Positions 1 through 47,532 of a stretch of 47,532 bases of DNA are shown here, in pieces. Positions within the stretch are counted from its first letter, which is position 1, and each line of letters begins with the position of its first letter. Below the pieces are notes generated by a model, which saw nothing but the letters and a program-made list of their open reading frames with translations, had not been told where the DNA came from and ran no database searches. This DNA comes from Phycisphaerae bacterium (GTDB taxonomy: Bacteria > Planctomycetota > Phycisphaerae > Sedimentisphaerales > SM23-30), in assembly GCA_016342495.1 (NCBI GenBank), contig JAEIOG010000031.1, forward strand, positions 1-47,532, read 5' to 3'. Made by a program: the position numbers and the translations under genes.

Positions 1-80
1 ATCATAATAAATATATCCTCGCCCTCAAGTCTAATTAATGACAAGGAATTGTCTCACCCATTCTGGCACAGAGGGGTTTC

Positions 81-452
81 ATGGTTTCGTTATTGGTGCT
101 TGGTTGTGTGCATTCGATAGCTCACCATGTATTATCTAACTCATCTAGTAATCCTGATAAAATTGAGTATGATTTTGGTTGTTGCGAATTTATTTTTAGT
201 TTATTGTGTGGTTTACTGGTTATATTGGCATGTTTTTCTTATAAAGATTCTTGTTGTTCTGGCCAAACATATGGTAAACAAAAGGCTAACGTTCTAGTTG
301 TGGATCAGCATGGTAATTATCCATCTTTTTGGCAAGCAATGGTTCGGAATGCATTGTTATTTTTATTGCTGGGTTTTTTACGAAGTTCGTCTGCTAAACA
401 GCCTTTTCATGATTTTGTGGCGAAAACAATCTTAATAAAAACTGGCCCTTAA
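81..452 (+). CDS. RDD-family small membrane protein
   Basis: Unknown transport or membrane role; RDD proteins are small integral membrane proteins. The sequence shows two hydrophobic stretches (about residues 36-51 and 90-98), a central GQTYGKQKANVLVVDQHG segment that fits the RDD pattern (GxTxGKxxxxLxVVDxxG), then WQAMVRNALL and a C-terminal HDFVAKTILIK resembling the HDxxAxTxVV ending of the family. The usual N-terminal RxxAxxID segment with its Arg and Asp is not clear. The reading frame stays open upstream to base 42 without another ATG, so the start may be non-canonical or the N-terminus degraded. A stem-loop follows at 469-492. Family call fairly sure, start unsure. Confidence 0.65.
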   Translation: MVSLLVLGCVHSIAHHVLSNSSSNPDKIEYDFGCCEFIFSLLCGLLVILACFSYKDSCCSGQTYGKQKANVLVVDQHGNYPSFWQAMVRNALLFLLLGFLRSSSAKQPFHDFVAKTILIKTGP

Positions 453-468
453 AGAGAAGCCAGGATGG

Positions 469-492
469 ATGGGCAACATTTGTTTTGCCCAT
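469..492 (+). terminator. Stem-loop after the RDD gene
   Basis: ATGGGCAA (469-476) pairs with TTGCCCAT (485-492) around an 8-base loop, 17 bases after the stop codon. There is no T tract, so this may be a Rho-dependent 3' end structure or a repeat element instead of an intrinsic terminator. Confidence 0.35.
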
Positions 493-524
493 GCTGTCAA
501 CTTAAAAAACAGCTACCAGAGTAA

Positions 525-548
525 AGAGACAAGGCATGCCTTGTCTCT
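525..548. repeat. Palindromic dispersed repeat, copy 1
   Basis: A perfect 24-base palindrome with half-site AGAGACAAGGCA. A 22-base near-copy (one mismatch, GAGACAAGG arms) lies at 36199-36220. In both places a GCCCATRCTG string lies upstream. Widespread short palindromes of this general form are known in several bacterial phyla; nothing shows how this one spreads. Confidence 0.7.
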
Positions 549-731
549 ACAATCTGACAAATTCTATCCAGCCATCCAACTTTGTTGTCTGTTGTTTAAA
601 AAAAGTTATGCTCAGGCAACATGAGTGGGATAGAAATGTGTCGCCTGAGCACGGAACGGGTTACTGGCATTTAAGCCAGTCGGGTGGTTGGTATTTTTTT
701 ATAAGCAGACAATTTTCCTGATTGGAAAATA

Positions 732-760
732 ATGCCCAAAGCAACCACGTCTCTGGGCAT
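732..760 (-). terminator. Probable terminator of the PilZ gene
   Basis: Read on the minus strand, ATGCCCA (760-754) pairs with TGGGCAT (738-732) and is followed by a TATTTTCC tract, 17 bases beyond the PilZ stop codon. The 15-base loop is long and the T tract short, so the call is moderate. Confidence 0.5.
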
Positions 761-777
761 TGATATTCTGCTTGAAT

Positions 778-1530
778 TTATCTCTGGTAAGAACCAGAAA
801 CATTTTGTCTTCTACTGTAAATAGTTACGATACGACCTATGCGACGCATGGTTGATCGACCCTGGTCGGAAAGTTCCAAACCAATAAACTGAAAACCTAC
901 AATTGGCAAACCCACACCGCTATCACGGGCAACATGACGGAAACGGCCTTGAGCAACTATAGGTTCCTGACCTGGCATAGCGACAAACTGGATATCGCAT
1001 TGCTGGTCGGCATGAAAGTTAGGTACATCCTGTTCGGGCATAGTGACACCGATGCCACCAGCGGAAAGATTGACGAGTTTGCCATAATGTTTGGCCGAGG
1101 CATCATTGCTGGGCCAAAAAGTCACAACAACATTTTCAGTTGATGGCACTTCGGTACGTTCAAATGAGCGGCGTTGCACTTTTTCGATTTGTTCCGGGCA
1201 ATAAATCAGCATACATGCTGTTTTAACACCTGGCTCAACTTCATATTGTTCTTCAGTGATAACACGAGAAACAAATACACATTTGTTATAGCCTTTTTTA
1301 AAGGTAACAGCAACTTCGCTGCCAGGAGACCATTGAACAGGGGTCTGACCTGCCTGAGCCTGTGGTTCAGTTATAACCATGCGATGACGCTGGATATCGA
1401 CAATTTGTGATTTATGCACTTGCCACAAGTCGCCATTTTTATGCGTTATTGTTAAAGGCAGAGATTTTTGCATAGCTGTTTCCAGCAAACCTTTACATTC
1501 CATTCCAACAACATATTTTTTCTTACGCAT
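778..1530 (-). CDS. PilZ-domain protein (YcgR-like)
   Basis: Likely a cytoplasmic c-di-GMP receptor. The C-terminal half has the two family signatures: an RRSFER arginine motif (RxxxR, about residues 121-126) and NLSAGGIGV, matching the D/NxSxxG strand motif about 30 residues later. The first ~110 residues form a beta-rich domain such as the PilZN/YcgR-N domain that precedes PilZ in flagellar brake proteins. The ATG is preceded by GGAGG with 10-base spacing and a promoter at 1567-1595. FliM at 42.4-43.4 kb shows the genome has a flagellar motor, a plausible partner, but linkage is weak. Ligand is inferred from the motif. Confidence 0.85.
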   Translation of the reverse strand: MRKKKYVVGMECKGLLETAMQKSLPLTITHKNGDLWQVHKSQIVDIQRHRMVITEPQAQAGQTPVQWSPGSEVAVTFKKGYNKCVFVSRVITEEQYEVEPGVKTACMLIYCPEQIEKVQRRSFERTEVPSTENVVVTFWPSNDASAKHYGKLVNLSAGGIGVTMPEQDVPNFHADQQCDIQFVAMPGQEPIVAQGRFRHVARDSGVGLPIVGFQFIGLELSDQGRSTMRRIGRIVTIYSRRQNVSGSYQR

Positions 1531-1566
1531 CAGGTTTATTCCTCCAGTTTAATAACTCTTTATAAT

Positions 1567-1595
1567 TGTATACCACCATCCTTGCCGGGTGTCAT
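1567..1595 (-). promoter_or_regulatory. Sigma-70-type promoter for the PilZ gene
   Basis: Minus strand: ATGACA (1595-1590), 17-base spacer, TATACA (1572-1567). About 37 bases upstream of the PilZ ATG. Confidence 0.5.
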
Positions 1596-1655
1596 TGAAG
1601 TTATTCGGCAAAATCCAGTTGGGTATTCATTGTAAAACCTGATAATTATGCGCAT

Positions 1656-1687
1656 AAAAAAACCTGCCAAATTTATGACAGGTTTTT
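1656..1687 (-). terminator. Intrinsic terminator of the ETF/acyl-CoA dehydrogenase operon
   Basis: AAAAACCTG (1658-1666) pairs with CAGGTTTTT (1679-1687); on the minus strand the stem runs directly into a T tract (complement of A1656-1662). It lies 29 bases after the acyl-CoA dehydrogenase stop and could work in both directions. Confidence 0.8.
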
Positions 1688-1715
1688 ATAATCGTTAAAA
1701 TCGATATTATCAGTC

Positions 1716-3518
1716 TTATAGTTCTGGAACATCGCCTGCAATCAGGGCATATTCCGTAATTGTACTGCGATCGCCACGCATAATATCATCTAAAAGCATA
1801 TTAATTTTAGCTTCGTTTGTACGAATATATTTATTGGCGATAATAGATTTACGTTTTTTAAGTTCCTGATAAGCATTGCGTCCATCTTTATCGGACTGAC
1901 AAAAAGCATCATTCCATTTGGGTTCGGCAACAGACTGCTGGAGGAAAAGATGGCTAACAATAAGCATAATTGCAACATCACAGAGGCGACGACCGGCAAG
2001 GTCCATATATTCTGTACCGGGCTGGGCTTTAACAAAAGCAATCGCTTCTGTCATTTTTTCACGGCCAGCTTTAAGGATATCGAGCAAATCTTTAACTTCA
2101 GCTGGATATGGGAATTCTTCTTTTTCTAACAGGTATTTTTCGCCGGTCCCGCATACTCCGCGTACTGCAGCTAAAACCTGGAGCTGGCTGGTACCTTCAT
2201 AGATACTGGTAATACGAGCATCGCGGGCATGACGTTCACAGGCATAATCTTTCATGAAACCAGAGCCACCGAGAACCTGAATAGCATCATAAGTAACACG
2301 GTTACACATTTCAGAAGCATAATATTTGCTCAATGGTGTCATCATACCATTAATACGTTTGAGGCGTTTTGAAGCCTGTTTAAATTCCTTAAGTTTATCT
2401 TTATCTTCGATGCCTTCGGCAAGTTTGATCAAAACATAATTTTCATGGTCCACATTCCAACATGCTTCATAAGATAAGCTGCGGGCCACTTCAATCTCCA
2501 TTTTCATGCCAACCATCAATTCACGGACAGCAGGGAAGTTTTCAATTGGGGTACCGAACTGGACGCGACTGGAACCATAATCACGGGCAATGCGATATGT
2601 TGCTTCAGAGATGCCAAGGGATTGAGCAGCAATACCGATACGGGCACCATTCATCAGGCTCATAACATATTCAACCAGTCCGCGGCGACGTTCACCAACA
2701 AGGTCACATGGAGTATTGTTAAATACCATTTCGCAGGTTGGTGAGCCTTTGATACCCATTTTATTTTCGAGACGACGAATTTTAACAGTTGGGCCACGAC
2801 CACAAACAAACATCGACAGGCCCAGGCCACCAGCACGGTCATGTTCGCTGCGAGCCAGAACCAGCAGCACTTCGCCACAGCCATTGGTGATAAAACGTTT
2901 TACGCCGTTTAGGTACCAGTTGCCATCTGCATCCATGTCAGCCCGAAGTTTCACAGCCTGGAGGTCAGAGCCGGCATCAGGTTCAGTAAGAACCATAGCA
3001 CCGGTAAATTCGCCTTCGGCAAAGCCTGGCAGCCATTGGCGTTTTTGTTCTTCGGTTGCAAAAGCATTGATAGTTTCGCCAATGCCCTGAAGGCCATAGA
3101 TATTCATTAATGAAGCATCGGCACGAGAGACGATTTCATTACTCATGGTATAAACCAGATTAGGACAGTTCAACCCGCCAAAACGGTGTGGCAGGGTAAA
3201 GGCCATCATGTCGGCCTGGCCGAGGTCTTTTAAGTTTTCCTGCATGCCCTGGCTGAGAGTGACAGTGCCATCATCATTGAGATGATTGCCTTCGAGGTCG
3301 ATGCCTTCAGCTCTTGGAGCGATGTTATCGCCAGAGATTTGCCCTATAACATCCAGAATGCGTTCATAATTATCAACTGCGTCATCGGCATTTTCTGGAG
3401 CAGAGTCATATTTTTGGGCATCGGAATAATCACCTTCCATCAGGTCAGCTAATGTGCGAAGCTGATAGTGACGGAATAAAAATCTGATGTCATCGTTATC
3501 AGTATAAAAGTTTGCCAT
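1716..3518 (-). CDS. Acyl-CoA dehydrogenase, long (600 aa) type
   Basis: FAD-dependent alpha,beta-dehydrogenation of acyl-CoA, passing electrons to ETF. Motifs: AMVLTEPDAGSDLQ in the flavin-binding middle domain, NGVKRFITNG, and IYEGTSQLQ with the expected catalytic Glu at about residue 441. At 600 residues it is much longer than the ~380-residue short-chain enzymes; the extra N-terminal helices and ~130-residue C-terminal extension match the long FadE5-like subgroup. It is the last gene of an operon after etfB and etfA, so the ETF is its electron acceptor or a bifurcating partner. The start at 3518 follows TAGGAAAA; an in-frame ATG lies 24 bases upstream (3542). Chain-length preference cannot be read. 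Confidence 0.92.
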   Translation of the reverse strand: MANFYTDNDDIRFLFRHYQLRTLADLMEGDYSDAQKYDSAPENADDAVDNYERILDVIGQISGDNIAPRAEGIDLEGNHLNDDGTVTLSQGMQENLKDLGQADMMAFTLPHRFGGLNCPNLVYTMSNEIVSRADASLMNIYGLQGIGETINAFATEEQKRQWLPGFAEGEFTGAMVLTEPDAGSDLQAVKLRADMDADGNWYLNGVKRFITNGCGEVLLVLARSEHDRAGGLGLSMFVCGRGPTVKIRRLENKMGIKGSPTCEMVFNNTPCDLVGERRRGLVEYVMSLMNGARIGIAAQSLGISEATYRIARDYGSSRVQFGTPIENFPAVRELMVGMKMEIEVARSLSYEACWNVDHENYVLIKLAEGIEDKDKLKEFKQASKRLKRINGMMTPLSKYYASEMCNRVTYDAIQVLGGSGFMKDYACERHARDARITSIYEGTSQLQVLAAVRGVCGTGEKYLLEKEEFPYPAEVKDLLDILKAGREKMTEAIAFVKAQPGTEYMDLAGRRLCDVAIMLIVSHLFLQQSVAEPKWNDAFCQSDKDGRNAYQELKKRKSIIANKYIRTNEAKINMLLDDIMRGDRSTITEYALIAGDVPEL

Positions 3519-3607
3519 TTCATTTTTCCTATTATTTTTCATCGAGCCGTTAGCTATAGTTTTGCGGCTTGATAGTTTTTTACATCTTTACTAAAGCATC
3601 GTCGAAG

Positions 3608-4657
3608 TTATGCTTTTTCTCTGATTGCTTTGATTAACTTAGGAATTACCTGGGTGTAATCGCCTACGATGCCAAAATTAGCGACGCCAAAAATCGGAGC
3701 GTCAGGATCGCAATTAATCGCGACAACTTTAGCCGAATCACTCATACCAGCTGTGTGCTGAATGGCACCACTGATACCGACAGCTATATAAAGAGCTGGC
3801 CTGACAGTGGTTCCGGTTTGTCCAACCTGGTAATCATGATCGATAAAGCCAAGGTCGACAGCGGCACGTGAAGCTGCGGGGACACCGCCAAGAGCATTTG
3901 CCAGGTCCCAGATATGCTTGAAGCCTTCTTTAGAGCCAACCCCGGCACCACCAGCGACGATGATACGAGAAGCTTTCAGATTCACTTTCTTTGCTTCGCG
4001 ATGTTGCTCGAGAATTTTGATTGCCAGGTCTTCGGGGCTGATAGAGACAGTTTCTTTGACTACTTCAGCTTTTGCGTTTTCATTACGTTCGGGCATCGGC
4101 ATAACGCCTTCGCGAACAGTTGCCATCTGAGGCCAGCGATCATAATTAATAATTGTCGCGATGATGTTACCGCCAAAGGCTGGACGTATCTGCTGCAGTA
4201 GATTCGAGTGAACTTCTTTAGTGCGAGGTTCGGTAAAATCTTCGATTTGTAGATCGGTACAGTCAGCAGTTAAGCCACAGCGCATTTTTGATGCTATGCG
4301 CGGGGCAAGATCACGACCAATAGCGGTGGCACCGAAAAGAACGATCTGCGGTTTATGCTTTTCGATCAGCTGACAAAGAACTTTGGTATAACTGATGGTT
4401 TGATAATGGGCCAGGTCGGTATTTTCGACATGATAAATTTTTTCAGCGCCAAAGGCTGCCAATTCGTCAACTAAAGTATCAACTTTATTACCAGCAAGGA
4501 CGGCACTAAGTTTAACACCTAGTTTATCTGCCAGGAGGCGGCCACGGCCTAATAACTCCAATGGCACCTCGCCCAAGCTGCCTTCATACTGCTCAGCAAA
4601 GACCCACACTTCACCTTGTCTATTAACTTCTATCATTTTATATTTCCGTTTTTTCAT
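3608..4657 (-). CDS. etfA: Electron transfer flavoprotein, alpha subunit
   Basis: Large subunit of the soluble ETF heterodimer. The N-terminal half (to about residue 200) is the nucleotide-fold domain shared with EtfB; the C-terminal half is the FAD domain, with VAGGAGVGSKEGF, VGQTGTTVRPALYIAVGISG and SAKVVAINCDPDAPIF visible. No ferredoxin-like extension is present. The gap to the acyl-CoA dehydrogenase is about 89 bases and to etfB 43 bases, all in one direction. Met8 (ATG at 4636) is an equally possible start, since neither ATG has a strong ribosome-binding site. Confidence 0.95.
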   Translation of the reverse strand: MKKRKYKMIEVNRQGEVWVFAEQYEGSLGEVPLELLGRGRLLADKLGVKLSAVLAGNKVDTLVDELAAFGAEKIYHVENTDLAHYQTISYTKVLCQLIEKHKPQIVLFGATAIGRDLAPRIASKMRCGLTADCTDLQIEDFTEPRTKEVHSNLLQQIRPAFGGNIIATIINYDRWPQMATVREGVMPMPERNENAKAEVVKETVSISPEDLAIKILEQHREAKKVNLKASRIIVAGGAGVGSKEGFKHIWDLANALGGVPAASRAAVDLGFIDHDYQVGQTGTTVRPALYIAVGISGAIQHTAGMSDSAKVVAINCDPDAPIFGVANFGIVGDYTQVIPKLIKAIREKA

Positions 4658-4700
4658 GTTTGCTCACTGACTATGCAATGAGTTTTATTCTAATACAAAT

Positions 4701-5573
4701 TTAGCCGATGGTATGATCTTCAATCAATTCATGGATCATATCGCGTAGACCTTGTTCGGTAGGTTCTATCTTTTTATGGCCACTGGCAGCTAAGACAACA
4801 CTCTGGATCCGGTTAACCTTAGTTGGGCTACCATCGCGGCCACACCATTGCAGGTCAGCTTCGATATGATCGAGATTCCATTCTTCAATTAAAAGTCCTT
4901 TAGCTTTTAAGGCATCGGCCAGATCAGCTTTGTCAGCTTTAGCCAGTTCCATCGCACTATGAGCTTTCTTAAACTTCATCATTTTACGGGCAGCGACCGG
5001 ACGAGGAATATTAGCGGTGTCAAGAACGGTCAAAACCACCGGAAGCTGACATTGGACTTTTTCCCAGCCTGCGCCAACACTTCTTTTAATAGTGATAGTC
5101 TGGTCTTTGAGATCCAAAAGTTCCTGAACATAAGTAATTTGTGGGATATCAAGTTTTTCAGCACACTGCGGGCCTACCTGGGCAGTATCACCATCAATAG
5201 CCTGACGGCCACAGATAACCATATCCACTTTGCCAAGTTTCTTAACGGCACAACTGAGGATATAGCTGGTAGCTAAAGTATCTGAAGCTGCCGCCCGTCG
5301 ATCTGTTACCAGAATCATTCGGTCGGCTCCTCGATACATACCCTGGCGTAGAACTTCACATGCGCTTGGCAAACCCATAGTCATCATGGTGATTTTAGTG
5401 CCGGGGTTATCATCTTTGATTTGCAGGGCCAATTCTAATGCGTTTAGATCTTCGGGATTAAAAATCGCCGGAAGAGCAGAACGATTAACGGTCCCGTCGT
5501 CGTTCATTGCCTTGCCGGTGACCGCTTTGGTGTCGGGCACTTGCTTAGCCAATACCACGATATTATACGCCAT
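4701..5573 (-). CDS. etfB: Electron transfer flavoprotein, beta subunit (bifurcating-like signature)
   Basis: Small ETF subunit, first gene of the operon. It begins MAYNIVVLAKQVPDTKAV, and the ATG at 5573 has a perfect AGGAG seven bases upstream, so this start is preferred over a TTG at 5594. The diagnostic segment reads CGRQAIDGDTAQVGPQ, which I recall as typical of the group containing electron-bifurcating ETFs; classical mitochondrial-type EtfB has a GKQAIDDDCNQTGQ-like string instead. With the downstream acyl-CoA dehydrogenase it could form a bifurcating complex that oxidises NADH, reducing ferredoxin and an enoyl-CoA. The bifurcating role is inferred from this motif only. Confidence 0.93.
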   Translation of the reverse strand: MAYNIVVLAKQVPDTKAVTGKAMNDDGTVNRSALPAIFNPEDLNALELALQIKDDNPGTKITMMTMGLPSACEVLRQGMYRGADRMILVTDRRAAASDTLATSYILSCAVKKLGKVDMVICGRQAIDGDTAQVGPQCAEKLDIPQITYVQELLDLKDQTITIKRSVGAGWEKVQCQLPVVLTVLDTANIPRPVAARKMMKFKKAHSAMELAKADKADLADALKAKGLLIEEWNLDHIEADLQWCGRDGSPTKVNRIQSVVLAASGHKKIEPTEQGLRDMIHELIEDHTIG

Positions 5574-5631
5574 AACAACTCCTATTTTTTTCAATATTCT
5601 CTATTCGTTATATATTTATAATTATAATAAA

Positions 5632-5653
5632 GGGTAGAAGGGGACTTCTACCC
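5632..5653 (-). promoter_or_regulatory. Perfect 9-bp stem-loop in front of etfB
   Basis: GGGTAGAAG (5632-5640) pairs perfectly with CTTCTACCC (5645-5653) around a 4-base loop. On the minus strand it is followed by TTTATTATAATTAT and lies about 60 bases upstream of the etfB start. It could be a terminator closing the rho transcript, or a structured element of the etfB leader. Confidence 0.5.
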
Positions 5654-5709
5654 ATGTTGAAATGCGGCATTGAACCGCTTGATTCAAAGGTAAACTTTGA
5701 CTTAATAAC

Positions 5710-5729
5710 AAAAACAGGGCAAAAAGCCC
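5710..5729 (-). terminator. Weak terminator-like hairpin downstream of rho
   Basis: On the minus strand GGGC, a TTTTT loop and GCCC are followed by TGTTTTT. The stem has only four G:C pairs, and it lies about 180 bases past the rho stop codon. Confidence 0.35.
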
Positions 5730-5910
5730 GGATACAAATCTCTATCTCTATCTAAACGGCATAATTTAGAAGAAATCGCACGGTTTGTCAATCTTTGTTT
5801 ATATAGAAAAAAACGTTCTGGGATGCCCAATATCTATTCTATCAGATATATACCGCTATTGTTTCGGTTTCGGTTCATACACAGTGGTCATAAGCTGTAA
5901 GCTTATATTC

Positions 5911-7020
5911 TTAAGGTAACTGTTTCATGAAGCTAGCATTGGTTTTATGTTGTCGGAGGGCTTTGAGCATCATTTCGATATCCTGGCCGACAGGCATATT
6001 ATCTAAATGTCTGCGAAGATTATGAAGTTTATCGATATTTGTCTTACCAATTAATAATTCTTCTTTGCGAGTGCCTGATTCAGGGATATTAATTGCCGGG
6101 TAAGTGCGGCGGTTGGCCAATTGGCGATCCAAGACCAGTTCCATATTGCCAGTACCTTTGAATTCCTGGAAGATCACTTCATCCATACGGCTGCCAGTTT
6201 CGATAAGTGCTGTTGCGATAATGGTTAATGATCCACCATCTTCAACATTTCTGGCTGCTCCAAATAATTGTTTGGGTAATTGCATGGCCTTAATATCCAA
6301 ACCACCGGACATAGTTCTGCCTGATGATTTTGTCCAGTTATTGAAGGCACGTCCTAATCTTGTCAACGAATCCAGCAAAATAACAACGTCTTTACCGAGT
6401 TCAACCAGTCTTTTGGCCCGGGCCAGAGCCATTTTAGCCGTCCGTACATGGCGTTCGACAGGCCAGTCATTACATGAAGCGATTACTTCGCCATCAATAC
6501 TACGCCTCATATCAGTAACTTCTTCGGGGCGTTCATCAATCAAAAGCACGATTAAATGCGCTTCAGGGTGATTTGTCGCTACACCATGAGCGATTTCCTG
6601 TAATAATATAGTTTTACCGGTTCTAGGTGGAGCGACGATAAGTCCACGTTGGCCGAAGCCAATAGGCGCCATCAGATCAATCATACGAGGGCCTAATGGT
6701 TTTTCGCCGGTTTCAAGCTTGATTTGCCGATTAGGGTCGATAACAGTAAACTCATCAAAAGGTGTAACACCCATATAATGATCAGCTGGGAAACCGCCAA
6801 CTTCCAGAATTTCATCGACTTTGTTGACAGTAGCTTTTTTGCTGGGGATAGTCGCTTTGATCTCCAAACCTTCACGTAAATAGTATTTACGTATTAAATT
6901 ATGGGAAATATGGGGATCATTGGGCTTCATCGTGAAATTTGGAGCACCACCACGTAAAAAACCATAGCCTTTTTCGTGCATTTCCAAAATACCCTGGACT
7001 TCTCTGCTGTTTTCAGACAT
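5911..7020 (-). CDS. rho: Transcription termination factor Rho, short form
   Basis: Hexameric RNA-dependent ATPase that ends transcription. It begins directly with the cold-shock-like RNA-binding domain (QGILEMHEKGYGFLR, GDVYVS-like region replaced by DPHISHNLIRKYYLREG) and continues into the RecA-type motor: Walker A APPRTGKT, the ERPEEVTDMRR segment, Walker B VVILLDSLTRLGRA, the Q-loop region MSGGLDIKAMQLPKQLFGAARN and SRMDEVIFQEFKGTGNMEL. At 369 residues it is about 50 shorter than the E. coli protein and lacks the N-terminal helical Rho_N domain. It follows the methyltransferase homologue at 7078 by 57 bases and may share its transcript. Confidence 0.97.
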   Translation of the reverse strand: MSENSREVQGILEMHEKGYGFLRGGAPNFTMKPNDPHISHNLIRKYYLREGLEIKATIPSKKATVNKVDEILEVGGFPADHYMGVTPFDEFTVIDPNRQIKLETGEKPLGPRMIDLMAPIGFGQRGLIVAPPRTGKTILLQEIAHGVATNHPEAHLIVLLIDERPEEVTDMRRSIDGEVIASCNDWPVERHVRTAKMALARAKRLVELGKDVVILLDSLTRLGRAFNNWTKSSGRTMSGGLDIKAMQLPKQLFGAARNVEDGGSLTIIATALIETGSRMDEVIFQEFKGTGNMELVLDRQLANRRTYPAINIPESGTRKEELLIGKTNIDKLHNLRRHLDNMPVGQDIEMMLKALRQHKTNASFMKQLP

Positions 7021-7077
7021 AAATTTTCATCTATCCTCATTAACAATAGAATTGCTTCTATTTAATTATTATTCTAT

Positions 7078-8001
7078 TTATTTTTTCTTACTGCTGTGAC
7101 AAAAATTTGCCATCAGCTCAATAGCTGTTTGGGTTTTAGCTAAATCGCCATCCTGAGCAGCGAAAGCTTCGACCAGCTTTACCAGCTCAGGGTCGGCTTC
7201 TTTACCGCTATAGTCATTTTTGATACTGACAATGCCAGCATCCAGGCCATAGGTTCGGGCGACCTGAACATAAGCGCGACAAACACCTATCTTCCTTGCT
7301 GGCAAGTCTTTAACGCAATTTGTTACACCCATGGAAAAATGAACCCCAAGCATCGCTGGGTCATTAGTAATCATTTTCATTGCCTGGAAAGCACAATATG
7401 TATAGCCCATTTGGCCGGGGGTCATGGGCATATCGATTGCCAGAGGGAAAACGGTGGTATCAAAGAAGATATCATCGCCGGTTAATCCATATTTAACCGC
7501 GGCATCATAAATTTCACGAGCCATTTGATGCAGTTTTTCCGGCTGTACTGGGCCACCTGCCTGACATTCACTTATCAGCAGGCCAATAACTTTGAATTTA
7601 TAATCATTTAATAGGGGGAAAATCACATCAGTATTATAAGTTTTGACCGAATTAATCAAAGGCGGGGTTGTTTGGCCACACTGATACCACTTCTTCAGAC
7701 CGGCAATGAGGACATTATCATCGCTGCTATCGACACAAACCGGCACGCCATCCCCATGCTTTGCGACCATTTCGACATACTTTTCCATCAATTTCACTGA
7801 CAATTCAGGTGCATTTTGGCCAAATTCATCGACGTTTACCGCAATATAGTCCGCTCCACCCTGAGCCTGGCTTTTAACAAGGCTTATGAGGAAATTCTGG
7901 GCTTCTGTATCATTTTCATTTTCCAACAGTTTTTTCATCGCCGCACCTGGGGAAGGTATGCTGGCATGAAAAGATTCACCGATTTTAATAAAATCTGACA
8001 T
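7078..8001 (-). CDS. Pterin-binding (DHPS-fold) methyltransferase, AcsE/MetH-like
   Basis: Resembles the TIM-barrel domain that binds methyltetrahydrofolate and moves the methyl group to a corrinoid protein, as in AcsE and the pterin domain of MetH. Visible elements: GADYIAVNVDEFG on an early strand, VPVCVDSSD, PLINSVKTYN, a DDIFFDTTVFPLAI strand, and the tail GVTNCVKDLPARK followed by GLDAGIV, which parallels the GxSNxxFGLPxR and GLDxxI blocks of MeTr proteins. AAAGG precedes the ATG. There is no corrinoid protein, acs gene or metH nearby, so its acceptor is unknown. Dihydropteroate synthase itself is unlikely because the usual GxN and DP motifs are altered. Confidence 0.75.
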   Translation of the reverse strand: MSDFIKIGESFHASIPSPGAAMKKLLENENDTEAQNFLISLVKSQAQGGADYIAVNVDEFGQNAPELSVKLMEKYVEMVAKHGDGVPVCVDSSDDNVLIAGLKKWYQCGQTTPPLINSVKTYNTDVIFPLLNDYKFKVIGLLISECQAGGPVQPEKLHQMAREIYDAAVKYGLTGDDIFFDTTVFPLAIDMPMTPGQMGYTYCAFQAMKMITNDPAMLGVHFSMGVTNCVKDLPARKIGVCRAYVQVARTYGLDAGIVSIKNDYSGKEADPELVKLVEAFAAQDGDLAKTQTAIELMANFCHSSKKK

Positions 8002-8479
8002 ATTTTAACCTTTATTCGTAAAATACATGCATAAACCATTTAACTATAATGTTTTACATGTATCTTATTAAATTCTAAATACACTTAGAAGCTTACTGTC
8101 AGCTTCCGCTCCCGGAAATAGGCTATTTGCCGTAAAAGATTACATAACAGCAGTTTATGCCTATAAAAATTATTATGCCATAGCGTTGAAAATGGCGAAA
8201 AAGAAACGTCCAGCAAACTCAACGCGAGCAAAAAAATAAGGTATGCCTGAATAATCATTCGGTTTGATGGCTAGTGCCCCCACATAGCCGCCGAAAAAAT
8301 CATCAAGATGCTCCTTTATAGCAATATTAAGTCATTTTTCAAGCAAAATCAGTAATTTTTATTCATTTTTATGGGATTATTGCTATTTTTGTAACAGGTT
8401 AGCCATAGAATTTTGTTGGAAAGTAGCAAGTTTTTGTATTAATTGAGTGAAATTTGGGTTGTTGGGAACCTCTGGTGTT

Positions 8480-8511
8480 TACCAAGGGACAATTTTGATT
8501 GTCTCTTGGTA
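8480..8511. repeat. 13-bp inverted repeat upstream of the nfeD promoter
   Basis: TACCAAGGGACAA (8480-8492) pairs with TTGTCTCTTGGTA (8499-8511), with one G:T position and a 6-base loop. No T tract follows on either strand. It sits 40 bases upstream of the -35 box at 8552, so it could be an operator or an element in a transcript of unknown origin. Confidence 0.55.
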
Positions 8512-8551
8512 CCCGTTGCTATCTTAAAGAATAAATTAAGCCTGATTATGC

Positions 8552-8580
8552 TTGCTACTAAGTTATTCCGGGGTTAAAAT
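8552..8580 (+). promoter_or_regulatory. Promoter of the nfeD-floA operon
   Basis: TTGCTA (8552-8557), 17-base spacer, TAAAAT (8575-8580). Transcription would start near 8587, giving a leader of about 70 bases before the ATG at 8657. Confidence 0.6.
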
Positions 8581-8656
8581 AAATACAGATGAGCTTAGCC
8601 AACGATATGGAACAGCGTAGGCTGACAAAGGGGAGATTTTATTGAAAGGGTAGATT

Positions 8657-10252
8657 ATGACAGGACTGGGAAATAAAAAAATTCTGGCGGTAACATTATT
8701 ATATGCTTTATTTGTTTTGCCACTGTTGGCCTGGACTCAGGACACTAGCAAACAGGTCGAGCCGGTTACTGATGCGCCAGCCAACAAGCTAGAAGATAAG
8801 CCAACCAAAGTTGTTGAACCGAAGGTTGTATTTATTACCTGTGCGGATATGATTGATGAAGGTTTGTATGTGTCAATTCAGCGTCGGTCTCAGATTGCTA
8901 TTGCTGATGGCGCAACTCATATTGTTTTTGAAATGGACACCTGGGGTGGTTTGCTTGACTCGGCTATTTCGATTCATAAATATATTTTGCGGGATCTAAA
9001 TCCTAAAGTTCACACAATAGCTTATATCAAAGACAAGGCTATTTCAGCCGGGGCGATGATAAGTCTGGCCTGTGAAGATATTATCATGGCCAACGGAACA
9101 GAAATTGGTTCCGCGGCGGTAGTAAGTTCCACCGGCGAGATTGAAAGCACGATGCGGACTAAGATCGAAGGGGAGATGATAACCCTGATCGAACGTGCTG
9201 CGGTCACAAACAATTATCCCAAGGCATTGGCTCTGGCTATGATCCGTGTCAGTAATGAAGCAATTATGGTTAGAAATAATCAAACGGATAAAAACGAATT
9301 TTTCACTAGAGATGAATTCAGTAAACTTGACCCGGTAAAATTTGACATTGATAAGTCTCAGGTAATTGACGGGCCAAATGATTTGCTGGCCTTGAATAAT
9401 TTAAAGGCACAGGAATATACTTTCTCACGAGCAACCATTGACTGGACAGGCGAAAGCGGAACCAGAAAAAATGTCATTGGTTTTATCGAGAAAGACCAGA
9501 ATATTACTGTCCAGTTGCCTTTTATGGTTTTAAAACCTAACTGGTCGGAACAAATGGTGCGATGGCTGACAAGCCCAGCGGTGGTTGGAGTTTTAACTTT
9601 GATATTCTTTATTGGTGTTTATGCTGAATTTAAGACACCTGGTTTTGGTGTCGCCGGATCGATTGCGGCGATGGCACTGGCCTTGATGCTGGGCTCTAAG
9701 TATATGATTAACATGGCCAGCTCCTGGGAAATTATTATAATTGTAATTGGCGTGTTAATGTTGGCCGCGGAAATTTTTGTGATACCTGGTTTTGGAGTCG
9801 CCGGCATTGGCGGGATCATTTGTATTTTCGTGGGCTTGCTGGCAACTCTTAGCTATGGTGGCGGGGTAATGCCTTCGGGAACCTGGAATCAGGAAATCAT
9901 GGAGCAACAGTTGACCGCGTCATTATTAGGATTTTTAGGTTCTGCGGTGGCGATGTTCTTTCTGGCTAAATACCTGCCAAAACTTCCTTATGCCAACCGG
10001 ATTATTATGAAAGCTGATGTCAACATGGACACCGTTGCGGCTCGGGCGGGGGGGATGACCGGGCCCAGTGAAAAAATGGATATCCAGATTGGCCAGATCG
10101 GCAAATCAATTACGCCACTGCGGCCATCGGGAACTGCAATCTTTGATGGCAAGAGATATCCTGTGGCAAGCTATGGCGAACTGATTGAGACTGAAACGCA
10201 AATAAAGATCATTAAAATCGAAGGCAATAATATTGTCGTTAAAGAAGTATAG
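8657..10252 (+). CDS. Long NfeD protein: ClpP-like serine protease plus membrane and OB-fold domains
   Basis: Membrane-anchored protein of the NfeD1a type that partners with flotillins. Order of parts: signal peptide (about 1-27), a charged linker, a ClpP/crotonase-fold domain (about 55-250) with DTWGG and KAISAGAMISLACED, whose Ser130 in SAGA is the likely nucleophile, then four or five membrane segments (about 300-440) including two PGFGVAG turns, and a C-terminal soluble NfeD beta-barrel (about 475-531). The next operon genes are a short NfeD and FloA, the standard companions. The GxxExxY cassette starts only three bases after the stop codon. Substrates are unknown; a role in membrane-microdomain quality control is inferred from the family. 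Confidence 0.92.
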   Translation: MTGLGNKKILAVTLLYALFVLPLLAWTQDTSKQVEPVTDAPANKLEDKPTKVVEPKVVFITCADMIDEGLYVSIQRRSQIAIADGATHIVFEMDTWGGLLDSAISIHKYILRDLNPKVHTIAYIKDKAISAGAMISLACEDIIMANGTEIGSAAVVSSTGEIESTMRTKIEGEMITLIERAAVTNNYPKALALAMIRVSNEAIMVRNNQTDKNEFFTRDEFSKLDPVKFDIDKSQVIDGPNDLLALNNLKAQEYTFSRATIDWTGESGTRKNVIGFIEKDQNITVQLPFMVLKPNWSEQMVRWLTSPAVVGVLTLIFFIGVYAEFKTPGFGVAGSIAAMALALMLGSKYMINMASSWEIIIIVIGVLMLAAEIFVIPGFGVAGIGGIICIFVGLLATLSYGGGVMPSGTWNQEIMEQQLTASLLGFLGSAVAMFFLAKYLPKLPYANRIIMKADVNMDTVAARAGGMTGPSEKMDIQIGQIGKSITPLRPSGTAIFDGKRYPVASYGELIETETQIKIIKIEGNNIVVKEV

Positions 10253-10255
10253 GTA

Positions 10256-10286
10256 TATCCACAGATAAACACAGATGAACACAGAT
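10256..10286 (+). repeat. Left inverted repeat of the GxxExxY cassette
   Basis: Begins TATCCACAGAT and consists of three roughly 10-base direct units of the form CACAGATRAA. The ATG of the GxxExxY gene (10275) lies inside it. Confidence 0.7.
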
Positions 10287-10664
10287 TTGGAGTTATTTGT
10301 GCAAAAAGATGAAAAGACATACATGATTTTGGGCGCTGCGATGGAAGTCCATAATAGTTTGGGGCGTGGTTTTTTAGAAAATGTATATCAGTGTGCATTA
10401 GCAAAAGAATTTGATTTAAGAAAAATATCTTTTTGTCGAGAAGTAAAATTGCCTGTTAAGTATAAAGGGCAGGTTTTGGATTGTTATTATCAGGCAGATT
10501 TTATTTGCTTTGAAGAAATCATAGTGGAATTAAAAGCATTGAAACAATTATCTGGCATAGAAGAAGCTCAGGTGCTAAATTATTTAAAAGCTACTGAAAT
10601 TAAAAAAGCTTTACTAATTAATTTTGGTAATAGTAAACTTGAATTTAAACGTTTAGTATTTTAA
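10275..10664 (+). CDS. GxxExxY protein (PDDEXK-like small protein)
   Basis: Belongs to the GxxExxY family, small proteins of unproven function often compared with PD-(D/E)xK nucleases. The name motif is clear in LGRGFLENVYQCAL (G, E and Y at the required spacing, about residues 35-41), after the typical ILGAAMEVHNSLG start. Later QADFICFEEIIVELKAL supplies the D...E-L-K arrangement seen in nuclease-fold proteins, followed by AQVLNYLKATEIKKALLINFG. The proposed ATG falls inside the left inverted repeat and has no obvious ribosome-binding site; translation may depend on read-through from nfeD. At 129 residues it is full length. It has no evident link to the flotillin system around it. Confidence 0.88.
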   Translation: MNTDLELFVQKDEKTYMILGAAMEVHNSLGRGFLENVYQCALAKEFDLRKISFCREVKLPVKYKGQVLDCYYQADFICFEEIIVELKALKQLSGIEEAQVLNYLKATEIKKALLINFGNSKLEFKRLVF

Positions 10665-10670
10665 TGAATT

Positions 10671-10701
10671 ATCTGTGTGTATCAGTGTGCATCTGTGGAT
10701 A
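10671..10701 (-). repeat. Right inverted repeat of the GxxExxY cassette
   Basis: Ends ATCTGTGGATA, the complement of the left end. It differs from the left copy at five of 31 positions and starts six bases after the stop codon. Confidence 0.7.
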
Positions 10702-10738
10702 AATTTAATTAAAATAATAATATACAGGAAATAAAAAT

Positions 10739-11227
10739 ATGGCTTGGGCAATATCATTATTAGTTATCGCGTTATTATTGGTAATATTAGAAATATTTAT
10801 TCCGTCGGCTGGGCTGATTGGGATAATGGCCGCAGGTTTTGCCGCGGCGGCGATTTATTTGGCTTTTAAAGAGAACCCTAAAGTTGGATATGCGTTTTTG
10901 ACAATTACCATTGTTTCAACGCCTATTGTTTTTATCGCAGGGCTGCATTATTTTCCGAAAACGCCGATTGGTAAAAGATTAATTTTAAAACCCAACACTG
11001 AAACTGCCAAACATCGCGGCATTGATGGTGTTAGCGATGAAGACTTTTCGGTATTGGTCGGCAAGACCGGAATCGCAAAAAGCAATTTAATGCCATCGGG
11101 AATTATCGAAATTGATGATATTAGATATAGCGCTGTATGTCAGGGAACTGTCATCGATGCTGAAAGTGAAATAGTGGTTGTTGGTCTGGAAGGCAATAGC
11201 ATTATTGTAGATCTCAAAGAAGTGTAA
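10739..11227 (+). CDS. Short NfeD-like membrane protein
   Basis: NfeD1b-type partner of flotillin, lacking the protease domain. Two to three membrane segments occupy about residues 3-70 (LLVIALLLVILEIFIPSAG, then the AAGFAAAAIYLAF and FLTITIVSTPIVFIAG stretches), followed by a C-terminal OB-fold (about 100-162: VGKTGIAKSNLMPSGIIEI, EGNSIIVDLKEV) matching the end of the long NfeD. CAGGAAAT precedes the ATG, and floA follows after 60 bases. In the ancestral operon it probably followed the long nfeD directly. Confidence 0.9.
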   Translation: MAWAISLLVIALLLVILEIFIPSAGLIGIMAAGFAAAAIYLAFKENPKVGYAFLTITIVSTPIVFIAGLHYFPKTPIGKRLILKPNTETAKHRGIDGVSDEDFSVLVGKTGIAKSNLMPSGIIEIDDIRYSAVCQGTVIDAESEIVVVGLEGNSIIVDLKEV

Positions 11228-11287
11228 AAAAATAAATGTAATTTAACAAACTAAATAACTTTTTCCCCCCAAGAAGGAGACAACAAA

Positions 11288-12448
11288 ATGTTGTATCAAA
11301 ATTTAATGTTGGCTATTAGCGGTCCAATGCAAATAGGCTTAATTGTGGCAGCGGTTTTTGTAATTATTATATTATTAATTATGGCTGCATTTTTTAAGCT
11401 GTGGCTACAGGCATTATCATCTCGCGCTCGAGTAAGTTTCTTTGAACTTATCGGTATGTCACTGCGACGTGTTCAGCCAAACATGATTGTAAGCGCCAGA
11501 ATTTCTGCGGTTCAGGCTGGCATCGAAGATATGGAAACCCGTCATCTGGAAAGTGCTTTTCTGGTTCGGCGTGACCCCAGCGATGTTATGACTTGTGTCA
11601 ATGCCTTAATTATCAGCCATAAAGCAAATGTCGCGATGTCATTTGATGAAATACAGGCTCATCATTTTGCCGGCGGTGATGTAATAGGTCTGGTACAGGC
11701 GATGATCGCTGCTCAGCGTGCAAAAGTTGGCTTGTCTCTTGATGTTGCCCGCGCGATTGACCTGGCTGGTCGTGATATTCTGGAAGCTATCCAGACAACA
11801 GTTAAACCTAAAATCATTGACTGTCCATCACCTAAGGCATCGGCTACTGGTATGCTGGATGCTGTGGCTAAAGATGGTATTCGTCTGCTGATCAAAGCCC
11901 GTGTTACCGTGCGGTCAAATATCAATCAGCTGGTTCGTGGTGCTACCGAAGAAACTATCGTCGCTCGTGTAGGACAGGGTATCGTTTCGGCGATTGGTTC
12001 ATCGGAAACTTATAAAGATGTTCTGGAAAATCCTGATAGAATTTCTCGCAAGGTATTATCTTCGGGGCTGGATGCTCAGACTGCTTTTGAAATCGTATCG
12101 ATTGATATCGCTGATATTTCGGTGGCTAGTGTTGGTAATGTATCTAATGTTGGTGCTTTACTGGAAACCGAACGGGCTGAAGCTGACAAACAGATGCGTC
12201 AGGCCGAAGCTGAAGGTCGCCGTGCGATGGCGGTTGCCAAAGAACAGGAAATGCGAGCATTATACCAGGAAAATAAAGCTAAGCTGGTATTGGCTGAAGC
12301 TGAAATACCAAAAGCAATGGCCGAAGCATTCCGCAGTGGTAATCTGGGCATCATGGATTATTATCGCATGAAAAATATGAAAGCCGATACCGATATGCGT
12401 GACAGCATCAGTAAAGGCGGCAACGATAACAATCCCCAAATAAAATAA
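11288..12448 (+). CDS. floA: Flotillin-like protein FloA
   Basis: Membrane-associated scaffold of bacterial functional microdomains. One N-terminal hydrophobic segment (about 15-40) is followed by the FloA/YqfA core: LWLQALSSRARVSFFELIGM, FAGGDVIGLVQAMIAAQRA, SLDVARAIDLAGRDILEA, and IKARVTVRSNINQLVRGATEET. The C-terminal third is an Ala/Glu-rich helix (ETERAEADKQMRQAEAEGRR) typical of flotillin coiled coils. The ATG has an AAGGAG site at good spacing. Its upstream nfeD genes give the standard FloA setting. Length (386) is slightly above the ~330 of Bacillus FloA because of a longer hydrophilic tail. Confidence 0.95.
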   Translation: MLYQNLMLAISGPMQIGLIVAAVFVIIILLIMAAFFKLWLQALSSRARVSFFELIGMSLRRVQPNMIVSARISAVQAGIEDMETRHLESAFLVRRDPSDVMTCVNALIISHKANVAMSFDEIQAHHFAGGDVIGLVQAMIAAQRAKVGLSLDVARAIDLAGRDILEAIQTTVKPKIIDCPSPKASATGMLDAVAKDGIRLLIKARVTVRSNINQLVRGATEETIVARVGQGIVSAIGSSETYKDVLENPDRISRKVLSSGLDAQTAFEIVSIDIADISVASVGNVSNVGALLETERAEADKQMRQAEAEGRRAMAVAKEQEMRALYQENKAKLVLAEAEIPKAMAEAFRSGNLGIMDYYRMKNMKADTDMRDSISKGGNDNNPQIK

Positions 12449-12608
12449 TATGAGCTTATGTATTATTTAAGCCAAGTGAAACAATATGCAATAGTTAGGG
12501 ATCGCTATCGCGATGTGATTTTTATCAGCATGGGCATAGCTCATCCTACTTGCGATTTGCTACATATGGCTAAATTGATTGATTATTATGAGAGTGTGAA
12601 ACATGAAG

Positions 12609-12658
12609 GTGTGAAGGTTTGAAAGATGATAAATTGTCTTTCATACTTTCGCACTTTT
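12609..12658 (+). terminator. Terminator after floA
   Basis: An 18-bp stem (12609-12626 with 12637-12654, two wobble pairs and one mismatch) with a 10-base loop is followed by TTTTAT. It separates floA from the proline-rich gene at 12690, which would then need read-through or its own promoter. Confidence 0.6.
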
Positions 12659-12689
12659 ATATATTTCTCATGCAAAGAGGAAATTTGAA

Positions 12690-13421
12690 ATGTTTAATTC
12701 AGAGATGAATATTATATTAGCTGATTTTGATAACCTGATAGGAATAGCGATATTTATTTTTATCGCTTTAGGTTCTCTGGCAGAAAAAATCAAAAAAGGT
12801 CAAAAACCAAAAAAACCAACAGGTAAACCTCGACCCAATGCCAGAGCTGATGGGCGAGTAGACCAGACTGCTAAGCCCCGGCCAAGTGCTACAACCAGGC
12901 CTACAGTCCAGCCAACCGCTCAACGCAATTTACCTTCGTATGCGCGTAAGGCATCTCAGGCACAACGTAGTGGACAGCCTCAGTCCAAGCCAACGGTCCA
13001 GCCACGCCCGACTGCTAAGCCGCGGCCGACGATGCAACCTAATCGTGCTCAGGTGCCCAGAGAAGCTCAGCCGCGTCCGGTAGCAAAACCTCAACAGCGC
13101 CCGGCAGCCCGGCCTAAGGCAGTAGCTCCCAAACCAGCACAAGTAAAACCCGTTGCAGCTAATCGAGCAGTTAATGCCGGCAAACCTGGGACTTCCAGTC
13201 ATTGCCATGATACCAAATCCAGAGATAAGCTAATGACTACCCAAAAAGCCATGCAGACAAAAAACCGCAGTGGCTACAAAATTCAGGCAACTTCTGCCAA
13301 AGCCAGCAGTTCTGATTTTCTGCACCGGATAGTCAAAACCGATAACGAACTTATAAGAGCAATAATATATGCGGAAATATTCAATAAACCTGTTAGCATG
13401 CGTGAAGATTCGATGTATTAA
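12690..13421 (+). CDS. Basic Pro/Arg/Lys/Gln-rich protein with one N-terminal membrane segment
   Basis: No known domain recognised. A single hydrophobic segment (about 16-30, LIGIAIFIFIALGSLAEKI) is followed by a ~130-residue low-complexity region rich in Pro, Arg, Lys, Ala and Gln (about 38-170) with repeated KPRPT/QPRPT units, a Ser/Thr linker and a short ordered tail, ELIRAIIYAEIFNKPVSMRE. The tail looks like a conserved peptide of the form RAIxxAExxxxPxxxR that I recall in other planctomycete proteins, but I cannot verify this. AGAGGAAA precedes the ATG. Position after floA suggests a microdomain or nucleic-acid tethering role; this is speculation. Confidence 0.75.
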   Translation: MFNSEMNIILADFDNLIGIAIFIFIALGSLAEKIKKGQKPKKPTGKPRPNARADGRVDQTAKPRPSATTRPTVQPTAQRNLPSYARKASQAQRSGQPQSKPTVQPRPTAKPRPTMQPNRAQVPREAQPRPVAKPQQRPAARPKAVAPKPAQVKPVAANRAVNAGKPGTSSHCHDTKSRDKLMTTQKAMQTKNRSGYKIQATSAKASSSDFLHRIVKTDNELIRAIIYAEIFNKPVSMREDSMY

Positions 13422-13543
13422 ATGAATTTTCACTATTCCGTTATTATTCTGGTACTTGGTACATTGGTCAAAGCTTGGTAAACAATTAGTGAGTGAGATT
13501 TTTTAGTGGCAGGGTAAAAATATAAGAATAGCACAAGGATTTT

Positions 13544-13571
13544 GACGGATCTGGCGGATTTTCGCGGATTT
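13544..13571. repeat. Three-unit 10-base tandem repeat (GCGGATTTTC type)
   Basis: Units GACGGATCTG, GCGGATTTTC and GCGGATTT run in tandem at 10-base spacing. The period matches the CACAGATRAA units that bound the GxxExxY cassette, so it may be a solo relic of a similar element. Confidence 0.5.
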
Positions 13572-13849
13572 GATTGGGCAATAGCCAACGATTGTTTTAA
13601 TGGATTTGTGGATTTTTTAGCTGGCAAGGCCTGTTTTGATGCAATTGGTTTTTAATTGTTTGTTTTGAAATTGTCAATTTGTGATTGATTATCACTGATC
13701 AAACCAGATTTTTTTTATGGCTATTGTTGGTTACAAGCCCGGAAGACCAATTTTAAGCACGAGTCATTTGCTAAGTTGATATTGGATATGGCTTTAGGTT
13801 TGCCACCAAATAAACTCGCTCACAACAATTAGCTTTCTATGTAATTATA

Positions 13850-13878
13850 TTGCATCATGCTTGGCGTGTCGGTATAAT
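13850..13878 (+). promoter_or_regulatory. Promoter of the tgt-yajC-secDF operon
   Basis: TTGCAT (13850-13855), 17-base spacer, perfect TATAAT (13873-13878). The leader would be about 155 bases. Confidence 0.65.
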
Positions 13879-14040
13879 GTTTGGTTCTATAAATGATGAT
13901 TCCGTCAGGACGATGGAATGTAAATGCTTGTAAAATAGATGGTTAAGGATAATCATCGAATTACGGCGCTGCCATTGTCCCTGGGCAAAGGCTGTATTTT
14001 AATGTTTTTGAACCAAAATGACGGATTTTATACATAATAT

Positions 14041-15168
14041 ATGTTTAATTTTGAATTAAAGCACAAATGCCCCGACACCGAAGCTCGTTTGGGCAAAATC
14101 ACTACACCTCATGGCGAAATTGATACGCCGGTTTTCATGCCAGTTGGCACTCGTGGCAGCGTTAAAGGCATTATGCCAAAAGACTTACGCGAAACTGGGG
14201 CTCAGATTATTCTGGGAAATACCTATCATTTACTGCTGAAACCCGGGGCTGATGTCGTTGAAAAACTTGGCGGTTTGCAGGAATTTACTTCCTGGAAAGG
14301 GCCAATGTTGACCGATTCGGGTGGTTTTCAGGTGTTTTCTTTAGGTGGATTGAACCGAATTGGCGAAGATAGTGTACAATTTAAGTCACATATTGATGGT
14401 CAATTGATCACATTATGCCCGAAATCAGCCACAAAAATTCAAAATCAACTTGGAGCTGACATCATTATGGCTTTTGACGAATGCGTCAAACTGCCCTGCC
14501 CACGCGAACGAATGAAAGAAGCAGTCGAGCGAACCATTCGCTGGGCAGGCCAATCGCTGGATGCTCACGCACGTAAAAAAGAACAATGGATGTTTGGCAT
14601 CGTTCAAGGTGGTACCGATAGGGAATTACGCCATTATTGTGCGGAAAAACTGATCGAGTTTGATTTTCCCGGTTATGCCATCGGAGGCCTCAGTGTAGGT
14701 GAATCTCATACGGAAATGATTGATACTACAAGGTTTACGGCAAAAGTGCTTCCGGAAAACAAGCCTCGATACCTAATGGGGGTGGGCACACCAAAAGACA
14801 TGATAGCAGCAATCAGTTGCGGAGTCGATATGTTTGATTGTGTGATTCCAACCCGCAATGGCCGCCATGGCTTTGCTTTTACCGCCAAAGGGCCGGTTCG
14901 ATTCCGTAATGAAAAGCATAAACTGGATTCGCGGCCATTGGATGAAGATTGCGATTGCTATACCTGTCGTAATTTTTCGCGAGGGTATTTAAGACATTTA
15001 TTTATGGTTGACAAGAAAAGCCCGGAGATGTTAGGGCCGATTCTGGTTACTTTACATAACCTTGCTTTTTATCAATGGCTTATGAAACAAACCCGTCAGG
15101 CAATAAAAGATGATTGTTTTGAAAGTTGGGCCCGTCAATGGACCGATGATAATGAAATAGTCTGTTAG
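14041..15168 (+). CDS. tgt: tRNA-guanine(34) transglycosylase
   Basis: Exchanges guanine for the queuosine precursor preQ1 at the wobble base of GUN-anticodon tRNAs. Visible: FMPVGTRGSVKGI, GNTYHLLLKPG, DSGGFQVFSLGG with Asp92 as the substrate-binding aspartate, GIVQGG, YAIGGLSVGE, and GVDMFDCVIPTRNGRHG (about 261-277), which carries the family's nucleophilic aspartate. The zinc site is complete: CDCYTC followed by the YLRHL histidine. Length (375) is normal for a bacterial Tgt. No good ribosome-binding site precedes the ATG. It heads the classic tgt-yajC-secD order, and no other queuosine gene is in the window. Confidence 0.97.
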   Translation: MFNFELKHKCPDTEARLGKITTPHGEIDTPVFMPVGTRGSVKGIMPKDLRETGAQIILGNTYHLLLKPGADVVEKLGGLQEFTSWKGPMLTDSGGFQVFSLGGLNRIGEDSVQFKSHIDGQLITLCPKSATKIQNQLGADIIMAFDECVKLPCPRERMKEAVERTIRWAGQSLDAHARKKEQWMFGIVQGGTDRELRHYCAEKLIEFDFPGYAIGGLSVGESHTEMIDTTRFTAKVLPENKPRYLMGVGTPKDMIAAISCGVDMFDCVIPTRNGRHGFAFTAKGPVRFRNEKHKLDSRPLDEDCDCYTCRNFSRGYLRHLFMVDKKSPEMLGPILVTLHNLAFYQWLMKQTRQAIKDDCFESWARQWTDDNEIVC

Positions 15169-15254
15169 TATAGAGAAAATAGATAATTTAGTTAAATGGC
15201 GACATGTCGCTCAAATGAAAATAAAGAAGAAGTTATTAGAAAGAGGTTTTAACT

Positions 15255-15689
15255 ATGGACAGTTACTGGAATATTATGATGGCACAGGCAGATGAAGCTG
15301 GGGGCACAGAAGCGGCACCTGCTGGAACCGAAGGTGAAACGCAAACTGTTGATTCCAAAGGTAATAATGAAAAAAATCCTGAAGATAATAAAGATAAAGA
15401 GAAACCAGGATTTCCATGGCCATTGATTCTTATGATGGTTGCGATTATGTATTTCTTTGTCTTCCGTGGGCCGGGTAAACAACGAAAAGAACATCAGAAA
15501 ATGATGGATGGTTTGAAAAAGAATGACCGAATCCGCACCATTGGCGGGATTATGGGTACTGTTGTTGAAGTCAACCAGGAACTAGGTGAAGTTGTAATCA
15601 AGATCGACGAATCAAATAATACTAAAATGAGAATTTCTCGTCAGGCAGTAAGCTTGATTATAAAAGATGAACAAGAAACTAAAAAATAA
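15255..15689 (+). CDS. yajC: Preprotein translocase accessory subunit YajC
   Basis: Small single-pass partner of SecDF in the Sec holotranslocon. The membrane segment is at about 52-69 (PWPLILMMVAIMYFFVFRG), followed by the family signature KEHQKMMDGLKKNDRIRTIGG and a short beta domain (GTVVEVNQELGEVVIKI). Before the membrane segment lies an acidic, Gly/Ala/Glu/Asn-rich stretch of about 50 residues that is absent in the ~110-residue E. coli protein. An AGAGG ribosome-binding site precedes the ATG. Confidence 0.93.
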   Translation: MDSYWNIMMAQADEAGGTEAAPAGTEGETQTVDSKGNNEKNPEDNKDKEKPGFPWPLILMMVAIMYFFVFRGPGKQRKEHQKMMDGLKKNDRIRTIGGIMGTVVEVNQELGEVVIKIDESNNTKMRISRQAVSLIIKDEQETKK

Positions 15690-15782
15690 AGCAAGCGTCC
15701 AAAACCTCCGATCCTTTTAATATTGGAGTCAGCTGGCATTTTTAAAGCATAATTTTGACTTTTGACGCGGATATCAAAAATA

Positions 15783-16148
15783 ATGGCTAGAACTAAATGG
15801 ACAATTTTATTTCTGACAATAGCTATTGGTTTTATGCCAATGGCTATGGGCTCAGTTAGCATAGAAAATGCTGACAAGGGGAAAGATACGTCCGATAAGC
15901 CAACAGATAGCCAAAGTTATTTTACTAATCATGTTCAGATTGAAGGTATAAAAGAGACTCAAAACCGAAGCGATGATCTCCGGGCTGTTCGTATCAAGTT
16001 CTTCAAAAGAACTGATATTGTAATTCCGTCGTATAGCAGTGACAAATTATACAGCGGCCATTATTTTTACATTGCTGATATCAAAGCAAAATTACAAATC
16101 AAAGCATTTTCAGAATTTTTTAATCTGCCGCCACCGAGACAATCATAA
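15783..16148 (+). CDS. Small exported protein of unknown function
   Basis: Not recognised. The ATG at 15783 gives 121 residues with a clear signal peptide (ARTK, then a hydrophobic run through about residue 22, small residues at AMGS). The mature part is polar, with an SYFTNHVQIEGIKE segment, a basic VRIKFFKR stretch and a PPPRQ tail, and one YFYIADIKAKLQIKAF strand-like block. A TTG at 15762 in frame is a less likely start. Its place between yajC and secDF suggests co-transcription with the Sec accessory genes; any role in export is inferred. Confidence 0.6.
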   Translation: MARTKWTILFLTIAIGFMPMAMGSVSIENADKGKDTSDKPTDSQSYFTNHVQIEGIKETQNRSDDLRAVRIKFFKRTDIVIPSYSSDKLYSGHYFYIADIKAKLQIKAFSEFFNLPPPRQS

Positions 16149-16234
16149 ACCCAAATTCACAGTGACAAATTAAATTTTCAGGCATTTATTTGAAATAATG
16201 CCAATAAAAAAATATAAATTAGAAAGTAGTTCAA

Positions 16235-19200
16235 ATGGATAAGAATCTTAATTGGAAATTAGGTTTTGTGTTATTTTTGGTGGCGATGGCAGCATTAGCA
16301 GTGCGTGACCCACGTCAAACAATCAAAAAAGGTATCGACCTTAATGGTGGCTACAGCCTGATGTATCGAGTTGACGCCTCAGGAATGGAAGATAGCGAAA
16401 AACAAGGTTTGGCAGGTCGCATGATTCGTGTGCAGCGAAAAAGAATTGATCCTGCTAATCAACTGAATCTGATCTGGCGTGCTCACGGCAATGACATTAT
16501 CGAAATTCTGATGCCTGAAGCAACCGGCAATACCACCGAACTTCGTGAAGTATATCAAGCAGCCCGCAAAGCGGTCGTTGGCTCCAATATAAATATGAGT
16601 CAACTTAATAAAATTCTGGATATGGAAAAGGCTGCCCGCGATGAGGAAATCGCCAAGCTTATCGCCAACAATCCAGATACCAAAACCATTCTGGAAGAAC
16701 TGGTAACCGCTAAAGAAGCTAAAGATGTTCAAAATGCTCAATTGGATGCTGCCAGCGAAAAATCAGCGGCACTGAAAAAAACTCTGGAAGACTTAAAGGT
16801 CAGCCTTAGCAGTGTTGACAGCTTATCAAAAAGATGGGCAACTGTACCAGAAGATCAGCAAGCCAAAGAAATAGCAACTATTGTCGAAGCTGCTGACAAA
16901 GCTGCCAAAGCTAAAAAACCTGGCCAATCGGATGAAGAAGTAAAAGCCAATGCCGGATTGACCGATCAGCAGAAAACAGAAATGACTGCCAGAATCAAAG
17001 AATATGTTCAGGCAAAAGTAGAATATTTCAAAGTCAATTCAAATATTAATGAGATTGACGCAACTTATGCGACAGCCCAAACAGCTGTCAAAGACCATTA
17101 TGTCAATCTGACACTTTTTGAAAAGCAGCTTGATTCTAAGAAAAAAGCGACACGAGATGAAGCAATTAGAGCATTGAAAGAAGCCCATCCAAGTTTAGCC
17201 ACCAAAGTAGATGACCTGGTTGCAGCTTATGAATCTTATAAGCAAGTTCGTGGGCAAATGGATGATCCGGAAGATCTCAAACGCAAACTGCGTGGTGCTG
17301 GTGTTTTGGAATTTAGAATTTTGCCAGCCCAAACAGAAATTGGTCAGGACAAACTAAAAGATTATCAAACCAGATTAGCCGACGCTGGTCCGGCAGTTGC
17401 TGGCGACAGTGAATATCAATGGTTCAAGATTCGTGATCCACAGAATTTCCGAGCCGCTGCGATAAGGGGTCAATTTGGCGATGACAGTTATGTACTGGCA
17501 TTGAATAAACCAGGTAAAACCCTATTAAAAGATAATGAAGCAAATACCTGGAAACTGACCAGAGCTTATCCAACCTCAGATAGTCTGGGTAAACCCGCAA
17601 TTGGATTTGAATTTAATGAAATCGGAGCTGGTAAATTTGCCAAGCTGACTAATGCAAATAAAGATCTTCCTTTATGTATCCTGCTGGATGGCGAAGCAAT
17701 ATCTGCTCCAAATATTAACTCGACCATTAGTAAATCTGGTATCATTCAAGGCAGTTTCTCCATGCGTGAAGTCAATGACATGTGCGATAAATTAAACGCC
17801 GGGTCATTGCCAGCCCGTATGGGTGAATTAATTGACATGGATGTTGTGGACAGTACCTTAGGTGCTGAAAACCTCAATAGCGGTTTCAGTGCAGCTGGTA
17901 TTGGTATGGTTGTCGTATTCCTGTTTATGGTTATCTATTATATGCTGCCGGGCGGACTAGCTGGTATAGCACTTATATTGAATCTGCTGTTCCTGTTGGC
18001 GACGATGGCATTTACCCGTGCAACATTAACCATGCCCGGTATCGCAGGTATCATCCTGACCGTGGGTATGGCAGTTGACGCAAATGTACTTATCTTCGAA
18101 CGTATTCGTGAAGAACAGAATCGCGGCAGCACTGTTGCCCAGGCTATTCGCAATGGCTACAGCCGTGCGTTCTGGACAATTTTTGATGCTAACTTGACCA
18201 CGTTCATCGTTGCGATGATTTTGTTTAAGGTCGCATCTGAAGAAGTTAAAGGCTTTGCTCTTACTTTGATGATCGGTATCGTTTGTTCGATGTTTACCGC
18301 ATTGTATGTAACTCGTTTGATTTTCGAATATATGCTTCAGCATGACAAGCTCAAACACAAACTTGGCATGATGCAGCTGATTAAGACCCCGAATCTCAAA
18401 TGGATGAATATGCGTTATGCGTTCTGGGTAGTGTCTGTAGCTATGGTCATTGCCGGCTGGGTATTCTTCCTCAGTGCTGAAGATAAATATTCCATTGAGT
18501 TTACCGGTGGTACAAAAGTTCAGTTCCAGCTTAAACAAGATTTCCGTACTGACAAATCACAGGAATTGTCACTTGCGGTTGAAGCTGCTCTGGAAAAACG
18601 AGCCGAAGAACTTGGCGAACCGATTCAATTTGAGGTTCAGGGTAAAGGCCAGGAATCTGAATTACGCTTTGCTCTGGAAACCACAGCAACTAATCAGGCG
18701 ATCTTTGAATTGGAATTAAGCAATAAAGACTTAAATGCCGAGGCGGTTAAAGATAGTATCATCAAGGCGGCCAAAGATGCAGCCGATGGAAGACTAAAAC
18801 AGACTACTGTCACTGGTGAAAATGGCAAATTCAAAGTTACTACTCAGCAGACAAATGCGGTTCGCTTTGAACAGGCTTTGAAAAATGCATTCGGCAAAGA
18901 CAAATTTGTTATGGTCAATGTTAACATCGAAGATAAAGTGACTGAAATTATTCGTCAGGTCTTCGCTGGTAATCTTGCGGTTATTAATAAACTGAATATA
19001 GCCAGTGTCGAAGCTAAAGTTATCGATGATGAATTAATCAAAGCCAAAAGTTACTTAGCTGACTTTAAGGGCGGATTCATGTTCGATTGTAAACTTGCTG
19101 CTGATAATATTGAAACTATCGAAGGCTTTACTAAACGGCTGACCCAGGTTTCAGTCAATACCGAATATAGTGACCTGGATCATAATAATGCTTACCAGAT

Positions 19201-19957
19201 ATTTGGCGTTGATAATAAATCTGGTGCTGATGACAATGTGACAGAGTTTGAATATGCGGTTCGCAGTGAAACTCTTGTTGCAGGTTACAGTAGTCAGGAT
19301 GAACTGGATAAATTCCAGACCAATGAAGATGCTCGTATCAAAGCGGCTTTGGAATTACAAACTACATTTGAAAGTTTGACCCAGATTGACCCGACAATCG
19401 GTGGCAAGAGTAAAACTGATGCAATGGTTGCTATTGTATTTTCACTATTAGCAATTATCGCTTATATCTGGCTGCGTTTTGGTAACTTCCGTTTTGGTCT
19501 TGCCGCTTGTGTGGCTTTGGCCCATGACGTATCGATTGCCTTAGGTGCGGTAGCTCTGATGCATACCATGTTTGGTGGCTATAAGATTGATGTTCCAATG
19601 ATCGCCGGGTTCCTTACCATTATTGGTTATTCACTTAATGATACCATCGTTATTTTCGACCGTATCCGAGAAAACCGTGGCAAACAGGTGACATTAAATT
19701 CCGGGATTATCAATAACAGTATCAATCAATCACTGTCTCGTACCGTTATTACTTCGGTTACAACTTTGCTTGTATTGGTGATTATGTTCTTTTCCGGTGC
19801 AACCACACTGAAAGGGTTCAGCTTTGCTCTGATCGTTGGTGTGATTGTTGGTACCTATTCTTCAGTCGCCATTGCCTCGCCATTACTTTACGGTGCTCGC
19901 GATGAACAGCCAAAAGAGGAAGAAGTTCCTGTTGAAGCTGGACCAGAGATGCCATAA
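16235..19957 (+). CDS. secDF: Fused protein-export membrane protein SecDF with a large helical insertion
   Basis: Proton-driven Sec motor that pulls substrates out of the channel. The SecD half has TM1 (about 8-24), a periplasmic head interrupted by a ~250-residue Ala/Lys/Glu/Asp-rich helical insertion (about 97-345), the GVLEFRILP strand, ALxARM-like SLPARMGEL, then TM2-6 (about 550-700) with AVDANVLIFERIREE. The SecF half starts near residue 727 with FEFTGGT-like YSIEFTGGTKVQF, a long periplasmic region, and TMs from about 1062 with GYSLNDTIVIFDRIRENRG. Total length 1240 far exceeds the ~740 residues of Bacillus SecDF, mostly through periplasmic insertions. A terminator follows at 19988-20014. 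Confidence 0.95.
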   Translation: MDKNLNWKLGFVLFLVAMAALAVRDPRQTIKKGIDLNGGYSLMYRVDASGMEDSEKQGLAGRMIRVQRKRIDPANQLNLIWRAHGNDIIEILMPEATGNTTELREVYQAARKAVVGSNINMSQLNKILDMEKAARDEEIAKLIANNPDTKTILEELVTAKEAKDVQNAQLDAASEKSAALKKTLEDLKVSLSSVDSLSKRWATVPEDQQAKEIATIVEAADKAAKAKKPGQSDEEVKANAGLTDQQKTEMTARIKEYVQAKVEYFKVNSNINEIDATYATAQTAVKDHYVNLTLFEKQLDSKKKATRDEAIRALKEAHPSLATKVDDLVAAYESYKQVRGQMDDPEDLKRKLRGAGVLEFRILPAQTEIGQDKLKDYQTRLADAGPAVAGDSEYQWFKIRDPQNFRAAAIRGQFGDDSYVLALNKPGKTLLKDNEANTWKLTRAYPTSDSLGKPAIGFEFNEIGAGKFAKLTNANKDLPLCILLDGEAISAPNINSTISKSGIIQGSFSMREVNDMCDKLNAGSLPARMGELIDMDVVDSTLGAENLNSGFSAAGIGMVVVFLFMVIYYMLPGGLAGIALILNLLFLLATMAFTRATLTMPGIAGIILTVGMAVDANVLIFERIREEQNRGSTVAQAIRNGYSRAFWTIFDANLTTFIVAMILFKVASEEVKGFALTLMIGIVCSMFTALYVTRLIFEYMLQHDKLKHKLGMMQLIKTPNLKWMNMRYAFWVVSVAMVIAGWVFFLSAEDKYSIEFTGGTKVQFQLKQDFRTDKSQELSLAVEAALEKRAEELGEPIQFEVQGKGQESELRFALETTATNQAIFELELSNKDLNAEAVKDSIIKAAKDAADGRLKQTTVTGENGKFKVTTQQTNAVRFEQALKNAFGKDKFVMVNVNIEDKVTEIIRQVFAGNLAVINKLNIASVEAKVIDDELIKAKSYLADFKGGFMFDCKLAADNIETIEGFTKRLTQVSVNTEYSDLDHNNAYQIFGVDNKSGADDNVTEFEYAVRSETLVAGYSSQDELDKFQTNEDARIKAALELQTTFESLTQIDPTIGGKSKTDAMVAIVFSLLAIIAYIWLRFGNFRFGLAACVALAHDVSIALGAVALMHTMFGGYKIDVPMIAGFLTIIGYSLNDTIVIFDRIRENRGKQVTLNSGIINNSINQSLSRTVITSVTTLLVLVIMFFSGATTLKGFSFALIVGVIVGTYSSVAIASPLLYGARDEQPKEEEVPVEAGPEMP

Positions 19958-19987
19958 AACGATATCCGATAAATAATTAAATCCAAG

Positions 19988-20014
19988 CCCTCAACATTAT
20001 GTTGGGGGTTTTTT
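19988..20014 (+). terminator. Intrinsic terminator after secDF
   Basis: CCCTCAACA (19988-19996), 3-base loop, TGTTGGGGG (20000-20008), then six T. Placed 30 bases after the secDF stop. Confidence 0.9.
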
Positions 20015-20034
20015 ATTTTAAACTATGATAGTTA

Positions 20035-20063
20035 TTGTCAGCGGTAAATAATAGTTGTATAAT
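20035..20063 (+). promoter_or_regulatory. Promoter of the LysM gene
   Basis: TTGTCA (20035-20040), 17-base spacer, perfect TATAAT (20058-20063). It is independent of the secDF operon because the terminator lies just upstream; leader about 107 bases. Confidence 0.7.
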
Positions 20064-20176
20064 GATAAAAGTCAGGCAATAATGTTTATTTTCTGGCAAC
20101 AAGTGCGAATTTTCGTGGGTATCAGGCCAAAAATGGCATGACTTAGTGGTATATATAGTTTGTTGCGAGGTGACTT

Positions 20177-20830
20177 ATGCGTAAAGATATGAAAGTAGGA
20201 TTAATCTTTGGTATTGTAATACTGGTGGCTTCTATTATTGTAATAGTTATGAAAAATGATAAAGAGCCCGCCCCCAAACCTAATCAGCAGGCCAACCAAA
20301 ACCTGGAAGATTTGACGTCAAATCCAGTTGAAAACGACAATGAAGCTCTGGAATCTGAAAAACCAGAGGTGAAAATCGACAATACCAGTTTATTTGACGG
20401 CTTAAAGCCCATCGAAAATGGCGATACAGAAGTAATTGATGATATGAACACAGAAGATCAAACTATTGATGAGATTGATACTACTGATGTTGCTATTCTG
20501 GATAATAGTGCTGTCGCTACTGATGAAAACACCGAAACTGAAACAGATGATTTGACCGACCTGACAGAAAATGTTTTTGAAGTGGTTGATATTCCTGATG
20601 AAAAACCAGTGTTAATCCCAACCGAGCCTGATTTGCCCAAAGATATTTATCATGTCGTAGCCAGTGGCGATTCGCTTAGCGCGATTTCTCAGAAATATTT
20701 TGGCACGGTAACTTTTACCAAAGCGATTTATGAAGCAAATAAAAGTGTAATGGTCAAAGGGCCTGATTTTATTAATGTTGGATGGAAATTACGAATTCCA
20801 AGGCCTGAGGAAATTGAAGCTAATAAATAA
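20177..20830 (+). CDS. Membrane-anchored LysM protein
   Basis: Single N-terminal membrane anchor (about 7-25), a long acidic Asp/Glu/Thr/Asn-rich spacer (about 26-155), then one C-terminal LysM domain (about 160-210): YHVVASGDSLSAISQKYFG, then IYEANKSVM and NVGWKLRIP, matching the YxVxxGDTLxxIAxxxxG, NP and GxxLxIP pattern. Function: probably binds peptidoglycan or another GlcNAc polymer and spaces the domain across the periplasm. No catalytic domain is present. GCGAGGTGA precedes the ATG. Flanked by its own promoter and terminator, so monocistronic. Confidence 0.9.
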   Translation: MRKDMKVGLIFGIVILVASIIVIVMKNDKEPAPKPNQQANQNLEDLTSNPVENDNEALESEKPEVKIDNTSLFDGLKPIENGDTEVIDDMNTEDQTIDEIDTTDVAILDNSAVATDENTETETDDLTDLTENVFEVVDIPDEKPVLIPTEPDLPKDIYHVVASGDSLSAISQKYFGTVTFTKAIYEANKSVMVKGPDFINVGWKLRIPRPEEIEANK

Positions 20831-20848
20831 AATAATAAGAAATGACAA

Positions 20849-20878
20849 GGCTCAACTTTACGGTTGGGCCTTTTTTTT
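20849..20878 (+). terminator. Intrinsic terminator after the LysM gene
   Basis: GGCTCAAC (20849-20856) pairs with GTTGGGCC (20863-20870), followed by eight T. It lies between converging genes and may also help end the minus-strand glycosyltransferase transcript. Confidence 0.9.
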
Positions 20879-20895
20879 AACTCAATATGAGTATA

Positions 20896-22032
20896 TTATT
20901 TGCTGGCGGCGGCCTGCCGGTAAATTTCATAGGTTTTCAAAGCGGTATTATGCCAGGAAAACTGAGAAGCTCGATTAATATACTTCAGATTATCGTTGTC
21001 AATGTCATTTTCAAGGGTGTGCTTTAACGTTTCTGATATTGAATCAATGTCATAAGGGTCGAATTTTCTTCCGATATCGCCAACAACTTCGGGCATGGCT
21101 GAAATATTTGAGCAAATCACAGGTTTGCCACAGGCCATCGATTCGACTAATGGGATACCGAATCCTTCGCAGAGACTGGCCATCACTGACATTGAACCAA
21201 GATTATAGATGGCTGGCAAGTCGTCAAAATCTACCATACCGATAAAATGAAGGTCATTCTGGATTCCGAGTGCTAGAGCTAAGGCTTTGAGTTCATGGGT
21301 TTCAGCTGTTATTGGACCGGTCAGCACCATTTTGAACTGGTCGCGCAAATTTTTTGGTAGTTTGGCATAGGCCTGAATCAGGCGAGGAAGATTTTTATGG
21401 GGCTTGTGGTTACCAGTGTACAAGATGAAATTTTCGGGCAACTGATACTTAACTTTAATGGCTGTAAGGGTTTCAGGGTCATCGATGGGTTTGAATTGTT
21501 CGGGATGGCCTTGATATATGACTTCAATTTTATCAGGATTTATGCCCAGGTGGTTAATAATGTCATTTTTGGTATTCTGGGAAACTGTAATGACTTTAAA
21601 GGCTCTTTGAGCGTTTTTTTTGCAGATATATTTGAAATATTTTTTCTTGAGCGGACTACAATAGCCATCCAAAACTAATGGATAAAGGTCATGAATGGTG
21701 CAAATCAATGGCAAGCCTTTCATACCCAACGGCATATCGAAATGCAGATAGTGATACAAGTCGGCATCATCTTTAAATTTAGCGAATTCCAGGTGATGTT
21801 TTAAGGAAAGGCAGGTATTTTTGACAGGAATAAAATTAAACCTGTCATGTTCAGCGGCAAAATCGTCTTTGATAATATTAACGATGCGCATCTGGGACGC
21901 ACACCAGCTATTATGGTAGATATTCCATTGGGTTAATGGATATTCGCGAGCAATAATAGCAATTACATTGCTGACATATGGCCAGGAACCACAAGGCAGA
22001 TTGGCAAATCTAAAGTCATAGCTTATCTTCAT
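20896..22032 (-). CDS. GT4-type glycosyltransferase
   Basis: GT-B retaining glycosyltransferase using a nucleotide-activated sugar in the cytoplasm. N-domain: CTIHDLYPLVLDGYCSPLKK and VITVSQNTKNDI. C-domain: NFILYTGNHKPHKNLPRLIQAY, LHFIGMVDFDDLPAIYNLG and the EX7E motif EGFGIPLVE followed by SMACGKPVICSNISAMPEVVG. Five bases separate it from the upstream DUF6165-like gene, so the two are co-transcribed. The pair suggests synthesis of LPS core or another surface glycan. Sugar specificity cannot be read. Confidence 0.92.
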   Translation of the reverse strand: MKISYDFRFANLPCGSWPYVSNVIAIIAREYPLTQWNIYHNSWCASQMRIVNIIKDDFAAEHDRFNFIPVKNTCLSLKHHLEFAKFKDDADLYHYLHFDMPLGMKGLPLICTIHDLYPLVLDGYCSPLKKKYFKYICKKNAQRAFKVITVSQNTKNDIINHLGINPDKIEVIYQGHPEQFKPIDDPETLTAIKVKYQLPENFILYTGNHKPHKNLPRLIQAYAKLPKNLRDQFKMVLTGPITAETHELKALALALGIQNDLHFIGMVDFDDLPAIYNLGSMSVMASLCEGFGIPLVESMACGKPVICSNISAMPEVVGDIGRKFDPYDIDSISETLKHTLENDIDNDNLKYINRASQFSWHNTALKTYEIYRQAAASK

Positions 22033-22037
22033 GGAAA

Positions 22038-22466
22038 TTACTTCACAAAAGCCATCTGTTCAACAATGGAATCAGCGTGTTTAGCGATTTCAGAGGCATG
22101 ATCCTTTTTGTATTCGATGGGGCCCTTGCCGGTAGCTTTGGTAACAAGGTTTTTGGTCCAGACCCGTACGCTGTTAAGATCACGAATCATCAGGGCACGG
22201 CGACCAACTTCTTCCAGACCCAATTGTTTTTCTTTGCCACGGCGAATGTCAGATTCCAGATCCCAGATATAACCATTGATAATCTTCAAAAGTGATACCA
22301 TATCTTTACAATTAACAGTTAAAGTTTGATGCTCAGATTCAATTTCTTCATAAGCCTGCTGAAGCTCAGTTAACTCATTATTGACGACATTGGGATTATC
22401 CAGCCGTTCAGATTTTAACTGTATAATAGAAAGACGATCAAATAGCTCACCCGGTGCAACTTCCAT
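22038..22466 (-). CDS. DUF6165-like protein
   Basis: Uncharacterised family. Recognised from APGELFDRLSIIQLKSERL at the start, NNELTELQQAY, a helix containing IINGYIWDLESDIRRG, and RALMIRDLNSVRVWTKN, which parallel the GELIDKITILEIKxERI, LWxIEDxIR and NDxRAxxKxxIN blocks of DUF6165. The ATG at 22466 (142 residues) follows GAAAGG at 10 bases; the frame remains open for another 36 residues upstream to 22574, so a longer form is possible. It precedes a glycosyltransferase by five bases, consistent with a surface-glycan role. No catalytic residues can be named. Confidence 0.7.
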   Translation of the reverse strand: MEVAPGELFDRLSIIQLKSERLDNPNVVNNELTELQQAYEEIESEHQTLTVNCKDMVSLLKIINGYIWDLESDIRRGKEKQLGLEEVGRRALMIRDLNSVRVWTKNLVTKATGKGPIEYKKDHASEIAKHADSIVEQMAFVK

Positions 22467-22624
22467 TTTATTTATACCTTTCAAGAAAAACAAAGCCCGG
22501 CACTGGAGGGCCCAGCGGTCGGTGTATTTGTAATAATCACTATAATCCGAATCGGCTATATAAGAGGTTGGCATGAGAAAAATCGCGAAAGTTTACTTAT
22601 CGGGCATTCTAACACAATTCTAAT

Positions 22625-22653
22625 TTGTCTAAAATTGAATACCAGGATAGAAT
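22625..22653 (+). promoter_or_regulatory. Promoter of the arsenic operon
   Basis: TTGTCT (22625-22630), 17-base spacer, TAGAAT (22648-22653). The operator-like repeat begins immediately after the -10, the usual ArsR repression layout. Confidence 0.65.
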
Positions 22654-22680
22654 ATGTATACATGCACAACAATGTATATG
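22654..22680 (+). promoter_or_regulatory. Putative ArsR operator
   Basis: ATGTATACAT (22654-22663) is a perfect 10-bp palindrome, and ATGTATA recurs at 22672-22678. It overlaps the expected transcription start. ArsR-family dimers bind AT-rich dyads in this position; the binding itself is inferred. Confidence 0.5.
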
Positions 22681-22698
22681 TTATAGAAAGAAATAAAA

Positions 22699-23481
22699 AT
22701 GGAAAAGGAAACCGCAATATTTAAGTTGTTGGCCGACCAGACCCGATTGCGATTAGCGATTTTATTGGTGATTAAAGGTGAAACATGCGTGTGCCAACTA
22801 TCACAGGGCTTAAATGAGCCTGAATACAAAATATCAAGGCATTTGAGAATAATGCTCTCTGCTGGGCTTGTGGAAAAGCGAAGACAAGGCACTTGGATGT
22901 ATTATAGTCTATCGGAGCCAACAACCAAGCTGGAAAGTAGCTTGCGGGAAAGCTTAAAATCGTGTTTTTTAGATAATCCAATAACAATTCAGGATATTAA
23001 GAGATTAGAAAAATCTATTTGTGATATAAAGGAAAGAAAAATGGTAAATACGGATAAAATCAAGGTTTTATTTTTATGTACAGGGAATAGCTGTCGGTCT
23101 CAGATGGCTGAAGGTTGGGCCAGATATTTAAAAGGTGATGTAATTGAATCATTTTCAGCTGGAATAGAAACCCATGGATTAAACTCTAATGCGTTGAAAG
23201 TGATGGCCGAAGCCGGAGTGGATATCAGTGGGCATAAAAGTCAGCTTTTGAGCGAATTTGATGATATTGAATTTGATTATGTAGTTACAGTTTGTGGCCA
23301 TGCCAACGAAAGCTGTCCGGTATTTAATGGTAAAACCAAAGTTGTACATGTTGGCTTTGATGACCCGCCACGCTTAGCCAAAGAAGCAAAAAATGAACAA
23401 GAAGCTCTGGATTGCTATCGCCGGGTAAGAGATGAAATAAAGAATTTTGTTGAAACCCTGCCAGAAAGCTTAAATAGCTAG
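22699..23481 (+). CDS. ArsR repressor fused to thioredoxin-type arsenate reductase ArsC
   Basis: Two proteins in one frame. Residues 1-95 are a winged-helix ArsR regulator with [14 protein letters not shown], the metal-site motif ETCVCQL and recognition-helix region [21 protein letters not shown]. Residues 115-260 are a low-molecular-weight-phosphatase-type Ars[20 protein letters not shown] with the CX5R loop (Cys127-Arg133), then [14 protein letters not shown] with the two further redox cysteines. The linker (about 96-114) is short and charged. Met115 is preceded by AAAGGA at seven bases, so free ArsC could also be made by internal initiation. Acr3 follows after 16 bases. Arsenite binding would relieve self-repression. 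Confidence 0.92.
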
Positions 23482-23497
23482 AAAGACGGTTAAAGTT

Positions 23498-24646
23498 ATG
23501 AATATATTTGAGAGATATCTGACAGTATGGGTCGGTTTATGTATTATTGGCGGGATTGCATTGGGCAAACTGGCTCCGGGGTTGGCTGGAACTCTTGACG
23601 GAATGGCTATCATGGTCAATGGTGCTCCTGTGGTTTCGATTCCGATTGCAATATGCCTGTTTCTGATGATGTTCCCGATCATGGTCAAGATTGATTTTGC
23701 CGAGGTGCTAAAGGCTGGCAAAACCCTCAAGCCGGTTGGATTGACATTATTTATTAATTGGGCAATCAAACCTTTTACTATGTACGCTATCGCTATATTT
23801 TTCCTGGGTACACTTTTTCACGGATTTATCGGACCTGACGAAAAAGATTTAGTGAAGCTTCCGGTTGGTATTGAACGCATCGAAGGCCAGGTCCATGGTG
23901 ATGGGATTGTTGTTAAAGACGCTAATGGCCAATTCAAACTGGAAGTTCCTTTATGGCGCAGCTATTTGGCAGGCTGTATCCTGTTGGGCATTGCGCCTTG
24001 TACGGCAATGGTTCTTGTATGGGGGCATTTGGCAAAAGGTAATGCTGGCCATACTTTGGTGATGGTCGCGATTAATTCACTGGCAATGCTATTACTGTAT
24101 GGCCCATTGGGCGGATATTTACTGGGGATTGGAAAGTTGCCGGTGCCGTGGCAGGCTTTGCTGCTTTCGATCGCTATTTATGTGGCGTTGCCTCTGGCGG
24201 CTGGATTTTTAACAAGAAAATTCATTATCAGCTTCAAAGGAATCGAATGGTTCAAAGAAAAGTTTCTACATTTTTTGACACCTGTTACAATTGTGGCATT
24301 GCTAGTGACCCTGGTGCTATTATTCAGCTTTAAAGGTGAGACTATCTTAAATAAGCCTATGACAATCCTCTGGCTGGCGATCCCATTATTTTTGCAGACA
24401 GTCTTAATATTTGGGCTGGGTTATGGACTAAGTAAAATAATGAAACTGAAATATGAAGATGCCGCACCGTCAGCTATGATCGGGGCATCAAATCATTTTG
24501 AAGTGGCTATCGCAACGGCAACGATGCTGTTTGGTTTATCATCGGGGGCGGCATTGGCTACTGTAGTTGGAGTTTTGATTGAAGTGCCGGTAATGTTGAT
24601 GCTGGTAAAAATATGTTTGAAAAGCCAACACTGGTTTAAAGAATAA
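23498..24646 (+). CDS. acr3: Arsenite efflux permease Acr3
   Basis: Ten-TM transporter of the BASS/Acr3 family that expels arsenite, the product of ArsC. Visible: [20 protein letters not shown] at the start, [27 protein letters not shown], the hallmark [18 protein letters not shown] with the essential cysteine in TM4, and [11 protein letters not shown] near the end. Between TM3 and TM4 lies a hydrophilic loop of about 40 residues (about 112-150, [17 protein letters not shown]) longer than in the Bacillus protein. It is translated just after the ArsR-ArsC fusion, so the regulator, reductase and pump are one unit. Confidence 0.93.
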
Positions 24647-24762
24647 CAGCTGGCAAAAAGACTTTCATTTTTCATTACTATCATGGTAGATTACTGAAAT
24701 AATATTTTTATACTCAAAATGGGTAATAAAATATATTAAACATTCTATCTTTAGGAGTGGAC

Positions 24763-27756
24763 ATGAAATCAATGAAAGTTTTTTTGACATTATTAATCGC
24801 TTTGTTTGCTTTTGTAATATATGGCTGTAACAAAGATGCCCCAAACGATTCATTTGAGCGGGAACAAAACCAAGGGCAAACCCGATTAATTAAAAATTTC
24901 AACCATGACTGGCAATTCGTCCGGGTAAATGATAAGCCAAAGCCTATTGATGAGAAATTCCTCGTACCCCGGGACAACTGGGAAATCATTTCTGTCTCCA
25001 GCGAAGAAACCCAGGCTGAGCAAAACTCTGCGGATAATGCTTTTGATGGCAACCCTAATAGTTTCTGGCATACCAAGTGGCAAGGGACAGCAGATAAATA
25101 TCCTCATGAGCTGGTGATTGATTTAGGTGACGAATATAATCTGCAGGGCCTGACTTATCTGCCGCGTCAACAAGGCGACAATGGGATGATCTCCCATTTT
25201 GAATTATATGCTTCCAATAATAAAAACGATTGGAGCAGTGCCTTGACACAAGGGAAATTTGCAAATGAAAAACGGCTGCAAATCGTAACACTGGCTAAAC
25301 CCGTCAAAGCACGCTATGTAAAATTTGTCGCGCTGGATGCAATTAATGGTGCTGATTTTGCATCGGTGGCAGAACTAGGATTTTTAAAAATTGATGACCG
25401 GGAAAAGGCTTCGGACTGGCAAGCACAATTTTCAGTTTTACACGTTGATGATATAAGTGAATCTGAAGATAGTGAAAAAGTCAAAACTCTCCAAGAAGAA
25501 TTGGCTGTATTAAAAGATAAACCATGGGAAAATGTAATACTGCCACACACTGCTTATATTGAACCTTTGGTCGTCAATAATCAATGGCAGGGGATATGCT
25601 TTTACAAAAAAACTTTTGATGTAACTGATGAGATGAAAGGCAAAAAACTTTTCATTAAATTTGAAGGGGCTATGGAGCTGGCTGATGTCTGGATCAATGG
25701 TAAACATCTAATCCAGCACGCTGGCGGTTATCTGCCTTTTATGATTGACATCACTGATGTGGTAAATTATGGCAGTAAAAATTCGATAACAGTGAAATTG
25801 GATAATTATGACCACCCAGAAATTCCACCGGGCAAGCCTTTGGCTGGCGTTGACTTTTCTTATTATCATGGAATTTATCGCGATGTGAATTTTATCGTCA
25901 GCGATAAACTGCATATAACCGATCCGGTTGCAGCGAACCTGGAAGCTTCCGGTGGAGTATTTGTAACATACTCAGATGTATCGACAAAGCAGGCAACTGT
26001 AAATATCAAAACTCATGTACAAAATTGCGATAGCGCTGCAGCCAATACAATAATTCAGCAAAAGTTAATCGATAGAGATGGCAAGGAAATTTTAAATGCA
26101 AAATCTGATATAGTTAATGTCGCGGCTAATAATGACAATCAATTCTCACAATCACTTACCGTTACCAATCCCAATTTATGGTCGCCTGACAATCCTTATC
26201 TTTATACGCTAGTTACGACAGTTCTTAAAGATGATAAAGCTGTAGATGAAATTCAAACTCGCATTGGCATTCGCTGGTTTGAGTTTACCCGCAATGCTGG
26301 CTTTAAAGTTAATGGCAAGCCTGTCTATCTATTGGGAACCAATCGCCATCAGGAACATCCTTATATCGGAAATGCGCTTTCGAAAAATGCTCAATATCGT
26401 GATATTCTGCGGATTCGCAATGCCGGATTTAATTTTCTGAGGTTGGGCCATTACCCGCAAGATCCTTCTGTATTAAATGCCTGTGATGAATTAGGAATGA
26501 TCGTTGTTGAGCCAATTCCTGGTTGGCAGTTTTTCAATAAATCTGATGTATTCATCCAGCGGGTTTATCAAAATGTTCGGGATATGATTCGTCGGGATCG
26601 TAACCATGCCTCAATCGCGCTTTGGGAAGTTGTACTAAATGAGTCCTGGGCACCACAAGAGCTGGAAACCACCGCTTATGAAATTACCCATAAGGAATTC
26701 CCCGGGGCGCAATGTTTTGCCTGTGGTGATCCCTATGGTGCAAAATGTTGGGATGTCAGCTATAATCAATGGAAAGAAGATATCACCCGCCCTCAGGATG
26801 CCCAACCAGATAAAGCTGGTATCATTCGTGAATATGGTGATTTCGAATTTGGTGGCCATTATTCTACGTCAAGGCAATATCGGCGGGATGGAGAAAAAGG
26901 CCTGCTACAATCGGCCTGGAATTTTCAGTGGTCGCTGAACCGTTATAAGGGGCAATATCCCTGGACGGCAGGTTGTGCGACCTGGCTGATGTTTGACCAT
27001 AATCGTGGCGGCTCGGAAAATATCGAAGCTTCCGGGGCATCAGACATCTTCCGCATTCCTAAGTTCACTTATTATTTTTATCAAAGTCAACGAGACCCGA
27101 AAGTTCAATTACCGAAAATAGAAAATGGACCGATGGTTTATATTGCAAATTATTGGAATCAAAGGCAATCGCCAACTAAGGTAATCGCATATTCAAATTG
27201 CGACGAAGTTGAATTATTTCTCAATGGCAAATCACTGGGCAAACAAAAACCTGATAATGGGCCATCAACTGAATATGGGCCACGCTATACCGGCGGGAAT
27301 CCATTTGACCGGGGTAATAGCGAAAACCTCGACCACGGGCCATTTACTTTTATTGATATCCTCTGGGCCAAGGGTACATTAAAAGCAGTTGGCTATATCG
27401 ATGGTAAGGCAGTTACTGAAAATTCTGTCATAACAGCTGGTGAACCTGTTGCGATGAAGATTAATTTTGATACTTTCGGTATTGATTTGACAGCCGACGG
27501 CAGCGATGTTATATTCGTTCATGCTACATTAGTTGATAAAGATGGTAATCCAAATTATTTGGCTGCCAATGAAATAACATTTGAAGTTGAAGGGCCAGCT
27601 AATATCATTGGCCCAGCTACCATTAACGCTGAAGCTGGTATTGCAACAATCCTTTTGCAGGCAACTACTCAGCCCGGCAAAATCACAATTAAAACTTCTT
27701 CTTCAAATATAGAAAACGCAATAGCTGTAACTGAATCAAAAATAACTATTAATTAA
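24763..27756 (+). CDS. Lipoprotein glycoside hydrolase family 2 (beta-galactosidase-like) with a nested discoidin domain
   Basis: Exo-acting glycosidase anchored by lipid: the signal ends in a lipobox with Cys22 (IYGC). Domain order: start of the GH2 sugar-binding domain (RLIKNFNHDWQF, about 40-55), an F5/8-type C (CBM32-like) domain about 70-205 (AFDGNPNSFWHTKW to ASVAELGFL), the rest of the GH2 N-domain (VILPHTAYIEP, VWINGKHL), an Ig-like domain ending NPNLWSPDNPYLYTL, and the TIM barrel (LLGTNRHQEHPYIG). Glu627 in NESW is the likely acid/base and Glu690 in REYGD the nucleophile. C-terminal Ig-like domains (DUF4982-type) follow. AGGAG lies five bases before the ATG; a GTG at 24757 is less likely. 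Followed by a sulfatase, so the target may be a sulfated polysaccharide. Confidence 0.92.
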   Translation: MKSMKVFLTLLIALFAFVIYGCNKDAPNDSFEREQNQGQTRLIKNFNHDWQFVRVNDKPKPIDEKFLVPRDNWEIISVSSEETQAEQNSADNAFDGNPNSFWHTKWQGTADKYPHELVIDLGDEYNLQGLTYLPRQQGDNGMISHFELYASNNKNDWSSALTQGKFANEKRLQIVTLAKPVKARYVKFVALDAINGADFASVAELGFLKIDDREKASDWQAQFSVLHVDDISESEDSEKVKTLQEELAVLKDKPWENVILPHTAYIEPLVVNNQWQGICFYKKTFDVTDEMKGKKLFIKFEGAMELADVWINGKHLIQHAGGYLPFMIDITDVVNYGSKNSITVKLDNYDHPEIPPGKPLAGVDFSYYHGIYRDVNFIVSDKLHITDPVAANLEASGGVFVTYSDVSTKQATVNIKTHVQNCDSAAANTIIQQKLIDRDGKEILNAKSDIVNVAANNDNQFSQSLTVTNPNLWSPDNPYLYTLVTTVLKDDKAVDEIQTRIGIRWFEFTRNAGFKVNGKPVYLLGTNRHQEHPYIGNALSKNAQYRDILRIRNAGFNFLRLGHYPQDPSVLNACDELGMIVVEPIPGWQFFNKSDVFIQRVYQNVRDMIRRDRNHASIALWEVVLNESWAPQELETTAYEITHKEFPGAQCFACGDPYGAKCWDVSYNQWKEDITRPQDAQPDKAGIIREYGDFEFGGHYSTSRQYRRDGEKGLLQSAWNFQWSLNRYKGQYPWTAGCATWLMFDHNRGGSENIEASGASDIFRIPKFTYYFYQSQRDPKVQLPKIENGPMVYIANYWNQRQSPTKVIAYSNCDEVELFLNGKSLGKQKPDNGPSTEYGPRYTGGNPFDRGNSENLDHGPFTFIDILWAKGTLKAVGYIDGKAVTENSVITAGEPVAMKINFDTFGIDLTADGSDVIFVHATLVDKDGNPNYLAANEITFEVEGPANIIGPATINAEAGIATILLQATTQPGKITIKTSSSNIENAIAVTESKITIN

Positions 27757-27780
27757 ATACAACTATAAGAAAGCGAAAAA

Positions 27781-29250
27781 ATGGAACGTAGAAAATTTCT
27801 CAAATATTGCGGGGTAACAGCAAGTACCTTAATACTTCCGAGTTGTGTAGCGAAAGCTCAAAATTCCGACAATAAAAAGCTACCGAATATAATTTATATT
27901 ATGCTGGATGAGCTGGGATATTTTGAACTTTCATGCATGGGTAATACCAAAGTTTCTACACCAAATATTGATCGGATGGCCTCTGAAGGGATGCGATTCA
28001 CCCAGATGCTCGCTGGTGGATGCGTTTGCGCACCGACTCGAAGCGTGCTGATGACCGGTAAACACCTCGGCCATACAACGGTTCGTGCTAATGGCGGCGG
28101 GATGGCATTACTGGAAGGCGAGCCTACCATTGCTTCAACTTTAAAACAGGCTGGCTATGCTACCGGAGGTTTTGGCAAATGGGGCTTGGGCGATTGCGGC
28201 ACCACCGGGGTACCAGAAAAACACGGCTTTGATTTGTTCTATGGATATTATCATCAGGTGCACGCCCATTCTTATTATCCTCGTTACCTGTTACGCAATA
28301 GCAAAAAAGAATATCTTAAAGGTAACACCGGTGATTATTATGAAGGTGAAACTTTTGCCCAGGATCGGATATTTGAAGAAGCGACAAAATTCATCCGCAG
28401 TAATAAGGATAAACCTTTCTTTTGTTATTGCCCATGGACACCGCCACACGGGCTTTGGGGTTTTCCTAAAGATGATCCAGCCTGGAAAGATTATAAAGAC
28501 AAAGACTGGACCGCCGGCCAACAAAAGCCAACCGATGCCAAAGTATATGCTGCCATGATAAAAATGATCGACCGACAAGTTGGCCAGATACTCAAGACGC
28601 TTGACGAGCTTGGCATTGATGATAATACGCTAGTATTTTTCTGTGGCGACAATGGTGGTCAACCATATTTTAATAATGGCGACCCCAGCAAGCCAAAACC
28701 TAAAAACCCACCATACCCACATGGATTTTTCGGACCAAATTTGAACCCGGCAACCAATGAAAGATTCCGGGGCGGCAAAGGCAACTTCTATGAAGGTGGA
28801 TTGCGAATTCCATTTATTGTTCGCTGGCCCGGCAAAATCAAAGCTAAGCAGGTAAGTAACCACCTGGGATATTTTCCAGATGTGATGGCTACCTTAAGCG
28901 ATATAACTGGAACTAAAGCTCCAAATGATATTGATGGAATTTCTTTTGCCCCGACTCTGTTGGATAATTCTAAAAAACAAAAGCAACATGAATATCTATA
29001 TTGGGAAATGGGTGGCCAGGTAGCTGTTCGTTTGGGCAATTATAAAATGGTTCGACCCGGCACTAACAAAGATTTTGAATTATATGATCTGGCTAAAGAT
29101 ATTGAAGAAAAAATTAATATTGCCAAAGATAAACCTGAAATTTTAGCTAAAATGAAAAATATGGCATCTCAGGCACATGTTAAAAATGTAGTGGGAACTT
29201 ATTTACCCGGTGGAAAAGAAAAAGGATTCCAAGGCCAATCCAAAGATTAA
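27781..29250 (+). CDS. Family S1 sulfatase
   Basis: Hydrolyses sulfate esters, probably from a polysaccharide. The sulfatase signature is CAPTRSVLMTGKH; Cys83 would be converted to formylglycine by a maturase not seen here. Metal-site elements: MLDELGYFELSCMGN (a variant of the usual DDLGYGDL), FFCGDNGGQ and the FRGGKGNFYEGGLRIPFIVRWPG block. The N-terminus has RRKFLKYCG and a hydrophobic run ending LPSC, consistent with a Tat signal and possible lipidation at Cys22. It is 24 bases downstream of the GH2 gene. Substrate cannot be stated; arylsulfatase is only a default annotation. Confidence 0.93.
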   Translation: MERRKFLKYCGVTASTLILPSCVAKAQNSDNKKLPNIIYIMLDELGYFELSCMGNTKVSTPNIDRMASEGMRFTQMLAGGCVCAPTRSVLMTGKHLGHTTVRANGGGMALLEGEPTIASTLKQAGYATGGFGKWGLGDCGTTGVPEKHGFDLFYGYYHQVHAHSYYPRYLLRNSKKEYLKGNTGDYYEGETFAQDRIFEEATKFIRSNKDKPFFCYCPWTPPHGLWGFPKDDPAWKDYKDKDWTAGQQKPTDAKVYAAMIKMIDRQVGQILKTLDELGIDDNTLVFFCGDNGGQPYFNNGDPSKPKPKNPPYPHGFFGPNLNPATNERFRGGKGNFYEGGLRIPFIVRWPGKIKAKQVSNHLGYFPDVMATLSDITGTKAPNDIDGISFAPTLLDNSKKQKQHEYLYWEMGGQVAVRLGNYKMVRPGTNKDFELYDLAKDIEEKINIAKDKPEILAKMKNMASQAHVKNVVGTYLPGGKEKGFQGQSKD

Positions 29251-29277
29251 CAACATAAATAATTATTGGTGGAAAAT

Positions 29278-30243
29278 ATGACTCCTCGAGAAAAATTTAT
29301 AATGGCCCTGGAAGGCAAACAACCTCCGGGGTTGGTACCTCATTTTGAACTGGTTTTCTATTTAACAATGGAAGCTTTTGGCAAAGTGCATCCTCTGCAT
29401 CGGGTTTTTCAGCAATGGCAACAAATGACCGAACATGAACGTGAACTTCAGCGAAACGATGTAGCTGAAACTTATGTTATGACCGCTAGACATTATAATC
29501 ATTCGGCAATTTTCTATCACGGGCCTGATTATAAAACTGACAAACCTGAATTAGAAAATGCCAAAGCCTTTGAAAAAATCCGCGAGCTTTCAGGTATGGA
29601 TTATTTCACCATGATGCATGGCGATGCCACCTATGCCATACCCAATGGCAGTGAAATGATGGAATTTGTCGAAAACATAGCCGACAAACCTCAGGAAATG
29701 AAAGACCATGCTAAACGCACCGTTGAAGATACGCTTGAAGCGGCTCTTGGCATGAAAAAATATGGGACTCTGGATGGCTTTGCCTTATGTTGTGACTATT
29801 GCTTCAATAACGGGCCTTTCCTTTCGCCTAAAATGTTCGATGAATTTGTTACTCCTTACCTGGCAGAATTAATCGCTGGCTATCGTGAAATGGGTTATTA
29901 TGTCATCAAACATACCGATGGCAATATCATGCCTATTCTTGATTCATTGGTAAGTGCCAACCCTCACGCCTTGCACAGTATCGACCCACAAGGCAAAGTT
30001 GATATCGCTGAAGTTAAAAAGCGAGTTGGCGATAAAGTTTGTTTGATTGGAAATGTAAATTGTGGCTTGCTGGATACCGGAACCGATCAGCAGGTAATAG
30101 AGTCAGCGCAATACGCACTGGAACATGGGATGCCCGGCGGTGGCTATATTTTCTCAACCAGCAATTGCGTATATTCCGGTATGAATCTTGAAAGATACGA
30201 GCTGATGCACAAATTCTGGCAGGAACATGGCCACTACGCATGA
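29278..30243 (+). CDS. Uroporphyrinogen-decarboxylase-family protein (methyltransferase-like)
   Basis: URO-D-fold TIM barrel, but a true HemE is unlikely: the HemE N-terminal arginine motif is absent and the context is glycan degradation. Visible elements are TPREKFIMALEGKQPPGLVP, GTLDGFALCCDYCFNNGPFLSP, FDEFVTPYLAELI, VIKHTDGNIMPILDSL, GKVDIAEVKKRVGDKVCLIGNVN and GGGYIFSTSNC. Relatives include corrinoid-dependent methyltransferases (MtaA, CmuA); here the usual HxC zinc motif reads HTD, so zinc binding is doubtful. The ATG at 29278 follows TTGGTGG. It trails the sulfatase by 27 bases and is probably co-transcribed. Confidence 0.8.
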   Translation: MTPREKFIMALEGKQPPGLVPHFELVFYLTMEAFGKVHPLHRVFQQWQQMTEHERELQRNDVAETYVMTARHYNHSAIFYHGPDYKTDKPELENAKAFEKIRELSGMDYFTMMHGDATYAIPNGSEMMEFVENIADKPQEMKDHAKRTVEDTLEAALGMKKYGTLDGFALCCDYCFNNGPFLSPKMFDEFVTPYLAELIAGYREMGYYVIKHTDGNIMPILDSLVSANPHALHSIDPQGKVDIAEVKKRVGDKVCLIGNVNCGLLDTGTDQQVIESAQYALEHGMPGGGYIFSTSNCVYSGMNLERYELMHKFWQEHGHYA

Positions 30244-30251
30244 CACAAACT

Positions 30252-30926
30252 CTAAGTTGCTTTGGAATCTTTTTCCTTTTTAGCTTCCATATCGATCTGC
30301 CAGAGTTTCCATTGGCTTTTCCAGATCATAAATGTCAGGGCGATGACGTTTATGATCAATAGAACCGGCACCCATATTTTGAAAATGCCTGTGTCTAAGA
30401 AAAATATTATGGTATTCATAGCAATATATCCCACACGAACTTCGGTTGGTCCTATGCCATAAAAGAAAATTTCAAATTCATTGGTAGAGGCAAAATTCAA
30501 AAAAGAATTCACCATAAAAGCCCCGGAACAAATTATCAATCCAAAGAAATAATAAGTCATGCCATCCGGTGCCATCATGGCATAAGCTACCACCAGCGAA
30601 CAGGAAAATATGAAATCCAAAAAGTGGTCCATGAAGAAACCCCATTTGACCAGACCGGTATCACGGTATCGGCCCACAGCACCGTCGAACAAATCGGTGA
30701 TATACTGCAAAAGTATCATAGCTGATATACCCCAGATCCAGGCGATATTTTCTTTGGCCAGCCAACCAAAAATAACCGTGCCAGCTGACCATAATATTGT
30801 TGTTAGGGTCAGATGATAGGTTTCAATACATTTGGGGATATGGGGCACGCATGCGTTTTTGAATTTCGTTTCGGCAGGGCCCAGAATTGATTGTCCAACT
30901 TTTTTGTCACCTGCAAATTCAGCCAT
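30252..30926 (-). CDS. CDP-alcohol phosphatidyltransferase-family membrane protein
   Basis: Integral membrane enzyme that joins a CDP-linked lipid or alcohol to an alcohol acceptor. The catalytic signature runs from DLFDGAVGRYRDTG through KWGFFMDHFLD, fitting DGxxxR...GxxxDxxxD with all the aspartates present; the usual AR is GR. About six membrane segments can be seen. The ATG at 30926 follows AAGGGAAG; a GTG at 30935 is less likely. Substrate is unclear. It converges on the URO-D gene with eight bases between stops and has its own promoter at 30972-30999. Confidence 0.88.
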   Translation of the reverse strand: MAEFAGDKKVGQSILGPAETKFKNACVPHIPKCIETYHLTLTTILWSAGTVIFGWLAKENIAWIWGISAMILLQYITDLFDGAVGRYRDTGLVKWGFFMDHFLDFIFSCSLVVAYAMMAPDGMTYYFFGLIICSGAFMVNSFLNFASTNEFEIFFYGIGPTEVRVGYIAMNTIIFFLDTGIFKIWVPVLLIINVIALTFMIWKSQWKLWQIDMEAKKEKDSKAT

Positions 30927-30971
30927 CAGCTTCACTTCCCTTAAAAGAATTATTTTTGAAATAACAAAACC

Positions 30972-30999
30972 AGTTTAACTAAATATTAGAAATTGTCAA
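30972..30999 (-). promoter_or_regulatory. Promoter of the CDP-alcohol phosphatidyltransferase gene
   Basis: Minus strand: perfect TTGACA (30999-30994), 16-base spacer, TAAACT (30977-30972). Confidence 0.5.
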
Positions 31000-31036
31000 T
31001 AAATGAAATGAATAATACAAAAACAGAAAAGGGAAT

Positions 31037-31753
31037 TTAGTGCTGAGCAAGGATTTCCTGTTCGCGAGTGATCATGAGATTGCAAATTTCATCTGCATCA
31101 ACGGCATATCTCAGCTGATTAACAAAATCATTTTCATATAACATCTGGCAAAGTCTGGCCAGAATATGTAGATGATGCCTGTCATCAGGCGAGCAGAGCA
31201 TAAAGAATAAATCAGTCATCCCACCATCAGGCGAGCCAAAGCCAATACCATTACCGGTTCGGGCAATAACCAGAATTGTATCTTCCTGCATATACTGGTC
31301 ATGTTTACGCGGATGGGGGATAGCGATCCCGCCGGGCATGGCGGTGCTACATAGTTCTTCACGTTGAATGAGTGATTCATTAAGCCCTTCACTGTCCCAA
31401 AGCAGGCCAGTGCTTTCAGCCAGTTTGGTCAGTTGGCTGAGAACAGATTTTTTGGTGCGGGCATGGAGGTCTACACAGATTGCTTCATTACGAAGCAGCG
31501 GCGAAATTAACATATCGGTAGCATCAGTCTCACGGTCGGCGGCTATGCCTTTATCCAGATCTTGCAGATTGGATTTTTGCATGGAGCCCATCTGCTGTTG
31601 AAGCCATTCGGTTACCTCGGCGCGATTGAACCGTAGTTGGCCACCAACTTTTTGACAAGGTATATCACCACGCTGAGCGGCTTTGCGAGCTTTACGGATG
31701 TCCATCCCCAAAAAACGCGAAAGTGCCTGCATGTCCATATAACTATAAGGCAT
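31037..31753 (-). CDS. HTH (excisionase/MerR-like) fused to PTS EIIA (PtsN-like)
   Basis: Likely a phosphorylation-sensing DNA-binding regulator. N-terminal 60 residues: YMDMQALSRFLGMDIRKARK, GDIPCQKVGGQLRFNRAEVTEWLQ, the wing typical of excisionase-family domains. After a ~35-residue linker, the C-terminal ~145 residues are a fructose/nitrogen-type EIIA: LIQREELCSTAMPGGIAIPHPRKHD with the phosphorylatable His in IPHP, then FFMLCSPDDRHHLHILARL. No other PTS protein is in the window. ATG 31753 has CGGAG at seven bases; ATG 31777 is an alternative start eight codons upstream. Regulated genes are unknown. Confidence 0.9.
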   Translation of the reverse strand: MPYSYMDMQALSRFLGMDIRKARKAAQRGDIPCQKVGGQLRFNRAEVTEWLQQQMGSMQKSNLQDLDKGIAADRETDATDMLISPLLRNEAICVDLHARTKKSVLSQLTKLAESTGLLWDSEGLNESLIQREELCSTAMPGGIAIPHPRKHDQYMQEDTILVIARTGNGIGFGSPDGGMTDLFFMLCSPDDRHHLHILARLCQMLYENDFVNQLRYAVDADEICNLMITREQEILAQH

Positions 31754-31969
31754 AACTTGCTCCGAAACATAATTCATACTACCAGCATCGACTGATAGTG
31801 CCGCTGACTTAATCTGATGCTACAAAACAACTGAAAATCAACATTTACAGCATAACATGGTCCCATAAAAAAGCAATAGTAAATCCGAAATTATAAATTA
31901 TTGGGCATATAAAAATCTTAAAAAAAACAGGTAAGCAATCGCAGATATATTGATATTAGTATTCATAAT

Positions 31970-33007
31970 TTAAATATATATGCCACTACCCTCATCTTCA
32001 CACCAAAAAGGTTCCTCATTAATTTTAATTTCTAATTTAGTTGTATTATTGTCTATATTGCTTTTATCTATTAGGTTATTTCTGACATCTAATACTTGCA
32101 TCATCTTCAAATCACCTAAAGCAGGGATCTGCTTTATCTGATTACCTTCAAGATTTATCATTTTAAGATTTGATAAACAACTTATTGGTGACATGTTAGA
32201 TATTCGATTCTGACATAAACACAAAAAACGTAATTTATGCAATTTGCTTAATGCCGTGATATCGCAAATATCATTTGCTTGTAACATCAACTCCTCTAAT
32301 TTATCTAAAAAAGATATTGGGCCAATATCCTCTATCATATTATTTCCAGCTGAAAAATCCATCAAATCTTTCAGACTTTTCAATGCAGATATATCTCTAA
32401 CGTGATTAAAACCAAACCACAGTTTCTTCAATTTTATCAGACTACTCAGAATAGAAATGTCAGCTATTATATTTCTCTCTAGAAACAATTCTGTTAGATC
32501 TTTCAAGCATTCGAATGGAGCGATATCGGCGATTTGATTCCCTCCCGCTGACAAACCCTTCAAACAACACAAATCCCGCAATGGAGAAATGTCATCGACA
32601 TTATTATCTCCTATACTTAAATATTCCAAATCAACAAGGCCACTGAGTGGTCGAATATCTACAACTTGGTTATTCCAAATTGAAAGCTTCTTCAAACCAT
32701 GAAGCTTTTGCAAAGGCTCAATATTTTTAATATCATTTTCAGCTAATTTCAATACCTCCAAAGCATTCATCGAAGCAATACCACTAATATCCGATATATG
32801 ATTACCATAGAGATATAATTCCTTGATTGAATGCATATTCTCTAACGGAGGTATATCAATAAGATCACAATAACTCAGAGAAAGCAATACAACTTCCTTA
32901 TTTTTAACCACATAACAAGTAAATGGAATAATATTGTCAAATTGCGACATTTCAATTCTAGGGATTTTAGATCCTATCAGTATTTCGAGTTCTTTTATTT
33001 GTTTCAT
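31970..33007 (-). CDS. Leucine-rich-repeat protein, cytoplasmic
   Basis: About 12 tandem 22-residue repeats (about residues 40-320) of the form LxxLxLxxNxIxDIxPLxxL, the internalin/SDS22-like class, for example LYLYGNHISDISGIASM and LMLQANDICDITALSKL. The protein has no signal peptide, anchor or sorting signal, so it is probably cytosolic and acts in protein-protein binding. The coding DNA is noticeably more AT-rich than its neighbours. It lies 32 bases after the two-TM gene and is likely co-transcribed with it. A TTG two codons upstream (33013) is an alternative start. Function unknown. Confidence 0.85.
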   Translation of the reverse strand: MKQIKELEILIGSKIPRIEMSQFDNIIPFTCYVVKNKEVVLLSLSYCDLIDIPPLENMHSIKELYLYGNHISDISGIASMNALEVLKLAENDIKNIEPLQKLHGLKKLSIWNNQVVDIRPLSGLVDLEYLSIGDNNVDDISPLRDLCCLKGLSAGGNQIADIAPFECLKDLTELFLERNIIADISILSSLIKLKKLWFGFNHVRDISALKSLKDLMDFSAGNNMIEDIGPISFLDKLEELMLQANDICDITALSKLHKLRFLCLCQNRISNMSPISCLSNLKMINLEGNQIKQIPALGDLKMMQVLDVRNNLIDKSNIDNNTTKLEIKINEEPFWCEDEGSGIYI

Positions 33008-33039
33008 AGTCAAAATTAATCTATAGCCAAGACTAGTTA

Positions 33040-33747
33040 TTATAAAACTTTAGCCGACTCATTTTTAATCGTCATAATTTTTTGCCAGATTTTTCTACTT
33101 AAACCATTGGTCAAATCATCCAAATCATTAACAGCATTTGTCGCGATAGGATCATGATAATCCTGAACATACAAAAAAGCGATTTTACTGACCAGTGAGA
33201 GCATTTCCGTACAATAATCCAAATACCTACCTAACTGAAAACTATCCATATTTCGTGTAGGCGAATGGACTGTGCGAGTGGCATTGCTTTCAGCATAACA
33301 AGGGTCCTTAGTCAATTGATGAGAATCTATTACATGAGCGATACAGCGAAGCTTGTTAACAGCCTGAATGGTTTTACTTCGCTTGGCCCGGTTTTCTATA
33401 GATACCAAAAAAAGAATCGCACCACCTATCAGCAAAATAACATTAAATGCCGCATCTAATACCTGAACCATATCAAATACCGTTACATCACTTTCATCCG
33501 CTCGGAACTTACCCAGACCTATATAGGCGATAAAAATCAAAATAAATACAAATAAGAAAACCAGTATTCGATAACCAATATGAGTTTTTTGTATTGACTC
33601 GACTGTCTCATTAGCCTCTTTTGCGATGCCTCTTAACTCGTCGCAAACTGTGCCAATACCGCTACTGGGAAATCGCTCATCAATACGCAGTTTCAACTGG
33701 CCAATCGTATCAATTATCTTCTTAGAATCCAAAGTAGAATGAGCCAT
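33040..33747 (-). CDS. Two-TM protein of unknown function
   Basis: Not assigned to a named family. The N-terminal 55 residues (LDSKKIIDTIGQLKLRIDERFP, GIGTVCDELRGIAKEA) are helical and charged, two membrane segments follow (about 61-78 and 99-116), and the cytosolic C-terminal half contains FQLGRYLDYCTEMLSLVSKIAFLY and LDDLTNGLSRKIWQKI. The RIDERFPxSGxxxVCxEL start looks conserved from other bacterial hypothetical proteins I have seen, but no function is attached. GGAG precedes the ATG. Paired with the downstream LRR gene. Confidence 0.75.
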   Translation of the reverse strand: MAHSTLDSKKIIDTIGQLKLRIDERFPSSGIGTVCDELRGIAKEANETVESIQKTHIGYRILVFLFVFILIFIAYIGLGKFRADESDVTVFDMVQVLDAAFNVILLIGGAILFLVSIENRAKRSKTIQAVNKLRCIAHVIDSHQLTKDPCYAESNATRTVHSPTRNMDSFQLGRYLDYCTEMLSLVSKIAFLYVQDYHDPIATNAVNDLDDLTNGLSRKIWQKIMTIKNESAKVL

Positions 33748-33800
33748 GAAAATCTCCTGCTTATTATAAACTCAAATTATCCTTTAACTTCCAAAACTTA

Positions 33801-34400
33801 TCAGACAGTTGGCAGCAATCCCAGCAGATGCCCAATCAGCGGACTAATGATTCTGGAAAAACCATCACTCCATATGAAAACTATTAACACAATGGTGCTT
33901 AAGCTTTGCCATTTGGCTTTTAATGTCGGTTTTATGCCGGGGATCAGACTGAGCCATATCTGGCTGCCATCTAAAGGCGGAAAAGGAAGCAGGTTCAACA
34001 TGGCTAAAATCAGATTTATCAAATATAAGCCAACCAGTGCCTGGTAAATATATGCAGGGAATAATTCAACCGGAGCTACATGAAAAAATCCCAAAGTCAA
34101 ACTCGCCAACAATAAATTAGAAAAAGGCCCGGCAAGCGAAGTCAGCAGCATATCACGTTTGGGATGTTTATAATTAAAAGGATTAATCGGAACTGGTTTG
34201 GCCCAGCCAAAGCCAATGAAAAAGAGTGCAAGGGTTCCCAGCAAAGAAAGATGGGCAAAAGGGTTCAGACTAATCCTCCCTCTTTTTTGAGCCAGACCAT
34301 CACCTAATTTATAACTCATCCATGCATGAGCGGTTTCATGAATAGTCAACCCGATAATTAAGCCCGGCAGCATCGGTAGCATTCGTTCAATATTAAGCAT
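33801..34400 (-). CDS. Site-2 protease-family (M50) membrane metalloprotease
   Basis: Zinc intramembrane protease of the compact type. HETAH (residues 21-25, HExxH) supplies two ligands, SLNPFAHL and KPVPINPFNY follow, and NLLPFPPLDGS carries the third-ligand Asp. Four to six membrane segments, no PDZ domain, 199 residues. AGGA precedes the ATG. It lies 11 bases downstream of the TPR gene and may belong to the kdsA transcript. The substrate is unknown; the short form is widespread and not equivalent to RseP. Confidence 0.93.
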   Translation of the reverse strand: MLNIERMLPMLPGLIIGLTIHETAHAWMSYKLGDGLAQKRGRISLNPFAHLSLLGTLALFFIGFGWAKPVPINPFNYKHPKRDMLLTSLAGPFSNLLLASLTLGFFHVAPVELFPAYIYQALVGLYLINLILAMLNLLPFPPLDGSQIWLSLIPGIKPTLKAKWQSLSTIVLIVFIWSDGFSRIISPLIGHLLGLLPTV

Positions 34401-34411
34401 TGTTATTCCTG

Positions 34412-35227
34412 TTATGCAAAACTGGCATCGCCAGAATTTTGTTGGTATTGAGCCATAAAGTTTTTCATGGTTTTCGTAACCATATTGGGCAGATAGCCAC
34501 CCTGGAGTGCTTTTTGCAAATCCTCATAAGCCTGCTCATATTGGCCTAAATAATACCATCCTTGTGATATCATATAAAGAAAATTGGATTTATTAGGGCT
34601 TTTGGCGAAAATTTCAAAGTGTTTCTGAGCCTGAGCCTGATTCTCTGTGGCACTATTACAAATCCATTTTACCCAATGGGCACTATCGCTATGATGAATG
34701 CCAAGGACACGGTCAGCGAGTTTTTCGGCCTGATCCCATTGCTGCTTTTGCATATGCAAATCAGCTTTTTCAATTAATGCCAATTCGGTATAATTCACTG
34801 GAACATCATTTCTACTTAGCATATCTTCGATGGCGGCTTCTTCATCGATGCCATCGACATATTCAGCCAGCCAAATCATAAAATACAGAACATGTTCCTG
34901 ATTGGATTTACCTTCGGCCATGCCAATATCGATTAATTGTTTGGCCAAATCCATATCACGATAAATGTGAATAGCAAATGTGATGGCCATATTAATAAAT
35001 TTGCAATCGCCGGTTTTTTCAAATAAATCCCTGGCGACATCCATCGCCCCACCATAATCCTGACTGATAGCTTTTCTGATAATCATCAAATTGCCATCGT
35101 CGCTATCGCCACTGAGTTTGTACAGTAATTGATAAAAACCAAATGGTATTTGTTTATAAAACGTACCCACTAATTTCAAAATCAATCGCAGAGGCGCCGC
35201 AATTGCTATTCCTAATATTCTTAACAT
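34412..35227 (-). CDS. TPR-like repeat protein with N-terminal hydrophobic segment
   Basis: Residues 1-20 (LRILGIAIAAPLRLILKLVG) are hydrophobic with interspersed Arg/Lys, possibly a membrane-associated helix. The rest is all-helical with TPR-like pairs, clearest in WDQAEKLADRVLGIHHSDSAHW and GWYYLGQYEQAYEDLQKALQGG. The start is set by AAGGAT seven bases before ATG 35227, two bases after the kdsA stop codon; a longer frame reading into kdsA (to 35311) is unlikely. Co-translation with kdsA is implied, but no function can be named. Confidence 0.75.
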   Translation of the reverse strand: MLRILGIAIAAPLRLILKLVGTFYKQIPFGFYQLLYKLSGDSDDGNLMIIRKAISQDYGGAMDVARDLFEKTGDCKFINMAITFAIHIYRDMDLAKQLIDIGMAEGKSNQEHVLYFMIWLAEYVDGIDEEAAIEDMLSRNDVPVNYTELALIEKADLHMQKQQWDQAEKLADRVLGIHHSDSAHWVKWICNSATENQAQAQKHFEIFAKSPNKSNFLYMISQGWYYLGQYEQAYEDLQKALQGGYLPNMVTKTMKNFMAQYQQNSGDASFA

Positions 35228-35229
35228 TC

Positions 35230-36072
35230 TTATCCTTGTTGTCTTACCAGTTGAAATATATCGCGACATTGTTTCAGCATTGGTTTCATATCTTCCAGCT
35301 TCATCATACATGCCGCATCACTTAAGCCTTTGGATGGCTCCGGGTGAGTTTCGATAAATAGGCCATCAGCTTTGGCAGCCATCGCGCAGCGAGCTAATAC
35401 CGGGGCAAATTCTGGTGAGCCGCCGGAACTGTTGCCTAGCCCGCCGGGTTGTTGGGTGGAATGGGTGGCATCCATAATGACCGGACGGTTGAATTTTTTC
35501 ATTTCGCAAATCCCTGTCATATCGCAAACCAGTCTATTATAGCCAAAGCTGCTGCCACGCTCGACTAATGTAATTTTGTCATTGCCACTGTCTTTGATTT
35601 TGCCAATGACATTTTCCATATCCCATGGAGCCATGAACTGCCCTTTTTTTACCTGAACAACTTTTCCTGTTGCTGCCGCGGCGGCTAATAAATCAGTTTG
35701 ACGAGCAAGAAAAGCTGGTATCTGAATGACATCGACAACCTGGCCAATTGCTTGAGCCTGATCTGGCAGATGAATATCAGTAACAACCGGGACATTAAGA
35801 CTTTTGCGAATGTCGGCTAAGATTTCCAACCCCTTTTCCAACCCCGGGCCCCGAAAACTGCTGATGCTGGTACGGTTGGCCTTGTCAAAGCTGGCCTTGA
35901 ATGCATAGCCTATGTCAAGCGCATCGGCTATCGCTATCATTTCCATTGCAATTTCAAAACAAATATCTTTGCTTTCGATAACACAAGGCCCGGCCATCAC
36001 GAACATTTTCTGGTCGCCACCTAAGATAACTTCGCCAATACCATTGCCACCGATTATAATTGATTGAGTCAT
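35230..36072 (-). CDS. kdsA: 3-deoxy-D-manno-octulosonate-8-phosphate synthase
   Basis: Condenses phosphoenolpyruvate with arabinose-5-phosphate to make KDO-8-P for lipopolysaccharide. Visible: MFVMAGPCVIES, FKASFDKANRTSISSFRGPG, VVTDIHLPDQA, IQIPAFLARQTDLL, VKKGQFMAPWDM, ERGSSFGYNRLV, MDATHSTQQPG and FIETHPEPSKGLSD. The Cys in AGPCVIES is the position that is Cys in metal-dependent KdsA and Asn in the metal-free E. coli class, so this is probably the metal-dependent class. Presence of kdsA supports an LPS outer membrane. Confidence 0.96.
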   Translation of the reverse strand: MTQSIIIGGNGIGEVILGGDQKMFVMAGPCVIESKDICFEIAMEMIAIADALDIGYAFKASFDKANRTSISSFRGPGLEKGLEILADIRKSLNVPVVTDIHLPDQAQAIGQVVDVIQIPAFLARQTDLLAAAAATGKVVQVKKGQFMAPWDMENVIGKIKDSGNDKITLVERGSSFGYNRLVCDMTGICEMKKFNRPVIMDATHSTQQPGGLGNSSGGSPEFAPVLARCAMAAKADGLFIETHPEPSKGLSDAACMMKLEDMKPMLKQCRDIFQLVRQQG

Positions 36073-36198
36073 ATAATTACTTTCTAATACAATATAGTCA
36101 TTGTCAGGAATGCTATTATCCCCGATTTACTTAAAAAGTAAAGTATTACCTCAAAATCACTACGTCTCCGATGGACTGTGCCCATACTGAATCCTGTA

Positions 36199-36220
36199 GA
36201 GACAAGGCATACCTTGTCTC
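36199..36220. repeat. Palindromic dispersed repeat, copy 2
   Basis: GAGACAAGG and CCTTGTCTC arms around CATA, one mismatch from the 525-548 palindrome. Lies between the lipid kinase stop and kdsA start on the minus strand, so it could be carried in a transcript as a hairpin. Confidence 0.7.
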
Positions 36221-36268
36221 CATTTAGCTTCTGGAGATATAAATTATGATTTATTGAGCGAGCCCTAA

Positions 36269-37198
36269 TTAGCGGAGGAACCATTTTTTGAGATGATAGT
36301 ATCTCACCGGCGTCATATCACCCGGTGGTACCAAAAGTCTAGCCGCAGCGGGGATAACCTCTATTTTCAAGGGTAATTGTGGCCCTGGGTCTCCATCGAT
36401 CTGGGTATAAACATTTTCCTGCGGGCTGGAAATGATGACTTTTTTACATTTTTGACGGATGGTATTGACACCATCGCGATTAAGGACAGTATTGATAGCA
36501 TGTTTGGCTAATTGCCTTTTACCCCTGCACTTGAAAATTGTGACATCTAGAAAGCCATCCCCCATCTTAGCCTCTTTAGCGATACCCAATCCAACGGCAT
36601 ACCTTGAAATATTGCTTACAAAGGCCATTGCTGGTTCATTACAGACAATTTCTCCGTCGATTTCGACGGTCAAATACGGGAATTTATGCTCAAGAAAGGT
36701 TTGAACCAAAGGCCTGATATAATTAGTATGAGTAATGTGCCCACGGCGATTATAGTGTACTCTTTTGACCACTTCAGCATCAAAACCCACCCCGGTAATG
36801 GCCATAAAGTGAATATTATTGGCATTTCCCAAGTCAATCTTTTGAATTTTACCATTTAAAAGAGTATTTGCGGTAGTTTCAATTGACCCATCAAGGCCAA
36901 CTTCACCAGCTAAAAGATTTTCGGTACCACTGGGTACAATCAAAATCGGAATTTCACTGCCAGCCATAGCATCGATCACCGTTCTTATGGTGCCATCGCC
37001 ACCGGCAGCAATTACCGTGGTGGCATTTTCTGCGATAGCTCTACTGGTCAATTGACCAACATGTTCCATTGATTCAGTAAGATCGACCCGGACATATTTT
37101 CCTTGTTCTTTTAGCCATTGACACAGCTTTTTTAGGCCTGTTACATCAAGATGTGATCCTGACATGGGATTTATAATGAAATAATATCGTTCGTTCAA
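36269..37198 (-). CDS. Diacylglycerol/lipid kinase (YegS/DgkB-like)
   Basis: ATP-dependent kinase of diacylglycerol or a related lipid. The nucleotide-binding signature AAGGDGTIRTVIDAM is at about 64-78, preceded by YYFIINPMSGS and followed by VPSGTENLLAGEVG and the ITGVGFDAEVVKRV block. The start is TTG at 37198, because the conserved FIINPMSG segment lies eight codons in, and no ATG lies upstream of it. The C-terminal domain ends with IDGDPG and LPLKIEVIPAAARLLVP, as in YegS. Exact lipid substrate unknown. Confidence 0.92.
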   Translation of the reverse strand: MNERYYFIINPMSGSHLDVTGLKKLCQWLKEQGKYVRVDLTESMEHVGQLTSRAIAENATTVIAAGGDGTIRTVIDAMAGSEIPILIVPSGTENLLAGEVGLDGSIETTANTLLNGKIQKIDLGNANNIHFMAITGVGFDAEVVKRVHYNRRGHITHTNYIRPLVQTFLEHKFPYLTVEIDGEIVCNEPAMAFVSNISRYAVGLGIAKEAKMGDGFLDVTIFKCRGKRQLAKHAINTVLNRDGVNTIRQKCKKVIISSPQENVYTQIDGDPGPQLPLKIEVIPAAARLLVPPGDMTPVRYYHLKKWFLR

Positions 37199-37599
37199 CT
37201 GTATTGCCTGTATATCGTGGTAATGTTGTATTCAAAGCCTAACATTGATATTGTTATTCAATATCGCCAAATCTACAAAGATAAAACAAAAAAATATGAT
37301 AAATATTCAATTTGGCACTACCAAAGTCGAATAATACAAGGGTTGTCACTAGCTTTTACTGGGGTAAATACTATTGTATTATCTGAAATCTAAGTTATAA
37401 TTATCGAATAATTGCCGATGTGACCGATTTTGATAGACATTGACTCTATATCAATTGTCAGCACAAATTCCTCATATCCTGCATTTGGTATAATATATTA
37501 ATCGTCATTTTGGACAGCCAACAATAATATATACATATTTCTGTTGGGCCAGCTTGGCCAGAGACAGTAGCAAACCGATTTTTTACTTAGGAGTAAAAT
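37199..37599. other. Divergent intergenic region with the promoter of the TPR/alpha-CTD gene
   Basis: AT-rich, no gene. One promoter is given separately; a second possible -35/-10 (TTGTCA at 37343-37348, TAAATA at 37365-37370) overlaps it. A TATAAT also occurs near 37490. Confidence 0.5.
37374..37401 (+). promoter_or_regulatory. Promoter of the TPR/alpha-CTD gene
   Basis: TTGTAT (37374-37379), 16-base spacer, perfect TATAAT (37396-37401), giving a leader of about 190 bases. Confidence 0.5.
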
Positions 37600-38958
37600 A
37601 TGACTTCAACAGAAGGCTTAGATTCAGTAGAAGAATTTAATTTTAAAAATCTTTTAATTGATGATTCACCATTAACTATCAAGCAGTTTGACCTTTTGGT
37701 AGAAAATGCCAGAAAAGGTGAATTTGAGCAATTAAAATTTGCCGAATATCTAAATGAAAACCTTGAAACCAGATCAGATCTAGAAGCTTCACCAGGTTTA
37801 GCTATGAAAGTTGCTCAGGGTCTTTTTGCCATGAAACACTATAGCGAAGCCCTCACCTGGCTGGAAAAAGCACCTTCAAATGCTGCCCATGCTTTTTTAA
37901 GAGCAATGTGTTTGAAATTCACAGGCCAATACGACCTGGCTGTTGCCCAGTTTGACCAGGCAGAAACCAAAGGTTGCGACCCATTCGATGTTGCGATGGC
38001 AGTAATTGACACCTTGCGTCAAGCCGATAAACTCCAGGAAGCTGGAGAAAGACTCAAAAGAGCTTCCAGACTTGGTGATATCCGGGCAGAATATCATTAT
38101 CAACTTGGCCGCCTACACGAAGCTAATGGCGATCATCAAGGTTGCGTCAATGAACTGGAAAAAGCTGTCGAGCTGGACCGTAAGCATTCTCAGGCATTAT
38201 TCCATTTAGCTTTCCTATTGGACCTTTACGGCCAGGAAGCATTTGCTCTTGACTATTATAAACAATGTGTTGCCTGCGGTAATGCAAAAGTTAATGCTTT
38301 ATTGAACCTTGCGGTGGTTTATGAAGCTTTGGGCCAAAACGAACACGCCATGCATTGTGTCAAAAGAGTATTAAGTGCCTGGCCTAATCATACCCGTGCC
38401 AGACTGTACCAAAAAGATATCGAATCTTCAATGACCATGTATTATGACGAAGATCAGGAACGTAAACGCGACCGCAGAAATAAAGTTCTGGAAATTCCAA
38501 TTTCTGATTTTGAACTTTCAGTCCGTTCACGCAATTGTCTCAAGAAGATGAATATACGCTACCTTGGTGACCTGCTTAAAGTTACCGAACCGGAATTACT
38601 TGCATATAAAAACTTTGGTGAAACTTCCCTTTATGAGATTAAAGTTATTCTTAATTCCAAAGGGCTTACCCTGGGACAAATGCTGGAAGACAATAAAAAA
38701 TCTGTTCGCAAGCATGTTTCACTTGCCAAACCAGATACTGCCGAAGAAGGTATTTATGCCGAATCGATTAATACCCTGGGTCTTTCGGTTCGTTCACGCA
38801 AATGTCTGGAAAGACTTAATATTGTAACCCTGGGAGAGCTGTGTAACCATACTGAAGCTGAACTTTTGGGCTGTAAGAATTTCGGCATGACTTCGCTTGA
38901 TGAAGTGCGGGAAAAATTACAAATCAAAGAAGTGTCTCTTCGCAAACTAGAAGACTAA
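37600..38958 (+). CDS. TPR protein with two RNA polymerase alpha-CTD-like domains
   Basis: N-terminal two thirds (about 25-285) are helical TPR repeats, e.g. AFLRAMCLKFTGQYDLAVAQF and LGRLHEANGDHQGCVNELEKA. Residues about 301-365 match the alpha C-terminal domain closely: FELSVRSRNCLKKMNIRYLG, then NFGETSLYEIKVIL and SKGLTLGQMLED. Residues about 389-450 repeat it (GLSVRSRKCLERLNIVTLGE, NFGMTSLDEVREKL). The first copy keeps the Arg and Asn equivalent to E. coli R265 and N268 that contact UP-element DNA; the second has Lys for the Asn. It could bind DNA or the transcription machinery. A TTAGGAG site precedes the ATG and a terminator follows, so it is monocistronic. Confidence 0.88.
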   Translation: MTSTEGLDSVEEFNFKNLLIDDSPLTIKQFDLLVENARKGEFEQLKFAEYLNENLETRSDLEASPGLAMKVAQGLFAMKHYSEALTWLEKAPSNAAHAFLRAMCLKFTGQYDLAVAQFDQAETKGCDPFDVAMAVIDTLRQADKLQEAGERLKRASRLGDIRAEYHYQLGRLHEANGDHQGCVNELEKAVELDRKHSQALFHLAFLLDLYGQEAFALDYYKQCVACGNAKVNALLNLAVVYEALGQNEHAMHCVKRVLSAWPNHTRARLYQKDIESSMTMYYDEDQERKRDRRNKVLEIPISDFELSVRSRNCLKKMNIRYLGDLLKVTEPELLAYKNFGETSLYEIKVILNSKGLTLGQMLEDNKKSVRKHVSLAKPDTAEEGIYAESINTLGLSVRSRKCLERLNIVTLGELCNHTEAELLGCKNFGMTSLDEVREKLQIKEVSLRKLED

Positions 38959-38994
38959 GCACAATGAGTTTATAATAATGTAATAAATTTAAAA

Positions 38995-39021
38995 GCCCTC
39001 CCATTTTGGCGGAGGGCTTTT
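38995..39021 (+). terminator. Intrinsic terminator after the TPR/alpha-CTD gene
   Basis: GCCCTCC (38995-39001), 9-base loop, GGAGGGC (39011-39017), then TTTT. Confidence 0.88.
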
Positions 39022-39048
39022 CATAATCTAAATATAACGGAGTTTAAT

Positions 39049-40365
39049 ATGACACTGAAATATATTCCAAAATATTATTGGATAGCAGCTTCAGTGTTAT
39101 TAGCTGTTGTTGTCGCTCTGGTTAGTTGCTATCTACCTGAATCTGATTTGCCGGGTTATCCTCATGCTACCAACAAAAATGCTCTTGGCAATGCCAAATT
39201 GATTACTAATGTCAGGATTTTATTGGATACAACTGAATCTGTTGATTTTTATTCCAGCGGTTTATTAGAAATCCGCCAACTGGAATCAAGATGGCCCAAT
39301 GCCCGAACATCTGCGGTGCTGGCAACTTTGCCTGGCGGAGTTACTTACAAAATCAAAAACTCCGCTGGTCAATGGATTATCGCTGATAGTCATAAACCCC
39401 AATCTAATATTATAGCACACAGTCAGCATATCGAAATATCGCCACTTTCTGACAATACCATCAGCTACAGCACTGCCAATAGAAAACGCTCTGCATATCG
39501 AGGTTCAATGCGTTTATTTGCCAAGGCCGGGCCAAAATTCTATGTGGTCAATGCCCTGGACATGGAAGATTATCTTTTGGGTGTTGTCAGCAGCGAATCT
39601 TATTCGAGCTGGAATATGCCAACCTTACGAGCCCAGGCTATTATCGCCCGGACCTATGCTCTATATCAAAGATTCTGCGATAATGCTCATTATAAATGGG
39701 ACATGCAGGCGACCCAGGCATCCCAGGCTTATGGCGGAATCGCCAAGGAAACTTCTCGCGCTTCACAAGCAGTCCGTGAAACCGCTGGCATCGTTTTAGC
39801 TTTCGGCGAACCCGGTCAGGAAAAATTATTTCCAACTTATTATAGCGCCATTTGTGGTGGCCACACTCAGGACGCTTCGGCTGTTTTTAATGAAAATCTT
39901 ACTCCACTAAAAGGCGTGCCTTGTCCATATTGTAAAAGCATTGCCCCAGCTGGACGATATCAATGGAAAACAGTTTCGATTTCAAAAAAAGTTGCGTCCC
40001 AGCGAATCATCCAAAGATACCCAAGTCTGGCCGGACTAGGGCAAATTAATCAAATTGAAATTGAATCAATTGCTAATTCTGGTCGGCTGGAATCGGTTAA
40101 ACTTTATGGCTCAACTGGTCGAACGGCAAACTTGAAAGCCAGTGAATTAAGACTGGCCATCACTACCGCTGAAAACCCTGTTCTAAGCAGTTGGTATAAA
40201 TTAACCGATGATGGCAAAAACTGGATTTTCTCTAATGGCAGAGGCTGGGGCCATGGCGTAGGATTATGCCAATGGGGTTCACAACAGATGGCTATCATGG
40301 GTAAAAATTCTGTCCAAATCCTAAACCACTATTACCCTGAAGCTACTTTGATAAAAGCTTATTAA
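39049..40365 (+). CDS. SpoIID/LytB-domain exported protein
   Basis: Relative of the SpoIID lytic transglycosylase and LytB amidase enhancer, acting on peptidoglycan outside the cytoplasmic membrane. N-terminal hydrophobic segment (about 9-27) ends at SCYLP and may be a signal anchor or lipoprotein signal. The SpoIID domain (about 150-400) has MEDYLLGVVSSES, LRAQAIIARTYAL, a TQASQAYGG block, YYSAICGGHTQ and the C-terminal GRGWGHGVGLCQWGSQQMA. The Glu in SSES corresponds in position to the catalytic Glu of SpoIID. CGGAG precedes the ATG. The phylum does not make Bacillus-type endospores, so a cell-wall remodelling role is more likely. Confidence 0.92.
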   Translation: MTLKYIPKYYWIAASVLLAVVVALVSCYLPESDLPGYPHATNKNALGNAKLITNVRILLDTTESVDFYSSGLLEIRQLESRWPNARTSAVLATLPGGVTYKIKNSAGQWIIADSHKPQSNIIAHSQHIEISPLSDNTISYSTANRKRSAYRGSMRLFAKAGPKFYVVNALDMEDYLLGVVSSESYSSWNMPTLRAQAIIARTYALYQRFCDNAHYKWDMQATQASQAYGGIAKETSRASQAVRETAGIVLAFGEPGQEKLFPTYYSAICGGHTQDASAVFNENLTPLKGVPCPYCKSIAPAGRYQWKTVSISKKVASQRIIQRYPSLAGLGQINQIEIESIANSGRLESVKLYGSTGRTANLKASELRLAITTAENPVLSSWYKLTDDGKNWIFSNGRGWGHGVGLCQWGSQQMAIMGKNSVQILNHYYPEATLIKAY

Positions 40366-40410
40366 TTAAAAGTTTTTATCATTAATTATGGCAAAATAAT
40401 CGAAATAAAA

Positions 40411-40444
40411 AAAAGTGTCATCTCTACGCGGGCAGAAATGACAC
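40411..40444 (-). terminator. Intrinsic terminator of the cohesin/dockerin-like gene
   Basis: GTGTCAT (40415-40421) and ATGACAC (40438-40444) pair; on the minus strand the stem leads into a run of eight T. It is 45 bases after the stop codon at 40490. Confidence 0.75.
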
Positions 40445-40489
40445 AATAATTTTAATACGGTATTCCTACCTATTAGTTTTCAACTGATA

Positions 40490-42055
40490 TTAATTATCTT
40501 TAAGCCAACGGTTAAAAAACAGCACCATATCTTGAATATCCACAGTGCCATCAATATTCATATCAGCACCTTCACAGTCACCAGACCATAAGCAATCCTG
40601 CATTAACCACTGCCCGGCAAAGCTGGCAAAATTTTCCAAACTATAGCTCACAGCCGGTATCATGATAATATTAACTTCGGGACCCTGGTCATAAACTTCA
40701 AATGAATCAACGCTATTTTCATAGCCATCATGCAAAACCCTAAGGTCATAATATTGACCCCAGTCTGGATTACCCGGCACCTCAAAAACTGCCTGTCCTT
40801 GGGCATTAGTGATTTCACGAATATACATACATTCGAAGAAACAATATGGGATCACAACCTCAGCCCCTTCAAGTGGCTGATCGTTTTCATCTTTAACAGT
40901 AATGGTTGCTGGGTAATATTCTGAAGCATCAAACCAGGTTCGACCCAGCACATTGCCATCCTTATAAACATAAAGATTATAATAATCAGGTTCCAGTCCA
41001 CCTTCGATAGTCAAACGAACATTGTCGTCATCCACATAAGCAAAAGTAAAGTTTTTACTTAAAATCCCACCCTGATCACCAGCAAGAGCGGCAATATAGC
41101 CTGAACTTTCAAAATTAGTCCCAATATCCATTTGTCCGATAGTCATTACCAAATCTGCCGACGAAGCGCGGAAACCATGAAAACCCTCGTTTTGTTCGGG
41201 AACTTCAAAAAATCCCGATGGTTGTGAATGGCTAGACGACCACGAATAGCCATTGACCAGATCCATTGATTCCCAGTTGTCATAACCGGGGAAAATCATT
41301 GAATGTGATAATGCATCTGGTTGAGCTGTTAGAAAATATGCTCCCATTTCAGGATTAATGGTAATGCCCTTAGCATGGTCAGATTCATGGAATTCTACTA
41401 CACTGTCATCATTGTAAACAACCCTTAGATATCCCTGAACCGCTGTACCAAAATTCATATCATAATGATACATTACTTTTGCACTTGTTTTGTCAGTGAA
41501 TGTAAATAAGGTTGTGCCATCATTCCAGTCTTTACGTTCGTGCTGAACTTCCTCGATGCCATTGGTAAGTGTCAAACTGCAGGTATTATAGCTTTGCGGA
41601 AATCTTGCCGCTGGCCAAAGAGTAACCGGCATCGTGCCTTCGCCTACCGGTATAAAACGAATCCTGAATAATGCATCGGACTCATACTGAATCGAGCCAA
41701 TAGTAATATCGCCTGAAAGAGTAATTGTTGATTTTTTCCAGGTGCCTTCCAGATTTTCCGTTATAACCGAAGCCAGTGCAAGACCAGTTCTAATATCCTG
41801 CACATTGCCTGTACCAATTGTATCAACGATACTCGTATCATATTTGATAGTGAAAACCGCTTCGGTAAAAGTAGCGTCCTCAATCAGCAACCTGATATCC
41901 AGATGCCCTTGAGTTACTGGTGAACGATATGAAGAACCGGTAGACCAGACATCAGGTTTATACCTTGTCGATACCCATGATTTAGCCGTAGCTAATACAG
42001 TATCTGTTAATAAACATATTGATAACATTACAGTTAATATCACTAATTTTTTCAT
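40490..42055 (-). CDS. Secreted protein with cohesin-like, carboxypeptidase-regulatory-like and dockerin-like parts
   Basis: Signal peptide at about 1-22. Residues about 49-150 resemble a cohesin fold (VFTIKYDTSIVDTIGTG, ALFRIRFIPVGEGTMPVTL). Residues about 385-460 contain a beta-sandwich of the CarboxypepD_reg/CnaB type (ATITVKDENDQPLEGAEVVI, ITNAQGQAVFEVPG). The last 53 residues carry LENFASFAGQWL and then GADMNIDGTVDIQDMVLFF, a calcium-loop unit of dockerin type. In Phycisphaerae this tail recurs on many exported proteins. The middle (about 160-380) is not recognised. There is no catalytic motif, so a surface assembly or adhesion role is likely. Confidence 0.8.
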   Translation of the reverse strand: MKKLVILTVMLSICLLTDTVLATAKSWVSTRYKPDVWSTGSSYRSPVTQGHLDIRLLIEDATFTEAVFTIKYDTSIVDTIGTGNVQDIRTGLALASVITENLEGTWKKSTITLSGDITIGSIQYESDALFRIRFIPVGEGTMPVTLWPAARFPQSYNTCSLTLTNGIEEVQHERKDWNDGTTLFTFTDKTSAKVMYHYDMNFGTAVQGYLRVVYNDDSVVEFHESDHAKGITINPEMGAYFLTAQPDALSHSMIFPGYDNWESMDLVNGYSWSSSHSQPSGFFEVPEQNEGFHGFRASSADLVMTIGQMDIGTNFESSGYIAALAGDQGGILSKNFTFAYVDDDNVRLTIEGGLEPDYYNLYVYKDGNVLGRTWFDASEYYPATITVKDENDQPLEGAEVVIPYCFFECMYIREITNAQGQAVFEVPGNPDWGQYYDLRVLHDGYENSVDSFEVYDQGPEVNIIMIPAVSYSLENFASFAGQWLMQDCLWSGDCEGADMNIDGTVDIQDMVLFFNRWLKDN

Positions 42056-42367
42056 TACACTCTTCCTTTTTAAAAGTTAACGAACTGATATAATACGTTT
42101 TCTTCATCGACTAAGCGATGACTTTACTATAGAAAAAAATATACACGATTTGAGATTTTCTATGACAGTGTAATAAATCTTAAAATGAAATGTGATGCAT
42201 ATGTCATATTTGGGGTATTATGCAATATTTTGAAAACTGTGAGGGATATGAACCAAAATCGTCAGCGATTAAAAATCACCTTAGATCATCCAAGTCTTGA
42301 AGTTATAGGACGTCACGAAAAATTTTCAAGCAAAGTGATAACTGTATATCCGGCCACTTGCAAATTG
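42056..42367. other. Intergenic region upstream of the cohesin/dockerin-like gene
   Basis: A 6-bp stem-loop TCATCG/CGATGA (42104-42109 with 42116-42121) lies about 50 bases before the start codon on the minus strand. No gene or clear promoter was found, and no terminator for fliM is evident. Confidence 0.4.
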
Positions 42368-43405
42368 CTAAATTTTTTCACCAGGTTTGGATTTACGGGT
42401 TACCCGAAAAGCTCGACTGCCTTTGAATTGTCCAATCTTTCCGGCAAACTTACTCTTACCTTCGATTTGCATGATAAGATCGCTTTTGGCTTCTTTATTA
42501 AGTTTGAGCACATCGCCAACTTCCAGGTTCAATAGCTCGCTAACTTTAATAGTTGTTCGCCCCAGGTAACAGCGGGTATGCAATTTTGCCTCGCCCAGAT
42601 TTTCGACCAGATAATTCCTATTATCGCCAACAATTTCTTTTTTGCGATAATTAAACCAATCCTGACTAGTAAGGCGACTCATCACAGGTTCGATAACGGC
42701 AAACGGGAAACATAAGCTCATCGACCCGGATCGATTCCCCATCTTCACTTCAAAACCTATCACTACAACAACTTCATTCGGAGCGACAATCTGCACTAGC
42801 TGGGGATTTGATTCCTGTTGGATAACTTCAAATTTTGCTTCGATAATATTTTGCCAGGCATCTGCCAAAGCATCAATTGCCCTATCAATAATTCTGTTAG
42901 CTAATCTCTGTTCGATTTGAGTCAGGGGCCTTTGCGGAATATATAGCTCGGCATTACCGCCACCAAGCATCCGATCAATAACCGGATAAATAATCAGCGG
43001 ACTGATTTCCATACATATCTGACCTTCCATCGGCTCGCAGCTCATAAGTGAAAATGAAGTTGGAGTCGGAAGCGAATATGTAAATTCAGCGTAAGTTAGC
43101 TGTTCGGTACTACGAACTTTAACTTCGATAATTGTTCGCAGATAGCCACTGAGTAAAGCACCAAAATTACGCGCAAAAGTTTCATGCAGACCTTCCAAAG
43201 CTCGCATCTGATCTTTACTGACACGCTCAGGTCTTTTGAAATCATAAGTATGTACATCTAACTGAACCGGGGTAGCCGACTGGGCCGCCCCTGCCATCTG
43301 CCCATCAGAACCATCTTGATCCTCATCCGATGATTCCAGGTCGCCCCCGGCAACTGCGTTCAATAATGCATCTACTTCATCCTGGTCAAGGACGTCAGCC
43401 ATCAT
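42368..43405 (-). CDS. fliM: Flagellar motor switch protein FliM
   Basis: C-ring component that receives CheY-P and sets rotation. The N-terminal LDQDEVDALLNAV matches the CheY/FliM LSQDEIDALL motif, followed by an acidic linker, then YDFKRPERVSKDQMRALEGLHETFARNF, SLMSCEPMEGQICMEISP, RMLGGG, RPLTQIEQRL and a C-terminal SpoA/FliN-like beta domain (VSELLNLEVGDVLKLN). ACGGAG precedes the ATG; Met2 is an alternative. It stands alone, with its own promoter at 43469-43497 and no other flagellar gene on either side. Confidence 0.96.
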   Translation of the reverse strand: MMADVLDQDEVDALLNAVAGGDLESSDEDQDGSDGQMAGAAQSATPVQLDVHTYDFKRPERVSKDQMRALEGLHETFARNFGALLSGYLRTIIEVKVRSTEQLTYAEFTYSLPTPTSFSLMSCEPMEGQICMEISPLIIYPVIDRMLGGGNAELYIPQRPLTQIEQRLANRIIDRAIDALADAWQNIIEAKFEVIQQESNPQLVQIVAPNEVVVVIGFEVKMGNRSGSMSLCFPFAVIEPVMSRLTSQDWFNYRKKEIVGDNRNYLVENLGEAKLHTRCYLGRTTIKVSELLNLEVGDVLKLNKEAKSDLIMQIEGKSKFAGKIGQFKGSRAFRVTRKSKPGEKI

Positions 43406-43468
43406 TTACTCCGTAAAATGCTGTTTCTGTGATTCTGTACCTTTTTTGCGCATAAAACATACACTAAC

Positions 43469-43497
43469 AGTATATTATCGGACAATAAAACAGACAA
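43469..43497 (-). promoter_or_regulatory. Promoter of fliM
   Basis: Minus strand: TTGTCT (43497-43492), 17-base spacer, TATACT (43474-43469). A sigma-70-like pattern, not a flagellar sigma-28 one. Confidence 0.6.
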
Positions 43498-43572
43498 GCT
43501 TTAACTAATCTAATACAAATGAATTCTAAGAGCCATCCGCTTCAAAAAACTTAAAAATTCTATGGTATTTTC

Positions 43573-44613
43573 TTAAGGTGTTCCACCCGAATTTGCCGCT
43601 GTTGGCAACTGGTCCAGACGTTTTATACTAAAAGTTAAGGTGTCTTCTTTGGGATTAGTAATTTTCATATCTGCCCCCTCCGGAATATTATAACTTGGAG
43701 CACGAATAATTGATGTCTGGTCAATATCCTTATCAAATATTTCTAAAAGCAGATGTTTATCTGAATCTTTATAGGCTTTTAGGCTCTCAGCTGTGCCCTG
43801 GCAACTAATGTCATCATATACACCAAGCTCCGCTTCATGATTTTCGCCAAAAACCACCATATATTTGCCAATCATATGCACCGGCATCACGATAGCTAAT
43901 CGTGGCTTTGGTATTGTTTGCTTTTCAAGACCTTGATTGGAAATTAAAATCACTTCCACATCAAATATCTGGGCCGGCCTATCCAGTATCGGTGCTACCA
44001 CTGCCTGGGTTTTCAGTGCCGTGCCTATAGACTGGAGCCTTTGCTTATTATCCAGCTCAACTTTGGCTATGACCTGGTCATTTCTAACATAAGCTAAAAC
44101 TGTTTCAGGGGTTACTTTTGCTGGCAAAAGTTTATTTTCCTGGTCATAAACCCTTACCGGTACTTCTTTTTTAACTAATTTAATAATCTCAAACTTGAGA
44201 TTCTTAGGTTCTGAATCAATCGCTTTCAAATAGCTTTTGCCGTCTTTGGCACTCAGTTTTTCTCCGATAAGGTCAAGAACGGCCCTGGCATACTCTTTGG
44301 GCTGACCATCTGGTGCGATTTTATCGATATCCAGTTTTATTTCCGACAAATAATCCTCAGTCAAAGCATGAACCCGACTTGTCGAACCTTCAACTGTTAG
44401 CTTAACCGGATAAGAATTATATATTGGCAAACCTTTTTCGTCGATAAACTGGGCTAAAATATCTTCACTGGCCGAGGGCAAAAGCTTTAATGTTACTGAA
44501 ACTGTTTCTTCAGTTGTCACCGCCCTTTCGGCAAATGCCCAGATCAAAAAACTCAATATTACCACTAATAAAAAAGTTTTTAATTTGCCCACAAAACTGG
44601 TTTTATTTCCCAT
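43573..44613 (-). CDS. cdaR: YbbR-domain protein (CdaR-like regulator of CdaA)
   Basis: Membrane-anchored extracytoplasmic protein with one N-terminal membrane segment (about 12-28, FLLVVILSFLIWAFAERA) followed by YbbR-like beta repeats, e.g. YPVKLTVEGSTSRVHAL and VEVILISNQGLEKQ. In Firmicutes the protein next to cdaA, CdaR, binds and regulates the cyclase. Here the gene starts 14 bases after the cdaA stop, so the pairing is preserved. No enzyme motif is present. The last ~20 residues are Pro/Gly/Ser-rich. Confidence 0.85.
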   Translation of the reverse strand: MGNKTSFVGKLKTFLLVVILSFLIWAFAERAVTTEETVSVTLKLLPSASEDILAQFIDEKGLPIYNSYPVKLTVEGSTSRVHALTEDYLSEIKLDIDKIAPDGQPKEYARAVLDLIGEKLSAKDGKSYLKAIDSEPKNLKFEIIKLVKKEVPVRVYDQENKLLPAKVTPETVLAYVRNDQVIAKVELDNKQRLQSIGTALKTQAVVAPILDRPAQIFDVEVILISNQGLEKQTIPKPRLAIVMPVHMIGKYMVVFGENHEAELGVYDDISCQGTAESLKAYKDSDKHLLLEIFDKDIDQTSIIRAPSYNIPEGADMKITNPKEDTLTFSIKRLDQLPTAANSGGTP

Positions 44614-44627
44614 TACAATTCCCCAGT

Positions 44628-45434
44628 TTAATTTCCTGTTTTTGAGTTGTCATTTTTCTTTGAAACAACCATTGCGTCCATTAATTGCTGGCGTAACTGT
44701 TCCAAAGTCAAAAAACGCGTTAATTTGCCATTCAGAGCTAAAGAAATATTACCCGTTTCCTCGCTGACAACCACGATTACTGCATCGGTTGCCTTACTTA
44801 AACCAATTGCCGCACGATGCCTGGAACCAAGCTGCCGGTCATATCCGCCATGTTCTGCCAAGGGCAATTGCACCCCTGCAGCGGCAATACGATTATTTCG
44901 GATAACAACAGCCATATCATGCAAAGGTGACCCTGGCCAAAATATTGTGTTTAGCAGTTCGGCACTAACCATCGACTCCATCGGCGTGCCACCGGCGATA
45001 AAATCGCCCAGCTTAACGTCACGTTCAATTGCAACAATAGCACCAATTTGCTTACGGCTTAAAGCCGAAGCTGAATCCACAAGGTGTTCAATTACCTGTT
45101 CAATTTCAGTCCCGGCATGTCGGCCAAAACGTGTACCTCCCAGATACATCAGGCCTCGCCGAATTTCAGGTTGAAATGCGACAATTGTAACCACGAACAC
45201 CATAACCAGAAAATATTTGAATAATAACTCGATACGTTCCAGACCTAAACGGTCAGTTAAAAGATTGATGCCCCAAAAGCCTATTAAAAGAAAAACCACG
45301 CCCCTGAATAGTCTTTCGCCCCCAGTTCCACGTAAAAAACGCATCACCGAATAGACTACAAAGCCTATCAGGCAAAGCTCTATCAATATTGGAACTTTTG
45401 GAAATGTCCATAAATATTTAAGGTGGTCAAGCAT
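44628..45434 (-). CDS. cdaA: Diadenylate cyclase CdaA
   Basis: Makes c-di-AMP from two ATP at the cytoplasmic face of the membrane. Three N-terminal membrane segments (about 15-85), then the DAC domain: FQPEIRRGLMYLGG, GAIVAIERD, FWPGSPLHDMAVVIRNNRIAAAGVQLPL, GSRHRAAIGLSKATDAV and VVSEETGNISLALNGKL. The RHR motif is intact. The other active-site motif, normally DGA, reads DMA in this protein. The order lptB-cdaA-cdaR in one direction with 44- and 14-base gaps suggests an operon driven from 46246-46275. Confidence 0.93.
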   Translation of the reverse strand: MLDHLKYLWTFPKVPILIELCLIGFVVYSVMRFLRGTGGERLFRGVVFLLIGFWGINLLTDRLGLERIELLFKYFLVMVFVVTIVAFQPEIRRGLMYLGGTRFGRHAGTEIEQVIEHLVDSASALSRKQIGAIVAIERDVKLGDFIAGGTPMESMVSAELLNTIFWPGSPLHDMAVVIRNNRIAAAGVQLPLAEHGGYDRQLGSRHRAAIGLSKATDAVIVVVSEETGNISLALNGKLTRFLTLEQLRQQLMDAMVVSKKNDNSKTGN

Positions 45435-45478
45435 CTCTGGGTACCTGATTCAATTTTAACAGGTTAAAATATTATGCC

Positions 45479-46222
45479 TTAATCGTCGAACTCATCGCCT
45501 CGGAACGTATGACCAAGATAAGTTTTTCTAACCAGGTCATCATTAATTAATGTTTTGGGAGCACCTTGCGCTAAAACAGTTCCTTCATTAATGATATAAG
45601 CATTATCGACAACTTCCAGCGTTCGCTGAACATTATGGTCAGTTATAAGGATACTAATGCCTTTATCACGTAAACGGTAAATTTCCTTTTGCAAATCTTC
45701 GACAGCTATCGGGTCTACTCCACTGAAAGGCTCATCCAGCAATATTAGTGATGGATTAGTCACCAGCGCTCTTGCAATCTCAAGCTTCCGCCGTTCGCCG
45801 CCACTTAATACATTAGCTAAACTATTACGAACCTTATTAAGACTAAACTGGTCTATCAATTCATCGCATCGATACATACGGTCTTGCCGGGTAAGGCTCA
45901 TGGTTTCAAGGATCGCCAGAAGATTCTGCTCAACGCTCAATCTCTGAAATACACTGGGCTCCTGAGAAAGATAACCAATGCCCAGTCTGGCCCGTTGATA
46001 CATGGGAACTTTGGTAATTTCACGCCCTTCAAAGAAAACTTTGCCGCCATCGGGCTGCACCATTCCAATGGTCATACGAAATGAAGTAGTCTTACCGGCG
46101 CCATTGCGGCCTAGCAATCCAACTATTTCATGTTCATGAACAGTCAGCGACACTCCATTAACAACTGTTCTGTTGCCATAGACTTTGATTAGCTCTTGAG
46201 TTTCTAGTAATACCATGTCCAT
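45479..46222 (-). CDS. lptB: LPS export ABC transporter ATP-binding protein LptB
   Basis: Cytoplasmic ATPase that powers LPS extraction with LptFG. Walker A GRNGAGKTT, Q-loop YLSQEPSVFQRLSV, signature LSGGERRKLEIARAL, Walker B LILLDEPFSGVDP, and the switch His in LITDHNV. The LSxGERRRxEIARAL and GIGYLxQEPSxFRxLxVExN strings are specific to LptB among ABC ATPases. The LptF/G permeases are not in the window. AGGAAA precedes ATG 46222; Met3 is an alternative. First gene of the lptB-cdaA-cdaR unit. Confidence 0.95.
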   Translation of the reverse strand: MDMVLLETQELIKVYGNRTVVNGVSLTVHEHEIVGLLGRNGAGKTTSFRMTIGMVQPDGGKVFFEGREITKVPMYQRARLGIGYLSQEPSVFQRLSVEQNLLAILETMSLTRQDRMYRCDELIDQFSLNKVRNSLANVLSGGERRKLEIARALVTNPSLILLDEPFSGVDPIAVEDLQKEIYRLRDKGISILITDHNVQRTLEVVDNAYIINEGTVLAQGAPKTLINDDLVRKTYLGHTFRGDEFDD

Positions 46223-46245
46223 TTGTTAAATTTCCTGCAAAAACT

Positions 46246-46275
46246 ATGATACCAGAATATTATTAAGCCGGTCAA
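46246..46275 (-). promoter_or_regulatory. Promoter of lptB-cdaA-cdaR
   Basis: Minus strand: TTGACC (46275-46270), 18-base spacer, TATCAT (46251-46246). It lies close to the lptB start (46222), so the leader is short. Confidence 0.55.
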
Positions 46276-46390
46276 CTAATTATTAGCCATAAGTAACGCA
46301 AACACCCTGTTTGTAACTTAAAAAGTTTAAATACCGGTGATACGGTAAGTCTTAATTTTATTTCGTTGGCTTAAAAATGCTACAAATACG

Positions 46391-46424
46391 AAAAAAGCCC
46401 GGCGCATTAGGTGCGGACGGGCTT
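46391..46424 (-). terminator. Intrinsic terminator of rplU
   Basis: AAGCCCG (46395-46401) pairs with CGGGCTT (46418-46424), with an inner CGCA/TGCG pair (46403-46406 and 46412-46415). On the minus strand six T follow the stem. Confidence 0.88.
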
Positions 46425-46477
46425 ATATTACTCTATATTTTAGAAAGTTAAGACTAACTTCCATCAAATCAGACAAT

Positions 46478-46795
46478 TTAGTTAGCTTTGATATCAGTTA
46501 TTTGAACTTCAAGATATTTCTGACGATGGCCAATACGACGACGCGAATTTTTACGACGACGGAACTGCATAGGATAAACCTTAGGACCAGCTACTGTATT
46601 AACCACTTCACCCAGCACTTTTGCTCCGGTAATATAAGGTTTGCCAATCTCTGTGCCATCATCATTGCGTACAAACAGAACTCTATCGAATTCTACTGCT
46701 GTTTCGCCTTCAACTAAATCACGAAGTTCGATACAAACTTTTTCGCCTTGCTGAACTTTATATTGTTTTCCGCCATCTTCTATTATTGCGTACAC
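46478..46795 (-). CDS. rplU: 50S ribosomal protein L21
   Basis: Large-subunit protein binding 23S rRNA. YAIIEDGGKQYKVQQGEKV, FDRVLFV, GAKVLGEVV and the basic FRRRKNSRRRIGHRQKYLEVQI block are diagnostic; 105 residues is full length. Translation starts at GTG 46795, with AGGAG eight bases upstream; the ATG at 46800 is out of frame. It is followed by its own terminator, and rpmA (L27), usually the next gene, is absent. Promoter proposed at 46956-46983. Confidence 0.96.
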   Translation of the reverse strand: MYAIIEDGGKQYKVQQGEKVCIELRDLVEGETAVEFDRVLFVRNDDGTEIGKPYITGAKVLGEVVNTVAGPKVYPMQFRRRKNSRRRIGHRQKYLEVQITDIKAN

Positions 46796-46955
46796 GTCAT
46801 TACTCCTGATATTTCTCTATTCTGGCCTTTGCATCAGTATTTTCTGCAACCAGATACAATCAGCTATGCCAATTTTCTATTTTTATGGGCCTGCCTTGGC
46901 CCCAAGTTGAAGCCAGACTCAGCTGACTAATCTTAATTTATGTAGTGAATAGGGT

Positions 46956-46983
46956 ATTATGACTATTTTCCTGGAAATAGCAA
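46956..46983 (-). promoter_or_regulatory. Candidate rplU promoter
   Basis: Minus strand: TTGCTA (46983-46978), 16-base spacer, CATAAT (46961-46956), giving a leader of roughly 150 bases before the GTG. Moderate match only. Confidence 0.4.
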
Positions 46984-47031
46984 GGATTTTTTATCAGAAA
47001 AGTAACAGCCCAAAATATAGACATAAATACT

Positions 47032-47050
47032 TGTAAACAATCAGTTTACA
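47032..47050. promoter_or_regulatory. 19-base dyad, operator-like
   Basis: TGTAAAC (47032-47038), AATCA, GTTTACA (47044-47050): perfect 7-bp arms with a 5-base centre. It lies between the small-RNA terminator and the rplU promoter, about 50 bases upstream of the latter's -35. Confidence 0.4.
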
Positions 47051-47083
47051 TCATTATTTGCTCCAGTTCACCGAACTTTTAAT

Positions 47084-47122
47084 AAAAAAATACCGCGGAC
47101 TGTGGTGGTGTTCAGACCGCGG
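47084..47122 (-). terminator. Intrinsic terminator with no upstream ORF
   Basis: CCGCGG (47093-47098) and CCGCGG (47117-47122) pair, extended past an A-A mismatch by CTG/CAG. On the minus strand the stem is followed by TA and seven T (47090-47084). Confidence 0.88.
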
Positions 47123-47261
47123 CGGGAGGTTAGACTTGCCTGATTGGCTAGATATTGCCAACAACCGACATCCCTTATGTCAGCTTAAAGTCAGCAAAAA
47201 CCAAAAAAACAAGAATGGTCATTGGCTTTTCAGGTGAATAATTATTTCGTTTCTATTCACA
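47084..47261 (-). ncRNA. Candidate small structured RNA of about 175 nt
   Basis: A good promoter (47268-47296) and a strong intrinsic terminator (47084-47122) on the same strand bracket about 175 bases with no open reading frame of note. The predicted transcript begins with a hairpin (GTGAATA/TATTCAC arms, about 47260-47234), has two short hairpins in the middle (GACAT/ATGTC and TTGGC/GCCAA), and a C-rich single-stranded stretch AACCTCCCGCC just before the terminator that is complementary to a Shine-Dalgarno sequence. It does not show the end-to-end pairing of 6S RNA, a tmRNA tag, or the SRP tetraloop helix. Confidence 0.5.
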
Positions 47262-47267
47262 AGGACG

Positions 47268-47296
47268 ATTTAACCATTTTACTGCCAAATTGTCAA
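47268..47296 (-). promoter_or_regulatory. Promoter of the candidate small RNA
   Basis: Minus strand: perfect TTGACA (47296-47291), 17-base spacer, TTAAAT (47273-47268). Confidence 0.6.
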
Positions 47297-47532
47297 GTGC
47301 ATTTTCATTTGTTTTGTGCACATTAGTGATAAAAACTTAGTTTATCCGTATTAAAGTTGTTATCATCCCTGACATAAAACTCGGTAATAGATATGTGTAT
47401 TTTATATGCGCTTTATCTTGATAGTCATTTGTGTTATCACCATTTTTAATTTCAGATTCACAACCATCCCATAGTCTAGGGAATAGGTGTGTTAAGCTGA
47501 TTTGCGGTAGCAAAAATAGCTTTTTTTTGGGG
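47297..47532. other. Right-edge region, nothing recognised
   Basis: AT-rich sequence with stops in all frames at short intervals and no clear repeat, RNA or promoter beyond those listed. A run of eight T ends the window at 47521-47528. Confidence 0.4.

Follow-up and report, generated by a model that had tools for sequence, protein, structure and literature searches.

Introduction

In staphylococcal small RNAs such as IsrR the working parts are single-stranded C-rich regions, placed beside stems or in loops (PMC9410917). The Rhizobiales small RNAs SmelA075 and SmelA099, the former widespread in its order, display an anti-Shine-Dalgarno motif, CCUCCUCCC, in several hairpin loops (PMC3927594). 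The small RNAs of the Planctomycetota have hardly been charted; the table of a 2022 review holds eight for the PVC group (PMC9029176).

The window analysed here is the whole of a contig (G000:C195; 47,532 nucleotides) from a Sedimentisphaerales MAG of 5.4 Mb in 221 contigs, the sole genome of its genus within the set searched; the best matches of its rplU gene are to Sedimentisphaerales bacteria (Planctomycetota, Phycisphaerae). On the minus strand, at 47084–47296, lies a promoter–terminator unit that, with the chances about evenly balanced, we take to be a stand-alone gene whose product, a small RNA of some 178 nt, would use its C-rich stretches to block ribosome-binding regions without Hfq. 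We know of no such C-rich, Hfq-independent small RNA from the Phycisphaerae.

In its working the unit would stand closest to the C-rich-region small RNAs of the Firmicutes, for example IsrR, and it recalls the rhizobial loops – a resemblance of layout and not of descent. IsrR and other C-rich small RNAs of Staphylococcus are, like the unit, composed of stem-loops, a Rho-independent terminator and C-rich stretches lying beside stems or in loops (PMC9410917). They belong, however, to another phylum, no sequence similarity is claimed, and the unit is without known targets, regulator or conservation. With SmelA075 and SmelA099 it shares exposed sequence resembling the 16S rRNA anti-Shine-Dalgarno, but in place of repeated motifs it has one CCUCCC in a linker and a CACCACCA loop, and our searches found no relative. 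Length and the status of a free-standing gene are features held in common with 6S RNA (RF00013), which nonetheless has a separate locus in this genome and a different fold.

Results

The promoter described in the initial annotation, TTGACA and TTAAAT separated by 17 bases on the minus strand, is present exactly as claimed (47296–47268). The -35 element (47291–47296) matches the consensus at six of six positions, and the spacer ends in TGG, giving an extended -10 of the form TG G TTAAAT (47268–47276) whose hexamer (47273–47268) matches at four of six. A consensus scan passed over the promoter, the A expected at position 2 being absent from that hexamer. A weight matrix based on approximate E. 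coli frequencies ranks it as the top site on either strand between 46700 and 47532, with a score of 11.2 (10.2 without the TG bonus) against 7.5 for the promoter of rplU. Across the window, with both strands counted, 16 sites score 10.2 or higher, so the promoter taken alone is weak to modest evidence; the chance of an equally good one in the 335 bases preceding the terminator is about 6%.

The accompanying claim of a G+C-rich hairpin followed by seven T is likewise borne out, at 47123–47084. The stem (minus strand, 47092–47123) reads GCCGCGG-U-CUG-(AACACCACCA)-CAG-U-CCGCGGU, with its C-rich loop at 47112–47103, and the T7 run follows at 47084–47090. The structure is strong (-16.9 kcal/mol, z = -4.98), none of 200 shuffled sequences being equally stable. 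Terminators passing a strict filter (at least nine positions, at least seven G-C pairs, T5) are scarce: 1.18 Mb of the same genome yielded 22, three of which have a promoter of score 10.2 or higher no more than 330 bases upstream. No such pair arose in 600 kb simulated with the local base composition. Taken together, promoter and terminator exceed what chance would give, and the rarity of the pairing in the genome, together with its absence from the simulation, suggests that this is probably a real small-RNA gene.

Two further promoter–terminator units were seen in the same genome sample, both on the minus strand: one at about 8384 of contig L094, the other at about 13591 of L107. Their bodies measure 111 and 336 bases and contain stop-free frames of at most 36 and 82 codons, respectively; neither has a match in Rfam.

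With a putative start near 47261, seven bases past the -10 element, the predicted RNA (minus strand, 47084–47261) would be about 178 nt long. It folds at -49.7 kcal/mol (z = -2.96), a stability equalled by one of 200 shuffles. A 5′ stem-loop, GUGAAUAG..UUAUUCAC (47234–47260, z = -2.9), is followed by a long central hairpin (47135–47213; z = -3.3, computed on 47130–47215), by an 11-base C-rich linker, UCUAACCUCCC (47124–47134), and by the terminator. The linker, our candidate seed, is predicted to be single-stranded, as are the seeds of C-rich and anti-Shine-Dalgarno small RNAs, with an unpaired probability of 0.83–0.98; for the terminator loop the value is 1.0. Of the C-rich stretches noted initially, CTAACCTCCC and the loop are thus present and predicted to be unpaired, while the final GCC of the segment quoted as AACCTCCCGCC belongs to the terminator stem. 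The unit occurs as a single copy in the genome. It was said to lack an ORF, and its minus strand indeed holds no long one, the longest listed (36 aa) crossing the terminator; a 59-aa plus-strand frame (47058–47237), on which the initial annotation was silent, overlaps it.

Searches for relatives returned little. DNA searches of 161 genomes of the order, of 59 relatives and of plasmids gave no homologue of the unit and hence nothing to align; the genus is represented by one genome. The only matches in these searches were the window itself and, in one genome, a 21-base stretch of low complexity. A weak match to the promoter spacer on another contig of the MAG (G000:C197) lies inside a coding region and was dismissed as chance. 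Rfam gave no credible match at gathering or permissive thresholds. When 98 relatives were scanned with a covariance model made from this one sequence, only two stray matches came up (E 0.25 and 0.70), neither of them credible. As a control, the same kind of search recovered 6S RNA from 20 of 21 genomes, which indicates that, given a good model, the method does recover small RNAs; the single-sequence model, drawn from the one genome of its genus, is much weaker than that for 6S RNA. The absence of matches therefore says only that no conservation of the unit is recognisable at the level of the family.

The proposed anti-Shine-Dalgarno function was examined against 776 predicted start regions, taken from 1.18 Mb of the 5.4 Mb genome. 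The ribosome-binding sites of these genes are mostly AAGGA, AAGG, GGAG or AGGAG, and seldom GGAGG. Pairing of the linker below -12 kcal/mol was predicted for 22 of the 776 regions, against 7–61 for shuffled linkers – no excess – and the terminator loop likewise did no better than its shuffles; the linker is therefore no general anti-Shine-Dalgarno. A few starts carry GGAGGTT, among them L121:205 (CAGGAGGTTGGCATG) and L112:1725 (TTGGAGGTTTTCAGATG), and the C-rich segment may therefore have one or more specific targets. Elsewhere in the genome TAACCTCCCGCCG has no further perfect copy, and its four one-mismatch matches do not exceed the reversed control. No Hfq was found in this genome, nor in any of 13 relatives. 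What stands of the trans-acting regulator originally proposed is an independent unit with a good fold and exposed C-rich stretches; pairing no better than that of shuffles, and the want of a homologue in the genomes searched, count against it.

Discussion

A critical issue is whether the unit has an existence apart from its neighbour. It lies between the end of the contig and the single-copy gene for ribosomal protein L21 (rplU, 46478–46795, minus strand, GTG start), about 290 bases upstream of that gene and on the same strand, and this arrangement speaks for an attenuated rplU leader. The gene has, however, a downstream promoter of its own, TTGCTA-16-CATAAT (46956–46983, minus strand), the counterpart of the TTGCCA..CATAAT found upstream of rplU in relatives. 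In the family this promoter takes the form CTTGCCAAA..CATAAT, or near it, some 30–70 bases upstream of the start codon, and it is present in all of the relatives examined whose upstream sequence could be read; the leaders of those relatives are short. The terminator of the unit falls about 100 bases upstream of the rplU promoter, so that the unit, at the level of sequence, is not continuous with the rplU transcript and is not its leader – a reading that we consider very improbable. The unit RNA is predicted to pair only weakly with the leader of rplU (-9.7 kcal/mol). Less credible still, indeed scarcely so, is a housekeeping RNA that has diverged, 6S RNA for instance. A single-copy gene of about 180 nt with its own promoter and terminator would suit such a role, but there is no match in Rfam, the fold is not one long bulged helix, and identity with 6S RNA itself was rejected on finding RF00013 above cut-off at G000:C120:50413-50601.

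The main rival is of a different kind. At its right-hand end (47458–47532, ~75 bases) the window consists of one end, the CTATGGGATGGTTGTG side, of a dispersed repeat, of which the genome has 40 or more near-identical copies; the other copies listed sit at contig ends, unique sequence starts at about 47457, and the repeat is probably the end of an insertion sequence that broke the assembly. The terminator could be a relic, left by a transcript from further upstream that predated the insertion sequence, the promoter-like site being a product of chance and the RNA without function. A promoter that, taken alone, is within chance and a unit not conserved in searches of relatives both agree with this. 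Yet the ~335 bases from repeat to terminator hold no recognisable remnant of a gene (no Pfam match for the frames tested, no DNA match in relatives), and it is the whole body, beyond the terminator alone, whose fold outdoes the shuffles; we judge the relic unlikely, while regarding it as a serious competitor. A short mRNA is more doubtful again. It would encode either a hydrophobic peptide of 15 residues on the minus strand, MTILVFLVFADFKLT, the frame for which is visible in the sequence, or one of 33 residues on the plus strand, where a Shine-Dalgarno, GGGAGG (47124–47129), stands six bases before a TTG (47136) in a frame open to 47237. This GGGAGG and TTG start are the complement of the C-rich segment. 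Against the plus-strand peptide, no good promoter lies just upstream; the 59-aa frame has no Pfam match, and 58 other genomes gave nothing convincing for it (best E 0.06). The 15-residue frame is without a clear ribosome-binding site, and a U-rich stretch yields hydrophobic residues by chance.

We thus return to the small-RNA gene. Its sequence elements, their rarity, the predicted fold with its accessibility and the separation from rplU are computed; from them we infer transcription, a start site, base-pairing, targets and effect. As judged from sequence, promoter and terminator are the unit's own and stand apart from neighbouring genes, as in a small-RNA gene, and that the unit is transcribed as an independent RNA seems to us likely. 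From the unit to the edge of the repeat (about 47458) no gene is seen on this strand that the terminator could serve. RNA polymerase with a sigma-70-type factor would start near 47261 and stop at the hairpin and T7 run (47123–47084). The RNA would fold into the 5′ stem-loop, the long central hairpin and the terminator. Two stretches, UCUAACCUCCC and the loop AACACCACCA, would stay exposed and would most likely pair with G-rich ribosome-binding regions in a small number of mRNAs, perhaps just one. Such pairing would block translation with no need of Hfq. A fuller version we put forward tentatively and hold to be rather unlikely as a whole: a lineage-specific, Hfq-independent planctomycete small RNA in which CUAACCUCCC and the terminator loop ACACCACCA repress selected mRNAs bearing GGAGG or GGUGGU. 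The searches suggest that the gene is probably an orphan, a lineage-specific regulator of ordinary type. By itself it amounts to a single unproven orphan gene; if confirmed, it would place the logic of C-rich pairing without Hfq outside the Firmicutes.

The surroundings of the unit contain further structures. The leader of rplU (46796–46950) is about 150 bases long, compared to ~30–50 in relatives, and contains a hairpin, GGGCC..GGCCC (z = -1.7); it is possibly a lineage-specific control region. Downstream of the gene there is a hairpin with a T run at about 46425–46393. Between the terminator of the unit and the rplU promoter lies a perfect, operator-like inverted repeat, TGTAAACTGATTGTTTACA (47032–47050). 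As a shared operator this palindrome, TGTAAAC-N5-GTTTACA, was set aside, since the genome holds no other perfect copy.

The left end of the window (1–76) is common to other contig ends of the genome (L087 and, reversed, L125), and many other contig ends belong to repeat families, which indicates a genome rich in mobile elements. At about 19233 of L127 (minus-strand offset) there is a frame with repeated SIHAPSGGA- and FNPRSLGG-like motifs, as from translated CRISPR repeats. Near-identical hairpins, GGGGACAGTCACCTATT..AATAGGTGACTGTCCCC, occur at about 19832 of L102 and 2512 of L129 (reverse-strand offsets) and have the appearance of REP-like dispersed palindromes.
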